DNA from: an uncultured SAR86 cluster bacterium | GTDB taxonomy: Bacteria; Pseudomonadota; Gammaproteobacteria; Magnimaribacterales; D2472 | Assembly (NCBI GenBank): GCA_902557575.1 | Contig: CACEAR010000001.1 | Span: 186,001-250,000 of the forward strand | Direction: 5' to 3' | DNA: 64,000 nt | Position numbers and translations under genes: made by a program | The notes under the pieces: generated by a model | Databases searched by the model: none | The model's input: the letters and a program-made list of their open reading frames with translations, nothing else | Told to the model about the DNA's origin: nothing | Part shown: piece by piece, positions 1 to 64,000 of the stretch | Layout: each line of letters begins with the position of its first letter | How positions within the stretch are numbered: the stretch's first letter is position 1

Positions 1-294
1 GAAACCAAAGACCAAGAAAACCTTGAGCGACTTGCGAACGAGTGTAAGTACGAAGGCTATATAAAAAAACAACTACGAGAAATTAAAAGGAACGAAAAAA
101 ATCTAAAAAAAATTATACCCGAGACAATAAATTTCGTAGAGATAGAGGGGTTGTCAGCCGAAGTGAAAGAAAAACTCTCTGCAAGCAGGCCAAAAACAAT
201 CGGCGACGCTTCCAGAATAGAGGGAATAACACCAGCTGCAATAAGCTTAATTACTGTGGCAATTGCCAAAAACAGAAATAGAGATGTCACATAG
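1..294 (+). CDS. mnmG: tRNA modification enzyme MnmG (GidA), C-terminal fragment
   Basis: The first 97 codons are open from the window edge to TAG at 292-294 and encode the C-terminal domain of MnmG, which with MnmE makes the carboxymethylaminomethyl group on U34 of certain tRNAs. The visible signature is the KYEGYI stretch, then GLSAEVKEKL, RPKTIGDASRI and EGITPAAIS, which form the helical tail that contacts MnmE and tRNA in this family. The N-terminal FAD-binding part lies outside the window. The stop overlaps the start of rsmG by 11 nt, the usual mnmG-rsmG arrangement near the origin of gammaproteobacterial chromosomes. The identification is firm; only the fragment state limits it. Confidence 0.95.
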   Translation, partial: ETKDQENLERLANECKYEGYIKKQLREIKRNEKNLKKIIPETINFVEIEGLSAEVKEKLSASRPKTIGDASRIEGITPAAISLITVAIAKNRNRDVT

Positions 295-850
295 CGACAA
301 AATAGAACTCTTTAAAGAAGAAACAATTAAGTTCAACAGGAAGCACAATCTAATATCAAGAAAAAACACAGAGAAAATAATAGACGAGGCAATCGAAGAA
401 GCGACAGCTCTTACAAAACACCTAAAACAACATAAAAACATTTTAGATATAGGAACAGGGAGCGGGCTCCCCGGCATACCTCTTGCAATTTTTAACGAAA
501 ATAAAAACGTATATTTATCTGAAAAAAACAACAAAAAAAACTATCATTTAAAAAAAACAATTAAGCTGCTCGAAATAGAAAACGCAACAACTATCGGAAG
601 CGCCAACAAAAACACAAAAATAAACAAAAAAGTAGATTGTGTTGTCACCAAAGCGTTTGCCTCTACAAAAAAAACAATAGACTTAGCTAATAGTTTTTTA
701 GAAAAGCCTTTTACCCTAATGCTATTAAAAGGAAAGCTTAAAACCATCAACAAAGAGATCGCAGAAGCCAACATATCAAAAGAAAACTATGAAATAATAA
801 AAATAGAAAACCAAAAAGAAAAACACATACTAAAAATACAAAATGAATAA
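284..850 (+). CDS. rsmG: 16S rRNA (guanine527-N7)-methyltransferase RsmG (GidB)
   Basis: SAM-dependent methyltransferase that methylates G527 of 16S rRNA. The SAM-binding loop is visible as ILDIGTGSGLPGIPLAI in the first half, followed by an acidic strand end (YLSEK) and the family's LMLLKGK strand near the C-terminus. I chose ATG at 284 (188 aa); a TTG at 263 in the same frame would add seven residues inside mnmG and is less likely. The protein is slightly short against about 205 aa in enterobacteria. It overlaps mnmG by 11 nt and parA by 8 nt, so mnmG-rsmG-parA-parB are probably co-transcribed and translationally coupled. The coding sequence is very A-rich and lysine-rich. Confidence 0.93.
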   Translation: MSHSDKIELFKEETIKFNRKHNLISRKNTEKIIDEAIEEATALTKHLKQHKNILDIGTGSGLPGIPLAIFNENKNVYLSEKNNKKNYHLKKTIKLLEIENATTIGSANKNTKINKKVDCVVTKAFASTKKTIDLANSFLEKPFTLMLLKGKLKTINKEIAEANISKENYEIIKIENQKEKHILKIQNE

Positions 851-1604
851 AACCCTTGCCATTGCAAACCAAAAAGGCGGCGTAGGAAAAACAACAACAG
901 CTGTAAACTTAGCTGCAAGTTTAGCAGCAACTGGCAGAAAAACCCTCTTGATCGACATGGACCCACAAGGAAACGCCACATCCGCAGCAGGGGTTACAAA
1001 AAACGAGACAGACACCCTTTATGCAACCTATTTCGAGGGGAAAAACATCAAAGATGTAATTAAAGAAAGTAGAGACGGTTATTCAATTGTCCCCGGGGGG
1101 CAGGAGTTAATTGCGCTTGATGTTGATATAAGAGATAGCCACAAACAAGGCTTTCTCGCGTCACAACTTAACGAAGTCCAAAACATATATGACTATACAA
1201 TAATTGATACCCCACCAACCTTGAACCAACTAACGACAGAAGCCTTGCTTTCATCGGTAGGAACACTAATACCATTGCAATGTGAGTATTATTCACTTGA
1301 GGGGCTAACTGACCTAATTAATACCATAAACGCACTATCATCCAAAACCAACACCAACAACAGGGTGATTGGCATTATTAGAACAATGGTGGATATGAGA
1401 AACAATTTAGCAAAAGAGGTTTCGCGAGAGCTTGAGACACACTTCGAGAAAGTTTTATTTAATACACTAATACCAAGAAATGTTAAACTTGCTGAAGCTC
1501 CAAGCTTCGGAATTTCTGCGCTACAACACAAAGCAGATTCTTTTGGCGCAATGGCTTACCTAGCTCTAGCTGGTGAGCTAATTAGAAGAGTTGAAAATGA
1601 GTGA
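843..1604 (+). CDS. parA: Chromosome partitioning ATPase ParA (Soj)
   Basis: Deviant Walker-A ATPase that works with ParB and parS to segregate the origin region. The N-terminus (residues 4-20) contains KGGVGKTT with the signature lysine K11 and the P-loop lysine K16. The Walker A' motif is TLLIDMDPQGNAT, and YDYTIIDTPP is the Walker B region. The C-terminus carries the conserved VKLAEAPSFG element. At 253 aa it has the normal chromosomal Soj length without the N-terminal HTH extension of plasmid ParA proteins. It starts inside the end of rsmG and overlaps parB by 8 nt, a coupled pair. Confidence 0.96.
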   Translation: MNKTLAIANQKGGVGKTTTAVNLAASLAATGRKTLLIDMDPQGNATSAAGVTKNETDTLYATYFEGKNIKDVIKESRDGYSIVPGGQELIALDVDIRDSHKQGFLASQLNEVQNIYDYTIIDTPPTLNQLTTEALLSSVGTLIPLQCEYYSLEGLTDLINTINALSSKTNTNNRVIGIIRTMVDMRNNLAKEVSRELETHFEKVLFNTLIPRNVKLAEAPSFGISALQHKADSFGAMAYLALAGELIRRVENE

Positions 1605-2427
1605 TAACAAATCTTTAAACCGCGGACTTGATGCCCTTTTAGGCGATCAAAAACTTACTACAACAACAAAAGAAATCGACCTAGAAAAAATAACAGCTGG
1701 AAGGTATCAACCGCGACAAGAGTTTGATGATGTGAAAATTCAAGAACTTGCTGACTCAATCAAAAAACACGGAGTTTTATCTCCAATCTTGGTTCGAGAG
1801 GTTGGGCTTGATAAATTTGAGGTCATAGCTGGAGAGAGAAGAGTCAGAGCTTCAAAAATCGCAGGTTTAAAAACAATTCCTTCCCTTGTTAACCAAAAAG
1901 AAGATCAAGAAGCCCTTGAAGCTGCGCTTATTGAAAACCTGCAGAGAGAAGACTTAAACCCAGTTGAAGAAGCCAGGGGATATGACCGATTGAAAAGAGA
2001 GTTTGAATTAACGCAAGACGAAATTGCTAAAGCAACCGGTAAAGCAAGAAGCACAATAGCAAACTCCATGAGAATACTTTCTTTATCGCCAAAAATATTA
2101 GATATGATTTCTCAAGGATCTTTAGAGAAAGGGCACGCAAAGATTCTCTCAGGCTTGGAGACCGCAAAATCAGAACAACTAGCAGAAGTAATTTCGCAAA
2201 AAAGACTCACTGTGAGACAAGCTGAGGCATTACTAAAGCCAGTTAAAAAAACAACAAAAACAAAAGAAAAAGATAGAGACACACTAAATATAGAAGATGA
2301 AATTAGCGAAAACTTTGGACACAAAACAGAAATAGATACAAAAACAACCAAGACCGGTAAAGTATCAATTTTTTATCATTCACCAGATGAGCTGGAGACC
2401 ATAATTCAAAAACTTCTTAAACTTTAG
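1597..2427 (+). CDS. parB: Chromosome partitioning protein ParB (Spo0J)
   Basis: CTP-dependent DNA clamp that loads at parS and is moved by ParA. The N-terminal LNRGLDALLG is the ParA-interacting box. The N domain follows with QPRQEFDD and the CTP-binding box GERRVRASKIAG, then the ENLQREDLNPVEEARGY signature and an HTH centred on ELTQDEIAKATGKARSTIANSMR. A lysine-rich linker and a short dimerisation tail end the 276-aa protein. ATG at 1597 is preferred over TTG at 1591. I did not find a parS site by eye in this window, but an inexact search was not possible. Confidence 0.95.
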   Translation: MSDNKSLNRGLDALLGDQKLTTTTKEIDLEKITAGRYQPRQEFDDVKIQELADSIKKHGVLSPILVREVGLDKFEVIAGERRVRASKIAGLKTIPSLVNQKEDQEALEAALIENLQREDLNPVEEARGYDRLKREFELTQDEIAKATGKARSTIANSMRILSLSPKILDMISQGSLEKGHAKILSGLETAKSEQLAEVISQKRLTVRQAEALLKPVKKTTKTKEKDRDTLNIEDEISENFGHKTEIDTKTTKTGKVSIFYHSPDELETIIQKLLKL

Positions 2428-2435
2428 AATTATCC

Positions 2436-3357
<922 letters not shown>

Positions 3358-3377
3358 GTTTATAATTTATATTTTAA

Positions 3378-3617
<240 letters not shown>

Positions 3618-3623
3618 TCACAA

Positions 3624-4094
3624 ATGAATATAAACGCTACATTAATTTCACAAGCATTGATTTTTGCAGTGTTTGTTTACATTTGTTACAAATATATCTG
3701 GCCCCCAATTCTTTCTACCATGGAGGAGAGGGAAAATAAAATGGCTGCAGGTCTTGAAGCTGCAAAGCAGGCTGACGACTCCCTCGAGGAAGCTAAACTA
3801 ACCTATGAAAAAGAGTTAAAAGAAGCTAAAGAAGAAGCCGCAAACATTGTCGAAAAGGCCAACAAAAGATCTTCACAAATCTTAAATGATGCCAAAGTAA
3901 AAGCTGAAGCTGAGGCTGAAAAGATTATTGAATCAGGCTCCAAAAAGCTTGAAAATGAGGCAAACAAAACACGAGAAGAACTCAAACAACAACTTTCTTC
4001 TATCGTAGTCGAGACCGCATCAAAAATAATCGATGAAGAAATCGATGAGAAAAAACACGAAAACATTATTAAAAAAGCAGCCAAGGAAATTTAA
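3624..4094 (+). CDS. atpF: F0F1 ATP synthase subunit b
   Basis: Peripheral stalk subunit, 156 aa. One N-terminal membrane helix (roughly residues 7-27, ALIFAVFVYICYKYIWPPI) is followed by a long charged, alanine-rich coiled coil that reaches the F1 head. Length and layout match E. coli AtpF. It starts six nt after atpE and abuts atpH, whose ATG follows the atpF stop directly. Confidence 0.95.
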   Translation: MNINATLISQALIFAVFVYICYKYIWPPILSTMEERENKMAAGLEAAKQADDSLEEAKLTYEKELKEAKEEAANIVEKANKRSSQILNDAKVKAEAEAEKIIESGSKKLENEANKTREELKQQLSSIVVETASKIIDEEIDEKKHENIIKKAAKEI

Positions 4095-4628
4095 ATGTAC
4101 GACCTAAAGCCACAAGCAAGACCTTATGCAAAAGCAGCATTTCTTGCAGCGGTGGAAGAGGGTCAAATAAATGAGATGTTTGGCGATTTAAAAGTTCTTT
4201 CTGAGGCTTGTTCAGATTCAAGTATCAACAAACTTATTGAAAGCCCAGAAGAAAAATCAGTAGTTGTATCAACTCTAAAAGGCTTATTCTCTAACCAACC
4301 AGTTAAACTTACTGAAAACTTGTTAGATATTCTCGGAGAGAATGACAGACTAAACTTACTTGCAGCTGTTGCTGAGATTTATGAGGATTTAATGCTCAAG
4401 CACAATGAAAGCAAAGTTATAGAGGTTGCAACTCCTAACAATGTCTCAGACGCAACAAAGGAAATTATCCTTAATAAATTACAAGAGAAACATGGAGACG
4501 GCTCAACTATATCCTTTATAAACGATTCAGACTTAAAAGCAGGATTTGTTGTAAAGATCGGAGACGAGGTGTTGGACTTATCCATAAAAGGAAGAATCAA
4601 AAAATTAATTAATCAATTAAATATATAA
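4095..4628 (+). CDS. atpH: F0F1 ATP synthase subunit delta
   Basis: 177-aa peripheral-stalk subunit that joins subunit b to the top of the alpha/beta hexamer. The N-terminal helical domain begins with ARPYAKAAFLAA, the OSCP/delta signature. The C-terminal domain ends with DLKAGFVVKIGDEVLDLSIKGRIKKL, where the conserved G-D-x-V-x-D-x-S-x-x-x-R-L-x-x-L pattern is visible. Position between atpF and atpA confirms the call. Confidence 0.95.
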   Translation: MYDLKPQARPYAKAAFLAAVEEGQINEMFGDLKVLSEACSDSSINKLIESPEEKSVVVSTLKGLFSNQPVKLTENLLDILGENDRLNLLAAVAEIYEDLMLKHNESKVIEVATPNNVSDATKEIILNKLQEKHGDGSTISFINDSDLKAGFVVKIGDEVLDLSIKGRIKKLINQLNI

Positions 4629-4637
4629 GGTGAAAAT

Positions 4638-6182
4638 ATGAGCGGACTAAACCCATCTGAAATTTCAAGTGTTCTCAAGGACAAAATTTCAGGGCTTGAT
4701 CTAAAGGCTGAAACCAAAAACGAAGGAACCATTGTCAATGTTTCTGATGGAATTATCAGAATACACGGAATGGGCGATGTTATGTATGGTGAGCTCGTAG
4801 AGTTTGAAAATGGTGTTTTTGGACTTGCACTTAACTTAGAGCAAGACTCTGTCGGTGTTGTTGTCCTTGGTGATTACCTTGGGCTAAGTGAAGGGCAAAA
4901 AGTTACATGTACAGGTAAGATCTTAGAGGTTCCTGTAGGTGAGGAAATGCTCGGGCGAGTTGTTGACGCTCTAGGAAATCCAATCGATGGAAAGGGGGAA
5001 CTTAAAACAAAACAAACTGCTCCTATTGAAGTAGTTGCGCCAGGGGTTATTGCCAGACAATCAGTTGATCAACCAGTGCAAATTGGACTTAAATCAATCG
5101 ATGCAATGGTTCCAATAGGAAGAGGCCAAAGAGAGCTCATTATTGGTGATAGACAAACTGGAAAAACAGCTGTAGCAATTGACGCAATAATTAATCAAAA
5201 AGGCACAGGAATTAAATGTATTTATGTAGCTATCGGTCAAAAACAATCAACAATAGCTAATGTCGTAGCAAAACTTGAAGAGTATGGAGCAATGGAGCAC
5301 ACAATTGTTGTTTCAGCGGCTGCCGCTGACCCAGCTGCGATGCAATACCTCTCAGCATATTCAGGTTGTGCAATGGGAGAATATTTTAGAGATACAGGGC
5401 AGGATGCATTAATTGTTTACGATGATTTGTCAAAGCAAGCAGTTGCTTACAGAGAGATATCACTATTGCTTAGAAGGCCTCCAGGTAGAGAAGCTTTCCC
5501 TGGAGATGTTTTTTATCTTCACTCAAGACTTTTAGAGAGAGCAGCTAGAGTAAATGCGGAATACGTAGAAAAAATTACAGAAGGAAAGGTAAAAGGCAAA
5601 ACAGGATCTCTAACAGCCTTACCAATTATTGAAACACAAGCCGGAGATGTATCTGCTTTTGTTCCAACGAATGTAATTTCAATTACCGACGGGCAGATAT
5701 TTTTAGAAACAGATCTTTTTAATTCAGGCGTTAGACCAGCTATTGATCCAGGGCTTTCTGTATCAAGAGTTGGTGGAGCCGCACAAACCAAGATAATTAA
5801 AAAGCTTAGTGGTGGAATTAGAACAGACCTTGCTCAATACAGAGAGCTTGCGGCATTCTCACAGTTTGCATCTGATCTAGATGACGCTACAAAAGAACAA
5901 TTAGAACACGGTAAACGAATTACTGAGCTTCTAAAACAAAAACAATACTCTCCAATGAGTGTTGCTGACCAAGCTATGAGCTTATATGCAGCTGATAAAG
6001 GCTATATGAAGGACGTTGATATAGATAAAGTGGGCGACTTCGAATCAGCTTTATTAGCTTATTTTGAATCAGAAAAATCAGATCTAAAAAAGCAAATCAA
6101 CGATACTGGAGACTGGGATGACGATATTGAAAACCAGTTTAAGGAATTAGTTGAGGACTTTAAGAAAACACAAACATATTAA
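4638..6182 (+). CDS. atpA: F0F1 ATP synthase subunit alpha
   Basis: Non-catalytic nucleotide-binding subunit of F1, 514 aa, the normal length. The Walker A loop GDRQTGKTA is near residue 170 and is followed by [16 protein letters not shown] (Walker B region). The arginine finger lies in the [14 protein letters not shown] signature. The N-terminal helix (residues 1-25) binds subunit delta in this family. It is preceded by a ribosome site AAGGTGA and followed after three nt by atpG. Confidence 0.98.
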
Positions 6183-6185
6183 GAG

Positions 6186-8853
<2,668 letters not shown>

Positions 8854-8876
8854 CATAGGTTAAAAGACCTATTAAA

Positions 8877-10229
8877 TTGGATATTCACACAATTATATTA
8901 GCCGGCGGTAAAGGCACCAGAATGCTTTCACAAAAAGCGAAAGTTCTCCAAGTACTTGGCGGAATAACAATGCTTAATCATGTTATGACAGCTGCTAATA
9001 AAATCTCTAACAAAATTTCTGTGGTTGTCGGCTTTGATAAAGAGGGAGTTGAAGAAGAAATAAAAAAAATTGGCATTAATGCAGATACTTTTCTTCAAAA
9101 AGAACAAATTGGCACTGCTGATGCGGTAAAAACAACATTAAAAGACATAGATAAAAATGAAAAAATCCTAATATTGTATGGGGATGTCCCCCTAATTAAA
9201 GAAGAAACCCTTAAAAAACTCTGTAATCAAGAATCTGATCTATCAATATTAACAACAAACTTAGAAAATCCAACAGGTTATGGCAGGACATTGAAAGATA
9301 AAGAAAATAATGTTCTTGGGATTATAGAAGAGAAGGATGCTGACTCAGAACAGAAGAAAATAAAAGAAATTTTCACAGGAATTTTGGTTGCGAAAGGCAG
9401 TGTTTTAAAGAAATATATCCCAGAGATTAACAATAATAACTCAGCCAAAGAATTTTATTTAACTGACTTAATTAGCATTGCTCACAAAAATGGGTTTAAA
9501 ATTAATACATTAAGCTCTTCAAATGAAGAGACAGCTGGAGCAAATAATCGCTCAGAGCAAGAGGAGCTAGAGAAGACTTTAAGAAAAATGAAATCAGAAG
9601 ATTTACTAAGAAACGGAGCAACGCTTTTAGATAAAAGCAGGGTTGATGTTCGCGGAGAGGTTAAAATAGGATCCGATTGCGTAATAGACGTTAATGTAAT
9701 TTTTGAAGGGCATGTTGAGCTTGGAAACAATGTTGAAATCGGAGCTAACACCATAATTTGCAACACAAAGATAGGTGATGATACAAAAATACTTCCGTTT
9801 TCACACGTTGATGCATCCCAGATAGGACCAAGGTGCTCAATAGGCCCATATGCAAGATTAAGAGAGGGAAGCGTAATAATGGATGGCGCAAGAATAGGTA
9901 ACTTTGTTGAAACAAAAAAGACAAGTCTAGGAAGAGACTCAAAAGCAAATCATTTTACGTACCTTGGGGACGCTGAAGTTGGAGACGAGGTTAATATTGG
10001 GGCAGGAACCATAACCTGCAATTATGATGGAAAAGATAAACATAAAACAAACATTGGCAATAATTCTTTTGTTGGCACGAACTCGTCCTTAGTTGCCCCA
10101 GTAACTATTGGGAAAAATGCATATGTGGGAGCAGGATCAACTATTACAAAAGATATACCAGACAATGCTTTAGGTGTTGGAAGAGGTAAACAAAAGAACA
10201 AAGAGAACTGGTCAAAGACTAAGAAATAA
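8877..10229 (+). CDS. glmU: Bifunctional UDP-GlcNAc pyrophosphorylase / glucosamine-1-phosphate acetyltransferase
   Basis: Makes UDP-N-acetylglucosamine for peptidoglycan and lipopolysaccharide. The N-terminal uridylyltransferase domain starts with ILAGGKGTRM and has LYGDVPLI and GRTLKDKENNVLGIIEEKDA. The C-terminal half is a left-handed beta helix of hexapeptide repeats with GPYARLREGS, NHFTYLGDAEVG and GAGTITCNYDGKDKHKT, the acetyltransferase active-site region. The start is TTG at 8877, directly before the conserved IHTIILAGGKG; no ATG exists upstream in frame. The loop after GTRM reads AKVLQ instead of the usual PKVLH. At 450 aa it is of normal length and ends two nt before glmS. Confidence 0.96.
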   Translation: MDIHTIILAGGKGTRMLSQKAKVLQVLGGITMLNHVMTAANKISNKISVVVGFDKEGVEEEIKKIGINADTFLQKEQIGTADAVKTTLKDIDKNEKILILYGDVPLIKEETLKKLCNQESDLSILTTNLENPTGYGRTLKDKENNVLGIIEEKDADSEQKKIKEIFTGILVAKGSVLKKYIPEINNNNSAKEFYLTDLISIAHKNGFKINTLSSSNEETAGANNRSEQEELEKTLRKMKSEDLLRNGATLLDKSRVDVRGEVKIGSDCVIDVNVIFEGHVELGNNVEIGANTIICNTKIGDDTKILPFSHVDASQIGPRCSIGPYARLREGSVIMDGARIGNFVETKKTSLGRDSKANHFTYLGDAEVGDEVNIGAGTITCNYDGKDKHKTNIGNNSFVGTNSSLVAPVTIGKNAYVGAGSTITKDIPDNALGVGRGKQKNKENWSKTKK

Positions 10230-10231
10230 CT

Positions 10232-12058
10232 ATGTGTGGAATTATTGGAGCAACCTCATCGAGGAGTGTAGGTAAGATCTTAATAAAAGGTCTTCATGCT
10301 ATGGAATATAGGGGTTATGACTCAGCAGGCGTTGCTCTCAACCAAGACAATGAAGTCTTCAGACTTAGATCATTAGGAAAGGTTTCATCCCTTGAAGAGC
10401 TAATGGTCAATAATAAGCCAAAAGCAAATTCTGGAATAGCTCATACAAGATGGGCAACTCACGGGGCCCCATCAGAGGAAAACGCTCACCCTCATGGCTC
10501 ACATAATGAAATCTATATTGTTCATAATGGAATAATAGAAAACCATGATGAAATTAGAGATAAACTTAAAAACAAAGGTTATGACATTGCTTCTGAAACT
10601 GATTCCGAGCTTATAGCTCATTTAATCTACTTAAATAAAACAGACTCACTCTCAACTCTTGAGGCCCTAATAAATGCTACCAAAGAACTTAAAGGAGCTT
10701 TTTCAATAGCTGCCATATCATCAAAAGAAAAAGGCAAAATATATGCAGCTAAACAAAAGAGCCCACTATTGATTGGAAAAGGTATTGAAGAAAACTTTAT
10801 TGCATCAGACCCATTAGCGATTGCCAATATAACCGAAAAGTTTTATCTGCTGGAAGATGGAGACTTTGCAGAAATTACAGAAAATGACATTAAAATTTTT
10901 AACAGTAATGGTGAACCCGTCCAAAGAGAAGAGACAAAAATAGATGCAACACCAACATCGACAAACAAAGGCAACCACTCACACTTCATGGAAAAAGAGA
11001 TTTATGAGCAACCAGATGCACTAGGAAACACTATAAACGGTAGACTTGGTGAAAATGATGTCTTAGATAATATTTTTGGTTTAGGTTCTAGTGATGCATT
11101 CGAAGGTGTAAAAAGGATTCAGTTTGTGGCATGTGGCACCAGTCTTCATGCAGCAAAAACTGCCAGAAAGTGGTTTGAAGACATATGTGAAATTCCTTGC
11201 TATGTAGATTTTGCAAGTGAGTACAGATACAGGAATCCAATCGTTGAAGAAAATACCCTCTTTGTAACAATATCTCAGTCTGGTGAGACAGCTGACACAC
11301 TAGCTGCTTTAGAATATGCGCGAGCTGAAAAGTATATTGGTATCGTGACAATATGTAATGTTCCAACAAGTACCATGGCGAGAGAAGCTGATTGGAAGAT
11401 ATTCACTAATGCAGGGCCTGAAATAGGAGTTGCATCAACTAAAGCTTTTACCACTCAATTAGCTGCTTTGCTGATGCTCGCTCTATCAATTGCAAAATGC
11501 CAAGATAAAAATGCTGATAAAAGAAAACAAGCAACACAAGAACTAAGGGAAACCCCAGCATTGGTTGACCAAACTTTTAATTTGAAGGAAAACATTTCAC
11601 AAATAACACAAAACATCTCGACGAAGCACAACGCATTGTTTTTAGGAAGAGGAATGTATTTCTCCATCGCACAAGAGGGAGCACTTAAATTAAAAGAAAT
11701 ATCCTATATTCATGCTGAAGCATATCCAGCAGGAGAGCTAAAGCATGGACCTTTAGCCTTGGTTGATGAGCAAATTCCAGTTATAGCTCTTGCTCCTGAG
11801 GATAGCTTGGTTGAGAAACTTTTATCAAACCTCGAGGAGGTAAAAGCTAGAGGGGGGACCCTATATGTTTTTGGAAATGCGAACTCAACTATTGAGATAA
11901 GTAAGGGAAAATTTATAAATATGCCTGATTGCGGAGATTACAATGCACCAATTATTTACACCATACCACTGCAAATACTGGCCTATGAAGTAGCTTGCCT
12001 AAGAGGGACAGACGTAGACCAACCAAGGAATTTAGCTAAATCAGTCACGGTCGAATAG
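10232..12058 (+). CDS. glmS: Glutamine-fructose-6-phosphate aminotransferase (isomerizing)
   Basis: First committed step of amino-sugar synthesis: fructose-6-phosphate plus glutamine gives glucosamine-6-phosphate. The N-terminal MCGIIGA supplies the Cys nucleophile of the glutaminase domain. AMEYRGYDSAG and HTRWATHG follow, then two SIS domains (VACGTSLHAAKTARKW and GRGMYFSIAQEGALKLKEISY). The protein ends RNLAKSVTVE, the universal GlmS tail whose codons are the TnsD target of Tn7. It is 608 aa. No glmS ribozyme precedes it: only two nt separate it from glmU. Accessory DNA starts right after the stop. Confidence 0.98.
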   Translation: MCGIIGATSSRSVGKILIKGLHAMEYRGYDSAGVALNQDNEVFRLRSLGKVSSLEELMVNNKPKANSGIAHTRWATHGAPSEENAHPHGSHNEIYIVHNGIIENHDEIRDKLKNKGYDIASETDSELIAHLIYLNKTDSLSTLEALINATKELKGAFSIAAISSKEKGKIYAAKQKSPLLIGKGIEENFIASDPLAIANITEKFYLLEDGDFAEITENDIKIFNSNGEPVQREETKIDATPTSTNKGNHSHFMEKEIYEQPDALGNTINGRLGENDVLDNIFGLGSSDAFEGVKRIQFVACGTSLHAAKTARKWFEDICEIPCYVDFASEYRYRNPIVEENTLFVTISQSGETADTLAALEYARAEKYIGIVTICNVPTSTMAREADWKIFTNAGPEIGVASTKAFTTQLAALLMLALSIAKCQDKNADKRKQATQELRETPALVDQTFNLKENISQITQNISTKHNALFLGRGMYFSIAQEGALKLKEISYIHAEAYPAGELKHGPLALVDEQIPVIALAPEDSLVEKLLSNLEEVKARGGTLYVFGNANSTIEISKGKFINMPDCGDYNAPIIYTIPLQILAYEVACLRGTDVDQPRNLAKSVTVE

Positions 12059-12059
12059 A
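12044..12059 (+). repeat. glmS 3'-end repeat, copy 0 (native end of glmS)
   Basis: GTCACGGTCGAATAGA encodes the last GlmS codons V-T-V-E-stop. Two near-identical copies, at 15268-15283 and 17027-17042 in the same orientation, flank accessory gene blocks. This native copy differs from them by two and three bases, and most differences are at third codon positions. Confidence 0.8.
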
Positions 12060-12060
12060 T

Positions 12061-12870
12061 TTAACCCAACTCTGCAATTAGTGGTGAGTGATCGCTAATT
12101 TTTCTTGTTCTTGGTTCTTGATCATAAAACACATTATCAACTCTCATATTAGATGAACAGAAAATATGATCATATCTTCTGCCAACACCCTTATTAGTAA
12201 ACCAACTAAAAGACTCTTTCTCATAACCATGTTGAGATCTAAATACATCCTTCATGTCTAAATCTGTATGATTTTCAATAATGTTTCTTTCAGCAAGATC
12301 CCATCTTTCACCAGTACACTCATCCTTCCACTTGGGATTAACAGCAATTCTTACTTTCCCATTTGAGTTTACTTTTTGACCCCAGGTTATAACTTCACCA
12401 GACATCAACTCTTGTTTTGGTGAATTAAAGTCGCCAGTCAGTATCATATTCTTAACACCCCTTTGTGATAGAAATTTATACAGACCCTCAAAGTGTTCAA
12501 CTTTAATAACTCCATTCGATGACCCTGGTGGAACATGGGTAGTGTGAACTTCATAATCCTGTATAGAACAAGATAAAACCCTTTCAGGAAAAGGAACTGG
12601 AGCAAACTCCTCTATATTAATAATAGGACTTTTAGAGATTATTATTTGACCATATTTTCTTTTATTCACTAATACAGACTTATCTTTAACCAAGTCGAAA
12701 GAACATATAACACTCTCATTGGCAAAATAGTCTTTTATAAAACCCTCTGAACCTAAAAGAACTTCTTGAAGTGTGATTATGTCAAAGTCTCCTTTTCTCA
12801 AATAATCACATTGTTCAGTTAAATCTTTTTTATTTGTTCGTGAATTTAAATTCCAAGTTATTACTCTCAT
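12061..12870 (-). CDS. Endonuclease/exonuclease/phosphatase (EEP) family protein
   Basis: A 269-aa protein with the full set of EEP-fold signatures: ITWNLNSR at the N-terminus, DIITLQEVLL with the metal-binding glutamate, THVPPGSS, LTGDFNSPK with the catalytic Asp and Asn, and KISDHSPLIAEL with the C-terminal Asp-His pair. Members hydrolyse phosphodiesters in DNA, RNA, inositol phosphates or lipids; the sequence alone does not say which. There is no signal peptide. It converges on glmS, its stop lying two nt from the glmS stop, and is the first gene of the accessory block. Confidence 0.8.
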   Translation of the reverse strand: MRVITWNLNSRTNKKDLTEQCDYLRKGDFDIITLQEVLLGSEGFIKDYFANESVICSFDLVKDKSVLVNKRKYGQIIISKSPIINIEEFAPVPFPERVLSCSIQDYEVHTTHVPPGSSNGVIKVEHFEGLYKFLSQRGVKNMILTGDFNSPKQELMSGEVITWGQKVNSNGKVRIAVNPKWKDECTGERWDLAERNIIENHTDLDMKDVFRSQHGYEKESFSWFTNKGVGRRYDHIFCSSNMRVDNVFYDQEPRTRKISDHSPLIAELG

Positions 12871-12984
12871 AAAAACATTCTAACTTATGCGATAATCAAT
12901 AAATGTTAAATATTGGGTGGGTTAAGAACAATCCGTTGCTTTTGAATAGATCAAGATGCACAATTTTTATATAGGGAGAAGAAA

Positions 12985-13149
12985 ATGAGATTTAGCATTT
13001 CGACAATAATTGGAATTATTTTGGGCGTATCTACATTCATGTTTTTTGTTTCTAATGTAAGACCAGTGGGTTGGTTTGACTCGTTAGTAGGCATGATATT
13101 GGGCGTGGTAGTTTTTATAGTTGTTAAAAACTTTAAAGGGTTTAAGTAA
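12985..13149 (+). CDS. Small membrane protein, 54 aa
   Basis: Starts at ATG behind a strong ribosome site (AGGGAGAAG, spacing 3-5 nt). It encodes two hydrophobic segments (about residues 5-22 and 33-47) separated by the short loop VRPVGWFDS and ends in a lysine-rich tail. The gene is isolated between the divergent EEP gene and the DNA methyltransferase. I do not recognise a family. The ribosome site and clean two-helix pattern make it likely to be real. Confidence 0.6.
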   Translation: MRFSISTIIGIILGVSTFMFFVSNVRPVGWFDSLVGMILGVVVFIVVKNFKGFK

Positions 13150-13210
13150 AACAACCTTTTGACATAATAAGTTACAATTAATTTTAGACCATCAATATTA
13201 AATAATTGAA

Positions 13211-14104
13211 TTGAAAACATTTATAGATCTTTTTGCTGGAATCGGAGGATTTCATTTTGCCTTTCACAAGTTGGGTCTTGAATGCGTTTTTGCCTCAGAA
13301 ATAGAGGAGGGTGCAAGAGAAGTATATATAAAGAATTTTAAAAAAATCTCTCCTTCTTTATTCAGCAACGATTTATTGTTTAATAGAGATATTTACGACC
13401 TAAATGTAAATGATTTGCCAGATTTTGATATATGTTGCGCTGGATTCCCGTGTCAACCATTCAGTCAAATTGGACATAAGAGAGGTTTTAAAGAAAACTT
13501 TGAAGGAAGAGGAAACCTTTTTTTCGAAATTGAAAGAATCATTAAAGCAAAGGAACCCAAAGCATTTTTCTTGGAAAATGTTCAGCATTTAATTAATCAT
13601 GACAACGGAAGAACATTTAAAATCATCAAGGATAGAATTGAAAGTTTAAATTACTCTTTTTACTTCAAGAAAGTTAGAGCATGTGACTTTAATCTTCCTC
13701 AACTCAGACCAAGAACCTTCATGGTTGGGTTTAAAGGAGAGCAAGAAAAAGATAAGCATTTTAAATTTCCTGATCCAGTCCCGCTCAAAAAGACAATGTC
13801 AGATGTTTTTGGTGGCAAGTGCTCAAGGGAGATTGGTTTTACGCTAAGACTCGGTGGAATGGGTTCAAATATTAATGATAGAAGAAATTGGGATTCTTAC
13901 CTTGTAGACGGAGAGGTTGTAAAACTCCAACCAGAACATGGAAAAAAAATGCAGGGATTTCCTAAAAATTTTTATCTCCCCAAGTCAAGAACAAAGGCGC
14001 TCAGATTGCTTGGAAACAGTGTGGCAGTTAATGCCGTTCATGCAGTTGGCAAGCAAATGATTTCATACATTGAAGAACCTGATAGTTTCAGAAGTACTGG
14101 TTAA
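13211..14104 (+). CDS. DNA (cytosine-5-)-methyltransferase
   Basis: A 297-aa C5-cytosine methyltransferase. Motif I is FIDLFAGIGGFHFAF (residues 4-18). Motif IV is GFPCQPFSQIG with the nucleophile Cys81, motif VI is ENV (residues 122-124), motif VIII is QLRPR (164-168), and motif X is LGNSVAVNAVHAVG near the end. The target recognition region between VIII and IX is short, about 60-80 residues, so the recognised site is probably simple. The start is TTG at 13211; an upstream TTG at 13206 runs into a stop. The next gene in the same direction looks like a nuclease, so this is probably the modification half of a type II system. Confidence 0.9.
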   Translation: MKTFIDLFAGIGGFHFAFHKLGLECVFASEIEEGAREVYIKNFKKISPSLFSNDLLFNRDIYDLNVNDLPDFDICCAGFPCQPFSQIGHKRGFKENFEGRGNLFFEIERIIKAKEPKAFFLENVQHLINHDNGRTFKIIKDRIESLNYSFYFKKVRACDFNLPQLRPRTFMVGFKGEQEKDKHFKFPDPVPLKKTMSDVFGGKCSREIGFTLRLGGMGSNINDRRNWDSYLVDGEVVKLQPEHGKKMQGFPKNFYLPKSRTKALRLLGNSVAVNAVHAVGKQMISYIEEPDSFRSTG

Positions 14105-14164
14105 CTAAGCATAAATTAAACTATTCAATACTAAGAAAGAATCCAAAATAAATTTTTATTAAAG

Positions 14165-14189
14165 TTAGCAATCTCTTCAAGATTGCTAA
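14165..14189. repeat. Perfect 10-bp inverted repeat between methyltransferase and candidate nuclease
   Basis: TTAGCAATCT (14165-14174), a 5-nt loop, then AGATTGCTAA (14180-14189), a perfect palindrome with no following T-run. It lies 28 nt upstream of the candidate nuclease start. It could be an operator or an mRNA hairpin that delays nuclease expression; an intrinsic terminator is less likely without the T-tract. Confidence 0.6.
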
Positions 14190-14216
14190 ACACAAATTCT
14201 GTTATTATTAATCTCT

Positions 14217-15203
14217 ATGCTAGATATTGATTTAAAGACTGAAGAGTGGGCAAAGACTTTTTATAAAGAAATAAATTTAGATGACATATCTATAAAACCT
14301 TCATACAAAGATCTTGTGTGGGAAACATTCTCAGAAATGGGAATTCTTAATAAATACATGACAGGCGACTCGGTTGAATCTCTGCCTAGAAACAGTGAAT
14401 CAGAAAATTTAAATGGACCAAAGTTTTCTGATGCTTTCCACTTTCTCAATAATCAAATGATAGTCTCTCCTGGACTTTACCTTGCATACATTTTGAATGA
14501 ATATATGGATAAAAACTTAGATAAGAAATTGTTGACAGGATACTTATCAAGAGCATTAAGATCATTTGCATCGTTTATGCGAGAACCAGATCTTGCCTAT
14601 AAACTCAAAACCTGTCTTAAGAAGGACTGCGACAATGTAACTGTTAACATGGATCCTAAACAGGATATAAAAGGACACGTAGATATTCTCGTTTCATACA
14701 AAAGCAGAATATTTAATATATGGTCTTATCAAGCGACAAGAAGAGGGTTGCCTAATACGATTGACAGACTTAGTGGCAATAGGGGCGAAATATGCGATGG
14801 TATTAACATCCTGTGCCCATTAAAAACAGAAGATGCTCAAAATCTTGTTAAGAAAAAAAACAGCATTCTAAAAAAACGCAAACAAATTAAAAATTGGGAG
14901 AATGAATTATTATCAAGTCCCACACCCAGCAGAGAAATTAAACTTAGAGAATTGTTAGAAAAAAATAATAAAATATTAATCGAAATGAAAGAGCAACTTA
15001 ACTCTTTATACAATGATCTTTCAGAAGAAGTCATTATAAAAAATAATTGGTTTTTACATGCAGAAAATTATGTTAACTCTGTTAAAAACATGATGGATAA
15101 ATATTTACAAGAAGAATCTCAGTATATAGAGTATGACGAATTGAAAAGAATTATTCAGGGTCCAGAAGTTTTTGTAAAAAATATAAATATTTTTTCAAAA
15201 TGA
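14217..15203 (+). CDS. Candidate type II restriction endonuclease (unclassified)
   Basis: A 328-aa soluble protein directly downstream of the cytosine-5 methyltransferase on the same strand. I do not recognise a named family. Residues 150-172 read as a degenerate PD-(D/E)XK core: DIKGHVDILV with Asp156 at a strand end, then RIFNIWSYQ where the usual (E/Q)-x-K would sit (here W-S-Y-Q). A conserved-looking ATRRGLPNTIDRLSGNRGE follows. Residues 210-275 form a charged coiled coil. GC is very low (15 of 60 bases in 14221-14280). Position next to the methyltransferase is the main support for a restriction role; a methylation-linked protein of another kind is possible. Confidence 0.5.
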   Translation: MLDIDLKTEEWAKTFYKEINLDDISIKPSYKDLVWETFSEMGILNKYMTGDSVESLPRNSESENLNGPKFSDAFHFLNNQMIVSPGLYLAYILNEYMDKNLDKKLLTGYLSRALRSFASFMREPDLAYKLKTCLKKDCDNVTVNMDPKQDIKGHVDILVSYKSRIFNIWSYQATRRGLPNTIDRLSGNRGEICDGINILCPLKTEDAQNLVKKKNSILKKRKQIKNWENELLSSPTPSREIKLRELLEKNNKILIEMKEQLNSLYNDLSEEVIIKNNWFLHAENYVNSVKNMMDKYLQEESQYIEYDELKRIIQGPEVFVKNINIFSK

Positions 15204-15259
15204 AACTATCAAAGAAACAAAAACTGATGAACATATTGAAAAAAGATAATTTGGTTATG

Positions 15260-15283
15260 TCTACTCTGTCACGGTGGAGTAGA
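15260..15283 (+). repeat. glmS 3'-end repeat, copy 1, with hairpin
   Basis: GTCACGGTGGAGTAGA (15268-15283) reads S-V-T-V-E-stop in the frame of the preceding TCT codon, the same peptide as the GlmS C-terminus, with synonymous changes (GTC to GTG, GAA to GAG). The copy is also the right half of a hairpin: TCTACTC (15260-15266) pairs perfectly with GAGTAGA (15277-15283). It separates the restriction-modification block from the sulfotransferase block. Confidence 0.65.
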
Positions 15284-15301
15284 TAAAGGTGTCTACATAA
15301 T

Positions 15302-15460
15302 ATGAGTAAAAAATTATTAATTTCTAACTCAATCATGTGGGCAGCAGCAATCCTTGTTGTTGCTATAGTTGAAGAAAAACAGTTCGCAATTTTGATGCTT
15401 GTTGTATTAGCAACAACTTCATTAATGTTTTTAAAGAAAGGAAATGAGCAACAAAAGTAG
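15302..15460 (+). CDS. Small membrane protein, 52 aa
   Basis: ATG at 15302 to TAG at 15458-15460. The peptide has a hydrophobic segment at about residues 11-22 (IMWAAAILVVAI), a charged turn (EEKQ), and a second hydrophobic segment at 29-43, then a KKGNEQQK tail. This two-helix pattern is common among tiny inner-membrane proteins of marine bacteria; I know no function. It starts 18 nt after the copy-1 glmS-end repeat. Confidence 0.55.
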   Translation: MSKKLLISNSIMWAAAILVVAIVEEKQFAILMLVVLATTSLMFLKKGNEQQK

Positions 15461-15506
15461 ACAGTTAAAACTAATCAGCTACAGTCGAATGATAAGGAGT
15501 TGACAT

Positions 15507-16310
15507 CTGTTTAAGCACATTCACATTGTTGCCTGCTCGCCGCGATCCGGTACTACTCTCTTGCATGAGGCGATGGTCAGTTGTTTTCGGACAAACAAGC
15601 ATTATGACCATGAGATTCGCTTTCACCTCGTAACCGCAAAAAACAACGATGTGGTTATCACGAAACGACCCAAAGATACGTTGTACATGCCAGGAGTCAT
15701 CGACGATCCTAATCTCTATGTCATTTACGTAACGCGCGATCCACGTGATGTCATCGTTAGCCGGCATGGTAAGAGCGAGGATATGTACTACTCGAACATT
15801 AGACTTTGGCGTGAACTGCATGCCTGTGCACGCCCATTGTTCGGCCATGATCGTTTTCTCAATATCCGGTACGAGGATTTCGTAAATAACCCTGACGCCA
15901 CACAAAGCCAAATCACTGCAAAATTTCCATGGCTTGAGAAACAACACAAATTTTCTGAGTACCATGAACACGCGCAAGTGTCTGAAAAGTCAAAAGTTGC
16001 AATGCACGGCGTACGTCCTATTGGACCGACCAGTGTCGGTGTCTGGCGAAAACATCTCGGTCGCATCGTTCAACAACAGGCAATCCACGGCACAATGACA
16101 CCAGATCTGGTCGGTTGTGGATACGAATCATCGCCGGATTGGGAAGTTGTTCTGGACGGCGTTTTACCGGATAAATCTAACAGTCGGTATCCGGAGAAAA
16201 AACGTTTTTGGCAGAGAATTTTGCAATCCATTGATGCTTCTAGAAAAATAGCTATCTATCGGCGCAAGAAAGGACTTAGTCGAATCAGCGGAGCAACCAA
16301 TGATCGTTAG
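15507..16310 (+). CDS. PAPS-dependent sulfotransferase, apparently CTG-started
   Basis: Transfers sulfate from PAPS to an unknown acceptor. With the start at CTG 15507, the 267-aa protein begins MFKHIHIVAC and contains the 5'-phosphosulfate loop PRSGTT at residues 12-17, then the 3'-phosphate motif TRDPRDVIVSRHG at about 76-88 and the NIRYEDFV strand. The nearest in-frame ATG/GTG/TTG is TTG 15561, which would delete the PAPS loop. An in-frame TGA (15501-15503) precludes a longer N-terminus. AAGGAG at 15494-15499 lies 7 nt before the CTG, ideal spacing. GC is visibly higher (28 of 60 bases in 15661-15720) than in neighbours, indicating transfer. It overlaps the next sulfotransferase by 11 nt. 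Confidence 0.8.
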   Translation: MFKHIHIVACSPRSGTTLLHEAMVSCFRTNKHYDHEIRFHLVTAKNNDVVITKRPKDTLYMPGVIDDPNLYVIYVTRDPRDVIVSRHGKSEDMYYSNIRLWRELHACARPLFGHDRFLNIRYEDFVNNPDATQSQITAKFPWLEKQHKFSEYHEHAQVSEKSKVAMHGVRPIGPTSVGVWRKHLGRIVQQQAIHGTMTPDLVGCGYESSPDWEVVLDGVLPDKSNSRYPEKKRFWQRILQSIDASRKIAIYRRKKGLSRISGATNDR

Positions 16311-16998
16311 CCATGCAAAGAAGTTTATTTTCGTAAAGACCCGTAAAACCTCGGGCACAAGCATGGAGGTTAGTCTGAGCCAAGTCTGTGGTCCTGATGA
16401 CATCATCACTCCGATATCATTTGAAGACGAACTCGTCAGGCTGGACATGGGCGGCACGTTACCTCAGAACTACGCTGGTCTTGGAGAGCAGCGATATCGC
16501 GATATGATAAAGGCACGCAAGATGAAATTTTTACGCGCCAGACGCCGTGGCAAGTTTTTCAACCATATGCCGGCTGTTGCGATTCGCGAGCACGTCGGCA
16601 AAAAAACTTACGATGATTACTTCACTTTTTCGATCGAAAGGCATCCATACGAAAAGGTTGTATCACATATCTATTATCATGCGCGCGGAAAAAAGAACTG
16701 GAGTTTTGACAAGGAGCTTGAGCGTGTTTTGAAGAAGAAACATTACGTCAATTACCCAACCTATTCAGACGGTGAAAAACCTATTGTCGATTTCATTGTC
16801 AATTTTGACAATATGCAGGAAGACCTCACAACCCTCGGCGACAGGCTTAAATTTGATATTGTCGCGCACTATCCACAAACCAAACACAAATTCCGAACTA
16901 ACAGAAGGCCTGCATCCGAGCTGTTGTCGCAGAAAGTAAAGGAACAAATATATAAGAACTGTAGGATCGAGTTCGATGCAATGGGTTACGAGCGTTAG
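16300..16998 (+). CDS. Sulfotransferase family 2-like protein
   Basis: 232 aa with the N-terminal nucleotide loop KFIFVKTRKTSGTSMEVSL (residues 8-26), where the K-T-S-G-T-S pattern replaces the P-R-S-G-T-T of the upstream gene. The 3'-phosphate region is FTFSIERHPYEKVVSHIYYH in the middle, and FFNHMPA is typical of this group in marine bacteria and phages. It probably sulfates a cell-surface or capsule glycan; the acceptor is unknown. It starts inside the end of the first sulfotransferase, so they form a two-gene operon, and it shares its higher GC. Confidence 0.75.
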   Translation: MIVSHAKKFIFVKTRKTSGTSMEVSLSQVCGPDDIITPISFEDELVRLDMGGTLPQNYAGLGEQRYRDMIKARKMKFLRARRRGKFFNHMPAVAIREHVGKKTYDDYFTFSIERHPYEKVVSHIYYHARGKKNWSFDKELERVLKKKHYVNYPTYSDGEKPIVDFIVNFDNMQEDLTTLGDRLKFDIVAHYPQTKHKFRTNRRPASELLSQKVKEQIYKNCRIEFDAMGYER

Positions 16999-17026
16999 CA
17001 TGATCACGACAAGACGAAAACAATCC

Positions 17027-17042
17027 GTCACGGCGGAGTAGA
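17027..17042 (+). repeat. glmS 3'-end repeat, copy 2
   Basis: GTCACGGCGGAGTAGA reads V-T-A-E-stop in the frame of a preceding TCC (Ser) and CAA (Gln). It matches copy 1 at 15 of 16 positions, and AATC upstream also matches the native glmS end. It ends the higher-GC sulfotransferase block; native-like low GC resumes at once. Confidence 0.65.
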
Positions 17043-17063
17043 AGGAAATAGAGAATAGCAATT

Positions 17064-17174
17064 ATGGAATTTTGGGATAATATTAACAATGTACTTGACG
17101 TAATAACTGTCTTTATAGTGATTGCAATATTATTTAAAATTTCTAAAACACTTTTCAAAAATAATGGTAATTAA
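17064..17174 (+). CDS. Tiny membrane peptide, 36 aa
   Basis: ATG 17064 to TAA 17172-17174, followed without a gap by the next ATG. The peptide has an acidic start (EFWDNINNVLD), one hydrophobic helix (about residues 12-24) and a lysine/asparagine tail. The exact abutment TAA-ATG with the next gene suggests coupled translation. Family unknown. Confidence 0.45.
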   Translation: MEFWDNINNVLDVITVFIVIAILFKISKTLFKNNGN

Positions 17175-17570
17175 ATGAGCGAACTAAACAAACAAAACAA
17201 GATAATTACTTATATTTTTGAATTGGGACTCATTAAAAGCGTAAATGAGACTAAACAGTTTATGAGGGAAAATTCTTCTCCCTATGTTTTTAATTGCTCA
17301 GAACCCAAAACCATAAGATTTGAATGGTTTCTATCCGAAGATGAGAAGTCAGCAACATTAATAGAAATGTTTGAAGATAGCGATGCTGCCAAATTAAGAT
17401 TAGAAAATCACTCTGAAAGTCATCTTGTTAAAGAGTTTCCAGAATATTTTGAAATTAAGAACTTTATTGTTTTGGGAGACATTAAACCTGACATGAAGGA
17501 TAAGTTAGCGGACTGGAATGCAGATTTAAGAGGAAATGTGGGTGGTTTTTTTAAAGGGTTGAACAAATAA
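17175..17570 (+). CDS. Putative antibiotic-biosynthesis monooxygenase-like (dimeric alpha/beta barrel) protein
   Basis: 131-aa soluble protein. Residues 45-105 resemble a ferredoxin-like dimeric barrel of the ABM/quinol monooxygenase type: a strand (IRFEWFLSEDEK), then LIEMFEDSDAAKLRLENHSES with the histidine typical of that group, and the end strand IKNFIVLGDIKP. Members range from cofactor-free monooxygenases to proteins of unknown role, so the activity is open. Confidence 0.5.
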   Translation: MSELNKQNKIITYIFELGLIKSVNETKQFMRENSSPYVFNCSEPKTIRFEWFLSEDEKSATLIEMFEDSDAAKLRLENHSESHLVKEFPEYFEIKNFIVLGDIKPDMKDKLADWNADLRGNVGGFFKGLNK

Positions 17571-17601
17571 TGAGAAATCTTGCTACAAACACTCTGCCAA
17601 A

Positions 17602-17889
17602 ATGGAAATAAACTGGGTAGTAGTTGGTTGGATTATTGACATGATCTTAAATGGGTTCATCTGGCTTATCATTGCTATACTTTCCCTGCTATTGATTGAT
17701 GCGACTGACAAATGGACAAGAAAAGCGATTAAATTTATGGATAAAGCTGATAAATGGATTAGAAAACTTACAGAACACTCATTTGATTGGGTAGAAAAGA
17801 AAAATCTTCAGATACCCGCTAGCATTATATTGTTAATTATCTTTGGAACCCTATCTCAACTAGGGATAATACCTAAATTAATAACTTAA
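17602..17889 (+). CDS. Hypothetical membrane protein, 95 aa
   Basis: Two hydrophobic segments (about residues 5-30 and 72-90) flank an amphipathic, tryptophan- and lysine-rich middle with the repeated pattern DKADKWIRK/DKWTRKAIK. I do not recognise the family. It lies eight nt before the NTF2-like gene on the same strand and is likely in the same transcript. Confidence 0.55.
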   Translation: MEINWVVVGWIIDMILNGFIWLIIAILSLLLIDATDKWTRKAIKFMDKADKWIRKLTEHSFDWVEKKNLQIPASIILLIIFGTLSQLGIIPKLIT

Positions 17890-17896
17890 ACTAAAG

Positions 17897-18349
17897 ATGA
17901 AACAATTAATGTTAGTAAGTTTTTTAATAGCTTTTAATGTTAAAGCTGATGACTTTAGTGATATAAATTCGTTGCTAGATGGTCTTCATGAAGATGCACA
18001 TAAGGGTAATTTTGAAGCCTATTTTGATCGCTATAGTTCAGATGCTGTGTTTTTAGGCACAGACAAAACTGAGCGCTGGACTATACAAGAATTTAAATCT
18101 TATGCTAAACCAGCTTTTTCTGATGGTCATGGTTGGACTTATAAAGTTATCGAGCGTAATTGGGAGGGAAACGGAAATACGCGTTGGTTTGATGAAATTC
18201 TTTTTAATGAAAAGCTTGGACATTGTAGGGGTACCGGAGTTGTTGAGCTCATTAACAATGAATGGAAGATTTCCCACTATGCTTTAACTATGCTTGTCCC
18301 AAACGCTATTGCAGCTGATATAGGCATACAAACTCAACAGGCAGACTGA
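17897..18349 (+). CDS. Exported NTF2-like / SnoaL-like domain protein
   Basis: 150 aa. An N-terminal signal peptide (MKQLMLVSFLIAFNVKA) precedes an NTF2-like cone fold: DINSLLDGLHEDAHKGNFEAYFDRYSSDAVFLGTD is the first helix pair and strand typical of SnoaL/DUF4440 proteins, and GTGVVELINNEWKISHYALTM is the final strand pair. This family includes small-molecule enzymes and many orphan periplasmic proteins; no catalytic residue can be assigned. Confidence 0.7.
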   Translation: MKQLMLVSFLIAFNVKADDFSDINSLLDGLHEDAHKGNFEAYFDRYSSDAVFLGTDKTERWTIQEFKSYAKPAFSDGHGWTYKVIERNWEGNGNTRWFDEILFNEKLGHCRGTGVVELINNEWKISHYALTMLVPNAIAADIGIQTQQAD

Positions 18350-18366
18350 TTCTGGCTTAATAAATA

Positions 18367-18900
18367 ATGAAAGAATTTAGAAATTTAATAATCTTAAGTC
18401 CCCTAATTTTTGTTGTTCATCATTTTGAAGAACATATTATTTTTAATTTCAGAGAGTGGAGGCTTTTATATTTCTTAGATAATAATCCATTAACCACGGA
18501 AGAGGTTCTTCTTAGGCTTTTAGCAGTAATGCTGATCATGATTTTTTTGCACTCCATTAAGAGAAATAAGCCAAGCGCACATATCATCCTATTTTTCTTG
18601 ATGACCACGCAGATAGTTAATGCTTTCTTTCATGTCTTTTTCAGTTTCTATTTCTTAGATTTTAGTCCGGGAGCCATAACAGGAGTTTTGTTATATTTGC
18701 CTGTAAATTATTTTATTTTTAAAGCCGCACTCAGAGAGGGCTTAATTGGAAGCAAAAAAGAAATAGGTTTTTTGTTTGTTTTAGGTGCAAGCACTTTTGC
18801 TTTGTTTGAGCTAATAGGCCCACAAGTTATGTTATCTGCCCTTATTTTGTCTGTTATTTACTATTTGATCGCAAGCAAAAGAGAAGCATTCAATACATAA
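18367..18900 (+). CDS. HXXEE-domain membrane protein
   Basis: 177-aa integral membrane protein with about five hydrophobic segments. The first contains HHFEEHIIF, the H-x-x-E-E signature of the HXXEE family, and later segments contain NAFFHVFFSF and the GAITGVLLYLPVNYF stretch typical of the same family. The histidines and acids suggest metal binding in the membrane, but no function is established. Confidence 0.75.
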   Translation: MKEFRNLIILSPLIFVVHHFEEHIIFNFREWRLLYFLDNNPLTTEEVLLRLLAVMLIMIFLHSIKRNKPSAHIILFFLMTTQIVNAFFHVFFSFYFLDFSPGAITGVLLYLPVNYFIFKAALREGLIGSKKEIGFLFVLGASTFALFELIGPQVMLSALILSVIYYLIASKREAFNT

Positions 18901-18917
18901 CCAAGTTAGTTTATAAT
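18889..18917 (+). promoter_or_regulatory. Possible promoter for the Cys-rich ORF and beta-helix/cytochrome pair
   Basis: A perfect TATAAT at 18912-18917 with a weak -35 (TTCAAT, 18889-18894) at 17-nt spacing. The start would fall at about 18924, right at the ATG of the cysteine-rich micro-ORF, implying a leaderless or near-leaderless mRNA. Confidence 0.45.
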
Positions 18918-18923
18918 ACAAAT

Positions 18924-18971
18924 ATGTGTGATTGTTGCGATTGCTGCGAGTGCTCCTGCTGCTCAAAGTAA
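18924..18971 (+). CDS. Cysteine-rich micro-ORF (15 aa, 8 Cys), possible leader peptide
   Basis: ATG to TAA encodes MCDCCDCCECSCCSK, in which 8 of 15 residues are cysteine. The DNA has an imperfect internal repeat (GATTGTTGC, GATTGCTGC). It lies 13 nt upstream of the beta-helix gene, which has no ribosome site of its own, so translation could be coupled. Cys-rich leaders are known elsewhere as cysteine or copper sensors; that role here is inference. It is too short to be certain that it is translated. Confidence 0.45.
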   Translation: MCDCCDCCECSCCSK

Positions 18972-18984
18972 AAATTTGAAAAAA

Positions 18985-20202
18985 ATGAAAAGAGTTCTCT
19001 TCTTTTCTATTCCTTTATTAGCTGCTCTTAACCTTTTTGCTAAAGAGACTTATATTGGGCCAGGCCCAAATGCTCAAGAAAGACTCCAAGAAGCATTAAT
19101 TTTGATGGAAGAGGGCGATACTTTAATAATTAAAAGTGGCTATTATAAATTTGAAGATGGATTATCGCTCGATGTTGATGATGTAACTGTAAAGGGCGAA
19201 GGTATTGATAGCACAATCCTAGATTTTAAAAATCAACAATCCGGTGCTCAAGGTTTATTGGTTACTTCTGACAGAGTCACTCTAAGCGACTTCTCGATAC
19301 TTGATGCAAAGGGCGATGCTCTCAAGGTAATAGGAGCTAAAGGCATCAATATGATAAACCTTAAAACCGAGTGGACCGGAGGGCCTAAAAGCACAAATGG
19401 CGCTTATGGATTTTACCCGGTTGAATCAGAAGATGTTCTAATTGATGGTTGTGTAGCTATTGGAGCTTCAGATGCTGGTATATATGTAGGCCAATCAAAA
19501 AATATCATTGTTAGAAATAGCATTGCTCAATATAACGTGGCAGGCATTGAAATTGAGAACTCATATTACGCAGATGTATATAACAACTTAGCTTCCCATA
19601 ACACTGGCGGCATCCTAGTTTTTGACCTACCAGACTTACCTCAGCAAGGCGGACACCACATAAGAGTCTTTGATAATAAATCTATTGATAACGATACAGA
19701 TAACTTTGCCCCTGAAGGAAATATTGTTGGCGAGGTTCCAAGAGGAACGGGCATCATCATTATGGCAAATTCAGATGTTGAGATCTTTGATAATCTTATG
19801 AGTGGAAATGGCACAGTAAATCTTTCGATTGTTTCTTATGGAGATGAGACAGACGATCCTAACTATTATCCTCATCCAAAAAATATTCAGGTTCATGGGA
19901 ATATTTATGGGCCTAGCGGCTTTGATCCAGATATTGAAACAGGAGACTTAGCAAAAGCATTGTTTGAAATAAGTGGTGGAAATATGCCAGACATATTCTG
20001 GGACGGTATCGTTCCTCTGTCACAAATAATATTTGGTCAACCAGATGATGAGAGGCTTATTATTGCTGAGGAAGATGCAAGCTTTTTAACAATTAAACCA
20101 ATTAAATACATGCTTGGGTTTTCTGATCCAACAAACACAAACAAAGATGATTTTAAGGGGGAGATATCCCCTCTTAAAGAGATAAATATAGAAACATTTT
20201 AA
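18985..20202 (+). CDS. Secreted parallel beta-helix repeat protein
   Basis: 405 aa from ATG 18985, which gives a signal peptide (MKRVLFFSIPLLAALNLFA) directly followed by the mature domain; the longer reading frame upstream has no such logic. The body is a right-handed parallel beta helix with stacked turns such as SKNIIVRNSIAQYNVAGIEI and YADVYNNLASHNTGGILVF. It resembles the family (TIGR03805) that regularly occurs next to a diheme cytochrome c of the type encoded just downstream, a two-gene pair of unknown function. The five-nt gap between the genes supports an operon. Confidence 0.8.
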   Translation: MKRVLFFSIPLLAALNLFAKETYIGPGPNAQERLQEALILMEEGDTLIIKSGYYKFEDGLSLDVDDVTVKGEGIDSTILDFKNQQSGAQGLLVTSDRVTLSDFSILDAKGDALKVIGAKGINMINLKTEWTGGPKSTNGAYGFYPVESEDVLIDGCVAIGASDAGIYVGQSKNIIVRNSIAQYNVAGIEIENSYYADVYNNLASHNTGGILVFDLPDLPQQGGHHIRVFDNKSIDNDTDNFAPEGNIVGEVPRGTGIIIMANSDVEIFDNLMSGNGTVNLSIVSYGDETDDPNYYPHPKNIQVHGNIYGPSGFDPDIETGDLAKALFEISGGNMPDIFWDGIVPLSQIIFGQPDDERLIIAEEDASFLTIKPIKYMLGFSDPTNTNKDDFKGEISPLKEINIETF

Positions 20203-20207
20203 TAAAA

Positions 20208-21245
20208 ATGAGAAATACGGCTTGCTGTTTATTTTTATTAATATTCAGCGCAAACACCTTCTCTGTTAATAGTAATTTAATTTTAGCCGACTCCTTTCCA
20301 GATAAATTATCAGAATTTGAATTCTTTGTTGATGATTCTGCTCAAGAGCCCCATGAAAAAGTTATCCCATATGAATTAATTTCAACACTGTTTTCTGATT
20401 ATTCTTATAAGCAACGGTGGGTATATGTTCCTAATAATGCCAGAGCATCATATGTAAAAGACTGGGTTTTTGATTTTCCAGAAGGCTCCGCACTCATAAA
20501 AACTTTTTATTATCCGATTGATGAAAGAAATCCAGATCTTGGCAAACAGCTTTTAGAGACGAGGCTCCTATTGAGAAAAAAAGATGGTTGGGAAGCAGTT
20601 TCTTACGCCTGGAACGAGCAACAAAATGAAGCCTATAAAAAAATAGCTGGAAAAACTATTAATGCATCATGGACTGATTTCATGGGAGACGAAAGACAGG
20701 TTCGATATAGAGTCCCAAACGTAAATCAATGTAAAGAGTGCCATGCTGCTGCAGATTCCATTACTCCAATAGGACCGAAAGCTAAAAACATAAATAAAAG
20801 TTTTAGTTTTGAAGAGGGAGATTTTAATCAGCTAGCCTATTGGATGAAAAAAGAAATAATTGATAGTTTCCCGGAAGATTTAGTATCGCCAGTTGATTGG
20901 AGAGATGAAACCGCAGACATTAATGACAGAGCAAGATCTTACTTGGATGTAAATTGCGGCCACTGCCACTCACCAACAGGTAATGCAAACTCAACTGGGC
21001 TTTATCTAAACCTAGTAGAGACAAGAGATATTAATTTAGGTGTTTATAAAAAACCTGTAGCAACAGGGAGAGGAAGTGGAGGCAACAAATACTCTATAGT
21101 CCCAGGTAAACCAGATGAATCTATTTTGCTCTACAGGATGGAATCAATGGATCCTGGAATCATGATGCCAGAGTCAGGTAGGGCTTTAACTCATCAGGAA
21201 GCAGTTGAGATGGTAAGGGAGTGGATCACTCAATTACCAAACTAA
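20208..21245 (+). CDS. SO2930-family diheme c-type cytochrome
   Basis: 345-aa exported protein. A signal peptide (about residues 1-20) is followed by two heme c sites, CKECH (C175, C178, H179) and CGHCH (C249, C252, H253). GIMMPESGR near the C-terminus supplies likely methionine ligands. Layout and context match the TIGR03806 family that pairs with beta-helix proteins. It should act in the periplasm as an electron-transfer or oxidoreductase partner, substrate unknown. Its last four bases overlap the stop of the convergent lipoprotein gene. Confidence 0.85.
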   Translation: MRNTACCLFLLIFSANTFSVNSNLILADSFPDKLSEFEFFVDDSAQEPHEKVIPYELISTLFSDYSYKQRWVYVPNNARASYVKDWVFDFPEGSALIKTFYYPIDERNPDLGKQLLETRLLLRKKDGWEAVSYAWNEQQNEAYKKIAGKTINASWTDFMGDERQVRYRVPNVNQCKECHAAADSITPIGPKAKNINKSFSFEEGDFNQLAYWMKKEIIDSFPEDLVSPVDWRDETADINDRARSYLDVNCGHCHSPTGNANSTGLYLNLVETRDINLGVYKKPVATGRGSGGNKYSIVPGKPDESILLYRMESMDPGIMMPESGRALTHQEAVEMVREWITQLPN

Positions 21246-21715
21246 AGATCACTTTTGTCTTTTTTTGCTTTACCATCATCATAAAAAACAACATCATACC
21301 CCTGTCTTTCAAGGCAATTTTCAAGGCTGGAATATTCTCTAAACTCTTTAGTTGCTCTTGTAACAAAAATTGTTGAGCCTCCTAAGACGCCCCCAACAGT
21401 ACCTGCCGAAACATAAATAGGAGCAAAGACTCCACTTGCAGTTGCAATCGTATAAAGCCCTCCTAATGCCAAATATGATCCAAGACCAATGCCAACTTTT
21501 GAAGATCTGTTTACTCTAGTATTAGATGTTTTTATACATTCATCTAACTCACTCTCAAAAGTATTAATATCTTTGTCGGATGATCTTTTTATATATACTG
21601 GCGTATCAACTAGTTGTGAATACTCTTCAGTATTTGGTTTTACATTGACTGTATTTGATACACAGGAAGATAAAATAAATACGGAACAAAAAAAAGGAAA
21701 TTTAAAACTATTCAA
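21242..21715 (-). CDS. Hypothetical lipoprotein, 157 aa
   Basis: The N-terminus has a lipobox (LSSC at about residue 15-18), so it should be lipid-anchored. Residues 75-125 hold a glycine-rich hydrophobic hairpin (GIGLGSYLALGGLYTIATA and YVSAGTVGGVLGGST), like glycine-zipper proteins. The C-terminus is charged. I do not recognise a function. It converges on the diheme cytochrome gene. Confidence 0.65.
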   Translation of the reverse strand: MNSFKFPFFCSVFILSSCVSNTVNVKPNTEEYSQLVDTPVYIKRSSDKDINTFESELDECIKTSNTRVNRSSKVGIGLGSYLALGGLYTIATASGVFAPIYVSAGTVGGVLGGSTIFVTRATKEFREYSSLENCLERQGYDVVFYDDGKAKKDKSDL

Positions 21716-21718
21716 CGA

Positions 21719-21814
21719 TCAAAGAATAAACTTAAAAAAGAACCATAAAATAAGACACCACATGATTGCATTGACAGCAATAGATTTAATAAAGTTTTTT
21801 ACACGAGCTTGCAT
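21719..21814 (-). CDS. Possible 31-aa membrane peptide
   Basis: ATG at 21814 to TGA at 21719-21721 on the minus strand, a basic start (MQARVKNFIKS) and one hydrophobic helix rich in Trp and Phe. It begins four nt after the stop of the next small gene. No ribosome site is evident, so the call is weak. Confidence 0.3.
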   Translation of the reverse strand: MQARVKNFIKSIAVNAIMWCLILWFFFKFIL

Positions 21815-21817
21815 TTT

Positions 21818-21976
21818 TTAATTCTTTTTTTTCGTGAAGCTCAGAGCTGCACCAACCCCTATACCAGCAGCTATCCATAAAGGTTCACCTGTTGCAGCAA
21901 ACAATCCTGCCCCTATAGCTACACCAACCGCAATAAGTGTTCCTGTATTCCAAGAAGATTTAGTTTTTTTGTTCAT
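21818..21976 (-). CDS. Small glycine-zipper membrane protein, 52 aa
   Basis: On the minus strand, ATG at 21976 follows a good ribosome site (GGAGAG, spacing 3 nt). Residues 11-48 are hydrophobic and glycine-rich in two segments (GTLIAVGVAIGAGLFAA and WIAAGIGVGAALSF), ending in a KKKN tail. No function known. The ribosome site makes it credible. Confidence 0.6.
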   Translation of the reverse strand: MNKKTKSSWNTGTLIAVGVAIGAGLFAATGEPLWIAAGIGVGAALSFTKKKN

Positions 21977-22036
21977 AATCTCTCCAAACATAAAATATTA
22001 TAACTCTTAGAGATTTCTCTAAGTCAAAACTATCTT

Positions 22037-22252
22037 TCACTTGGGAAGTTTAAAAAGATCTTCCACTTTGCATTTCAGAGTTCTAGCAATTTTCAAGGCA
22101 AGCACAGTTGAGGGCACATAAATACCATTCTCAATTGCGTTAATGCTTTTTCTGGAAACCTCTGCGCTATTAGATAACTCTTCTTGAGTTAATCCAGCCT
22201 GCTTCCTTAATTCTTGCAGGCGATTAAGAAGTTTTGCGTGATCCTTTCCCAT
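22037..22252 (-). CDS. Xre-family HTH transcriptional regulator
   Basis: 71 aa, essentially one helix-turn-helix domain: LQELRKQAGLTQEELSNSAEVSRKSINAIENGIYVPSTVLALKIARTLKCKVEDLF in several conserved steps, the pattern of YozG-like small regulators. Its ATG directly abuts the stop of the upstream membrane-protein gene (TAG then ATG), so the pair is co-transcribed and probably coupled. It may regulate its own operon or act with the membrane partner. Confidence 0.85.
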   Translation of the reverse strand: MGKDHAKLLNRLQELRKQAGLTQEELSNSAEVSRKSINAIENGIYVPSTVLALKIARTLKCKVEDLFKLPK

Positions 22253-22657
22253 CTAATCCGTCTCAAAATCCTCTACAGCTTTATTAATTTCTCCAGAAGT
22301 ATTTGGGTATAGGTAACCAGCAATAACTTGACCAACACCAATGGCAGCCACTAATGCACCAACCCCCTTTAAGAGTGAGCCTAGAAAGAAAACTCCAAAT
22401 AGAAATAAACCAATTCCAACAAACAAAGTTACTACCCCTGTTCTTCTGTAATCAATCGGCTCCTTTTTTCTTTCATCAAGTAAATTTATTAAATCCTCTA
22501 CTTTTGAGGGATCATCTATATTTTTTGATATCTCTAATATTGTTTTATTCTTATCTTTACTTTCAAAATATAACCAAATAAAGGCTGCTATAGGAATTAT
22601 TGCTCCTATCGCTATTCCTAATATCGGTATTAAAGCTCCTATTACTGCTACATCCAT
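22253..22657 (-). CDS. DUF6249-like membrane protein
   Basis: 134 aa. An N-terminal helix (about residues 5-30) precedes a charged cytoplasmic stretch with a DRGSK-like helix (KVEDLINLLDERKKE). YRRTGVVTLFVGIGLFLFGVFF and GVGALVAAIGVGQVIAGYL follow as two helices. This resembles DUF6249 proteins, of unknown function. It has a strong ribosome site (AAGGAG). The Xre regulator follows directly. Confidence 0.6.
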   Translation of the reverse strand: MDVAVIGALIPILGIAIGAIIPIAAFIWLYFESKDKNKTILEISKNIDDPSKVEDLINLLDERKKEPIDYRRTGVVTLFVGIGLFLFGVFFLGSLLKGVGALVAAIGVGQVIAGYLYPNTSGEINKAVEDFETD

Positions 22658-22757
22658 AATTTACTCCTTAAAAAATGTAACGCAAACTTATCATCTTTCT
22701 AATGAGAAGTAAAGGTTACAATGAATTATTGACAAGTATTGTATAATTATCTTTATT

Positions 22758-23156
22758 ATGAAAACTCATCCAATTACAGACAAGTTTGCGGCTGGATTAT
22801 CGATAGCATGTGCACTGCATTGTTTGCTAGTGCCATCTTTCTTAATTGTTACTTCTGGAGCGTTAGCGCTTTCTATTGATAATGAGTTAATTCATTGGAC
22901 TATTTTATTTTTAGCCATCCCAATTAGTATTTATGCATTAGTTACTGGGGTTTCAAATCATCATGATTATGGTGTATTTTTAGTTGGTTTGGCAGGATTA
23001 GGAGTTCTAATAGCTACAGCATTATCAGAAAGCTTTTTAACAGAAACATCTGTAATTATTTTTACATTAATGGGATCTGCTCTTGTAGTTTATGCGCACA
23101 CAAAAAACTTTCAGCTATGTAAAGAGCTTGATTGTGATTGCCACGATGTTGTCTAG
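22758..23156 (+). CDS. MerC-domain membrane protein
   Basis: 132 aa, four membrane helices. The first carries CALHCLLVP (C18 and C22), the MerC mercury/metal-binding signature, and the C-terminal tail has CKELDCDCHD, a second thiol cluster. MerC proteins take up mercuric ions, but chromosomal stand-alone members outside mer operons are of uncertain role, possibly metal homeostasis. A TATAAT at 22742-22747 lies just before the start. It heads a collinear run to 26408. Confidence 0.8.
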   Translation: MKTHPITDKFAAGLSIACALHCLLVPSFLIVTSGALALSIDNELIHWTILFLAIPISIYALVTGVSNHHDYGVFLVGLAGLGVLIATALSESFLTETSVIIFTLMGSALVVYAHTKNFQLCKELDCDCHDVV

Positions 23157-23174
23157 TAAAGACCTATAATTTTA

Positions 23175-23501
23175 ATGAATCCCTATATTGTTCTTTTTTT
23201 AGCAATAATATTTGAGGTAATAGGTACGATGCTTCTCCCGGCATCACAAAATTTTACAAGACTAATTCCAACTTCAATCTTACTTTTTTCTTATGGCATA
23301 TCATTTTACTTCCTTGCTATAGTTACGCAGAAGCTGCCTCTATCAATTGTTTATGCTAGCTGGTCGGGCATAGGAGTATTTACCATAGCTTTACTTAGTT
23401 ATATTTTTTACAAGCAAACACTTAACTGGCAATCAGTTGTTGGGCTTTTCCTTATTGTGATCGGTGTTACGATTGTAAATATTTATAAATCAGTTAACTG
23501 A
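23175..23501 (+). CDS. SMR-family small multidrug exporter (EmrE-like)
   Basis: 108 aa with four membrane helices. All key EmrE positions are present at the same numbers: Glu14 (proton/drug site), Tyr40, Tyr60 and Trp63 (in YASWSGIGV). It should export cationic compounds or guanidinium-type metabolites in exchange for protons. Substrate cannot be told from sequence. Confidence 0.88.
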   Translation: MNPYIVLFLAIIFEVIGTMLLPASQNFTRLIPTSILLFSYGISFYFLAIVTQKLPLSIVYASWSGIGVFTIALLSYIFYKQTLNWQSVVGLFLIVIGVTIVNIYKSVN

Positions 23502-23507
23502 AAGAAG

Positions 23508-24143
23508 ATGATTAGCCTCGAAGAAGTTAAACCATTTGCAGAGGGTGGCAATAGAGTTTGCTATATCCATCCCGCCAATAAAAACTTATGTTTGAAGATT
23601 AGCAAACCAGAAGTAGTTAAAAAAATGCGCTCAAATGCACCTTGGTATAAGAAGCTCAGATCAGAAAGAAGTTTTGACGATAACTATAGGGAGGAGAGCG
23701 CATACCAGCAAAGAGCTATAAAAGAAAACCCTCAAAAAATATGGAGACATCTTGCAAAGTGGTATGAATTTGTAGAAACCAGTAAGGGTCTGGCATCATG
23801 CACAGAGCTCATAACAAATAATGACAAAGTAGCCTTAAACTTAGAAGAATATTTGTTTAGCAAAGGAAGAACCTCAGAAATTGATAAAGCTTTAAAAGAA
23901 TTTGAGATATTTCTAAAAGAAACCAAACTACTAACAAAAAACTTAATACCTCACAATCTTGCTGTAAAAGAAAATGATTCTGAGCTGACACTAAAAATAA
24001 TTGATGGCCTTGGATGCATGTCTTTTATCCCCCTTCCAGAAATTAGTAAAACTTTTGCAGACAGATATATTAAGAGAAGGATTGAGTTAATGTATTCAAG
24101 GATTGAATGGGACTTATCTGGAAGAAAAGGAAGTTGGAAATAA
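23508..24143 (+). CDS. YrbL-like PhoP-regulatory-network family protein
   Basis: 211-aa soluble protein with a kinase-like small lobe: LEEVKPFAEGGNRVCYIHP then LCLKISKP, where the lysine sits as in YrbL. LIPHNLAVKE and LKIIDGLG resemble the catalytic and metal loops. The family is named for E. coli YrbL; biochemical role is unsettled. Confidence 0.7.
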   Translation: MISLEEVKPFAEGGNRVCYIHPANKNLCLKISKPEVVKKMRSNAPWYKKLRSERSFDDNYREESAYQQRAIKENPQKIWRHLAKWYEFVETSKGLASCTELITNNDKVALNLEEYLFSKGRTSEIDKALKEFEIFLKETKLLTKNLIPHNLAVKENDSELTLKIIDGLGCMSFIPLPEISKTFADRYIKRRIELMYSRIEWDLSGRKGSWK

Positions 24144-24145
24144 GG

Positions 24146-24679
24146 ATGCTTATTTTAGTTGCAATTGAAGAGGAGCTGAAGAGATCTGAACTCCCTGATC
24201 ACGAGATAGAGTATGTCGGTGTTGGCAAAGTGAATGCAGTTTTTAATACTTTAAATGCAATAGAAAAATACTCACCAAAACAAATTGTAAATTTTGGAAC
24301 AGCTGGATCTCTTAATAAAAACATAAAAGGACTTGTTGAGGTTTCAAGTTTTTTCCAAAGAGATATGGATGCATCACCTCTTGGTTTTAAAGTTGGCCAA
24401 ACTCCATTTGAAGATGATATTGAGATAACCTTTGGAAGAGAAGGAGTAACATGTGGCACCGGTGATAAGTTTGTCACCAGCTTACCAAATCTAAAAACAG
24501 ATATCGTTGATATGGAGGCCTATGCCATTGCAAAAGTGTGCAAATTAAAAAATATTGACTTTAGATGTTTTAAATTCATTTCAGACAATGCAGATAATGA
24601 AGCAAAGGATGACTGGGTTGACAATGTTTCACTGGGCGCAAAGCTATTTATTGAAAAAATTGGTAGCTTAGGGGATTAA
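24146..24679 (+). CDS. Nucleosidase of the phosphorylase/5'-methylthioadenosine nucleosidase superfamily
   Basis: 177 aa from ATG 24146, which starts LILVAIEEELK. Earlier in-frame codons lie inside the preceding gene. Conserved elements are VNFGTAGSLN (phosphate/ribose loop), CGTGDKFVTSL, and IVDMEAYAIAKVC with the ribose-binding Met-Glu. FKFISDNAD contains the catalytic Asp. It is shorter than MtnN (about 230 aa), so the base acceptor is uncertain. Confidence 0.75.
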   Translation: MLILVAIEEELKRSELPDHEIEYVGVGKVNAVFNTLNAIEKYSPKQIVNFGTAGSLNKNIKGLVEVSSFFQRDMDASPLGFKVGQTPFEDDIEITFGREGVTCGTGDKFVTSLPNLKTDIVDMEAYAIAKVCKLKNIDFRCFKFISDNADNEAKDDWVDNVSLGAKLFIEKIGSLGD

Positions 24680-24686
24680 TATTAAA

Positions 24687-25526
24687 ATGATTTCTTCGGT
24701 AGACCATTTAATTATTGCAGTGAAAGATCTTAACCAAGCAATAAATGACTACGAAAAAGTTCTTGGCATATCTCCATGCTGGAAAGGAAAACACACCGAG
24801 CTAGGAACAAAAAATGCTTTATTTAATTTTGAGAACACATACTTAGAGTTGCTTTCGCCATGCGACGCAGGGCTTGGAACAGAGCTTATTAATTCATTGC
24901 TTGAAGAGAAAGGAGATCATTTAGCAGGTATTGTTCTTGGAACGCAAAATATAGAACAAACTCAAGAAGACTTAAAAAGAAATGGGCATGCAGTTGAGAT
25001 AAGTTCAGGTGAGGCAATTAATGAAAAAGATGGAAAAATAAGACGGTGGAAAAATATTTTTTTACCAAGCACTCTCAGTAGAGAGCTATTTATCTTTATC
25101 ATAGAACACACTGAGGGCAATCTTCCAAAGCATGAAAGCCAAGATTCATCAAAAGTAAAAAAGCTTGATCATGTGGTAATAAATACACAAAATGCAGATG
25201 ATTTTATAAGCATTTATAGAGATATTTATAAAATAAGATTGGCCTTAGATAAAACTATAGAGCACTGGAAGAGAAGAATGCTGTTTTTCAGAACAAATGC
25301 AACCACAATTGAAGTAATTGAAGAAAAAGATAAAAAAGAATCAGCTGATGAGCTTTGGGGACTTGCCTGGGAAGTGGATTCGATTGAGGATGCACACAAA
25401 AGATTGGTTAGCAATAATGTTGAGGTAACACCTATTAAAGAAGGGCTTAAGAAGGGAACCTTGGTAGCTACCATTAAGTCTCATACTTGCAATGTTCCAA
25501 CGCTACTAATTGAGCAACTCAAATAA
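24687..25526 (+). CDS. VOC-superfamily (glyoxalase-like) protein
   Basis: 279 aa with two vicinal-oxygen-chelate modules: VDHLIIAVKDLNQAINDYEK at the N-terminus and LDHVVINTQNADDFISIYRD from about residue 155. The first resembles the Glyoxalase_3 type. Metal-ligand positions are only partly conserved by eye. The reaction is unknown. Confidence 0.7.
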   Translation: MISSVDHLIIAVKDLNQAINDYEKVLGISPCWKGKHTELGTKNALFNFENTYLELLSPCDAGLGTELINSLLEEKGDHLAGIVLGTQNIEQTQEDLKRNGHAVEISSGEAINEKDGKIRRWKNIFLPSTLSRELFIFIIEHTEGNLPKHESQDSSKVKKLDHVVINTQNADDFISIYRDIYKIRLALDKTIEHWKRRMLFFRTNATTIEVIEEKDKKESADELWGLAWEVDSIEDAHKRLVSNNVEVTPIKEGLKKGTLVATIKSHTCNVPTLLIEQLK

Positions 25527-25814
25527 ATGCTTAAAGGAACAAAATTCCAGATTATGGTTTGGAACGAGCTAAAAAAAATCCCAGAAGGTGAAGTAAGAAC
25601 TTATAAGGAGATCGCTGTAGCTATTGGAAAACCAAACTCTGCTCGTGCAGTTGCAAATGCATGCGGGAAAAACCCAAGACCAATTGAAATACCCTGTCAT
25701 AGAGTGATTAGATCCGATGGACATTTGGGAGGATATAGCGGCAAAGGCGGGCCTTCGACAAAGCGTAAACTCCTAAAAAAAGAGGGAATATCTTTAAATA
25801 GCATTATAATGTGA
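25527..25814 (+). CDS. O6-alkylguanine-DNA alkyltransferase, stand-alone DNA-binding domain
   Basis: 95 aa, only the C-terminal domain of Ogt/MGMT. FQIMVWNELKKIPEGEVRTYKEIA, the recognition helix with ARAVANACGKNP, and the active-site loop IPCHRVI with the acceptor cysteine are intact. Because the Cys is present it should repair O6-alkylguanine; alkyltransferase-like proteins have Trp there. The short form without the N-terminal domain is found in many bacteria. Confidence 0.85.
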   Translation: MLKGTKFQIMVWNELKKIPEGEVRTYKEIAVAIGKPNSARAVANACGKNPRPIEIPCHRVIRSDGHLGGYSGKGGPSTKRKLLKKEGISLNSIIM

Positions 25815-25817
25815 CCC

Positions 25818-26408
25818 ATGAATTTTAAATTTCCTGACAGTTATAAGGCTAACAGACCAAAACCATTTCAGTGGCTTGGAAAAGTATTAATGAAACTTTC
25901 AGGATGGAAAATAAAAGGACAAATATCGGATCTTTATGAAAATAAGAAGTTTGTTGCTATTGTTGCACCTCACACATCAAACTGGGATGCAGTAGTAGGC
26001 TTGGCAGCCATTGCAGCGGTTGACTTAAAAGTATATTTCATAGGCAAACATACAGTCTTCACCGGCATATTAGGGAAATTTATGAAATACATGGGAGGCA
26101 TTCCTGTTGATAGATCAAAACCCGGTGGACTTATAAAAGACTTACTGAGGCAAGTAGAAGATAAAAAGAATGGGCTCATTGGTCTCGCGCCTGAAGGAAC
26201 AAGATCGAAAGTTGGTGAGTGGAAAACAGGATTCTTAAGAATTGCTAGAGAGCTTAATTCAGGAGTTGTCCTCGTTTCACTAGACTTCCTCAAAAAGGAG
26301 TTAGTTTTTGGTAAAGAGTTTATGCCAACAGGTGACGATAAGCAGGACATCTTAAGTATCAGAGAATACTACAATACCTTTACACCAAAAAATCCAGCTA
26401 ATTTTTAA
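25818..26408 (+). CDS. PlsC-type 1-acylglycerol-3-phosphate acyltransferase family protein
   Basis: 196 aa. The catalytic HxxxxD motif is HTSNWD near residue 53, followed by FIGKHTVF, MGGIPVDRSK and LAPEGTRSK, the substrate-phosphate motif. It should acylate lysophospholipid or a related acceptor at the inner membrane. Its stop overlaps the convergent carboxylesterase gene by four nt. Confidence 0.85.
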   Translation: MNFKFPDSYKANRPKPFQWLGKVLMKLSGWKIKGQISDLYENKKFVAIVAPHTSNWDAVVGLAAIAAVDLKVYFIGKHTVFTGILGKFMKYMGGIPVDRSKPGGLIKDLLRQVEDKKNGLIGLAPEGTRSKVGEWKTGFLRIARELNSGVVLVSLDFLKKELVFGKEFMPTGDDKQDILSIREYYNTFTPKNPANF

Positions 26409-27931
26409 AACAAATCCATTATTTTACAAATTTCAGAACTCTCATGATTTCTTTGATATATCTCATCATCTAAAACAAGAGTTGAATCATTGTATGAATC
26501 ATATTCTGGCCATGTTACAGCATCACTATTATTGGGATTTCCAGTCTTAGCAAAAGATAGCCAATAAGATTGAATTTCTCTGGTAAGCTCTCTGTCTTTT
26601 TCATTTGTTGGCAACCACTCATCATGAGTATCAAAAACATAAGGAAGCTCTGCACCATGAAAAGCCCCATATTTTTGTGCCAACTTATCATCTCTCACTC
26701 TGTTAAATTGATATACCCAGGTTTTACCTCCTTTTTTCGCTAACTCATCAGCCATAAATAAGGAAGGACAGACAAAGTTTTTAGCTGTAATCAATAAATC
26801 CATTTTTCTGATAGGATCTTTAATATCATCAAGAAGCTCCAAAAGCTTTATTTTTTTCTGAGGAGTTGTTTCCTGATCAAGCCATAGACCAATATTTACA
26901 TTACCATCAAAATATAAGGACCATTCATCATTATTAGACCCAATTAGAAGATCTACATTTTGAACATTCCCACTTTTATAGATATCAGATAAGTTTTCGG
27001 TTATAGATAAATTATCCTCAACATAGTTAAAGTAGTGCTCAGCATAAACTTCTTCAGAAACAGCAAGTATTTCCTCTGCGCTGATACTTTTTAAATACCC
27101 AATTGATGGATCTTTAAAAGAATTTGCAAAGTTATTTGCTAGCTTTTTGACATTTGAACTTGAAGTTGGATAAGTAAAAGAAGAGCCTCCACTTTGATGG
27201 ATTGCTTTATGAAATAAATCTTCACTCAATGGCGAAGCTATTAAATGACTTATACCTCCGGCACCAGCTGACTCACCAACCAAAGTAACATTTGATGGAT
27301 CACCACCAAAGAAAGAAATATATTTCTGTATCCATTCAAGAGCCATAATCTGGTCATATAAAGCTATATTAGGGTTTTCAATATCTGGATGAGAGAAAAA
27401 ACCAAACACACCCAGGCGATAGGGAATACTTATTAATATATAGCCTTTGTTAGCAATATTATGACCAAGATAATTAGGCTCATATGACCATCCAGCTTTG
27501 TTACTTCCACCATGTATATAAACAATTACAGGTAAATCATTTTTTGCGTCCTTTGGTCGCCATAAATTCAAATACAAGCAGTCCTCACTAAACGCTGGAA
27601 CATCAAAAGTTCCCGAGTCGCCGCCGAAGTCAAGAATTAACCTTTTATACCAATTAACAATTCTTTGGTTTTGAATACATGCAGGTTTAAATTCATTAGC
27701 GATAATTTTTTTATTTAATTCTGGAATCCAAGGAACAGGCTTTTCCCATCTCAAGTCACCTACTGGTGGAGCGGCAAAAGGTAACCCAAGAAACATCTCT
27801 ACCTCATTGTTCTGATGCAAACTGCCTATGAGTTTAGTATCTTTAATAAGTATTGTTGGTTGATGATCTGTTGATCCTTGAATACCAATAGCAAAAAGGA
27901 CAATAAAAATCCTGAAGAAGCTCTGGGACAT
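26405..27931 (-). CDS. Carboxylesterase type B, exported
   Basis: 508 aa from ATG 27931, which gives a signal peptide (MSQSFFRIFIVLFAIG). A further upstream in-frame start overlaps the permease gene and adds a Cys/Phe-rich stretch, so it is rejected. The nucleophile elbow is GESAGAGG, the oxyanion loop YIHGGSNKAG, the acid in NDEWSLYF, and the histidine in AFHGAELPYVF. EDCLYLNLWRP is the family signature. It should hydrolyse carboxylic esters outside the inner membrane. Confidence 0.88.
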   Translation of the reverse strand: MSQSFFRIFIVLFAIGIQGSTDHQPTILIKDTKLIGSLHQNNEVEMFLGLPFAAPPVGDLRWEKPVPWIPELNKKIIANEFKPACIQNQRIVNWYKRLILDFGGDSGTFDVPAFSEDCLYLNLWRPKDAKNDLPVIVYIHGGSNKAGWSYEPNYLGHNIANKGYILISIPYRLGVFGFFSHPDIENPNIALYDQIMALEWIQKYISFFGGDPSNVTLVGESAGAGGISHLIASPLSEDLFHKAIHQSGGSSFTYPTSSSNVKKLANNFANSFKDPSIGYLKSISAEEILAVSEEVYAEHYFNYVEDNLSITENLSDIYKSGNVQNVDLLIGSNNDEWSLYFDGNVNIGLWLDQETTPQKKIKLLELLDDIKDPIRKMDLLITAKNFVCPSLFMADELAKKGGKTWVYQFNRVRDDKLAQKYGAFHGAELPYVFDTHDEWLPTNEKDRELTREIQSYWLSFAKTGNPNNSDAVTWPEYDSYNDSTLVLDDEIYQRNHESSEICKIMDLF

Positions 27932-27933
27932 TT

Positions 27934-29223
27934 TTATAAAAAAAGAAACTTTGAAACAAAAACAGCAGTTAAGAACCAAGCCCCAGAGGAAATATTTTTA
28001 ACCTCACCATTAGAGACCTTTAGCACAACGTATGCCAAGAATCCGAGGGCAATCCCATTAGCAATTGAAAAGGTGAGAGGAATCATTACGATAATTACTA
28101 GAGCTGGTAAAAGCTCTGTTGAATCAGACCAATTAAGTTTTTCCATACCGCTCATCATTAGTATGGAAACATAAATTAATGATCCAGCAGTGGCATATGC
28201 TGGAACAATTGCAGCTAATGGTGAAAAGAAAATAGCAACCAAAAATAAAAGCCCAACAACGACAGTTGTTAATCCTGTTCTTCCACCAGCCTCCACTCCA
28301 GCAGAACTCTCAACATAGCTTGTTACTGGAGAACACCCAAAGAAGGTTCCAAAGATGCTTGAACTGCTATCAGCTTTTAGAGCTTTATCAAAGTTCTTTG
28401 CGTTACCATATTCATCGGTTATTTTCGCTCTTGTAGCAACGCCTAGAAGCGTCCCTGCGGTATCAAATAAATTAACAAAAAGGAAAGACATAACAACACT
28501 TAGCATTGCAATATCTAGAGCACCCAAGATATCCATTTTCATTAATGTTGGAGCAATACTAGGAGGCATAGATACTAAGCCACCAAACTGAATTAAATCA
28601 AGGAATATAGAGGATACTGTAACCAGGATTACACCAATCAGAATAGCTCCTGGGATGTTTCTGACCGATAAAGAACAAATTACAAGAAAACCTAAGGCAG
28701 CTAATAATGTTTCTATATTGGTGAAGTCTCCTAGACTAAGGAAGGTAGCATTATTAGAAACAATCAATCCGCCGTTTTTCAAACCAATAAAGCCAATAAA
28801 TAGCCCTACACCAGCACCCATGGCAATACGAAGATTGAGAGGAATACTATCAAGCATCCATCTTCTTAATCTGGTAACACTCATTATAAAAAATAAAACT
28901 CCTGCCAAGAAAACAGCACCAAGAGCGACTTCCCAAGAATATCCCATTTCACCTACAACGGTATAAGTAAAAAAAGCATTAAGACCCATGCCGGGCGCCA
29001 AACTTACCGGCCAATTAGAATATACACCCATAATTATGCAGGCTAAAGATGCTGCAAGACATGTGCCTACAAAACTAGCACCTAAGTCCATACCACTATC
29101 AGCCATCATTTGCGGATTTACAAAGATGATGTATGCCATTGTTACAAATGTAGTAACTCCAGCTAAGACCTCTTTACCGATTGAGGTGTTATTTGATTCA
29201 AGTTTGAATATTTTTTCTAACAT
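27934..29223 (-). CDS. NCS2-family purine permease (AzgA-like)
   Basis: 429 aa from ATG 29223, about 12-14 membrane segments. N-terminal EVLAGVTTFVTMAYIIFVNP and GMGLNAFFTYTVV are signatures of the AzgA/PbuG adenine-guanine-hypoxanthine group. SSSIFGTFFGCSPVTSYVESSAG is the second helix-hairpin with substrate contacts. It ends two nt before the carboxylesterase start. A purine phosphoribosyltransferase-like gene lies 2.7 kb away. Confidence 0.9.
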   Translation of the reverse strand: MLEKIFKLESNNTSIGKEVLAGVTTFVTMAYIIFVNPQMMADSGMDLGASFVGTCLAASLACIIMGVYSNWPVSLAPGMGLNAFFTYTVVGEMGYSWEVALGAVFLAGVLFFIMSVTRLRRWMLDSIPLNLRIAMGAGVGLFIGFIGLKNGGLIVSNNATFLSLGDFTNIETLLAALGFLVICSLSVRNIPGAILIGVILVTVSSIFLDLIQFGGLVSMPPSIAPTLMKMDILGALDIAMLSVVMSFLFVNLFDTAGTLLGVATRAKITDEYGNAKNFDKALKADSSSSIFGTFFGCSPVTSYVESSAGVEAGGRTGLTTVVVGLLFLVAIFFSPLAAIVPAYATAGSLIYVSILMMSGMEKLNWSDSTELLPALVIIVMIPLTFSIANGIALGFLAYVVLKVSNGEVKNISSGAWFLTAVFVSKFLFL

Positions 29224-29309
29224 TTTGATAAATTTTACAGCTTTCAAGACATTAATTTAGTTTTTAATGAAAAAAAAACAAAAAATGTCCCTAAATATTG
29301 ATTTCTATC

Positions 29310-29338
29310 TTGTTAACTTAATTTTTAAAAAGTATTAT
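29310..29338 (+). promoter_or_regulatory. sigma70-like promoter before the riboswitch
   Basis: TTGTTA (29310-29315), a 17-nt spacer, and TATTAT (29333-29338) place the transcript start near 29345, about 40 nt before the first aptamer. The stretch 29224-29309 holds no gene; I see only AT-rich spacer there. Confidence 0.6.
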
Positions 29339-29384
29339 TTTACATTGTGATTTAATTTGCACTTGGGTGTAAGTGAGTTAAAAC

Positions 29385-29430
29385 CGTTCAACTCTTCGGA
29401 GTCGGAAGTAAGCGAAAGCTGAAGGAACGC
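29385..29430 (+). ncRNA. Glutamine riboswitch (glnA motif), aptamer 1
   Basis: 46 nt. P1 pairs CGTTC (29385-29389) with GAACG (29425-29429). P2 is ACTC/GAGT closing a TTCG tetraloop (29391-29402). P3 is AGC/GCT closing a GAAA tetraloop (29411-29420). Between them is the E-loop-like CGGAAGTA and the strand GAAGGAAC. These are the conserved features of the glnA-motif glutamine aptamer (Rfam RF01739), known mainly from cyanobacteria and marine metagenomes. Confidence 0.8.
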
Positions 29431-29436
29431 GCTAAT

Positions 29437-29482
29437 CGTTCATCTCTTAGGAGACGGAAGTAGGTGAAAACCGAAGGAACGC
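29437..29482 (+). ncRNA. Glutamine riboswitch (glnA motif), aptamer 2
   Basis: A second 46-nt copy, 52 nt downstream of the first. P1 is the same (29437-29441 with 29477-29481). P2 is TCTC/GAGA with loop TTAG. P3 is GGT/ACC with a GAAA loop. The stems differ from copy 1 by compensatory changes while the core ACGGAAGTAGG and CCGAAGGAACGC match the family consensus. Tandem arrangement is typical of this class. Confidence 0.85.
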
Positions 29483-29488
29483 CACCGT

Positions 29489-29527
29489 TAAACTGGTCGA
29501 GTTTAGCTTCAATTGTCCTGCAGACAA
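29489..29527 (+). promoter_or_regulatory. Leader hairpins after the riboswitch (possible expression platform)
   Basis: TAAACT/AGTTTA with a 5-nt loop (29489-29505) and TTGTC/GACAA with a 5-nt loop (29513-29527). No T-run follows, so control, if any, would be of translation; the receptor has a GGGGA ribosome site at 29552-29556. The pairing is clear, its role is inferred. Confidence 0.4.
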
Positions 29528-29562
29528 AATTGCAAAATAAAAAAACTTTACGGGGAAATTTT

Positions 29563-31902
29563 ATGAAAAATTATGTAAATATTTTATTTAAAAAAATTGT
29601 TTTAGCTTCATTTGTTGGCTCCTTTGGCCTATCTTTAGTAGCTCAAGAAATTGAGGAAGTTGTAGTTACAGCTGAAAAGCGTTCTGAAAACCTCCAAGAT
29701 ATTTCTCAAGCTGTTACTGCATTAACAGAATCTGACATTGAAGAAAAAAACATAACAAGTTTTGTAGACTTGAGTGCAATTGTTCCAGGCGTGACTGTAG
29801 CAAAAAACGAAGGTTACAAAACTATTATCTCAATTAGAGGAGTCGGTAACGAAACCAACCAGAATGCTATCGCTGCACCTTCGGTAGCCTATCACATGGA
29901 TGGAGTCTTTATAGCTTCACCTTTTGCGCTTGGCACAGACTTTTTAGACGTTGAAAGAATTGAGGTTTTAAGAGGGCCTCAAGGGACACTGTTTGGACAA
30001 AACTCAACTGGTGGTGCTGTAAATGTTATAAGTAAAGCACCTTCTATGGACGGCGGCTCAGGAAGAATGAATGTAACTTTTGGTGACTACAATCTCCGCA
30101 AAGTTAGCACTTCAAATAATTTTGTTGTGAACGATAAGATCGCAACTAGATTCTCTCTATCTTCATCAACTCGTGATGGGTTCACAAAGAATATTTATAC
30201 AGGCCAAGATCTTGATGATGATAATAGTAAAAGTTTCAGAACTGACTGGATGTTCAATTTAAATGACACATCAAGCCTTAGAGTATTTGGACAATACTTT
30301 AAAGTGGATAGAAATGGTGCCGCAATAAGAGGTATCGATGACCAGACTTCAGGAATGAGAAAACTATCTCAAGATACGATTTCTCAGCATGAACTATCAT
30401 CATGGGTTCTAGCAGCTATATATGAATCAGATTTAGGCTTTGCTAATTTAAAAGCAATTGCCAGTGTGCAAGAAGATGATGTATTGGTTGTTAGAGATAA
30501 TGATAGACATAACTATTTAGATCCAGTTCTTTCAATACCTGGCCTAGGCGCAGGCGCAACTTACCAAAGAGCTGAATTCACACCAGAAACTTCACTTGTT
30601 GATACAACAACTTTAGAGATAAACCTAATCTCTAATCAGCCTATTGAAGATAGGTTGGATTGGACAGTGGGGATGTTCTATATGGATCATGAAATTGAAA
30701 ATGTTATCAGAGGTTATCGAGACGATGACTTAGATGGAAGACTAAAATATTTATGTGATGAGTCTTTTGCTGATCCAAGCTACTGTTATGATCATGACTA
30801 TGGCATTCCGGGAAGATTTGATATTTTTGGACCAGCTGCAGAAGTTGACTTCTTCACAGATGCAAACCCAGGAAGAGAATCATTTTCTATTTATGGACAA
30901 ACTACACTTTATGTTAGCGACACATTTAGAATTGTTTCAGGACTTCGATATTCAGAAGATACCTTTACAACCGATGTAACAAACTTTTTAAATGTTGAAA
31001 GCTTTCAAGAAGAAGGCACAACTGATGAGGTCACATCGAGAGTTGTCGGAGAGTTTGATTTGTCTGAGGACACTATGCTTTATGTTGCCTTAGCAAGAGG
31101 CTTCAAACCTGGCGGAAGCAACTTAACATTCGGGTTCACTGAAGAAGAAGATGCAGCTGCTGGTAGACCTATTGCTCCGGCAATGGTGTTCCCAACTTTT
31201 GAGAGTGAAACTGTAGAGTCAGTTGAGCTTGGGCTCAAATCTACTTTTGCAGATGGCAAAGCTAGAGCCAACTTAGCAGCGTTCTCATACACCTATGAGA
31301 ATCTTCAGTTTCAAGCTACCGATCCAGACCCATATAGAGGAGGTGTAGCGAATATACCTGAATCTGAAATGTCCGGTTTAGAGATAGAGTTTACTGGGTT
31401 TGTAACAGACTCACTAAGCATAGATATGAACTTAGCATTCTTGGAGTCGGAAGTGACTTCTGACTATGAGGTACTTGATAATGTAGATGCATACCAATAT
31501 TTCTTTGGCCAAGAAGATTTAAGATATGGACTAAGAGAGAATGTTAGAGGAAATCAGTTAGCTAAAACACCTGAATTCACCGCAGACATTTTAATTAAAC
31601 ATGAAACCAATTTGCCTTCCGGAAATACACTCACAACGACAGCTCAATATGTTAGAAGAGGAGAGTTCCAGCAACGTGTTTCCAATAATCCAATTGTTGA
31701 TGACATAAGAGCTTATACAATTGGCAATTTAACAACTAGTATTGGTTTTAGTGATAGTCTCGCTGTTGATTTCATGGTACTTAATGTAACCGATGAAAGT
31801 GGTGTGAATTCAAGTATGACAGACGTATTTGGTGTTGCAGCAACAGGACTTGAGCTTATACCACCAAGACAAGTTATGACGAGGTTAAGATATAGCTTCT
31901 AG
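29563..31902 (+). CDS. TonB-dependent outer-membrane receptor
   Basis: 779 aa from ATG 29563, which gives a signal peptide ending at VAQ, then EEVVVTAEKR as the TonB-box region. The plug domain (about residues 40-165) contains ISIRGVGNETNQ, VAYHMDGVFI and VERIEVLRGPQGTLFGQNSTGGAVNV. The remaining barrel ends in RLRYSF with a C-terminal aromatic. The family matches TBDRs of SAR86-like bacteria, with unknown ligand. The in-frame GTG at 29464 lies inside the riboswitch and is not the start. Control by a tandem glutamine riboswitch suggests a nitrogen-containing ligand or nitrogen-status control. Confidence 0.92.
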   Translation: MKNYVNILFKKIVLASFVGSFGLSLVAQEIEEVVVTAEKRSENLQDISQAVTALTESDIEEKNITSFVDLSAIVPGVTVAKNEGYKTIISIRGVGNETNQNAIAAPSVAYHMDGVFIASPFALGTDFLDVERIEVLRGPQGTLFGQNSTGGAVNVISKAPSMDGGSGRMNVTFGDYNLRKVSTSNNFVVNDKIATRFSLSSSTRDGFTKNIYTGQDLDDDNSKSFRTDWMFNLNDTSSLRVFGQYFKVDRNGAAIRGIDDQTSGMRKLSQDTISQHELSSWVLAAIYESDLGFANLKAIASVQEDDVLVVRDNDRHNYLDPVLSIPGLGAGATYQRAEFTPETSLVDTTTLEINLISNQPIEDRLDWTVGMFYMDHEIENVIRGYRDDDLDGRLKYLCDESFADPSYCYDHDYGIPGRFDIFGPAAEVDFFTDANPGRESFSIYGQTTLYVSDTFRIVSGLRYSEDTFTTDVTNFLNVESFQEEGTTDEVTSRVVGEFDLSEDTMLYVALARGFKPGGSNLTFGFTEEEDAAAGRPIAPAMVFPTFESETVESVELGLKSTFADGKARANLAAFSYTYENLQFQATDPDPYRGGVANIPESEMSGLEIEFTGFVTDSLSIDMNLAFLESEVTSDYEVLDNVDAYQYFFGQEDLRYGLRENVRGNQLAKTPEFTADILIKHETNLPSGNTLTTTAQYVRRGEFQQRVSNNPIVDDIRAYTIGNLTTSIGFSDSLAVDFMVLNVTDESGVNSSMTDVFGVAATGLELIPPRQVMTRLRYSF

Positions 31903-31961
31903 TAAAGCATTTAAGCGCTGCTAGTTTATATATTGGGTCTGTTTGGAGTAATATACGCTTT

Positions 31962-32531
31962 ATGGAAAAGCATTTTATCCAAGCAGACCAACTACTCAAG
32001 GACTCATATAACCTAGCCTGGAAAATTTTTGAGAGCGGTTTTAAACCAAATTATATTATTGGTGTCTGGAGAGGCGGAGCACCAATAGGGATAGCAGTCC
32101 AAGAGTTTTTAGATTTCCTTGGTATACCGTCTGACCATATTGCTATTAGAACTTCATATTATTCAGGCATTGATTCGAGAAGGGATGAGGTCCAAGTATA
32201 TGGGCTTAACTACGTAATAAGAAAACTAGAATCAGAAGATTCTCTTTTGATCGTTGATGATGTCTATGATACAGGCATGTCTATTAACAAAGTAATAACC
32301 GATCTTAAGTCAGCCTGCAAAAAGAATACACCCGAAATAAGAATTGCTACGCCATACTTCAAACCAGGAAAAAACAAAACAGACAGAATCCCCGACTATC
32401 ATATTCATGAGACAGACCAGTGGCTCGTATTCCCGCATGAACTTCAAGGGCTTTCAATGGATGAGATAAAAGCTAACAAGCCAGAGCTGCAGTCCTTAGT
32501 TGAGCATATCGAAGCTTTGAAAACTAAATGA
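31962..32531 (+). CDS. Purine phosphoribosyltransferase-like protein
   Basis: 189 aa with the type I PRTase fold. The PRPP-binding motif is LLIVDDVYDTGMS, preceded by IIGVWRGGAPIG for pyrophosphate binding. DQWLVFPHE near the C-terminus is the base-binding segment of hypoxanthine/xanthine-type enzymes. Salvages a purine base to its nucleotide; base preference not determined. It overlaps the next gene by four nt. Confidence 0.8.
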   Translation: MEKHFIQADQLLKDSYNLAWKIFESGFKPNYIIGVWRGGAPIGIAVQEFLDFLGIPSDHIAIRTSYYSGIDSRRDEVQVYGLNYVIRKLESEDSLLIVDDVYDTGMSINKVITDLKSACKKNTPEIRIATPYFKPGKNKTDRIPDYHIHETDQWLVFPHELQGLSMDEIKANKPELQSLVEHIEALKTK

Positions 32532-33376
32532 CAAACCTAACTGTCGCAGAGGTATACGCAATAGGATTACCTATTATTTATGGAATGATTGCTCTAGAAG
32601 CAATATTTTCATCTCTGACTAACAAGTCTTTTTATAGGCTTGATGATACTTTATGTACAGCCGGCTTACTCATTGGAAATATATTAATAGGATCCGCAGC
32701 TAAAGGACTTTCCTTTGCAGTTCATATTTTTCTTTATCAGTTTAGAGTCATAGATTTGGCTAGTCTTATACCCCTATGGCTTATGTGGGTATTAGCTTTT
32801 GTGCTAATAGACTTAGTTTTTTATATTTATCACAGGCTTTCGCACAGGGTAAGATTTCTTTGGGCTATTCACATGAGTCATCACTCTAGTGAGGAAATGA
32901 ACTTCGCGGTTTCATTAAGACAGGCATGGTTTGCACCATTGTCAAAACTTCCATTCTTTGCAGTGCTCCCATTATTTGGAATGGATCCAACCATTCTTGT
33001 TATCGCAGGAGTTATAAGCACACTTTGGGGCGTAGTTGGACACACACAAATAGTTGATAAGCTTGGCCCGTTAGAAATTATTTTTAATACACCTTCTCAC
33101 CACAGAGTGCATCATGGTGCAAATAAAGAGTATATCGATAAAAACTATGGGAACCTTTTCATTTTTTGGGACAAAATGTTCGGTACATTTGAACCTGAGA
33201 AAGCTCCAGTCAAATATGGATTAGTTAATAATGTTAATACATTCAATCCAGTGAAGATTACCTTTATGGGATGGAGTGCAATTCTTAAAGATATTAGAAA
33301 AGCGAAAACAGTTAAAGAAGCTTTATCGCTGACATTTGGGCCGCCAAATACTAAATTAAGAGGCGGCTCATTTTAA
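32528..33376 (+). CDS. Sterol desaturase / fatty-acid hydroxylase family protein
   Basis: 282-aa membrane protein with the three diiron histidine clusters: HRLSH (about residue 102), HMSHH, and HHRVHHG. About four hydrophobic segments surround them. Members hydroxylate or desaturate lipids, carotenoids or sterol-like compounds. The stop abuts the convergent metalloprotease stop without a gap. Confidence 0.85.
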   Translation: MTNLTVAEVYAIGLPIIYGMIALEAIFSSLTNKSFYRLDDTLCTAGLLIGNILIGSAAKGLSFAVHIFLYQFRVIDLASLIPLWLMWVLAFVLIDLVFYIYHRLSHRVRFLWAIHMSHHSSEEMNFAVSLRQAWFAPLSKLPFFAVLPLFGMDPTILVIAGVISTLWGVVGHTQIVDKLGPLEIIFNTPSHHRVHHGANKEYIDKNYGNLFIFWDKMFGTFEPEKAPVKYGLVNNVNTFNPVKITFMGWSAILKDIRKAKTVKEALSLTFGPPNTKLRGGSF

Positions 33377-35809
33377 TCAATCAAGGGCGTCGTTTATTTT
33401 CCAATTTAAATAATCAAAGTGCCCCTTTACCATATCATTACCATATGCTGAATTTGTAAAGTTCTTTATCTTATTCAGTGAGCTAAAGATTGCTGCTCTT
33501 GATATCTCATCATAGCTTCCATCATCCATAGCTGCTATTAAGCCATCAACATAAGCTGATTGAAGATTCATTTTAAATGTTCCAGGAACCTCTCTTGGTA
33601 CAAAAATACCATTAAAGATATCTTCAAGAACTTCATTTGGTAAATATTTATTTCCATACTGGGAGCTGTCTGTAAGTCTCTTCATCACCCTTGGATGAAG
33701 AATAAAGCTCAAAGAACTCATTTGCATTCTTAGAACAAGATCATGGATCTTTGGATCATTGTCAGAGTTTCCATAACTTGCAGCTCTTTTTTCTGATTGA
33801 AGAAGCTTCAATATTTCTGGGTCGAAGGTGAAAGCATCATTCGCAAATAGTTCAGCATTAAGAACTTCCATCGCTCTTTTTTGCTCACTATAAGGAACCA
33901 CCTCAAAAGGTGTCATGTTTTCATCTTGCCCTATGACAAGCCTGTTGGAATAAACTCCTCCAATTTGGATTGCAACTGATTCAAGAAACCTTCCTTTGTC
34001 CCTAACCAGGCTGTCGAATGTGCCTTTAAATTCAGAGTAAGTTGATCCTGGTTCATTAAAAATTTCTGGTAATTCAGCAATCTTCTTATCAATTGTTTGA
34101 ATCCTTTGAACTGTATAAGTTATTGGATCATTTGACATATCATACCTTTTATTTCTTGGATCAGTATTTCTTCCAGGAGCACCCATTGCATCATCATCAG
34201 TACCAAATATAAGTTCAGGTTTTGTTGACTGAGCTAATAAATCAACTCTTTCTTGTTCGGTCATATCCGGAGTGTAACCAAAAACAATAGCCCAGATATC
34301 ATAAAAACCAGGCTCAGTTGGGAAGTAATTTCCTTGCTCAATACCTTCAGGTGCAATATTGATTGGATCATAGTCCATAACAGAGCCGATATGATTTTTG
34401 CCAGTTACGCTCTTATCATGAATTTCAGTAGGCCCGTACAACCAACTCGCTTTAAAATTATGACGAAGACCAAGAGTATGACCAATTTCATGAAGCGTTA
34501 AAGATACAATCCATTGTCTTAAAGGATCATTTTCTTCATCATAGCCCCAAATTTTTCTGAGCCTGTAGCCATAACTAATGGAATTAAATTCTTGGACTAT
34601 ATCAGCAGCTATCATTTCTCCAGTTCTAGGGTTAGCAACGCTTGGGCCATATCCAGAGTATCTTGGGGAGGGAGTTGAAGCCCAACGAATTACATTATAC
34701 TGAACATCACCTGCATCCCACTCAGCATCATCTGGCTGTATTTTTGCTACAACAGCATTTTTAAATCCTGCTTTTTCAAAGGCAATATTCCAAAGCTCAA
34801 TTGCTTCAACAACAAATGGTTTAATTTCTTCAGGTGTTGAGTTTTCTACCCAGAAAACAATAGGATTTACTGGTTCAGAAATCTCAGCTGTTGGATCCTT
34901 TTTTATCAAACGCCATCTATTAATTAGATCCTTACCCTTGAAATAATCATAAGTGCTTAAATCAGTGATCTTTGTTGAGAAATATCCTACCCGTTGATCA
35001 GCAACTCTTGGCTCATAATTATCATCTGGCATTTCGACAAACATATGCCTAGCTACGATGCTTGAATATCTTGCATCTGGCACTGCATCAACTGAACCCT
35101 TTGGGCTAGGATTAAAGAATCCATAAGTCACCTCTATTGAAGTATTTTTTGGATAGTTTTTTACTCTGCTGATATATGTCTTTTTATCATCAATTCTTCC
35201 AAGAATAAGACTGTAATACTCTGCATATTCTTTTGGTGGAGTAAGCCCAACAAGCATTTCACCTAGAAATAACTTATCGATATTTATTAAGTATCTACCT
35301 TCCTCTTCTATCTTTACTTCAAACCTGCCGACAAATGATTCCAGTATGTTTGTTAAAGTAGATTTTGAGATATTGTTAGAGTCATCATAGTTAAAGACTG
35401 TATTTTTTTTATATAGGGCTATGTCATCCTTAAATTTTCTAAACTCTAATACAGAACTGTCCCCCATATCTCCACCACTTGCTCCACCTGCTTGAGCGCC
35501 ACTTATAATGTAGTAAAAATAAATAAACTCCTTTGAGAGATTTCCTTCTTCAATAATTGTGTAGTAAGTATCTTCTTCTGTTTCATAATAAATATCGAGC
35601 ATTCCCTCAATAACTTCAAAGTCTCCTTCCTCGATGAATTCACTAATAGTTGGCTCTTTATCTTCTTCAGCTTCCTCACCAGATGATTCTTCAGTAACTT
35701 CTTCTGCAACTTCTTCCGATTCTTTAGGAGCTTCTTTAACTTCTTCGTCTGCAAAGGAAACATAGGAAAAAGCTAATAATAAACTTAACAAATAACTGAT
35801 ATTTTTCAT
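33377..35809 (-). CDS. Secreted zinc metalloprotease, HExxHxxGxxH type (DUF5117/DUF4953-like)
   Basis: 810 aa. A signal peptide (MKNISYLLSLLLAFSYVSFA) is followed by a strongly acidic low-complexity stretch (about residues 21-60). The metzincin zinc site is HEIGHTLGLRHNF, with SVMDYDP as the Met-turn. IVFWVENSTPEEIKPFVVEAIELWN and WASTPSPRYSGYGPS precede the site as in DUF5117/DUF4953 proteins. It probably degrades proteins in the periplasm or outside the cell. Confidence 0.85.
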   Translation of the reverse strand: MKNISYLLSLLLAFSYVSFADEEVKEAPKESEEVAEEVTEESSGEEAEEDKEPTISEFIEEGDFEVIEGMLDIYYETEEDTYYTIIEEGNLSKEFIYFYYIISGAQAGGASGGDMGDSSVLEFRKFKDDIALYKKNTVFNYDDSNNISKSTLTNILESFVGRFEVKIEEEGRYLINIDKLFLGEMLVGLTPPKEYAEYYSLILGRIDDKKTYISRVKNYPKNTSIEVTYGFFNPSPKGSVDAVPDARYSSIVARHMFVEMPDDNYEPRVADQRVGYFSTKITDLSTYDYFKGKDLINRWRLIKKDPTAEISEPVNPIVFWVENSTPEEIKPFVVEAIELWNIAFEKAGFKNAVVAKIQPDDAEWDAGDVQYNVIRWASTPSPRYSGYGPSVANPRTGEMIAADIVQEFNSISYGYRLRKIWGYDEENDPLRQWIVSLTLHEIGHTLGLRHNFKASWLYGPTEIHDKSVTGKNHIGSVMDYDPINIAPEGIEQGNYFPTEPGFYDIWAIVFGYTPDMTEQERVDLLAQSTKPELIFGTDDDAMGAPGRNTDPRNKRYDMSNDPITYTVQRIQTIDKKIAELPEIFNEPGSTYSEFKGTFDSLVRDKGRFLESVAIQIGGVYSNRLVIGQDENMTPFEVVPYSEQKRAMEVLNAELFANDAFTFDPEILKLLQSEKRAASYGNSDNDPKIHDLVLRMQMSSLSFILHPRVMKRLTDSSQYGNKYLPNEVLEDIFNGIFVPREVPGTFKMNLQSAYVDGLIAAMDDGSYDEISRAAIFSSLNKIKNFTNSAYGNDMVKGHFDYLNWKINDALD

Positions 35810-35887
35810 TTTCTACCTCGTAAACTAGGTGGTTATTCTAATGGTCAAGCTATCAACATGCAATCTGATAGATGTTAATATGTTCAT

Positions 35888-37576
35888 ATGGATAAAATAT
35901 ATGATTTTGTAATTATTGGGGCAGGTTCTGCAGGATGTGTTTTAGCTAATAGACTTAGCGCTGATCCAAATACTAAAGTTTGTATTATGGAAGCTGGAAA
36001 AAAAGATACAGATCCAAGAATCCATATACCAATAGGTTTTGCATTCTTTGGTCCAGATAATCCTGTTAGTTGGAATTATGAGACGGTTCCTCAAAAAGAA
36101 TTTGAAGAGGTGACAGTAGCTGAACCAGCAGCTGAGGTTGTTGATACAGCTGGAGGTGTTCACTCAATTAAGCAAGAAGTTAAAGAGCATAGGCGTGGCG
36201 CACAACCAAGAGGAAAGACACTTGGTGGCTCAAGCTCAATAAATGCAATGCTATATGTTCGAGGTCACAGATGGGACTATGATCACTGGGCTAGTCTAGG
36301 AAATGAGGGATGGTCATATGATGAGATCCTAAAATATTTTAAGAAGGCAGAACATAATGAAACGTTTGATGATGAGTTTCATGGGCAAGGAGGCCCACTT
36401 AATGTTTCAAAGATAAGACATGAAAATAAACCAACAAAAGACTTTGTTGAAGCAGGATCAAAACTTTACAAACAAAATGAAGACTTCAATGGCGGAGAGC
36501 AAGAGGGCATAGGCTTTTACCAAACCACACAAAAAGATGGCAAAAGATGCAGTGCCGCGAAAGCATATTTAGTGCCTGCTTTAGATAGACCGAATTTGAC
36601 TGTGATTACTGAAGCAAATGTAAACAAGATCCTTATTGATAATAACAAGGCTTCTGGAGTTGAATATATAGATGCAGAAGGAGAATCTCACATCATATCA
36701 GCCTCAAAAGAAGTACTTCTTTGTTCAGGCGCTTTTGGTTCTCCTCAAATATTGTTGAGATCGGGGGTAGGACCAAGAGAAGAAATTGAAAAACATGGTA
36801 TAGAACACAAGGTAGATCTTTCTGGGGTAGGAAAAAATCTTCAAGATCACATTGACTATCTTACTGTGCATAAATATAACTCTATGCAGTTTATTGGAAC
36901 CTCCATAAAAGCATTCTTAATAAAGTATCCAATTGAGGTATTAAAGTACATATTAAAGAAAACTGGGTTATTTACCTCCACTATTGCAGAAGCAGGTGGT
37001 TTTATAAAATCTAATGAGGCAAAAGAAATTCCAGACATACAGCTTCACTTTGCGCCTGCTATGGTTGTCGATCATGGCAGAACACAAGTATGGGGACATG
37101 GATTTAGCTGTCATAGTTGTTTGTTGAGACCGAAGTCTAGGGGAACAGTTACACTAAAGTCTGCAGACCCAATGGAAGATCCTTTGATAGATCCAAAGTT
37201 TTTATCTCATCCTGATGATATGAAAGACATGATCGAAGGATACAAAAAGATGATGGAGATCTTAAACATTGAGCCAGTAAACAAGTATATAAAACAGCAC
37301 TGTCAAAGACCGATTGATATAAACGATGATGCTGACATTGAAAAGGCTATTCGTGAAGGAGCAGATACTGTCTATCATCCCGTGGGAACATGCAAGATGG
37401 GCAATGATGATGAGGCTGTCGTCAATCAACGACTGAAGGTTCATAAGGTTGAAGGTTTAAGGGTTGTCGATGCATCAATTATGCCAACTCTAATCGGAGG
37501 CAACACTAATGCACCAACCATAATGATTGCTGAAAAAGCCTCTGATATGATCTTACAAGACTGGGCAAGTGCTTAA
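35888..37576 (+). CDS. GMC-family FAD oxidoreductase (choline dehydrogenase-like)
   Basis: 562 aa. The FAD-binding N-terminus is DFVIIGAGSAGCVLANRLS, the second signature RGKTLGGSSSINAM, and the catalytic histidine region VYHPVGTCKMGND, followed by VVDASIMPTLIGGNTNAPT. It oxidises an alcohol; the substrate is unknown. Residues about 71-105, between NYETVPQK and PRGKTLGG, form an unusual insertion of about 25-30 residues rich in Glu and Val. The stop overlaps the next ATG by one nt. Confidence 0.88.
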   Translation: MDKIYDFVIIGAGSAGCVLANRLSADPNTKVCIMEAGKKDTDPRIHIPIGFAFFGPDNPVSWNYETVPQKEFEEVTVAEPAAEVVDTAGGVHSIKQEVKEHRRGAQPRGKTLGGSSSINAMLYVRGHRWDYDHWASLGNEGWSYDEILKYFKKAEHNETFDDEFHGQGGPLNVSKIRHENKPTKDFVEAGSKLYKQNEDFNGGEQEGIGFYQTTQKDGKRCSAAKAYLVPALDRPNLTVITEANVNKILIDNNKASGVEYIDAEGESHIISASKEVLLCSGAFGSPQILLRSGVGPREEIEKHGIEHKVDLSGVGKNLQDHIDYLTVHKYNSMQFIGTSIKAFLIKYPIEVLKYILKKTGLFTSTIAEAGGFIKSNEAKEIPDIQLHFAPAMVVDHGRTQVWGHGFSCHSCLLRPKSRGTVTLKSADPMEDPLIDPKFLSHPDDMKDMIEGYKKMMEILNIEPVNKYIKQHCQRPIDINDDADIEKAIREGADTVYHPVGTCKMGNDDEAVVNQRLKVHKVEGLRVVDASIMPTLIGGNTNAPTIMIAEKASDMILQDWASA

Positions 37577-38022
37577 TGACAGAGAGCGGGCGCTGTCAGT
37601 GCGGAGAGATTGAGTATTCTTTTGAGAGAGACAAAATTATTTCTGGACATCATTGTCACTGCAAAGACTGCCAAAGAGCTACAGGGTCTGGAAAAGCTAC
37701 TATTTTAGTCATTTCAAAGAAAAATCTTTCAATAAGCGGCGAACCAAAATACTTTGAAAGTGTTGGCAATCAAGGTATGCACATAAACAGAGGGTTTTGT
37801 GAAAAATGTGGGTCAGGAATTCTAAGCTTTGCTAAAGAGCTTGATAGAGTAATATTTATAAAGGCAGGCACACTAGATGATTCCAGCTGGGTTACTATAG
37901 ATTCAAACTACTTTACTGAATCAGCTGATGATTGGAATAAGCCCGATGATCATATTAAGAGTTTTAATCAAAATCCAAATCTATTTGAAAATATTAAAAC
38001 AGTCCTTAAATCATTTATGTAA
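37576..38022 (+). CDS. GFA-family zinc protein
   Basis: 148 aa. Zinc ligands appear as RCQCGEIEY, HHCHCKDCQRATGSG and RGFCEKCGSGI, the CENP-V/GFA fold. The family is named for glutathione-dependent formaldehyde activation, though most members have no proven activity. Location directly after an alcohol oxidase could fit aldehyde handling, which is inference. Confidence 0.85.
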   Translation: MTESGRCQCGEIEYSFERDKIISGHHCHCKDCQRATGSGKATILVISKKNLSISGEPKYFESVGNQGMHINRGFCEKCGSGILSFAKELDRVIFIKAGTLDDSSWVTIDSNYFTESADDWNKPDDHIKSFNQNPNLFENIKTVLKSFM

Positions 38023-38025
38023 TTC

Positions 38026-38586
38026 ATGAATGAAGCACTCAAAAACATTTTAGAAAGAAACTCGCATCGTAACTTGGTCGAGCCTATCCCATCAAAAGAT
38101 GAAATGGAGAAAGTTTTTCAGGCTGCTTTGAGGGCTCCGGATCATGCATGGCTTAGACCTTCAAGCTTCATTCAGATAAGCGGAGATGGCCTCCAAAGAC
38201 TTTCGAATATATTTGTTGATTTTGCTGAAGAAAACTTTGATGATCTTACAGAAGAGAGAATAGAAAAATATAGAAATGCTCCTTTTAGGGCTCCATTAAT
38301 TGTGGTGCTCGTGTCCACAAAAAAAGATCATCCAAAAGTGCCAGAAATGGAGCAAATAATATCAACAGGAACAGCAGGACAAAACATTATGCTTGCATTA
38401 AGTGCATTAGGGTATGGAGCAATTTGGAGAACTGGCAGTTTTGCATTTAATAATAAGATTTCAGAGAAATTTGGCTTAAATGAAAACCAAACGATTATCG
38501 GATATATTTATATAGGTACTCCTGCAGGTAAGAAGAAATCATTACCTGAAATGAATACTGACGACTATATTTCCATTTGGGACTGA
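38026..38586 (+). CDS. Nitroreductase-family protein (YdjA-like)
   Basis: 186 aa. The FMN-binding start is ILERNSHRNLVEPIP, then APDHAWLRPSSFIQI, and the middle helix TAGQNIMLALSALGYGAIWRTG typical of YdjA-type proteins. Probably reduces nitro compounds or quinones with NAD(P)H. Confidence 0.82.
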   Translation: MNEALKNILERNSHRNLVEPIPSKDEMEKVFQAALRAPDHAWLRPSSFIQISGDGLQRLSNIFVDFAEENFDDLTEERIEKYRNAPFRAPLIVVLVSTKKDHPKVPEMEQIISTGTAGQNIMLALSALGYGAIWRTGSFAFNNKISEKFGLNENQTIIGYIYIGTPAGKKKSLPEMNTDDYISIWD

Positions 38587-38594
38587 GTTCTTTA

Positions 38595-39533
38595 ATGAAT
38601 AAAAAAGTTTTTTTCATACCCCTATCTGCTTCCATTCTTTTTTTTGTTGCCTATCTTTTATTGGCTCAAACAGGGGGTTTCCTTTCTGTAGAGCCAGGCT
38701 ATAGCATTAATGATGTTTCACGATGGTGTGAAAGGATTAGTGGCGGCTACTTTCGGGAGCCAAGTAATGCTCTTTCAAATATAGGATTTATTACTACCGG
38801 CCTAATAATGTTCTGGATTCTATCAAGAGAGTCGAGAGGTAAATCAAGATTTCATGGCGCTTCACCAACGGCCATAATATTTGCAACCGCTGCGTTATTT
38901 TTGGGGCCAGGATCACTGCTTATGCATGGAACTCATACTGCATGGGGGCAGTGGGCTGACTGGTTAAGCATGATCATGTTTATTTCAATTCCTTGGCTTG
39001 TAAACATTTTTGTAATTAAGGATTATTCAGAAAATGTTTTTGCGAAGACTTATGTCTCTTACATCACAATTTATGCATTGATAAGTTGGAATTTTGGAAA
39101 CGACCTTGGTATTGGTCTAAATTTATGGTTTTTATCAATAGCTCTATGGGTAATTACGGAAGCATTGCAGCACTTTTATTCGCCACTGCTTAGATTGTTA
39201 TCAGGCTTTATAGGCTTTCTTGTTGCAGCAGTCTTTGGGGTCTTCCCCAATGAGATTTTTGCAAATCTTAGCGAGTACTGGTGGACTATCTTATTTTGGA
39301 TACCAGCAATATTTATTAATAAGAAATCACTCATGAGAAAGACCAGATTTAGATGGTTTTGGTTCGGAATGTTTACGTATCTGACAGCTTTTGTAATTTG
39401 GCTTCAGGGCTATCCTGAAACAGACTTCTGTAATCCAGACTCTATAGTGCAGGCACATGCTTTGTGGCATATTCTTTCCTCAATAGCTACATTATTTTTC
39501 TTCTTTTATTTTAGGAGCCTAAGACTGACATGA
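38595..39533 (+). CDS. Ceramidase-family membrane hydrolase
   Basis: 312 aa from ATG 38595; six residues more are possible from TTG at 38577 inside the previous gene. Seven or more membrane segments. Signatures of the alkaline ceramidase/PAQR-like superfamily: WCERISGGYFREPSNALSN, LFLGPGSLLMHGTHT, and HALWHILSSIA, which carry the Ser/His/Asp zinc site. The true substrate in a bacterium likely lacking sphingolipids is uncertain. Overlaps the next gene by four nt. Confidence 0.78.
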   Translation: MNKKVFFIPLSASILFFVAYLLLAQTGGFLSVEPGYSINDVSRWCERISGGYFREPSNALSNIGFITTGLIMFWILSRESRGKSRFHGASPTAIIFATAALFLGPGSLLMHGTHTAWGQWADWLSMIMFISIPWLVNIFVIKDYSENVFAKTYVSYITIYALISWNFGNDLGIGLNLWFLSIALWVITEALQHFYSPLLRLLSGFIGFLVAAVFGVFPNEIFANLSEYWWTILFWIPAIFINKKSLMRKTRFRWFWFGMFTYLTAFVIWLQGYPETDFCNPDSIVQAHALWHILSSIATLFFFFYFRSLRLT

Positions 39534-40606
39534 AATCACTCAATGACAAGTTAACTTTTGCTTCTGGTCATCAAATGAAAAATAGATTTATGCTTGCGCC
39601 CCTAACCAATACGCAAAGCCATGAAGATGGAGTGCTTTCGGATGATGAATATCATTGGCTGACAAAGAGGGCAGAAGGTGGCTTTGGTATAACGATGTCT
39701 TGTGCATCTCATGTTCAAGAAATAGGTAAAGGATTTCCTGGCCAGCTAGGAATTTTTGATGACAAGCATATTAATGGTTTAAAAAAGCTTACTACTGAAA
39801 TTAAAAAGCATGAAAGCCTAGCAATTGCTCAACTTCATCATGCCGGAATGCGTTCTCCAGAGGAGCTTATAAATACCCAGCCAGTATGTCCATCGGATGA
39901 CAGTAACACAGGCGCAAGAAGTTTATCTTTTGAAGAAGTTATACAGCTTCGAGAAGACTTTATAGCTGCAGCTATTAGGGCTAAAGAATCTGGCTATCAA
40001 GGAGTTGAAATACATGGAGCCCATGGCTATATACTTTCTCAATTTTTATCATCCGAAATTAATAGACGTCAGGATGAATATGGTGGCTCTAATGAAAATA
40101 GATCAAGGATTATTTTTGAGATAGTGGAGGGCATAAGAAATAACTGTGGCAAAGATTTTGTTTTAGGGGTTCGACTTTCACCAGAAGGATTTGGATTAAA
40201 GCTTGAAGAAATAAAGGAGGTATGTGAGGAACTTATAGCCTTAAATAATATTGATTTCTTAGATATGTCACTTTGGGATTCGTTCAAAGATCCTAATGAA
40301 GAAGAACATAAAGGAAAAAATTTATTACAGCATTTCACAGATATGGATTTTGGAAACACAATGCTTACAGTAGCTGGCAACATAAGATCAGGCGAAAGTG
40401 TAATGAAAATATTAGAAAAGGATGTTGATTTCGTAACAGTGGGAAGAGCTGGGATACTTCATCATGACTTCCCTAAGAGAGTGATAGCAGATGAAAGTTT
40501 TGAACCAATAGAGCTTCCTGTTTCTAAAGAACATCTGATCCAAGAAGGCTTAAGTGAAACTTTCATAAAATATATGCAGAGATGGCAAGGTTTTGTTCAA
40601 GAATAA
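39530..40606 (+). CDS. Old Yellow Enzyme-family NADH:flavin oxidoreductase
   Basis: 358 aa TIM barrel. Seen are NRFMLAPLTNTQ, IAQLHHAGMRSP, the active-site EIHGAHGYILSQFLS and the DEYGGSNENRSR motif, then VGRAGILHHDFP for FMN phosphate. Reduces activated alkenes or related electrophiles. Confidence 0.88.
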   Translation: MKSLNDKLTFASGHQMKNRFMLAPLTNTQSHEDGVLSDDEYHWLTKRAEGGFGITMSCASHVQEIGKGFPGQLGIFDDKHINGLKKLTTEIKKHESLAIAQLHHAGMRSPEELINTQPVCPSDDSNTGARSLSFEEVIQLREDFIAAAIRAKESGYQGVEIHGAHGYILSQFLSSEINRRQDEYGGSNENRSRIIFEIVEGIRNNCGKDFVLGVRLSPEGFGLKLEEIKEVCEELIALNNIDFLDMSLWDSFKDPNEEEHKGKNLLQHFTDMDFGNTMLTVAGNIRSGESVMKILEKDVDFVTVGRAGILHHDFPKRVIADESFEPIELPVSKEHLIQEGLSETFIKYMQRWQGFVQE

Positions 40607-40612
40607 AAGATT

Positions 40613-41302
40613 ATGAAGTTCTATCTTTTATTTGCCCTTTTAACAATTCCATTAGAATTACTTTCTTTAAATCTTTATGAGCTAGACCCTAATAAGGAAT
40701 ATCTTAAATCTGGTCAGAAGCTTATGGATCTCAATTTTGGCCTTCATGATCTTGAAGCTAACCAAACAGGCAAAGAAATTCTGATTAGCATCCATGGCCG
40801 AGATAGCAGAGGATTTGAATGGATCTACCCACTTCAGACCATAGATAATGAAGTTACAAAGACTTATTTTTTTCGATGGGATACAACAAAATGTCCACAA
40901 AAAACTATTCCAATCCTTATGAGAGAAATATCAGCAATGAAAGATATCGAAAAGATTACAATTTTGGGACATAGTTATGGAGGCATACTTTCTTCATTAT
41001 TACTAAATGAGATAGAGGCTATAGAAACAGAGATTCATGTTATAGCCGCACCTTTAGGCAGTAGTGACTTAAAAAAATACTGCGGCTATGAACACCCAGC
41101 ATCAAAAAATAATAATGTTTCATACTACCAATGGAGAACGGTTAAAAAACTAGATTATGCTTTTAATAGCTTTGATTATGACCCTCAGTTAATAGATTTC
41201 AAAGAATCCAGTGTTGTTAGGCTTCCAAGTCAATATAGAGGAAAAAGATTAGGACATCTTTGGTCAATTAGTTGGGTAGCAGATAACATTAATCTAGATT
41301 AG
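40613..41302 (+). CDS. Alpha/beta hydrolase, exported
   Basis: 229 aa with a short signal peptide. ILISIHGRDSRGFEWIYP is the oxyanion strand, ITILGHSYGGILSSLLL the nucleophile elbow with Ser, and RLGHLWSISW may carry the histidine. Function of lipase/esterase type; no closer family recognised. After it, 41303-41365 has only a small 5-bp hairpin (41321-41334). Confidence 0.65.
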   Translation: MKFYLLFALLTIPLELLSLNLYELDPNKEYLKSGQKLMDLNFGLHDLEANQTGKEILISIHGRDSRGFEWIYPLQTIDNEVTKTYFFRWDTTKCPQKTIPILMREISAMKDIEKITILGHSYGGILSSLLLNEIEAIETEIHVIAAPLGSSDLKKYCGYEHPASKNNNVSYYQWRTVKKLDYAFNSFDYDPQLIDFKESSVVRLPSQYRGKRLGHLWSISWVADNINLD

Positions 41303-41365
41303 TAACTTTAATACCAAGTCGTCATAAAAATGACAATTGAAAACCTTTTTTGTAAACTTTAAAGC

Positions 41366-42658
41366 ATGCAAATAAACAAATATTTATTTATATCAATAAT
41401 TCTTATACCAGGATTTTTAGCTGCTGAAGACCTAAAAGAAAAACTTCAAGCTGACCTAGATCCCTTAATGGAAAAAGTTATTGAATGGCGCCATGACATT
41501 CATGAGTTTCCTGAGCTAGGTAATAGAGAGTTTAGAACATCAAAGAAAGTTGCTGAGCATTTAGAATCGCTTGGAGTAGAGGTAGAAACTGGAATTGCTT
41601 ACACAGGAGTCGTAGGACTAATAAGAGGCGGTAAACCTGGGCCAACAATTGCCCTAAGAGCAGACATGGATGCACTCCCAGTTACTGAACAAACAGGATT
41701 GCCATTCGCTTCAAAGCAAAGAACAACATATTTAGGTCAAGATGTCGGAGTTATGCATGCATGCGGTCATGATGCTCATGTTGCTATTTTGATGGGAGCT
41801 GCTGAATTCCTTGCTAAAAATAAAAAGAATCTAAAAGGAAATATTATGCTTATATTTCAGCCAGCTGAAGAGGGTGCCCCTGAGGGTGAGGGCGGTGGAG
41901 CTGAACTTATGCTTGCTGAAGGAATATTTGATAGATATAACCCTGAAGTAATATTCGGACTTCACGTGACTAATTCACGACATGGTCATCTTGGTGTCCT
42001 GCCTGGACCAGCAATGGCTGCTGCATCATCTTATAGAATAACCGTTAATGGCGTTCAAGCACATGGATCGAGACCATGGGATAGCATCGATCCAATTATG
42101 GCTACAGCACAATTAATTGAATCATTAAATACAGTTGTAAGTAGAAGAATAAATATCATTAATAATCCTGCAGTAATTTCAGTAGGAATGGTTCAAGCTG
42201 GAACTAGGAACAATATTATTCCTGATAAATCACAAATTACAGGGACTATCAGAACATTTGATCCAGACCTGCGTGCTGAGATTTATGATGAGATTAGACA
42301 GATAGCTCGAGGAGTTGCAGAAGGAACTGGAACAAAGGTTGATGTTGAGTTTGATGTCGGGGGTTTTTATCCAGTTACTTTTAACAACGTAGAATTAACA
42401 AATAAATATGCGCAGACACTGTCAGAAGCTGCTGATGGGAAATTTTTTATTCTTGATAAACCCACTACAGGTGCTGAGGATTTTTCTTTCTTTTCTCAAC
42501 AAATACCAGGTATGTACTTTTGGTTAGGTGTAAACGAGCCAGGTGTTGATGTAGCTCCTGGAAATCACACTCCATTTTTTAAAATAGATGATCGAGCTTT
42601 AGATGAAGGGGTTAAAGCAATGGTTTATTTAGCTCTAGACTACGCAAGCAACAACTAA
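41366..42658 (+). CDS. M20-family amidohydrolase (IAA-amino acid hydrolase-like), exported
   Basis: 430 aa with a signal peptide ending at LAA. The metal-binding motifs are HACGHDAH, PAEEGAPEGEG and a late NHTPFF histidine. WRHDIHEFPELGNREFRTSKKVAEHL and MDALPVTEQTGLPFAS are family signatures. Hydrolyses N-acyl amino acids or aminobenzoyl conjugates. The stop overlaps the convergent M23 gene by four nt. Confidence 0.9.
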   Translation: MQINKYLFISIILIPGFLAAEDLKEKLQADLDPLMEKVIEWRHDIHEFPELGNREFRTSKKVAEHLESLGVEVETGIAYTGVVGLIRGGKPGPTIALRADMDALPVTEQTGLPFASKQRTTYLGQDVGVMHACGHDAHVAILMGAAEFLAKNKKNLKGNIMLIFQPAEEGAPEGEGGGAELMLAEGIFDRYNPEVIFGLHVTNSRHGHLGVLPGPAMAAASSYRITVNGVQAHGSRPWDSIDPIMATAQLIESLNTVVSRRINIINNPAVISVGMVQAGTRNNIIPDKSQITGTIRTFDPDLRAEIYDEIRQIARGVAEGTGTKVDVEFDVGGFYPVTFNNVELTNKYAQTLSEAADGKFFILDKPTTGAEDFSFFSQQIPGMYFWLGVNEPGVDVAPGNHTPFFKIDDRALDEGVKAMVYLALDYASNN

Positions 42659-43287
42659 AAACCATAAGCAGCTGGATTAACAACAAAGTCGAAAGACTTA
42701 GAAGGCTCACAGCTATCAAAATCACCTGAATAATATCCTATTTCCAGATGGAGATGTCTTCCCTCACTTCTTCCAGAGTTGCCCATAAGTCCAACGATTT
42801 CATCTTTATTAACTCTATCCCCAACTCTTTTATAAACTCCATCAAACCTCATGTGACCATATCTTGAGTAAATATTTTTTCCATGATCAATTACTAAGTG
42901 ATTGCCCCAGCCTGCACCACACTCCCGCAAAATTGTATTATCTGAAAACTGTGTACTCGATGGACATCCAGTCCTGGCATAAACAACAACTCCCTCAGCT
43001 ATTGTGTGTATCGGTATATCAGATAAATCTTTATCAATATTAAATAAATCCAAGCCCTCGTGTTCAGCAACATCTCCTAAAGGACCACTAAACTCTCCTC
43101 TAGTTTGATAGGTGGCTATGAACGAAGAAAAATCTAAATTAATATCTTTTTCTCCAACAATTTGCACATTAGCAAATTCCTCCTCTTGGCTTTCATATTC
43201 TAAGCAAGTCGGATTTTCTTTTTCATGTGAGCAAGAAGAAAGGAGAATAGAAAAAAAAATTAAAAATAGATTAAAACGGTTATTCAT
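42655..43287 (-). CDS. M23-family (LytM-type) metallopeptidase lipoprotein
   Basis: 210 aa. The lipobox is LLSSC near residue 18. The zinc site is EHEGLDLF (H-x3-D) and the second motif GRHLHLEIG (H-x-H). YGHMRFDGVYKRVGDRVNKDEIVG is the conserved middle. Probably trims peptidoglycan cross-links or acts as an EnvC-like amidase activator. Confidence 0.88.
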   Translation of the reverse strand: MNNRFNLFLIFFSILLSSCSHEKENPTCLEYESQEEEFANVQIVGEKDINLDFSSFIATYQTRGEFSGPLGDVAEHEGLDLFNIDKDLSDIPIHTIAEGVVVYARTGCPSSTQFSDNTILRECGAGWGNHLVIDHGKNIYSRYGHMRFDGVYKRVGDRVNKDEIVGLMGNSGRSEGRHLHLEIGYYSGDFDSCEPSKSFDFVVNPAAYGF

Positions 43288-43332
43288 TTACTGGTATATT
43301 AAGTTTTTTAATTCTATTACTTAGGAGCTTAT

Positions 43333-44310
43333 ATGCCTATACCAGATTCAATAAAAGATAATATTTCTATACCTGTCATTGGAGCACCTTTATTTCTTAT
43401 CTCTGTTCCCGACTTGGTAATAGCACAATGTAAAGCTGGGATAATTGGATCTTTTCCAGCACTTAATGCACGACCACAGCATGTGCTAGAGGAATGGATT
43501 GTAAGAATTAAAACAGAATTAAAAGAGTATCAAGAACAAAATCCGGACACAAAAGTAGCACCTTTTGCAGTAAACCAAATCTGCCATGGATCAAACGATA
43601 GATTGCAAGGCGATATGGAAATTTGCGTAAAGCATGAGGTGCCAATAATCATTACTTCATTGAGACCGCCTGCAGAAGTTGTTGAGGCAGCCCACAGCTA
43701 TGGAGGTTTAGTTTTCCACGACGTTATTAATGTAAGGCATGCAAAAAAAGCTGCTGATATGGGCGTCGATGGCTTAATTTTAGTTTGCGCTGGAGCAGGA
43801 GGTCATGCTGGGGCATTATCTCCTTTTGCTCTTCTAAGAGAAGTAAAATCTTGGTTCGATGGAACTATTATTTTGTCAGGCTCCATAGGTGATGGCTATT
43901 CTGTTGCATCTGCGCTCGCACTCGGTGCTGATTTCGCTTATTTAGGCACAAGATTTATTGCAACACATGAAGCAAATGCTGAGCCAGAATATAAACAGAT
44001 GTTAATTGAAAGCTCTGCTAACGATATCGTGTATTCAAACTTATTTACTGGTGTCCTAGGTAATTACCTCAAGCCCTCTATTCAAAATGCTGGTCTTGAT
44101 CCAGACAATCTTCCAACTGCAGATAAATCTGCAATGAACTTTGGCTCTGGTGGGAATACAGACTCAAAAGCATGGAAAGATATTTGGGGATCTGGTCAGG
44201 GAATTGGTCTCATAGAAGACGCTCCAACTGTTGAATCTTTAGTTGAAAGAATAAGGGCTGAGTTTAATGAGGCTACTTCAGAGTTTAATAATAAAGCAAA
44301 AATCTCATGA
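43333..44310 (+). CDS. Nitronate monooxygenase-family protein (first)
   Basis: 325-aa FMN TIM barrel. IGAPLFLISVPDLVIAQCKAG, VDGLILVCAGAGGHAG and LSGSIGDGYSVASALALGADFAYLGTRFIA are the class I NMO/enoyl reductase-like signatures. Oxidises nitronates or reduces related substrates. Overlaps the downstream isomerase by four nt. Confidence 0.88.
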   Translation: MPIPDSIKDNISIPVIGAPLFLISVPDLVIAQCKAGIIGSFPALNARPQHVLEEWIVRIKTELKEYQEQNPDTKVAPFAVNQICHGSNDRLQGDMEICVKHEVPIIITSLRPPAEVVEAAHSYGGLVFHDVINVRHAKKAADMGVDGLILVCAGAGGHAGALSPFALLREVKSWFDGTIILSGSIGDGYSVASALALGADFAYLGTRFIATHEANAEPEYKQMLIESSANDIVYSNLFTGVLGNYLKPSIQNAGLDPDNLPTADKSAMNFGSGGNTDSKAWKDIWGSGQGIGLIEDAPTVESLVERIRAEFNEATSEFNNKAKIS

Positions 44311-44954
44311 AAATAGATCTATATTTTTCATATAGAAGCCCCTATTCATACTTAATACTTCCTAGAATGCTTAAGCTCAAAGAAAAGTATGATATCGAAA
44401 TAAACTTTAAAGTTGTTTATCCAATAGCCATCAGAATGCCTGAGTGGTTTGAAGGTAAGAATTTTTTTACATTCTTCTTTTTTAAAATGATAGATATGAG
44501 ACTGCAAGCTAAAAAGCTTGGTATTCCTTTCACATCAAAGCTCAAACCAGATCCTATTAGGCAAAATATTATGACTGGGAAAATATCAAGCCATCAGCCT
44601 TACATATTTGATATTTGTCATTTAGGACAAATGGCACAAATGAAAGGAGTTGGCATGGAGTTTGCTTTTGAAGTTTCAAGCTTAATATTTGGAGGGGTTG
44701 AGAACTGGAATACCGACGAAAATTTATCAGAAGCCGCCAAAAAAGTTGGATTAGATCTTAATCAATTAAGGGAGAGTGTTAACGTTCATGAAGAGGAAAT
44801 CATTGGACAAATCAAACAAAATCAAGTCGATCAACTGAATGCAGGTCATCATGGTGTCCCACTAACAGTCATTGGAGACAAGCATTTTTTTGGTCAGGAT
44901 CAATTTGATAAAATAATGGAAACACTCAAAGAAAACGGACTTAAAGAAAGATAA
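44307..44954 (+). CDS. DsbA-family 2-hydroxychromene-2-carboxylate isomerase-like protein
   Basis: 215 aa, thioredoxin fold with the kappa-GST-like start DLYFSYRSPYSYL (Ser replaces Cys) and late HHGVPLTVIGDKHFFGQDQFD. Proteins of this family isomerise with glutathione or carry out related ring reactions. Sits between an NMO and a dehydrogenase, suggesting a catabolic operon. Confidence 0.82.
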   Translation: MKIDLYFSYRSPYSYLILPRMLKLKEKYDIEINFKVVYPIAIRMPEWFEGKNFFTFFFFKMIDMRLQAKKLGIPFTSKLKPDPIRQNIMTGKISSHQPYIFDICHLGQMAQMKGVGMEFAFEVSSLIFGGVENWNTDENLSEAAKKVGLDLNQLRESVNVHEEEIIGQIKQNQVDQLNAGHHGVPLTVIGDKHFFGQDQFDKIMETLKENGLKER

Positions 44955-44958
44955 CCAG

Positions 44959-45834
44959 ATGCTAAAAGTTGGGTTTATAGGTCTTGGGACTATGGGATTC
45001 CCGATTGCAGGCCACATATCAAAGTCTTACAAAACTTTAGTATTTAATAGAACATCAAACAAATCACAAAAATGGGTCTCAAAATTTGAAGGTGAGATAT
45101 GTGATTCTGTAAAAGAGCTTACTTTAAAATCTGAGGCAATCTTTCTATGCCTCAGTGAAGATAGTGATATTGAAGAAGTTGTTTTAGGTAGTGATGGAAT
45201 CTTGGAACACTTGAAAGGGAGAACTATAGTAGTTGATCATTCAACAACCTCTGTTGATACTGCGACCTTAATAAGCAAAGAGCTTTTAAAAAAAGACTCT
45301 ATTTTTTTAGATGCCCCTGTCTCAGGAGGTGAGGCTGGAGCACAAAATGGCACACTTTCAGTGATGATAGGGGGAGATGAATTAGCTTATAAACAAATAT
45401 CTCCAATTCTTGATTGCTATTCAGCTTTCCATAAATATATGGGCATATCAGGGAATGGACAATTAACAAAAATGATTAATCAGATCTGTATTGCCGGTCT
45501 TCTTCAAGCGCTTGCTGAAGCAGCTAGCTTTTCAAAAAAGTCTGGCATCTCATCAAAAGATGTTTTAGATGTTATTTCAAAAGGGGCAGCGCAGTCTTGG
45601 CAAATGGAAAATAGATGGGATTCGATGATTGATGATCAATATAATTTTGGTTTTGCAGTCGATTTAATGGTTAAGGACTTAGAAATAGTCTCAAAGTTTT
45701 CAAAAAAAATTGGCGCAAACATATCTGTTACTGAAATGATAAAATCATATTATAAAGAACTTCAAGATATGGGAGCAGGCAAGCTTGATACTTCAAGTTT
45801 ACTAAAGCGACTGGATGAGAAAGACTACAACTAA
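44959..45834 (+). CDS. Beta-hydroxyacid dehydrogenase family NAD(P) oxidoreductase
   Basis: 291 aa. The NAD site is VGFIGLGTMGFPIAGHI. The substrate motif is FLDAPVSGGEAGAQNGTLSVM and the catalytic lysine lies in GQLTKMINQ. Related to 3-hydroxyisobutyrate and tartronate semialdehyde dehydrogenases; substrate unassigned. Overlaps the next gene by 20 nt. Confidence 0.88.
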   Translation: MLKVGFIGLGTMGFPIAGHISKSYKTLVFNRTSNKSQKWVSKFEGEICDSVKELTLKSEAIFLCLSEDSDIEEVVLGSDGILEHLKGRTIVVDHSTTSVDTATLISKELLKKDSIFLDAPVSGGEAGAQNGTLSVMIGGDELAYKQISPILDCYSAFHKYMGISGNGQLTKMINQICIAGLLQALAEAASFSKKSGISSKDVLDVISKGAAQSWQMENRWDSMIDDQYNFGFAVDLMVKDLEIVSKFSKKIGANISVTEMIKSYYKELQDMGAGKLDTSSLLKRLDEKDYN

Positions 45835-47167
45835 ACTCAATTTTTTTACTCTTTCCCTATTATTTTTTTATTCATGTAGTGGAGGATCAAACTCTTCTAG
45901 CTTAGAAATTGTTGAACCTGCTGTTTTTCCTGAGCACCCACTTATTTGGGAAGTTACTTCCCCAAGTTCTGTGAATATGAACGAAGTAAAACTAAACACC
46001 GCTTTTAATTATGCTTTTGCCGATGGGACCTTTACTCAATCAGCTATCGTGATCAAGGATGGCAAACTGGTTCATGAAAGATATAGAGGTATTTTAGAAG
46101 GAGAGATCAATTCAATAGCAAGCTCTACAACCCTCGATGCTGCAACTTTACAATTTCTTTTTGGTGACAGAGATCAACAAAGCCTTTCTTCTTCCTGGTC
46201 GAGCGCTAAGTCTTTTACAAGCTTTCTTATTGGTATTGCTGAGTCACAAGGACTAATTTCATCTATAAACGACTCTGCATCTATGTATATTTCAGAGTGG
46301 GCAAATGATGAAAGATCTGAAATCACAATTAAAAACATTCTTGATATGAGGTCTGGACTCGAGCCTATGTGCTTTGACTTTGTTAATCAAAATCTTAGGG
46401 TATGCCAAAATCAATCAGACTCTGGATCTGGAGGTGATATCGTTTATTCAGATGATCAGCTTTCAGGCTGCATTAATAGGAATCTTGCTGAGAGTGGAGT
46501 CATTCAGCCTTGGTACTCAACAACAGAGATTTATATGAGGGGAGACTTTAAATATTCAAATTGTGACACTATGATTTTAGGAGAAATTATATTTCGTGCC
46601 ACCGGTCAAGATGTTCAAACATTTGCTGATTATCAGCTTTTTTCAAAAATAAATATAGATGCTCTTTGGTGGAAAGACTTTGTTACCTCTGGTCAATCTA
46701 ATGGAAATCTACTCGCATATTGCTGTTTAGACTCCAACGCCAGGGATTATGCAAAATTTGGTTATATGCTTTTATTAGGAGGTATTTGGGAGGATGGAAC
46801 TTTAAGTTATAACTCCTATGTAGATAAGATTAGAGAGCTAGAATACTATGGATTACAATTTTGGAAAGTTTGCGCAAAATCTCCTGACGTAAATGGAAAT
46901 TGCCCCGATAATACCTTTATTCACTCTACAATTGGGTTTGATGGACAGTATATTATGATTGATTTTAATAGGAACATAGTTGTAGTCAGAAATAGTCTTT
47001 ACGCGCCTATCTTAAATCTTTCAAACGAAAGAAAGATGAAATTAATACCATCAAGCCTTGATTCTTCTAACTGGATCTTAACCTTACCAAGAGCATCAGG
47101 GGCTGCAGTAAATAGCACCTTTAATGCCTCAGTTTTTTATGATTTAGTTACTCAAGCGATTGAATAG
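45815..47167 (+). CDS. Serine hydrolase of the beta-lactamase (class C-like) superfamily, lipoprotein
   Basis: 450 aa. The lipobox is FFYSC near residue 20. The S-x-x-K motif is in SSWSSAKSFTSFLIG, the Y-x-N in KYSNCDTMILGE, and the late HSTIGFDGQYIMID region replaces the third box. Length and motifs suit an esterase or peptidase rather than an antibiotic beta-lactamase. Confidence 0.8.
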   Translation: MRKTTTKLNFFTLSLLFFYSCSGGSNSSSLEIVEPAVFPEHPLIWEVTSPSSVNMNEVKLNTAFNYAFADGTFTQSAIVIKDGKLVHERYRGILEGEINSIASSTTLDAATLQFLFGDRDQQSLSSSWSSAKSFTSFLIGIAESQGLISSINDSASMYISEWANDERSEITIKNILDMRSGLEPMCFDFVNQNLRVCQNQSDSGSGGDIVYSDDQLSGCINRNLAESGVIQPWYSTTEIYMRGDFKYSNCDTMILGEIIFRATGQDVQTFADYQLFSKINIDALWWKDFVTSGQSNGNLLAYCCLDSNARDYAKFGYMLLLGGIWEDGTLSYNSYVDKIRELEYYGLQFWKVCAKSPDVNGNCPDNTFIHSTIGFDGQYIMIDFNRNIVVVRNSLYAPILNLSNERKMKLIPSSLDSSNWILTLPRASGAAVNSTFNASVFYDLVTQAIE

Positions 47168-47515
47168 TTAAGCAAAAAATACGAGCAAGAATCCAACAAC
47201 TATGTAATAAGAAACTGTTGTTATCTCCATAATCTGCGAATCAAAGATTTCTGAAGAATCTAAGATCTGATCTTTTAGGAAAATAATTGTAAAGATATTA
47301 GCTGCATGGATTACGAATAACAAAATAAAGAAAGCTGAGCTACTTAGATAATAAGAAACCATAATAATGATTAAGAAAAAGAGCTCTAGGTACAATGTCT
47401 TAGTAAAATTTTTCTCTTTTAGAAAGTATTTTGTAAGGCTGTAATTAATTTGCCACGCAATAAAAAATATTAAGCCAGTAATTGAATAAATATAAGCAAC
47501 TATATTTTCAACCAT
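47168..47515 (-). CDS. Hypothetical membrane protein, 115 aa
   Basis: Three to four hydrophobic helices spanning most of the length, with short charged loops (KEKNFTK, DSSEIFDSQ). No family recognised. Its start overlaps the stop of the MazG-like gene by one nt, and its own stop abuts the convergent serine hydrolase gene. Confidence 0.6.
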   Translation of the reverse strand: MVENIVAYIYSITGLIFFIAWQINYSLTKYFLKEKNFTKTLYLELFFLIIIMVSYYLSSSAFFILLFVIHAANIFTIIFLKDQILDSSEIFDSQIMEITTVSYYIVVGFLLVFFA

Positions 47516-47931
47516 TAAAGATCGCCTTCTTTTCTGACCTCACTTCTTTGTACTTCGAACTGTTCACCATACCTTGCCTCTAACTTCTTTTGATTTTCGG
47601 CAATTACCTCATGTGGATCTAAATCAAGAGCTGCACATGCCGTAGCCCAATACCACATAATGTCGCCTAACTCTCTTTTCATATGAAAGATGTTTTCCTC
47701 TGAGGCAGGCTTACCTTGCAGATACATTTTCTTTACAATCTCAACAAATTCTCCAGTCTCACTGCCAAGGCCCATTGCAGCAGTTAATAGTCTTGCGGAT
47801 TTTATATCAGAGGAAGCATCAATTTCTTTTAATCTTTCCATTAGTGCATCAAGATCAAGACTTGGATCACTAGTTACTTTAGTGACAAAGTCTGAATACG
47901 TTTTAAAAAAATCTTTTATTTCATTACTCAT
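47515..47931 (-). CDS. MazG-like nucleotide pyrophosphohydrolase
   Basis: 138 aa from ATG 47931 (MSNEIKDFF); an upstream ATG at 47946 would add five residues inside the preceding gene. The all-alpha MazG fold shows LGSETGEFVEIVKKM with the E-x-x-E motif and MKRELGDIMWYWATAC with the E-x-x-D motif. Hydrolyses nucleoside triphosphates to monophosphates. Overlaps the upstream NMO gene by 8 nt. Confidence 0.82.
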   Translation of the reverse strand: MSNEIKDFFKTYSDFVTKVTSDPSLDLDALMERLKEIDASSDIKSARLLTAAMGLGSETGEFVEIVKKMYLQGKPASEENIFHMKRELGDIMWYWATACAALDLDPHEVIAENQKKLEARYGEQFEVQRSEVRKEGDL

Positions 47932-48853
47932 TAAATTTACTCTCATTTAGTCTAGAAACTGTTTGATTGAATTCAACAATAGTTTCATTAATTATCTCGT
48001 CAACTGACTTTACTTTATCAATTAAACCCACTGATTGTCCTGCAAGTGCCGGAGCTGCTTCCATGTCTCCATCAAAATATAAATTTTTAATGCCCATCAT
48101 TTCGGACATTTCCATAACACCTTTCTCATAAATTGCATTTGTTAGGTTCGTTTTAAGTGCTCGTATGCAGGGCTTTGATTTTTTATTAAGAATTAAAGTT
48201 CCATTTGTTTCTGACCCAACAATCGTATTTTTAAAATTATCATGAACAGGGCTTTCCTTACTTGAAACAAATCTAGTTCCCATTTGGATGCCTTCAGCGC
48301 CTGCAGCAAACGCAGCTGCCATACCAACTCCATCCACAATTCCACCAGCAGCTACAATTGGCAAGTCAATTTCATTCTTAATTGCTTGAATTAAAACAAA
48401 CAAACCTACCTCCTCAGGACTCTTAAAACCGCCTCCTTCGGTTCCTTCTACAACCAACCCATCAACACCAGCTTCAAAGGCTTTCTTTGCCCCAGCCAAA
48501 CTTGGAACTGCATGGTAAACGGTAATATCTGCCGATTTTAGGACATCTATGTATTTTCCTGGATCTCCTGCAGACGTTGTAACAAAATTAACACCATGCT
48601 CAACAATAAAATCTACCATTGTTGAATCACTTAGGAATAATAAAGGCAAATTTACACCAAAAGGTTTGTCAGTTAACTCTGCCATTTTTTTGATTTCTTC
48701 TTTGCAAGCATCAACCTCTCCAGATGAGGTTTCTATTATCCCAAACCCACCTGCATTTGAGACGGCAGAAGCAAGTTTACTTCTTGCAATCCATCCCATT
48801 GGCGCTTGAATAATTGGATACTTACTGCCTAGATGTTCAATAACTTTGTTCAT
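47924..48853 (-). CDS. Nitronate monooxygenase-family protein (second)
   Basis: 309 aa. YPIIQAPMGWIARSKLASAVSNAGG starts the barrel. VDGLVVEGTEGGGFKSPEEVG and IVAAGGIVDGVGMAAAFAAGAEGIQMGTRFV are signatures close to FabK/NMO class I. Distinct from the NMO at 43333: the N-terminal motif and the glycine loop differ. It is the upstream gene of a three-gene minus-strand operon. Confidence 0.88.
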   Translation of the reverse strand: MNKVIEHLGSKYPIIQAPMGWIARSKLASAVSNAGGFGIIETSSGEVDACKEEIKKMAELTDKPFGVNLPLLFLSDSTMVDFIVEHGVNFVTTSAGDPGKYIDVLKSADITVYHAVPSLAGAKKAFEAGVDGLVVEGTEGGGFKSPEEVGLFVLIQAIKNEIDLPIVAAGGIVDGVGMAAAFAAGAEGIQMGTRFVSSKESPVHDNFKNTIVGSETNGTLILNKKSKPCIRALKTNLTNAIYEKGVMEMSEMMGIKNLYFDGDMEAAPALAGQSVGLIDKVKSVDEIINETIVEFNQTVSRLNESKFNE

Positions 48854-48906
48854 AAAATTATATTAACACCCACATGATTAGTTTCAATATATACTAAAAC
48901 AATCAT

Positions 48907-51084
48907 ATGGACGTATCCCACATACTTGAAAATCTAAACGATCAACAGCGGCATGCCGTCACCTCCGAAGGTCAAAATATTATGGTTTTAGCAGGAGCTG
49001 GATCAGGAAAAACTAGGGTGCTTGTTCATAAAGTAGCTTGGCAAGTGGAGGCGCTTAGTTTTTCACCTGGCTCAATTATGGCAGTGACTTTTACGAACAA
49101 GGCTGCCAATGAAATGAGATCAAGAATTGAAGATCTTCTTGAGCACCCATCTCCTGAGATTTGGTGTGGGACCTTTCACAGCCTCTCTCATAGAATCCTA
49201 AGAAGGTTTAACAAAGAAGCTGAACTATCTTCAGGTTTTACAATCCTTGATGCTGATGATCAGTTAAGGATTATAAAAAGGCTATCCAAAGAACAAGGCA
49301 TTGACGAAGCAAAGTTTCCATATCGTCAAACTCAATGGCAAATAAATAGTTGGAAGGACTCTGGAAAAAGAGCCAAATCAATAAGAGATAGAGGAGATTT
49401 TTATAGAAAAACAATTAAAGGAGTTTATACAGAATACGAAGAGCTTTGTAGAAATGATAGTTTGGTAGATTTTGCGGAGTTGATACTAAAATCTTATGAG
49501 CTCATTAGAAAAAATGCCTCCGTTAAAAGTTATTTTCACAAAAGGTTTAGATCCATTCTGATTGATGAGTTTCAAGATACCAATACTATTCAATACAAGT
49601 GGCTGAAGGAAATAACATCAAAGGATGCACTTACAACAGCTGTTGGAGATGACGATCAATCTATATATGGATGGAGAGGAGCAAAAGTTGAGAATGTAGA
49701 TGCTTATATAAAAGAGTTTAAAAAGGTAAGTGTTGTTAAATTAGAGCAGAACTATAGGTCAACAAGCAAAATCCTATCTGCTGCTAATGCTTTGATAGAC
49801 AACAACGCTGATAGACTTGGGAAGAATCTTTGGACGGAGGAGCTTGAGGGAGAAAATCTAATTTTGTATCAAGCATTCAATGAACAAGAGGAAGCAAGAT
49901 TTGTAGCTGGTGTTGTAAAGGATTGGATGGAAAAGGGTGAACTCTATCAAGATTCAGCTGTCCTTTATAGGTCTAATGCTCAATCCAGAGCCATAGAGGA
50001 GGCTTTACTAAGAGTAGGCATTCCTTACAGAATTTATGGTGGACTTCGATTTTATGACAGGCTCGAGATTAAGAATGCAGTTAGTTATTTAAAGGTAATC
50101 TTTAATAATTCCGATAATCCAGCTTTTGAAAGATCAATTTCGAATCCTACCAGAGGTGTAGGCCAAAAGACTTTAGCTAAAGTGCGAGATGAAGCAAAAA
50201 AATCTGGAATTTCTTACATCAAAGCTGCTGCTAAATTAATAGATGAAGGCGCAATAAAAGGGAAGGGAGCCTCAGGGCTTGGAACATATTTAGAGTTTAT
50301 TGCGAATGCTTTTGAAATGTTGCAAACGCATAATCTTTCAGAATTAGTTGAACATATAAATGTGAAGTCAGGTCTATATGATTTCCATAAAAAGGAACCT
50401 GGAGAAAAAGGTAAAACCAGGACAGAGAACCTCGATGAGCTTGTGTCGGCAGCTAAAAACTTTGAACAATCTTTTAATGAAGATAAAGATAATAAAGAGA
50501 TTGTTGAAAACTTTTTAGACGTTATTTCTTTAGATGCAGGAGACAGACAAGCAGATGAGCATGATGATGCTGTCCAGCTTATGACATTACACTCAGCAAA
50601 AGGATTAGAGTTTAAGCTAGTTTTCTTAACTGGTATGGAGGAAAGCTTGTTTCCGCACGGAAGATCAATGGAAAGCGCATCTCAGCTTGAGGAGGAAAGA
50701 CGCCTTTGTTATGTAGGAATAACTAGAGCAATGAGAAAACTTTACCTAACCTATGCTGAATCGAGAAGGTTGCATGGGACTGACATATTTAACCCTCCCT
50801 CAAGATTTTTAAAAGAAATACCGTCAGAGCTCATCGATGAAATAAGGCCGAGAGCACAAACAACGATACCTTACAAAAGAAAAGGCCAGATGAGTCCATC
50901 CTTAAAGGATTCTTCTGATTCTATTGGGATTTCTTTGGGTGAAAAAGTTTCACATCCAACGTTTGGAGAGGGTATAGTACTTAATTATGAAGGAGCTGGT
51001 GAGTCAGCACGAGTTCAAATAAATTTTGAACAAGAGGGAACAAAATGGTTAGTTTTAGCGTTCGCAAAATTAGAAAAAATATAA
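48907..51084 (+). CDS. uvrD: UvrD/Rep-family DNA helicase
   Basis: 725-aa superfamily 1A 3'-5' helicase. Q motif LNDQQRHAV, Walker A AGAGSGKT, motif Ia AVTFTNKAANEMRSRI, motif II LIDEFQD, motif III AVGDDDQSIYGWRG, motif IV EQNYRS, motif V MTLHSAKGLEF and motif VI EERRLCYVGITRA are all present. The C-terminal VSHPTFGEGIVLNYEG is the Tudor-like tail of UvrD/PcrA. Its 3' end overlaps dctP by 40 nt. Confidence 0.93.
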   Translation: MDVSHILENLNDQQRHAVTSEGQNIMVLAGAGSGKTRVLVHKVAWQVEALSFSPGSIMAVTFTNKAANEMRSRIEDLLEHPSPEIWCGTFHSLSHRILRRFNKEAELSSGFTILDADDQLRIIKRLSKEQGIDEAKFPYRQTQWQINSWKDSGKRAKSIRDRGDFYRKTIKGVYTEYEELCRNDSLVDFAELILKSYELIRKNASVKSYFHKRFRSILIDEFQDTNTIQYKWLKEITSKDALTTAVGDDDQSIYGWRGAKVENVDAYIKEFKKVSVVKLEQNYRSTSKILSAANALIDNNADRLGKNLWTEELEGENLILYQAFNEQEEARFVAGVVKDWMEKGELYQDSAVLYRSNAQSRAIEEALLRVGIPYRIYGGLRFYDRLEIKNAVSYLKVIFNNSDNPAFERSISNPTRGVGQKTLAKVRDEAKKSGISYIKAAAKLIDEGAIKGKGASGLGTYLEFIANAFEMLQTHNLSELVEHINVKSGLYDFHKKEPGEKGKTRTENLDELVSAAKNFEQSFNEDKDNKEIVENFLDVISLDAGDRQADEHDDAVQLMTLHSAKGLEFKLVFLTGMEESLFPHGRSMESASQLEEERRLCYVGITRAMRKLYLTYAESRRLHGTDIFNPPSRFLKEIPSELIDEIRPRAQTTIPYKRKGQMSPSLKDSSDSIGISLGEKVSHPTFGEGIVLNYEGAGESARVQINFEQEGTKWLVLAFAKLEKI

Positions 51085-52166
51085 TTAAGAGTAATTTTGT
51101 ATTCTTTGCTTTATTGTTTGCAATAAGCTGCTCAGATTCTTCTAACACTGAACAAAAAATAGATAAGCAAAAAAACTACAATTGGTCTCTTGTAACGACA
51201 TGGCCCAAAAATTATCCGGGTTTAGGTATGGCTCCAGAAAGGCTGGCAAAGCTTATTAAAGAAATGAGTGATGGCAGAATGAATATAACAGTCTATGGAG
51301 CTGGCGAAATTGTTCCAGCAATGGGGGTTTTTGATGCTGTATCCTCAGGATCAGTTCAAATGGGGCATAGCGGCGCTTATTATTGGAAAGGCAAAATTCC
51401 TGCAGCACAATTCTTTGCAGGGGTTCCGTTTGGACTGAATGCCAAAGAAATGAATGCTTGGGTAAACAGAGGTGGCGGATTAGAAATATGGAGGGAGCTA
51501 TATGAACCCTTTAATATTTATCCGATACCTTGTGGCAATACTGGAACACAGATGTTTGGCTGGTTCAATAAGGAAATTAACTCATTAGATGATTTGAAGG
51601 GTTTAAAAATGAGGATTCCTGGAGTTGGAGGAGAGGTTTTTAAAAGAGCCGGCGGTAATCCAGTAAATATCCCTGGCGGTGAATTATATACAGCTATGCA
51701 GACTGGAACTATAGATGCAGTTGAGTGGGTTGGCCCATACAATGATTTAGCCTTTGGGTTTCAACAAGTGGCAAAATATTATTATTATCCTGGGTGGCAT
51801 GAACCTGGATCTATGCTTGAATTATTAGTAAATGATGATGCTTGGAATTCACTCCCATCTGACTTACAAGCAATTATTGAAACTGCAGCTAAAGCGGTTA
51901 ATCAAGATTTATTAGACGAATATACGGCCTCAAACAATAAGGCTCTTAAAGAACTTATTGAGACTCATGGAGTTGAGTTAAGAAAACTTCCGGAAGAAGT
52001 AATTATGGAATTTAAAAAAATCTCTGATGAAATTATTGCGGAAAGTCTTAACGATGAGACGATAAGAAAGGTCCATACTTCTTTTCAAGATTTTTTAGAT
52101 GAGGTCTCAGACTATCATTCAATTGCAGAAGATGCCTTTGTTGAAGCTAGATCAAGTAGTGATTAA
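51045..52166 (+). CDS. dctP: TRAP transporter substrate-binding lipoprotein (DctP/TakP-like)
   Basis: 373 aa. The lipobox is FAISC near residue 29. The mature protein starts with WSLVTTWPKNYPGLGMAPERL and includes GSVQMGHSGAYYW, LKMRIPGVGGEVFKRAGGNPV and IDAVEWVGPYND, where the conserved Arg of the DctP family binds the carboxylate. Closest type is TakP for 2-oxoacids. The permease genes dctQM are 2.6 kb away on the other strand. Overlaps both uvrD and lipB. Confidence 0.87.
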   Translation: MVSFSVRKIRKNIIKSNFVFFALLFAISCSDSSNTEQKIDKQKNYNWSLVTTWPKNYPGLGMAPERLAKLIKEMSDGRMNITVYGAGEIVPAMGVFDAVSSGSVQMGHSGAYYWKGKIPAAQFFAGVPFGLNAKEMNAWVNRGGGLEIWRELYEPFNIYPIPCGNTGTQMFGWFNKEINSLDDLKGLKMRIPGVGGEVFKRAGGNPVNIPGGELYTAMQTGTIDAVEWVGPYNDLAFGFQQVAKYYYYPGWHEPGSMLELLVNDDAWNSLPSDLQAIIETAAKAVNQDLLDEYTASNNKALKELIETHGVELRKLPEEVIMEFKKISDEIIAESLNDETIRKVHTSFQDFLDEVSDYHSIAEDAFVEARSSSD

Positions 52167-52743
52167 AGATTTAGGCAAAAAGCAATATCAAGAAACCTTT
52201 TCTGCAATGAAAGATTTTGTAGCAAAAGGTGAAGATGAATCTATTTGGATGCTTGAGCATGATCCAGTCTTCACGCTTGGAACCGCTGCAGATCAAAAAC
52301 ATATTTTAAAAAGAACAGATATTGATATATTCCAAGCAGACAGAGGAGGAGAGGTTACCTATCACGGACCAGGTCAGCTCGTTATATATTTCTTATTAAA
52401 CATAAAAAAAAGGAATCTTGGACCAAAGAAGTTTGTAAAACAATTAGAGGACTTAGTGCAGAAGACGCTTTCAGATTTTCAGATTCAAAGTAATACTATA
52501 GAAGGCTCACCTGGAGTCTATGTAGATTCAAAGAAGATAGCCTCAATTGGACTCCGTTTTTCAAAAGGTTATTCCTATCACGGCATAAGCATCAATGTTG
52601 ATATGGATTTAGATCCTTTTAAAAATATTAATCCCTGTGGTTACGAAGGACTTCAAGTTACCCAAATTAAAGATATATATAGCAACATCACCCTAGAGAA
52701 AGTAAAATCAGTAGTAGAAATAAACATTCAACAGATTTTTTAA
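52132..52743 (+). CDS. lipB: Lipoyl(octanoyl) transferase LipB
   Basis: 203 aa from ATG 52132 (MPLLKLDQVVIKDLG); further upstream codons lie deeper in dctP. GGEVTYHGPGQLVIY is the family motif, KIASIGLR holds the conserved lysine, and NPCGYEGLQVTQI holds the acyl-accepting Cys. It transfers octanoate from ACP to lipoyl domains. It overlaps dctP by 35 nt and is followed by lipA. Confidence 0.93.
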   Translation: MPLLKLDQVVIKDLGKKQYQETFSAMKDFVAKGEDESIWMLEHDPVFTLGTAADQKHILKRTDIDIFQADRGGEVTYHGPGQLVIYFLLNIKKRNLGPKKFVKQLEDLVQKTLSDFQIQSNTIEGSPGVYVDSKKIASIGLRFSKGYSYHGISINVDMDLDPFKNINPCGYEGLQVTQIKDIYSNITLEKVKSVVEINIQQIF

Positions 52744-52746
52744 TTG

Positions 52747-53730
52747 ATGGAAATAATACCTACAGTAAAGATTGTAAATAGAGATGGCATTAAGGCTGTT
52801 AAAAATGGTCAAAAGGCAAATAAGTTTGCATCGATTCCTGCTGAAAAGAAGCCAAGCTGGATTAGAGTAAAAGCTAGCTTTGATCCCAAATACAAGCTGG
52901 TCAAAGATCAAGTTGCCTCCAAAAAACTTAATACAGTCTGTGAAGAGGCAATGTGCCCAAACATCTCGGAGTGTTGGTCAAGCGGAACAGCAACTTTTAT
53001 GTTAATGGGTTCAGTTTGCACCAGGGCTTGTAAATTTTGTTCGGTAGATACAGGAAATCCAAGAGGCTGGTTAGATCAAGAAGAGCCTTTGAAAACAGCT
53101 AAAGCTGTCAGAACTATGGGCCTTAAATATGTTGTTCTAACTTCAGTTAATAGAGATGATCTTGAAGATGGAGGCGCTGAACATTATGCACAGACAGTTC
53201 AGGCTATAAAAGACCTTAATCCCAATACTGCTGTTGAGGCACTTACCCCAGACTTTAAAGGAATTAAATCCTCAATAGATACTATTGTGAATTCAGGTAT
53301 CGAAGTTTTTGCTCAAAACCTTGAGACAGTTAAAAGATTAACTCATCCAGTAAGAGATCCTAGAGCAGGATATCAACAAACACTGGATGTTTTATACGAA
53401 TCAAAAGAAATAAATAAGGAAGTATTAACAAAAACAAGTTTAATACTGGGTCTTGGCGAAACAGACGAAGAGATTGAACAAGCGATGGATGACCTTCTTG
53501 ATCATAAAGTTGATATCTTAACTCTTGGACAATATCTGCGACCAACTCTTAACCACTTACCAGTTGAGAGATGGGTTACTCCTGAAGAGTTTGAAAAATA
53601 TAGAGATATTGGAATTAGCAAAGGCTTCTTGGAAGTTGTTTCAGGTCCAATGGTCAGGTCAAGCTATAGAGCTGAACAAGCTTTACAAAAAAATAATGCT
53701 GGAATTGAGCTTAAAACAAAAACAGCTTAA
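52747..53730 (+). CDS. lipA: Lipoyl synthase LipA
   Basis: 327 aa from ATG 52747 (TTG 52744 is an adjacent alternative). Radical-SAM enzyme that inserts two sulfurs into octanoyl groups. The auxiliary cluster ligands are [12 protein letters not shown] and the SAM cluster CTRACKFC. The C-terminal VRSSYRAEQ holds the serine ligand. It follows lipB by three nt, the usual lipBA operon. Confidence 0.95.
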
Positions 53731-53738
53731 TAATTAAT

Positions 53739-54824
53739 TCAGTAAATTATATAAGCAGATATATTCCAAAAATTGAAAAATTCCTCTGTTGTTTCTTGAG
53801 CTTCAGGAATAGAAATTGTAATAGAGTGTTCCCCCTTTTCTAACTTACCTAACTCAATTATTTGAGGAGTTACTTTGCTGCCAGGGCACCACCCAGATCT
53901 CGAATAGTCTGACGATGCAATTCTTTCTTCAATTATCTCACCTTTCCACTCAGCTTCTGTCATCCAAACGCCTGAGCTAGGATTAAATCTTCTAAAGGAA
54001 GCACAGTCGTCCCGCCAAGGGATAAACTCTTTTATAACTTTGTCATTAAGACTTATCACATTAAGCCTTTTTACAAACTCATCACCGCCACTATGACCGC
54101 CATGGCCTGTTGTTAAATAATATAATCTTACGTTTTCATGATCTTTAGCTAACTTGAATGTTTTTGTTATAGGCTCGCTAGCAAATTTATCGTAACCACT
54201 TTGCCCCGGAAACATTGGAGTTGTATTTAGCAAAGGAAATATAGTCTTTAATGGTTTCTTTGTTTTCGTGTAATATTCATCAAACTTAACACCTACATCA
54301 ACACTCCAACCCTCATTTGACCAAGTATCAATGTAAAGACCAACCCAAACCTCATCTCTCAAAACTGGCAGTAGATGAGATATATCCTCTTCCCAAGTTA
54401 TGTCATCCTCCCACCTTGGTATATAAGAAGGTTTTAGCTTTTGTATATTTTCTTTATTATTAAAGTGACCAACACCAAAAGGAGTTATAAATCTTAATAA
54501 TTCCAATGAATTTATTTCTTTTAGGTTATCAAAATCAGCTTTGGGTAATAAAAAGAATGACCCAGACTTATCCCATGGATCTCCTGTAGATTTTAATGTG
54601 ACAATGGCTTTAGCACGATGAAAATCAGCAGTCTCAGGCAATTCAATCTTCTTAAGGACTACTCTTCCTGATCCAAGCGTTCTAATGATTTCCGTATCAT
54701 TATTTATAAGCCCTGCATCGAACAAGATTTTTTGATCTTCAAATATCGTAAAGGTTTTATCAGTAACTATTTCATCTTGAGAACATGAAGCAATAAATAA
54801 AATGGTAAAAAATAGGACTCTCAT
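53739..54824 (-). CDS. PNGase F-like lipoprotein
   Basis: 361 aa with a lipobox (IASC near residue 14). The C-terminal half resembles peptide-N-glycosidase F: TTGHGGHSGGDEFVKRL, WRDDCASFRRFNPSSGVW, and RSGWCPGSKVTPQIIELG. The N-terminal half has GDPWDKSGSFFLLP, placed like the D-E-W-D-R catalytic Asp loop of PNGase F. It would release N-glycans or cleave similar amide links at the cell surface. The stop of dctM overlaps its start by four nt, so it shares the TRAP permease transcript. Confidence 0.75.
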   Translation of the reverse strand: MRVLFFTILFIASCSQDEIVTDKTFTIFEDQKILFDAGLINNDTEIIRTLGSGRVVLKKIELPETADFHRAKAIVTLKSTGDPWDKSGSFFLLPKADFDNLKEINSLELLRFITPFGVGHFNNKENIQKLKPSYIPRWEDDITWEEDISHLLPVLRDEVWVGLYIDTWSNEGWSVDVGVKFDEYYTKTKKPLKTIFPLLNTTPMFPGQSGYDKFASEPITKTFKLAKDHENVRLYYLTTGHGGHSGGDEFVKRLNVISLNDKVIKEFIPWRDDCASFRRFNPSSGVWMTEAEWKGEIIEERIASSDYSRSGWCPGSKVTPQIIELGKLEKGEHSITISIPEAQETTEEFFNFWNISAYIIY

Positions 54825-56152
54825 AAGACTAAGCTTGGAAAAAGTATAACCATTAACAAGACTAATAACTGAATTGCTATAAAAGGTATTACCCCTTTAT
54901 ATATTTCTATTGTTCTTATTGATTTATCTGCAACTCCTCTCAGGTAAAAGAGAGAAAACCCAAAGGGAGGTGTTAAAAAAGAAGTTTGAAGATTAATTGC
55001 TAGCATTATCCCAAGCCAAACAGGATCAAAACCCATCATAAGTAACGGTGGCGCAATTAGTGGAACAAATACATAACAAATCTCAATAAAATCTAATATA
55101 AAACCCAGCAAAAATATCATCAGCATTACAAAAAACAATGCCGAATATTTTCCACCTGGCAACATCTCAAAAACTAAACTAATTAATTCATCACCGCCGA
55201 CTCCTCTAAAGATTAGAGAAAATATGGACGCACCAATTAAGATAGTAAAGACCATGGTGGTAACCAAAGCCGTTCTCTTACTCGCCTCTTTTAAAAGCTC
55301 TATGTTGAACTTTTTAAAGTATAAACATATAAGTATTGAACCAATTGCTCCAACACCAGCTGCCTCTGTTGGAGTAGCAATCCCAAAAATAATAGACCCC
55401 AAGACCATAATGATAAGTAAGATTGGTGGCAAAAGAGTATTTAATAAAGATAGAAAACTAACACTGCTTTCCTTTTCACTACTAATGGTTAAATTTCTGT
55501 TCCAAAAGATTGTATAGACCAAAAAAAGTATACAAATAATTAGCCCTGGTAGAAGCGCTCCTATAAACAAATCACCTACAGAAACTGTTTTTACTGAAAA
55601 GATACCCATATCATTTTGAGCTCGCTGATATGCATTGGACATTACATCACCAAGAAGAACTAACGCAATTGACGGAGGAATAATCTGACCTAAAGTACCA
55701 GTTGCTGCAACTAGACCAGAAGAGAATTTTTTATCATATCCCTCCTTAAGAAGAGCCGGAAGTGACATTAACCCCATAGTCACAACTGTTGCCCCAACGA
55801 TACCTGTACTTGCAGCCAATAATGCACCCACGATAACAATAGAAATACCAAGACCGCCCTTTATACCAGCAAAAGCTTTGGCCATATCCTGCAACATCTT
55901 TGCAGCAATTCCCGATCTTTCCAAAACTACCCCCATAAAAACAAATAAGGGCACAGCAAGAAGGGTTTGATTATTCATAATCCCAAATATTCTTATCGGC
56001 AAATTTTTAAAAAGATTTAAATCAAAGATGCCAAATAATGAACATATCAGAGCAAATATTATTGATACACCAGCTAACGTAAAAGCAACTGGATAACCAG
56101 CCAACAATGAACTACAAACAAAGATTATTAATAAAAGCGGTATTATTTCCAT
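54821..56152 (-). CDS. dctM: TRAP transporter large permease subunit DctM
   Basis: 443 aa with about 12-13 membrane segments. AVPLFVFMGVVLERSGIAAKMLQDM, GALLAASTGIVGATVVTMGLMSLP and GQIIPPSIALVLLGD are the DctM signatures; ATPTEAAGVGAIGSI and TSFLTPPFGFSLFYL follow later. It drives sodium-coupled uptake of the DctP ligand. Lies between dctQ (10-nt overlap) and the PNGase F-like gene. Confidence 0.92.
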   Translation of the reverse strand: MEIIPLLLIIFVCSSLLAGYPVAFTLAGVSIIFALICSLFGIFDLNLFKNLPIRIFGIMNNQTLLAVPLFVFMGVVLERSGIAAKMLQDMAKAFAGIKGGLGISIVIVGALLAASTGIVGATVVTMGLMSLPALLKEGYDKKFSSGLVAATGTLGQIIPPSIALVLLGDVMSNAYQRAQNDMGIFSVKTVSVGDLFIGALLPGLIICILFLVYTIFWNRNLTISSEKESSVSFLSLLNTLLPPILLIIMVLGSIIFGIATPTEAAGVGAIGSILICLYFKKFNIELLKEASKRTALVTTMVFTILIGASIFSLIFRGVGGDELISLVFEMLPGGKYSALFFVMLMIFLLGFILDFIEICYVFVPLIAPPLLMMGFDPVWLGIMLAINLQTSFLTPPFGFSLFYLRGVADKSIRTIEIYKGVIPFIAIQLLVLLMVILFPSLVL

Positions 56153-56595
56153 AGCTCTTTTAATTGTTTAACGGCTGCTAAAAAAAGCACGAGTGGAAAA
56201 AGTAAGATAATTGTTTTATGAAGATAAACAGTTTTTAAACCACCTGGCTCAGTTGATGATTCCTTTAACAACCAAGATAATTTAATAAAATCTATGGAGT
56301 AAAAACTTATTATAAAAACTACCGGCAAGACGAAAAAAAATAAACCCAAGGTATTTATAAGTTTTTTATATGATTTTGATTTGTCTTTATAGAGAATATC
56401 CACTCTAACATGCTCTTCCTCAGTAAGAGCCCAGCCAGCACAACCTAAGAAAACTAGTGCATGTAAATACAGTGCCAGCTCTTGTAAATCTGCTCTACCA
56501 ACCCCAAATACATACCTACTAATAACAACATATATAACCAGAATTACAATTATTGGTAAAAAGTACGAAAAAAATTTGCCTATAGATTGATTCAT
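56143..56595 (-). CDS. dctQ: TRAP transporter small permease subunit DctQ
   Basis: 150 aa, four membrane helices. The central signature is ALYLHALVFLGCAGWALTEEEHVRVDILY, the loop typical of DctQ. Overlaps dctM by 10 nt. Its start is 26 nt from the divergent yaaA. Confidence 0.9.
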   Translation of the reverse strand: MNQSIGKFFSYFLPIIVILVIYVVISRYVFGVGRADLQELALYLHALVFLGCAGWALTEEEHVRVDILYKDKSKSYKKLINTLGLFFFVLPVVFIISFYSIDFIKLSWLLKESSTEPGGLKTVYLHKTIILLFPLVLFLAAVKQLKELWK

Positions 56596-56621
56596 AAAAT
56601 ATTAATTTTTAAAATAAGCTA

Positions 56622-57377
56622 ATGATTACAGTTTTATCTCCAGCAAAGACACTAGATTATAGTGCTAATTATAATGATACACACTCTGTACCGAGCTTTC
56701 TAAAAAAGTCTGGGGAGCTCGTTAAAGAATTAAAGCAAAAGGAACCAAGTGAAATTGCTTCGCTAATGGGCCTTAGTGACAAGTTAGCATCATTAAATTT
56801 TGATAGATACCAGTCTTGGAAAGCTGAAAAAAAGATTTCAGATAATTCAAAGCCCGCTTTACTAGTTTTTAAAGGTGACGTTTACCAAGGGCTACAAGCT
56901 GAAGACTTCAAAAAAGGCGATCTTAATTTTGCACAAAAGCACTTGAGAATATTGTCAGGATTATATGGCGCACTTAAGCCCCTTGATGTTATGAACCCGT
57001 ATCGATTAGAGATGGGAACAAAATTACAAATTAATGGTTGGAAAAACCTATATGAGTTTTGGGGCGAATCCGTTAAAAAAGATCTACTCAAAGATTCAGA
57101 TACAATCGTGAACCTGGCTTCTAATGAATACTATAAGGTTCTAGGTAACATAAGTGACGAAGCTAATGTGGTCTCTCCAGTCTTTAAAGACTATAAAAAC
57201 GGAAACTACAAAATAATTAGCTTTTATGCCAAAAAAGCTAGAGGTTTGATGGCTAGGTTTATTATTCAAAACAGGATCAAGAAAACTGACGACTTAGTTA
57301 ATTTTGATCTTGATGGATATAAATACTCTAAAGCTGATTCAACCGCTGATAGCCCTGTATTTCTAAGAAAGTCTTAA
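56622..57377 (+). CDS. yaaA: Peroxide stress protein YaaA
   Basis: 251 aa. MITVLSPAKTLDY is the family start, and FKGDVYQGL, LRILSGLYGALKPLDVMNPYRLEMG and ISFYAKKARGLMARFI are diagnostic. YaaA limits damage by intracellular iron under peroxide stress and binds DNA. Its stop overlaps the convergent enoyl-CoA hydratase gene by four nt. Confidence 0.92.
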   Translation: MITVLSPAKTLDYSANYNDTHSVPSFLKKSGELVKELKQKEPSEIASLMGLSDKLASLNFDRYQSWKAEKKISDNSKPALLVFKGDVYQGLQAEDFKKGDLNFAQKHLRILSGLYGALKPLDVMNPYRLEMGTKLQINGWKNLYEFWGESVKKDLLKDSDTIVNLASNEYYKVLGNISDEANVVSPVFKDYKNGNYKIISFYAKKARGLMARFIIQNRIKKTDDLVNFDLDGYKYSKADSTADSPVFLRKS

Positions 57378-58234
57378 CTTTTTGATTCGTTGAACTTTTT
57401 AACGTCGACCATTTTGTCGAAGCTAGCATCTCTTTTTTCCATTTGAGCAGTCATAGCTTCAGTCATATCAGCTTGACTAAGCATTGCACCGCTCCAAAGA
57501 GCATTAAAGTCTAAGCTATCACTTACATTGTGATCTCTCGAGTAATTCATTACAGCCTTGAGACCATATATCGCTACTGGCGATTTAGAGGCTATTTCAG
57601 CTGCTAGTTTATGAACTGCATCAAGCATTTCATCTTGTGTTTCATAAATTTCACCTACTAGACCAGAATCTTTTGCTTCATCGGCAAGCATTCTTCTTCC
57701 GGTATAAGCCATCTCCCTCATCTTTGAATCAGGAATAATCTTTGGCAGCCTTTGAAGGGTGCCAACATCTGCAGCCATACCAATGTTAATTTCTTGAATA
57801 CAAAAGAAAGCATCATTTGAAGCAAAACGCATATCACATGCAGTAATGAGATCTAACGCTCCGCCAATAACACCTCCATGAACCGCAGCAATTACTGGAA
57901 CTCTTATTTCTTCGAGTTTACTTATGTAACCTTGTAACTCTTTTGCAGTTCTATAAACAGCTTCACCAACTCTGGCATGATCGGGTTTTTTGTCATCAGG
58001 AATATCATCAACTCCATTAGAAAAAGCACTAAGGTCCATACCTGCACAAAAGTGTTTTCCAGTTGAAGAAATAATTACAACTCTTACATCAGAATCTCTA
58101 TTTATTTCCTCTAATACATCACCTAGCTCGACCCAAAAGTCTCGAGTCATTGTATTTAGTTCATTTGGACGATTTAAAACAAGACTGCATATATGGTCTT
58201 TTGTCTTTACATCAAAACAGGAATACTTACTCAT
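57374..58234 (-). CDS. Enoyl-CoA hydratase/isomerase (crotonase) family protein
   Basis: 286 aa. SSTGKHFCAGMDLSAF is the first oxyanion-hole loop and GGVIGGALDLITACDMRFAS the second, followed by INIGMAADVGTLQRLPKII with an acidic residue typical of dienoyl-CoA isomerases. It likely acts in fatty-acid oxidation. The N-terminus overlaps a small upstream ORF (ATGA). Confidence 0.88.
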   Translation of the reverse strand: MSKYSCFDVKTKDHICSLVLNRPNELNTMTRDFWVELGDVLEEINRDSDVRVVIISSTGKHFCAGMDLSAFSNGVDDIPDDKKPDHARVGEAVYRTAKELQGYISKLEEIRVPVIAAVHGGVIGGALDLITACDMRFASNDAFFCIQEINIGMAADVGTLQRLPKIIPDSKMREMAYTGRRMLADEAKDSGLVGEIYETQDEMLDAVHKLAAEIASKSPVAIYGLKAVMNYSRDHNVSDSLDFNALWSGAMLSQADMTEAMTAQMEKRDASFDKMVDVKKFNESKS

Positions 58235-58389
58235 TTCTTTGCAATATCTATTGATTCAGAGACTTTATCCATTAGCTCATCAACAAGATCAAATGTTTTG
58301 TGGTGAGGTAGTACAATTTTTCTATCTTTGCTGAGCCACTTGAGCCTACTATGTACAAATTCTAAATTATCTATAAGTTTTTGGTTCAT
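58231..58389 (-). CDS. Hypothetical 52-aa protein upstream of the crotonase
   Basis: ATG at 58389 to TGA at 58231-58233, whose TGA overlaps the crotonase ATG (ATGA). The peptide is charged and helical (LIDNLEFVHSRLKWLSKDRK then FDLVDELMDKVSESIDIAKK). The tight overlap suggests a real coupled gene; family unknown. Confidence 0.55.
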   Translation of the reverse strand: MNQKLIDNLEFVHSRLKWLSKDRKIVLPHHKTFDLVDELMDKVSESIDIAKK

Positions 58390-58454
58390 TATTTCTATTA
58401 GTTGAAAACTGTAATTATAAGTAAATGATCCTTATAATCAAAAAAAAATAAAAA

Positions 58455-59243
58455 ATGCTTGATTTCAACAAACTGCTACCAGACTTAATAGATCTATCTT
58501 CAAAAGCCAGTAACACAATAATGGATATCTATAATTCTGATTTTTCACATGAAAATAAAGATGATGGATCTCCTCTGACACTAGCAGATGAATCATCAAA
58601 TAAAATAATTATCGATGGACTAAAAGAAATAACACCTAAAATCCAAGTTATTTCAGAAGAGACCTTCAAGAGTGATATTTCTTATGCAGATAGTTATTGG
58701 TTAATAGATCCACTTGATGGTACTAAGGAATTTATTAATAGAAATGGAGATTTTTCAGTAAACATCTCTTTTATTCATGAGAGGCGAAGTATTTTTGGGA
58801 TTGTTCAAAGACCAACTGATCTGAGGATCTGGACAAGTCTAGATAATGTTTCCCAGGCGAAGACTGAATATACATCGCCACTAAGGATTGTTATGAGTAG
58901 AAGCCATAAGAGAGATGCAGATACAATGTTTTTAAAATTTCTTCAGGATTCTGAAATAGATTATGAGCTTGTCGAAAAGGGTAGCTCATTAAAAATTTGC
59001 GCTTTATGCGATGGTGAAGCAGACATATACCCTAGATTTGGGCCAACTTCTGAGTGGGATATTGCTGCTGCAGATGCAGTTCTTAAATCTTATAGAGGTT
59101 CAATATTCAGCCTAGAAGACTTTGAAAAGCTCAAATATTCCAAGAAAAACATACTCAATCCGCCTTTTATAGCCTATAGAAATGAACTTATTAGAGAAGC
59201 TTATGGTCAAAAAGTGGAAGATTATGTAAAAAAGTTGCTATAA
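58455..59243 (+). CDS. cysQ: 3'(2'),5'-bisphosphate nucleotidase CysQ
   Basis: 262 aa inositol-monophosphatase fold. Motifs: LTLADESSNKII, VISEET, WLIDPLDGTKEFI, and SEWDIAAADAVL, the lithium-sensitive phosphatase set. Removes PAP, the by-product of PAPS-dependent sulfation, and recycles it to AMP. This is relevant to the two sulfotransferases in this window. Confidence 0.9.
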   Translation: MLDFNKLLPDLIDLSSKASNTIMDIYNSDFSHENKDDGSPLTLADESSNKIIIDGLKEITPKIQVISEETFKSDISYADSYWLIDPLDGTKEFINRNGDFSVNISFIHERRSIFGIVQRPTDLRIWTSLDNVSQAKTEYTSPLRIVMSRSHKRDADTMFLKFLQDSEIDYELVEKGSSLKICALCDGEADIYPRFGPTSEWDIAAADAVLKSYRGSIFSLEDFEKLKYSKKNILNPPFIAYRNELIREAYGQKVEDYVKKLL

Positions 59244-59294
59244 TTTAAGGTCTACATAATTTTTATGTATAATATATTATAAACAGAAATTATA

Positions 59295-60158
59295 ATGGGT
59301 ACTGATTTACAGAAAATTGAGCTAACAACTCCAGGTAAAGATATAGAATCTTACCTTGCTTGCGTGCACTCAATACCAATATTAACGCCTGAACAAGAGA
59401 AAGAACTTGCTCATAAGCTTTATGACAACGATGATCTTGACGCTGCAAGACAATTAGTCATTTCGCACCTACGTTTTGTCGTCCATATTGCAAGATCCTA
59501 TCAAGGCTATGGTTTACCAATAGGTGACATTATCCAAGAAGGTAATGTTGGTCTTATGAAGGCTGTTGATAGATTTGATCCTAACAGAGGCGTGAAGCTT
59601 GTTTCTTTTGCAGTCCATTGGATAAAGGCTGAAATTCATGAGTACATTCTCAAAAACTGGAGACTTGTAAAAATAGCTACTACAAAAGCTCAAAGGAAAC
59701 TATTCTTCAATCTAAGAAGCAAGAAAAAGTCATTGGAATGGCTTACTAAAGAAGAAGCAGAAAAAATAGCTGAAGATTTAAATGTAGAAGTCAAAGATGT
59801 TTTGCATATGGAAAACAGACTATCTTCTAATGATTCATCATTTGATGCTCCTGTAAATACTGGAGATGGTGAAAATGAAATAATGGCGCCATCACAATAT
59901 CTAGAAGATAAAAGATTTAATCCTGAAGACTTGGTTGAGGCAGAGCAAACAATGGCATTTAATAATGCCGAACTTTTAGATGCTCTCAAAGGCCTTGATG
60001 ACAGAAGTAAAGATATTATTCGAAGAAGATACCTATCCGACTCTAAAGTTACTCTTCATGAGCTAGCAGAAGAGTATAAGATTTCAGCAGAAAGAATTAG
60101 ACAGATCGAAAATGGCGCTCTTAAAAAATTAAGAAGCTCTATGACTGATGCTCTGTGA
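59295..60158 (+). CDS. rpoH: RNA polymerase heat-shock sigma factor RpoH (sigma32)
   Basis: 287 aa. Region 2 includes HLRFVVHIARSYQGYGLPIGDIIQEGNVGLMKAVDRF and SFAVHWIKAEIHEYILKNWRLVKIATTKAQRK; the RpoH box QRKLFFNLR follows. Region 4 has the HTH VTLHELAEEYKISAERIRQIENGAL. A TATAAT at 59268-59273 lies before the gene. The leader is A/T-rich; no clear thermometer fold is certain by eye. Confidence 0.96.
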   Translation: MGTDLQKIELTTPGKDIESYLACVHSIPILTPEQEKELAHKLYDNDDLDAARQLVISHLRFVVHIARSYQGYGLPIGDIIQEGNVGLMKAVDRFDPNRGVKLVSFAVHWIKAEIHEYILKNWRLVKIATTKAQRKLFFNLRSKKKSLEWLTKEEAEKIAEDLNVEVKDVLHMENRLSSNDSSFDAPVNTGDGENEIMAPSQYLEDKRFNPEDLVEAEQTMAFNNAELLDALKGLDDRSKDIIRRRYLSDSKVTLHELAEEYKISAERIRQIENGALKKLRSSMTDAL

Positions 60159-60367
60159 ATGCTAAAACAATAGGCATTATCCTTAACGGCTCTGAAATCC
60201 ACCTAAAGTCTAACTCCCTCAAAGAACTTATAGATAGCTTAAATCTCTCTGAAGCCAGATTTGCTGTAGAAATAAATCGAGAGATTGTTCCAAAATCACA
60301 GATAGATAACTATACTCTCAATGACAAAGATGAAGTTGAAATAGTTATTGCTGTTGGCGGAGGATAA
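60155..60367 (+). CDS. thiS: Thiamine biosynthesis sulfur carrier ThiS
   Basis: 70 aa beta-grasp protein that carries sulfur as a C-terminal thiocarboxylate to ThiG. The end [11 protein letters not shown] has the required Gly-Gly. Start is GTG at 60155, overlapping the rpoH stop (GTGA). Confidence 0.9.
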
Positions 60368-60368
60368 A

Positions 60369-61145
60369 TTGAAAAAGTTGGTTGTCGGCTCTAGAGAATT
60401 CTCATCTAGGCTCCTAGTCGGTACAGGGAAATATAAAGATTTCCAAGAAACACAAGACGCAATAGTGGCCTCAGGAGCAGAAGTAGTTACTGTAGCAATA
60501 AGAAGGACTAATATTGGTCAAAACAAAGGAGAGCCAAATCTTCTTGATTTCCTAAATCCTGAAGAATTTATAATTCTTCCCAATACGGCAGGCTGCTACA
60601 GTGTTGATGATGCGGTTCGAACTTGTAATCTAGCAAGGGAGCTTCTAGATGGCCATAATCTCGTTAAACTTGAAGTTCTTGGAGATGAAAAAACGCTATT
60701 TCCAAATATGACTCAAACACTTGATGCTGCAAAAATATTAGTTGAAGATAATTTTGAAGTAATGGTCTATTGCACTGATGATCCAATTTTATGTAAAGAG
60801 CTTGATGATATTGGCTGTGTTTCGATTATGCCTCTGGCAGCTCCTATTGGTTCAGGATTAGGGATAACAAACCCATATAACATAGAGATAATCTTGGAGA
60901 ATTCAAATAAACCAGTCATTGTTGATGCAGGAGTAGGGACTGCTTCAGACGCCACCATAGCAATGGAGCTAGGATGTGATGGCGTACTAATGAATACAGC
61001 GATAGCCGAAGCTAAAAATCCTGTTCTCATGGCTTCAGCTATGAAAAAAGCAATTGAATCAGGCAGAGAAGCATTCTTGGCTGGGAGAATGAAAAAAAGA
61101 CTTTATGCCTCGAAGTCATCTCCAGAAGATGGAGTAATAAAGTAG
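60369..61145 (+). CDS. thiG: Thiazole synthase ThiG
   Basis: 258 aa. [13 protein letters not shown] starts the barrel, [20 protein letters not shown] and [23 protein letters not shown] contain the Schiff-base lysine region, and [13 protein letters not shown] and [22 protein letters not shown] are diagnostic. The start is TTG 60369, 6 nt after a GGAGG ribosome site inside thiS; the longer in-frame TTG at 60348 is rejected. It makes the thiazole ring of thiamine with ThiS. Confidence 0.93.
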
Positions 61146-61790
61146 TTGAGATATAACTTTTTACCAAGTTTTGCCAGAAGAAAAGGAAGGATTACAAAGC
61201 TTCAGGAAACAAACCTAAGTTTCTTAGCAGATTATTCGTTGGATGATCCTAATACTTTAAATAATGATCCATCGTTCGATAAGATTGCCCTTGAAATAGG
61301 CTTTGGTAACGGGGAAGACTTTTTTTCCTTTGCGAAAGAAAAAACCAATACATTATTTTTGGCTTCTGAAGTTTATAAATCTGGTATTGGGAATTTAATA
61401 GGAAAAATTAGAGAGCATTCACTGGAAAATATATATATTCATGAAGGGGATATAAGAGATCTTATTTTTGAAGAAAAAGGTTTTACATTTGATGAAGTTT
61501 ATATCATTTGCCCTGATCCATGGCCAAAAGATAGACATCACAAAAGAAGACTTTTAAATAAAGATTTTTTTGAACGCATTCAGCCATGCTTGAAAAAAAA
61601 TTCATTTATTTTTCTATCTACAGACTGGAAAAACTATGCTGAACAGATTGAAGATGTGCTAAGAGCTTTTGAGGATAAGTTTTCTATCGAGACTTTAAAG
61701 CAAATACCCGGGAGAGAGCTTTCTAAGTTTCAAAGAAAAGGCATCAAGGAAGGGCGAGATATATATAACTTCAAATTAAGTCTTATTTAA
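61146..61790 (+). CDS. trmB: tRNA (guanine46-N7)-methyltransferase TrmB
   Basis: 214 aa from TTG 61146, directly after the thiG stop. PSFARRKGRITK at the start, LEIGFGNGEDFFSFA (SAM loop), and IICPDPWPKDRHHKRRLLN (RNA-binding/catalytic motif) identify TrmB. Methylates G46 in the variable loop of tRNA. It overlaps the convergent rdgB by 15 nt. Confidence 0.93.
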   Translation: MRYNFLPSFARRKGRITKLQETNLSFLADYSLDDPNTLNNDPSFDKIALEIGFGNGEDFFSFAKEKTNTLFLASEVYKSGIGNLIGKIREHSLENIYIHEGDIRDLIFEEKGFTFDEVYIICPDPWPKDRHHKRRLLNKDFFERIQPCLKKNSFIFLSTDWKNYAEQIEDVLRAFEDKFSIETLKQIPGRELSKFQRKGIKEGRDIYNFKLSLI

Positions 61791-62369
61791 TTTATCCATA
61801 AGCTTTTTCAAAGCTTGGCCTCTATGGCTTATTTTATTTTTTTCTAATGAGTTAAGTTCTGCGAAGGACTCAGAATATCCTTTTGGATAAAACATTGGAT
61901 CATAGCCAAAACCCTTTTCACCTCTTTCAATAGTTCTGACCTCACCTTCAACTTTTCCACTACAAACTATAATTTCATTTTGACCTTTTATGCCAATAGC
62001 AACGATGCAACAAAAAAAGTATGCATAAGTTGATTCAAGCTTATTATCCTTAAGTTTTGATATAAGTTTATTTCTGTTATCACTATCAGTTGCATTCAAT
62101 CCTGCATATCTAGCCGAGTAAAGGCCGGGCTCATTATTGATCGCAGGGACTATTAAGCCTGAGTCGTCACCTACAGATGAGATATTTGTTTTTATAAATG
62201 CATTTTTAGCTTTTAGGATTGCATTCTCTTCAAAATCTTTTCCTGTTTCTTCAACATCACTGATATTGAAAACAGATTGAGGAATGCATTCAAAATCTGG
62301 AAGAATTTTTTGGAATTCGTTGATTTTACCTTTATTTGAGGAAGCTATGATTAATTTATTTTCTTTCAA
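61776..62369 (-). CDS. rdgB: Non-canonical purine NTP pyrophosphatase RdgB
   Basis: 197 aa. Motifs: IIASSNKGKINEFQKIL, SVGDDSGLIVPAINNEPGLYSARYAG, and RGEKGFGYDPMFYPKG. Hydrolyses dITP/XTP to prevent their incorporation. It follows metW with a 14-nt overlap. Confidence 0.92.
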   Translation of the reverse strand: MKENKLIIASSNKGKINEFQKILPDFECIPQSVFNISDVEETGKDFEENAILKAKNAFIKTNISSVGDDSGLIVPAINNEPGLYSARYAGLNATDSDNRNKLISKLKDNKLESTYAYFFCCIVAIGIKGQNEIIVCSGKVEGEVRTIERGEKGFGYDPMFYPKGYSESFAELNSLEKNKISHRGQALKKLMDKLNKT

Positions 62370-62949
62370 TTAAGTACACACCCTCAGCAGCGAAAAGATT
62401 CGGCAATAGTTTTGTTAAAGTACTCTCTTTGAAGTTATTGTTTAAATACAATTTTTCAATTACATGTAAATCTAAGTTGTTACAGAGTTCCTCGAAATCT
62501 TTAATGGTGCACAAATGAATATTCTTTGTCTCATACCAGGGCACTGGAAGATTCTTTGTAACTGGCATCTTTCCTAAAAATAAATCTAATCTACAGGACC
62601 AGTGGGCAAAATTTGGAAGAGTAACAATACATTTATTAGAGATATTGAGGATATTTTGAAGGGCTAAATTAGGATTTTTAAGGCATTGGATTGAGTTTGC
62701 CATTATTGCTATATCAAAGTCCAAATCATCGAAATCTTTAATACCCTCGTCAATATCACATTGCATAACTGGGATATTTCTTCTAAGACATTCATTAGCT
62801 TTAGAAATATCTATTTCAATACCAAAACCATTAACATTTTTTGAATCTTTAAGGTGCTCTAAAAGGTCTCCATCACCACAGCCTAAGTCAAGAACTTTTA
62901 TGTTTTGCGGAATCCATTTTTCTATTATTCTCTTAAAATTTGATTTCAT
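62356..62949 (-). CDS. metW: Methionine biosynthesis protein MetW
   Basis: 197-aa methyltransferase-like protein. VLDLGCGDGDLLEHLKDSKNVNGFGIEID is the SAM-like loop. MANSIQCLKNP and NFAHWSCRLDLFLGKMPVTKNLP are typical of MetW, including PYETKNIHLCTIKDFEEL. MetW works with MetX in homoserine acylation. Overlaps metX by four nt. Confidence 0.93.
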   Translation of the reverse strand: MKSNFKRIIEKWIPQNIKVLDLGCGDGDLLEHLKDSKNVNGFGIEIDISKANECLRRNIPVMQCDIDEGIKDFDDLDFDIAIMANSIQCLKNPNLALQNILNISNKCIVTLPNFAHWSCRLDLFLGKMPVTKNLPVPWYETKNIHLCTIKDFEELCNNLDLHVIEKLYLNNNFKESTLTKLLPNLFAAEGVYLIERK

Positions 62950-64000
62950 TTTGATTCAATAAAGTTTTTTATAGCATTTTGGTAATCTTCATTTGGATAA
63001 AGGAAGCTGTCATGACCATGCTCTCCTTCTAATTCAATATATGAACATTTTTTATTAGCTTTGATGGATGCCAAACATATTTCTTTTCCATTCCTTGTAG
63101 GGAACATCCAGTCTGAGGTAAATGATACAACCAGAACTTCAGCTGTAATGTTTTCAAGAGCAGACTCAAGACTGTCGTCATACCCATGAGCAATGTCAAA
63201 TTTATCCATAACTTTTGTTAAAAGAATATATGAATTAGCATCAAAAGATTCTGCAAATTTTCCTCCCTTATATTGAAGGTAGTTCTCAATTTCAAAATCA
63301 ACATCTTCAGCTATTTTAGAATCAGTATTTTGTAACTTTCTTCCAAAGCGCTGGTCCATATTTTTAGCAGATAAATAAGTTATATGACCAAGCATCCTTG
63401 CAGCCTTAAGGCCTTTAGCTGGTGATTTATTAAATTCGAGATACTTCCCGTCATGAAAATCACTATCTTTTCTTATAACTTCTCTCTCAACCTCATTCAA
63501 AGCAATATTTTGAGAGCTTGTTTTAGCTGCTGCGGCAAGAATGCCAACTTTTTTTACCATTTTAGGATAACTTACAGCCCATTGAAGTGACTGCATTCCG
63601 CCTAAACTTCCACCAACGACTAAATGCCACTTTTTTATTCCTAATTTATCTGCAAGCATTTTTTGAGATTCAACCCAATCAATAACTTCTAGCTGAGGAA
63701 AATTATTATTAAACCTCTCTCCATTTTTATCTTTACTGAGAGGACCGCTAGAACCGAAACAACTTCCAAGATTATTTACGGAGACCACAAAGAAACGATT
63801 TGTATCTATTGTTTTATCTGGACCAATGAACTCATCCCACCAACCAATGTTATTGTCTCTTTTTCCTGCAGCATGATGACTTCCAGAGAATGCATGGCAT
63901 ACAAGGACTGCATTATCTTTTTTATCATTTAGCTGCCCATAAAAATCTGTCATTAGCTCAAAGCCTTCAAGAGCCTCTCCCGAAGCGCATTCCAATTTAG
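62946..64000 (-). CDS. metX: Homoserine O-acyltransferase MetX (5' end outside window)
   Basis: Alpha/beta hydrolase-fold acyltransferase that starts methionine synthesis from homoserine. Visible are NAVLVCHAFSGSHHAAG, DTNRFFVVSVNNLGSCFGSSGP, nucleophile elbow VVGGSLGGMQSLQWAV and a late GHDSFL histidine. The frame is open through the right edge (codons before TTG 63995 encode K and continue), so about 10-25 N-terminal residues are missing. Pairs with metW downstream. Confidence 0.93.
   Translation of the reverse strand, partial: KLECASGEALEGFELMTDFYGQLNDKKDNAVLVCHAFSGSHHAAGKRDNNIGWWDEFIGPDKTIDTNRFFVVSVNNLGSCFGSSGPLSKDKNGERFNNNFPQLEVIDWVESQKMLADKLGIKKWHLVVGGSLGGMQSLQWAVSYPKMVKKVGILAAAAKTSSQNIALNEVEREVIRKDSDFHDGKYLEFNKSPAKGLKAARMLGHITYLSAKNMDQRFGRKLQNTDSKIAEDVDFEIENYLQYKGGKFAESFDANSYILLTKVMDKFDIAHGYDDSLESALENITAEVLVVSFTSDWMFPTRNGKEICLASIKANKKCSYIELEGEHGHDSFLYPNEDYQNAIKNFIESK

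What the first reader, a model, noticed from the sequence alone, without database searches (positions are those of the whole stretch)
12044..17042. glmS 3'-end sequence repeated twice downstream, delimiting two accessory blocks
Seen: the final codons of glmS (S-V-T-V-E-stop, GTCACGGTCGAATAGA) recur at 15268-15283 (S-V-T-V-E-stop) and 17027-17042 (S-V-T-A-E-stop) in the same orientation. Base changes among the copies are mostly synonymous (TCA/TCT/TCC, GTC/GTG, GAA/GAG), so the copies look like ends of different glmS genes and not a random repeat. They bracket block 1 (EEP protein, small ORF, methyltransferase, candidate nuclease) and block 2 (small ORF, two higher-GC sulfotransferases). Known: the glmS 3' end is the TnsD/Tn7 target and a hotspot for islands. 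Inference: each block was inserted at a glmS end and carries a glmS-derived attachment end, giving a serial cassette array. No integrase or Tn7 gene is present here, so the mechanism is open; the elements may be satellites.
Basis: partly seen in the sequence, partly recalled or inferred. Interest (0 to 1): 0.88.

Follow-up and report, generated by a model that had tools for sequence, protein, structure and literature searches.

The report
Serine-integrase gene cassette arrays at glmS
In the abundant ocean bacterium SAR86, the end of the essential gene glmS is a docking site where small gene cassettes pile up one behind another and pass between lineages; the likely agent is a large serine integrase supplied by rare helper elements, an integron-like arrangement run by the other class of recombinase.

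Summary
The repeats are real: 12044, 15268 and 17027 are the only exact copies in the 1.16-Mb genome. A weight matrix trained without this genome adds 12935 and 15478, so the window holds at least four cassettes, not two blocks. The host is SAR86. Of 68 relatives, 65 carry 1-10 downstream copies, all but about 1 of >200 in glmS orientation. Cassettes (median 642 bp) have their own terminal inverted repeats, centred on AC of GTN-AC-NGT: 8.97/15 pairs within a cassette, 5.86 at junctions, 5.88±0.12 shuffled. Of 35 shared cassette families, 33 have different left neighbours. The window's sulfotransferase cassette is about 96-99% identical between hosts whose glmS DNA is 62-67% identical. Exchange maps to AC.

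Recombinase: a large serine integrase ends about 40 bp from the core in one array (G084). Relatives sit at glmS tails or beside a complete attP in viral contigs (L248, L268, L284, L286). Integrase-less cassettes in other genomes carry the G084 arms. Mobilisation in trans is inferred. Closest known kind: SCC/ECC. No earlier report found in papers held.

The parts
10232..12058 (+). glmS; its last codons form the chromosomal attachment site
   Evidence: ORF ending SVTVE-stop; homologues in 85 of 107 family genomes
12044..12059 (+). core 0: glmS tail and left border of the array (attL-like); crossover dinucleotide AC inside GTC-AC-GGT
12060..12934 (.). cassette 1 (about 0.89 kb): endonuclease/exonuclease/phosphatase gene 12061-12870 on the minus strand; arms TTTAACCCAAC / ATTGGGTGGGTTAAG
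   Evidence: PF03372 2.3e-14; same cassette third in G002, mid-array in G037; 9/15 arm pairs
   Evidence: 19.1 bits, matrix trained without this genome
12951..15267 (+). cassette 2 (about 2.3 kb, possibly composite; no clear arm pairing): 54-aa membrane protein 12985-13149, C5-cytosine DNA methyltransferase 13211-14104, unassigned 328-aa protein 14217-15203 (candidate restriction partner)
   Evidence: PF00145 1.6e-69; no family hit for the 328-aa protein; 4/15 arm pairs
15268..15283 (+). core 2
   Evidence: 36.9 bits
15284..15477 (+). cassette 3 (about 0.2 kb): 52-aa membrane protein 15302-15460; arms GGTGTCTAC / GTAGACAG
   Evidence: 10/15 arm pairs
   Evidence: 13.2 bits
15494..17026 (+). 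cassette 4 (about 1.55 kb, 45.6% GC): two sulfotransferase-like genes 15561-16310 and 16300-16998; arms not clearly paired
   Evidence: in 10 genomes, about 96-99% identical; 6/15 arm pairs
17027..17042 (+). core 4
   Evidence: 32.6 bits
17043..17600 (+). probable cassette 5: small membrane ORF and 131-aa protein 17175-17570; right core decayed (about 17571-17612, by eye only)
   Evidence: same right half follows a core in G002 and G008; right end not scored by the matrix
17602..17889 (+). 95-aa membrane protein MEINWVVVGW..., often near the end of the array and lying between cores in some relatives
   Evidence: 35 genomes; between cores in G017, G028, G035

Best explanation
The region is an array of mobile gene cassettes inserted at the 3' end of glmS by a large serine integrase. 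The integrase recognises the last codons of glmS as attB, reading codon positions 1 and 2 and ignoring wobble positions. It recombines this with a roughly 50-bp palindromic attP made when the two ends of a cassette meet in a circle. Both sites are exchanged at a central dinucleotide AC, so the incoming right half-site restores V-E-stop and glmS stays intact. Further insertions at the same place stack cassettes downstream. Most cassettes lack an integrase; it is inferred to come in trans from rare 6-10 kb helper elements such as those in G084, L248, L268/L286 and L284. Shown here: cassette units, neighbour shuffling, transfer between lineages, the exchange point, integrase genes next to such sites. 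Inferred: circular intermediate, trans mobilisation, excision, wobble-blind recognition.
For: Copies cluster downstream of glmS in one orientation: 234 forward against 1 reverse and 0-1 in reversed or complemented controls at 12 bits; 65 of 68 genomes have at least one, 54 at least two. In 274 genomes across the class, only this genome shows two clustered copies of the tested pattern. Arms pair within a cassette (8.97/15) far more than at junctions (5.86) or shuffled (5.88, sd 0.12). 35 families occur in two or more genomes, 33 with different left and 29 with different right neighbours; 128 of 163 cassette pairs exceed host glmS identity by over 10 points. Exchange: position 2 follows the left cassette (0.84-0.92 against 0.37-0.42), position 5 does not (0.20-0.26), position 11 follows the right (0.86-0.95). 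L268, L286 and L277 are one element family in three hosts: left of AC the host codons differ, from AC onward the element is identical; at attR of L268 and L286 the reverse holds. Serine integrases (PF00239, PF07508, PF13408) lie at these sites; L248 has an unrecombined attP right after its integrase gene. Arms in G084, L248, L268, L286 and L284 pair at 18-20 of 26 positions against 7-10 at random. Integrase-less cassettes in G078 and G079, and less clearly G064, carry the G084 arms.
Against: Only one of 68 arrays contains an integrase gene, and across 203 genomes of the order only G084 has it near glmS, so the enzyme acting on most cassettes is not identified; most arm sequences have no known matching integrase. 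About half of the 237 segments (125) show fewer than 11/15 arm pairs, from decay, composite segments or another mode; two of the window's own cassettes are among them. Positions 5 and 8 follow the right cassette only partly (0.54-0.63), which a clean 2-bp exchange does not explain. No excision circle or experiment is available. Most genomes are single-cell or metagenome assemblies.
Confidence: 0.84

Rival explanations
1. Integron-like system: a tyrosine recombinase acts on single-stranded hairpins formed by the palindromic ends, which would explain why arm sequences vary while complementarity is kept.
For: Arms are conserved in pairing and diverse in sequence (54 different arm strings among well-paired cassettes); arrays of small gene cassettes behind a fixed first site resemble integrons.
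Against: Nearly all genomes have only two PF00589 proteins, fitting XerC and XerD; none found among array ORFs with Xer queries; no integron integrase at 1e-40 (no positive control). Exchange sits at the symmetry centre, position 5 showing no left linkage. Serine integrases, not tyrosine ones, adjoin intact sites.
Confidence: 0.07
2. Tn7-like (TnsD-guided) transposition to attTn7, the conserved glmS bases being a duplicated TnsD target.
For: The glmS 3' end is the Tn7 target (established knowledge).
Against: TniQ not found in 107 genomes (no positive control rang). Arms abut the core instead of lying about 25 bp downstream; right halves restore V-E-stop; arms differ between cassettes.
Confidence: 0.01
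3. Cassettes arrived by various routes and are shuffled by homologous recombination between the short repeats or shared cassettes.
For: Repeats are direct and common; some neighbour exchange may occur this way.
Against: 16-bp diverged cores are poor substrates (general knowledge); similarity of shared cassettes ends at the core; arms pair within units; one element family entered three hosts with the same edges.
Confidence: 0.05
4. Remnants of duplicated glmS ends or chance similarity.
For: Third-position changes look like codon evolution.
Against: No glmS similarity upstream of the core in downstream copies; chance excluded by controls.
Confidence: 0.01

Closest known systems
Staphylococcal cassette chromosome (SCC/SCCmec) composite islands
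   Same: Large serine recombinases insert at the 3' end of a conserved gene; direct repeats with inverted repeats at ends; several integration-site copies in tandem; pseudo-SCC elements lacking ccr (PMC3900703, PMC6222049). The CcrB model is the best NCBIfam hit of the integrases here, though far below its cut-off.
   Different: Target glmS, not rlmH; units mostly 0.4-1.2 kb with one or two genes, against tens of kb; integrase nearly absent from host genomes; many arm types; Gammaproteobacteria.
Enterococcus cassette chromosome (ECC)
   Same: Serine recombinase elements with dyad-symmetric att sites and circular intermediates (PMC6222049)
   Different: Other target; elements from about 21 kb up; tandem ECCs with several ccr genes were not seen directly in that paper.
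Integrons
   Same: Arrays of small cassettes behind a fixed site, palindromic ends, recombinase supplied in trans
   Different: No IntI found, no attC; the palindrome is split between both cassette ends; serine integrase sites.
Serine integrase phages and phage satellites
   Same: attP/attB up to about 50 bp, inverted repeats, central dinucleotide (PMC4111918); some contigs carry phage replication genes
   Different: Most cassettes carry no integrase, and no phage genes were noticed in them.

Membership tests
SCC / SCCmec | ccrA/ccrB or ccrC recombinase genes in the element | tested here: not met
   None in the window; the G084 integrase scores 80.8 bits against CcrB, cut-off 900
SCC / SCCmec | insertion at rlmH (orfX) 3' end | tested here: not met
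   target is glmS
SCC / SCCmec | direct-repeat att sites with inverted repeats at the ends | tested here: met
SCC / SCCmec | tandem composite arrays with recombinase-less units | tested here: met
Large serine integrase elements | Resolvase + Recombinase + zinc-ribbon protein beside the att site | tested here: met
   G084, L268, L286, L284; not in the window's own array
Large serine integrase elements | palindromic att sites with central 2-bp crossover | tested here: met
   the exact 2 bp is not proven biochemically
Integron | IntI with integron-specific domain | tested here: inconclusive
   no TIGR02249 match at 1e-40 in 107 genomes, no positive control
Integron | attC with GTTRRRY/RYYYAAC boxes inside each cassette | tested here: not met
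   core is GTNACNGTNGARTAG; palindrome spans both ends
Tn7-like | TnsABC plus TnsD/TniQ | tested here: inconclusive
   no TniQ in 107 genomes, no control rang
Tn7-like | conserved ends, insertion about 25 bp past the glmS target | tested here: not met
   arms start at the core and vary
Phage satellite | packaging or helper-phage dependence | not testable with these tools
   only gp62-like clamp-loader genes on L248 and L253

The most novel reading that the evidence does not exclude
SAR86 has a serine-integrase counterpart of the integron: a lineage-wide, long-lived array of single-gene cassettes at an essential gene, mobilised entirely in trans by several helper integrases with different arm specificities that all converge on the same wobble-blind glmS site.
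Probability: 0.45. Interest if true: 0.9.

Novelty: new variant of a known kind. Interest (0 to 1): 0.8.

Why it matters
SAR86 is among the most abundant surface-ocean bacteria, with streamlined genomes; how it gains genes is poorly known. This gives a defined entry point, a rule to delimit each cassette, and a gene pool shared across distant lineages. Sampled cargo includes restriction-modification proteins and DNA methylases next to many small membrane proteins, consistent with a role in phage defence. It also offers serine integrases that target a widely conserved gene end, testable in laboratory strains.

Tried and rejected
Tn7 and integron hypotheses (no positive controls). Tyrosine recombinases: only the XerC/XerD pair in most genomes, none found in arrays; a few genomes have a third PF00589 protein that I did not locate. 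Serine recombinases of G079 and G088: not in a glmS array; their C-terminal reading suggests a tRNA-like site (not tested), so set aside. First idea that the MEINW gene marks the chromosomal right border: rejected, it lies between cores in several genomes. The true right border was not fixed. Viral scans with the G084 integrase found no relative and with L248 only itself; most other viral pattern hits are ordinary glmS genes or chance. AlphaFold of the 328-aa protein without an alignment gave pLDDT 44: not used. Rfam: nothing. L273 is a mirror-image contig and was not used as evidence.

Full report
WHAT WAS CLAIMED AND WHETHER IT IS THERE. A weight matrix built from other genomes ranks them first in the 64-kb window, followed by two diverged copies at 12935 and 15478; the next + strand site scores -0.1. 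The interval therefore holds at least four units: an exonuclease-family gene; a methyltransferase block; a 52-aa membrane protein; and a sulfotransferase pair. A fifth unit probably follows 17042.

THE HOST. Best named relatives of the glmS are SAR86 cluster single-cell genomes and MAGs.

THE PATTERN IS LINEAGE-WIDE. The pattern GTNACNGTNGARTAGA hits 55 of 107 family genomes, in same-strand clusters of up to five, with almost no hits for the reversed control. Taking the DNA downstream of glmS in 68 genomes, the matrix finds 234 forward sites at 12 bits against 1 reverse and 0-1 in controls; 65 genomes have at least one, 54 at least two, one has ten, and 87% lie within 5 kb of glmS. Arrays also occur in other loci with SAR86-like glmS and in a single cell deposited as SAR92 whose first cassette is 97.7% identical to one in G078. 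In 274 genomes spread over the class, no genome outside SAR86 had two clustered copies of the tested pattern (one other genome had two copies, on different contigs).

CASSETTES ARE UNITS. The 237 segments between sites have a median of 642 bp. Start and end of a segment pair as inverted repeats around a centre between A and C of GTN-AC-NGT: 8.97 of 15 positions within segments, 5.86 across a junction, 5.88 (sd 0.12) after shuffling; 112 segments reach 11/15 against 18 junctions. Arm sequences differ between cassettes.

CASSETTES MOVE. Thirty-five families occur in two or more genomes; 33 have more than one left neighbour, 29 more than one right neighbour. Presence/absence pairs with the same two flanks exist. 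In 128 of 163 comparisons the cassette is more than 10 points more similar than the host glmS; the sulfotransferase cassette (45.6% GC in a 36.3% window) is about 96-99% identical where glmS DNA is 62-67%.

WHERE THE EXCHANGE HAPPENS. In pairs sharing only the left cassette, identity holds to position 4 and is lost from position 5; in pairs sharing only the right, it is firm from position 11, partial at 5 and 8. Viral contigs L268, L286 and L277 carry one element family at the glmS of three hosts: host codons differ to the left of AC, the element is identical from AC on; at the right end of L268 and L286 the element is identical up to ATCAC and then each host's own tail follows. This brackets the crossover to the AC and its immediate neighbours. 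In the non-coding copies variation falls on positions -4, -1, 2, 5, 8, 11 and 14, the wobble positions of glmS, while the rest of the core is nearly fixed; I infer that the recombinase ignores wobble positions.

THE RECOMBINASE. In G084 the first unit is a 6.05-kb element with arms GTTTAGTCGGTCTTTC / GAAAGACCGATTAAAC and a 551-aa large serine integrase ending about 40 bp from its right core. L248, a viral contig, has an integrase gene (N-terminus cut by the contig end) followed directly by a whole palindromic attP with the core GTTACTGTGGAGTAG. L268, L286 and L284 have integrases of 563-603 aa at or near the far att site of elements whose other end is a glmS tail; in L284 further DNA follows that att site. 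G084 and L248 integrases share 26% identity over 442 aa. The best NCBIfam model is CcrB of SCCmec, far below cut-off. Cassettes in G078 and G079 (and, with more mismatches, G064) carry the G084 arms without an integrase. I conclude that large serine integrases made these arrays, mostly acting in trans; the trans step and excision are inferred. Only one of 68 arrays carries such a gene.

CARGO. Of 82 array proteins scanned, families seen include HNH and other restriction endonucleases and type I and II modification proteins; sulfotransferases and small membrane proteins also occur. In the window a C5 methyltransferase is followed by an unassigned 328-aa protein, a candidate restriction partner (unproven).

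WHAT IT IS LIKE. It works like SCC/ECC islands (PMC3900703, PMC6222049; site features of serine integrases in PMC4111918) but is not a member: target, recombinase family and size differ. It resembles integrons in layout only. Literature searches found no description of arrays at glmS in SAR86, within the open-access papers held.

OPEN POINTS. Which integrase serves each arm type; partial linkage at positions 5 and 8; unpaired arms in about half of segments; how a glmS site already used (a hybrid site) accepts the next cassette; the right border; whether helpers are phage satellites.

Noticed in passing
L248:53-1858 and L284:2028-3839: The integrase reading frame runs into or through the att site, so integration would change the protein's C-terminus, a possible direction switch.
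   Followed up: partly
L248:9473-9868 and L253:163-549: T4 gp62-like clamp-loader subunit genes on two contigs with glmS-type att cores; hints at satellites of T4-like phages.
   Followed up: partly
L243, L287, L264, L269: glmS genes on contigs classed as viral; L243 and L287 share the sequence after glmS.
   Followed up: no
starts of cassettes in G001, G040, G062, G078, G083, G103, G104: Cassettes with different arms share an inner stretch ...AACCTCGCATTCTGCGGGGGT (or close to it), which looks like an intrinsic terminator just after glmS; several also share an inner end CAGAAATAG.
   Followed up: no
L268:410-1015 and L248:4741-5280: A second, small serine resolvase/invertase gene in integrase-bearing contigs.
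   Followed up: no
L238:9136-10713 and L239:322-1881: Two other SAR86 large serine integrases away from the glmS array whose reading frames end in VELRGIEPRTPC-like peptide, suggesting a tRNA-gene target (not tested).
   Followed up: no
L223: Single cell deposited as SAR92 has a 248-bp first cassette 97.7% identical to one in SAR86 G078; its glmS is at most 71% identical to SAR86 ones.
   Followed up: partly

Follow-up and report, generated by a model that had tools for sequence, protein, structure and literature searches.

The glutamine-I riboswitch (glnA motif, RF01739) is known from cyanobacterial gifB and from marine metagenomes (PMC2864571, PMC6316151). Glutamine riboswitches have been described as common in cyanobacteria and confined to them, their associations with glutamine synthetase, PII and ammonium transporters being found only in environmental sequences, and the cyanobacterial members studied experimentally are ON switches (PMC6316151). 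Tandem, pseudo-cooperative glutamine riboswitches have also been reported, with 157 doublets and 4 triplets given in PMC9481103. The locus described here lies in the window, a 64,000-nt stretch of DNA analysed as a whole. It matches glutamine-I in aptamer sequence and structure, in its tandem arrangement and in its link to nitrogen genes, but its host is a SAR86 bacterium (Gammaproteobacteria), its target is a TonB-dependent receptor (TBDR) and it is predicted to be an OFF rather than an ON switch. Like those tandems, it places two aptamers of the same class in one leader, and some congeners carry RF01739 triplets.

Two further systems provide useful comparisons. In the enteric NtrC/sigma-54 model, glutamine status is sensed via GlnD and P-II, and scavenging genes are switched on at low nitrogen. 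The same status would be sensed at our locus, but whilst NtrC/sigma-54 is a protein cascade acting at the promoter, the RNA would sense glutamine directly and after transcription has started. The cobalamin riboswitch stands before btuB. This pairing, which is also mentioned in PMC9004378, is likewise a riboswitch controlling a TBDR; the btuB receptor carries the very ligand that its riboswitch senses, whereas here the ligand would be a signal of nitrogen status and not the presumed cargo. In the literature searched we found nothing on a glutamine riboswitch associated with a TBDR or present in SAR86.

A sequence-only reading of this DNA had proposed a tandem glutamine riboswitch of the glnA class before a TBDR, and the covariance model strongly supported it. 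Scanning the whole window with Rfam at gathering thresholds returned just two matches, both to RF01739 (cut-off 35 bits) and both covering the full model (1-53 of 53). Aptamer 1 occupies positions 29383-29433 (63.1 bits, E = 1.3e-11) and aptamer 2 positions 29435-29485 (65.5 bits, E = 2.9e-12), both on the + strand. The pair ends 77 nt upstream of the receptor gene, on the same strand. The 52-nt pitch between units agrees with the sequence, and P1 (CGTTC/GAACG), the P2 and P3 hairpins and the CGGAAGTA and GAAGGAAC strands are all present in the alignments, as are the changes between units in P2 (ACTC/GAGT against TCTC/GAGA) and P3 (AGC/GCT against GGT/ACC). In 18 related leaders, 99.1% of the expected pairs of the aptamer and platform hairpin were formed, compared to 33.9-53.8% when the structure was slid along the alignment, and six pairs were changed on both sides. 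The P1-P2-P3 junction with its two strands is thus backed by covariation. The leader belongs to the glutamine-I aptamer class by identity, and from its sequence it is expected to bind L-glutamine. The glutamine-II riboswitch (RF01704) was rejected at 16.5 bits, against a cut-off of 33. Judging by the literature searched, the aptamer class was already known whilst the target gene, the lineage and the apparent regulatory replacement described below appear to be new.

The receptor gene (29563-31902, + strand) begins with an ATG at 29563 and encodes 779 aa, with a signal peptide, a TonB-box-like EEVVVTAEKR and both the plug (PF07715, 64.3 bits) and beta-barrel (PF00593, 103.8 bits) domains; no NCBIfam model reached its cut-off against the protein. 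A gene for a 189-aa purine phosphoribosyltransferase-like protein (PRTase; 31962-32531, + strand; PF00156, 45.1 bits; purine PRTase PDB 1vdm, E = 4.2e-14) starts 59 nt after the receptor, and the two probably form one operon. It is overlapped by 4 nt by a fatty acid hydroxylase gene (32528-33376, + strand; PF04116, 108.7 bits), which comes next in the window genus and is absent from that position in the sister genera read. Divergent from the receptor is a gene for an AzgA-type (NCS2) adenine/guanine permease (27934-29247, - strand; PF00860, 159.7 bits; AZG1, PDB 8irl, E = 1.5e-66). The window genome also encodes an adenine-type PRTase. Since an AzgA-type permease is divergent from the receptor and a purine PRTase lies downstream, a role in purine uptake and salvage is likeliest. 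The cargo, in the sequence-only reading an unspecified and perhaps nitrogen-rich ligand, is narrowed by these adjoining genes to what are probably purines. It is unlikely, if conceivable, that the receptor imports something else, such as a siderophore or vitamin, and that the permease and PRTase are mere neighbours. TBDR specificity is not readable from sequence, the closest PDB structures, receptors for siderophores, colicins and B12, show low similarity, and no purine TBDR was found in the literature searched. Against this, the sister genera read retain the order permease-receptor-PRTase and vary in the genes that lie outside it.

The window genome (1.16 Mb in 15 contigs, 93% complete) is a SAR86 genome, and a search of public genomes for the receptor gave 28 loci, 26 of them from genomes named SAR86 cluster bacterium and the others from a Pseudomonadota bacterium and a Gamma proteobacterium. 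RF01739 was present in all ten window-genus genomes, and the orthologous receptor keeps its tandem in all eight with a readable leader. More broadly, the aptamer was found in 50/107 genomes of the family and, at E <= 0.001, in 95/203 of the order, 81 of which exceed the Rfam cut-off. In a class-wide sample of 369 genomes only 4 carried it, three of these belonging to the SAR86 order, and in a sample of 399 across the phylum the window genome was the sole carrier. In one streamlined non-SAR86 genome of another gammaproteobacterial family (G486, 1.1 Mb), two single RF01739 matches lie 8 kb apart.

The targets in the window genus are a 323-aa glutamine synthetase, an outer-membrane protein (OMP; Gcw_chp, PF09694) followed by the ammonium transporter (Amt), and the TBDR; in the window genome a second tandem precedes glutamine synthetase. 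Glutamine synthetase and the OMP/Amt pair are also among the targets in family f4, and at three loci of genus g12 (family f2) the aptamer precedes the glutamate synthase large subunit. A Gcw_chp OMP was seen 5' of the ammonium transporter in the riboswitch operon at 12 loci, at one of which (L064) P-II lies between the two. At 11 loci, mostly of genus g8, a single aptamer is closely followed by a circularly permuted ATP-grasp type 2 gene (PF14403); to our knowledge the PF14403 operon is not known to be glutamine-regulated.

Next, the receptor leader was compared with those of sister genera, where none of 23 leaders scanned with Rfam carried RF01739 or any other Rfam element and the permease-receptor spacer is shorter than in the window genus. 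What they have instead is a canonical sigma-54 -24/-12 promoter, TTTTGGCAT-N5-TTGCAT. The motif TGGCA-N6-TTGC (GG-N10-GC core) was found at 35/38 sister loci, or about 30 of 32-33 distinct loci after removal of repeats, and only at a spacing of 6, with at most one leader matching at any other spacing from 2 to 12. Upstream of the receptor in the window genus it was found in 0/8. The sigma-54 gene itself follows suit: rpoN, recognised by its DNA-binding domain, was found in 87/97 other genomes of the family and went undetected in all ten, mostly draft, genomes of the window genus. Before the receptor the aptamers are limited to the window genus, in which the promoter has turned over and rpoN is not detected. 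The sequence-only reading had called the gene context unusual; the TBDR target was borne out, and a genus-confined leader at the site of the sister sigma-54 promoter goes beyond what it claimed. At one sister locus (L214) an aptamer pair lies at the far end of the permease and not before the receptor.

No sigma-54 activator was found in the window genome, the single candidate match being ClpA, and P-II gave no match there. P-II loss is not genus-wide because congener G006 keeps a P-II gene adjoining Amt. The distant family f4 genome G190, a single contig, has riboswitches at glutamine synthetase and Amt, and the same search that finds these two genes finds no rpoN, P-II or GAFTGA activator. 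Five genomes of genus g9 (G089, G092, G093, G097 and G098) likewise gave no rpoN match, a possible second and recent loss of sigma-54; one of them, G097, still has the sigma-54 motif in front of its purine receptor despite this. The turnover at the receptor does not amount to many independent replicates since it is essentially one event in the window genus. In that genus control by protein regulators appears to have given way to an RNA switch; the ancestral activator, and that of the sister genera, would be NtrC. After the loss of sigma-54, the riboswitch would put purine uptake under nitrogen control.

The window leader also has candidate promoter elements of its own. The upstream promoter claimed in the sequence-only reading exists as a sigma-70-like site, TTGTTA-17-TATTAT (29310-29338, + strand; 9/12 consensus matches), which by score alone is at chance level (mean of 1.2 such sites per shuffle) and whose hexamers are kept in 8/8 congeners. 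Just 5' of the aptamers, at 29345-29363, ATTGTGATTTAATTTGCAC is kept in 8/8 congeners and looks like a sigma-54 site in which GG has become GT. This conserved stretch (ATTGTGATTTRATTTGCACC) is possibly a decayed sigma-54 promoter.

We then considered how the leader might act. The roughly 40 nt 3' of aptamer 2 match the glutamine synthetase and OMP/Amt leaders of the genus, and also the glutamine synthetase leaders of family f4. The parts of this platform common to the aligned leaders are a hairpin GTTAAA...TTTAAC (in the window GTTAAA...TTTAGC, 29487-29507, + strand) and the element TCCTGCAG (29516-29523, + strand), conserved in the alignment. All hairpin cells were paired (100% in 18 sequences), with changes that are one-sided and G-U only. 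By folding, TCCTGCAG is complementary to the aptamer strand CUGAAGGA and could also pair with the ribosome-binding site, probably GGGG at 29552-29555 (+ strand), where ACGGGGAAA is kept in 8/8 congeners. UCCU is able to pair with AGGA-type ribosome sites.

The likeness between this leader and that of glutamine synthetase in the genus would also be expected if the aptamers were non-functional copies that arrived with a duplicated glutamine synthetase leader. This is highly improbable, as family scores are high and the ligand-binding strands intact in 8 congeners (receptor identity 83-99% where measured), and pairing has been retained via compensatory changes.

A functional switch is the reading we favour. 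It would turn on the AGGA of the invariant strand GAAGGAAC in aptamer 2 (29475-29478, + strand), whose predicted partner without bound glutamine is UCCU at 29516-29519. The pairing spans the platform hairpin in the RNAalifold consensus of 18 leaders and is included in the minimum free energy structure of a longer window leader. It is incompatible with P1 and the ligand pocket. In the unliganded partition function its probability was 0.83-0.93 in five glutamine synthetase/OMP leaders and 0.03-0.24 in TBDR leaders, for which the predicted change in ribosome-site accessibility was small. No terminator-like site (intrinsic terminator) was found in the leader, and control would therefore be at the level of translation.

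At low glutamine the aptamers would open and the 3' aptamer strand GAAGGA would pair with the platform UCCUGC. With UCCU sequestered, the ribosome-binding site would be free and the receptor made, so that in this proposal the cell would import nitrogen-rich purines. At high glutamine both aptamers would close and P1 form; the released UCCU would mask the ribosome-binding site and receptor synthesis would fall. The tandem arrangement should steepen the response to glutamine. The leader would govern translation of the receptor and, via its transcript, the purine phosphoribosyltransferase. A translational OFF switch is proposed because of the analogous glutamine synthetase leader. Its direction is the weakest step, since the cyanobacterial members tested by experiment are ON (PMC6316151), and the unusual GGGG of the window ribosome-binding site also counts against it. 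OFF at high glutamine does fit the needs of the glutamine synthetase and OMP/Amt products that the same platform leads.

Other members of the order carry the aptamer directly before genes for small proteins (46-76 aa), and in many of these leaders the platform is of another kind, CATCT...AGGAGATG. The small proteins include DUF4278 proteins like the cyanobacterial ones, DUF4177-like proteins and a few unnamed families. In cyanobacteria the N-terminus of IF17 falls within DUF4278, and the IF17 gene, gifB, has a glutamine-I riboswitch. Small DUF4278 (YRG-repeat) proteins follow RF01739 at six loci. At seven others a tandem aptamer directly precedes a conserved 52-54-aa protein that ends in KK(D/E)(V/L)FFPYYL and has no Pfam match. 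Four loci of genus g4 have a single aptamer before a 71-74-aa DUF4177-like protein, and three of family f3 a tandem before a 46-aa protein without a Pfam match. The distribution suggests that glutamine may switch small regulators ON and assimilation genes OFF, in two arms.

These leaders bear on the reverse reading of the window leader, in which glutamine would activate the receptor, for example for uptake of carbon-rich compounds when nitrogen is plentiful. The direction-tested members, cyanobacterial gifB and DUF4278 genes, are ON switches (PMC6316151), and the TBDR platform has drifted from that of glutamine synthetase and folds equivocally. We nonetheless regard an ON switch as quite unlikely: the TBDR platform is homologous to the glutamine synthetase and OMP/Amt platforms and does not resemble the CATCT...AGGAGATG type found before small-protein genes in related SAR86, and the purine neighbours make nitrogen scavenging likelier. 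On balance, the window leader is probably a tandem glutamine-I riboswitch for a purine-uptake TBDR, acting as an OFF switch and standing in for a lost sigma-54 promoter.

A 2025 study reported purine usage genes to be absent from SAR86, using operon homologues from its own genome set and a BLASTp cut-off (PMC11698098). We found the AzgA-type permease in 111/203 genomes of the order and the linked PRTase in 78/107 genomes of the family, including 19/19 of the more complete ones, counts that conflict with that statement. The earlier search may have missed the AzgA-type permease family.

For streamlined SAR86 lacking sigma-54, the odds lean somewhat towards a broader view, in which a regulon of glutamine-sensing RNAs (glutamine synthetase, Amt with its OMP, and the purine TBDR) took over and SAR86 takes purines across the outer membrane. 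The riboswitch associations with glutamine synthetase and Amt, according to PMC6316151 apparently limited to environmental sequences, are placed in a named lineage. If the reading is true, the purine receptor captures the handover from sigma-54 control to an RNA sensor at one and the same conserved gene, and would be a naturally occurring example from an ocean bacterium that is abundant worldwide.
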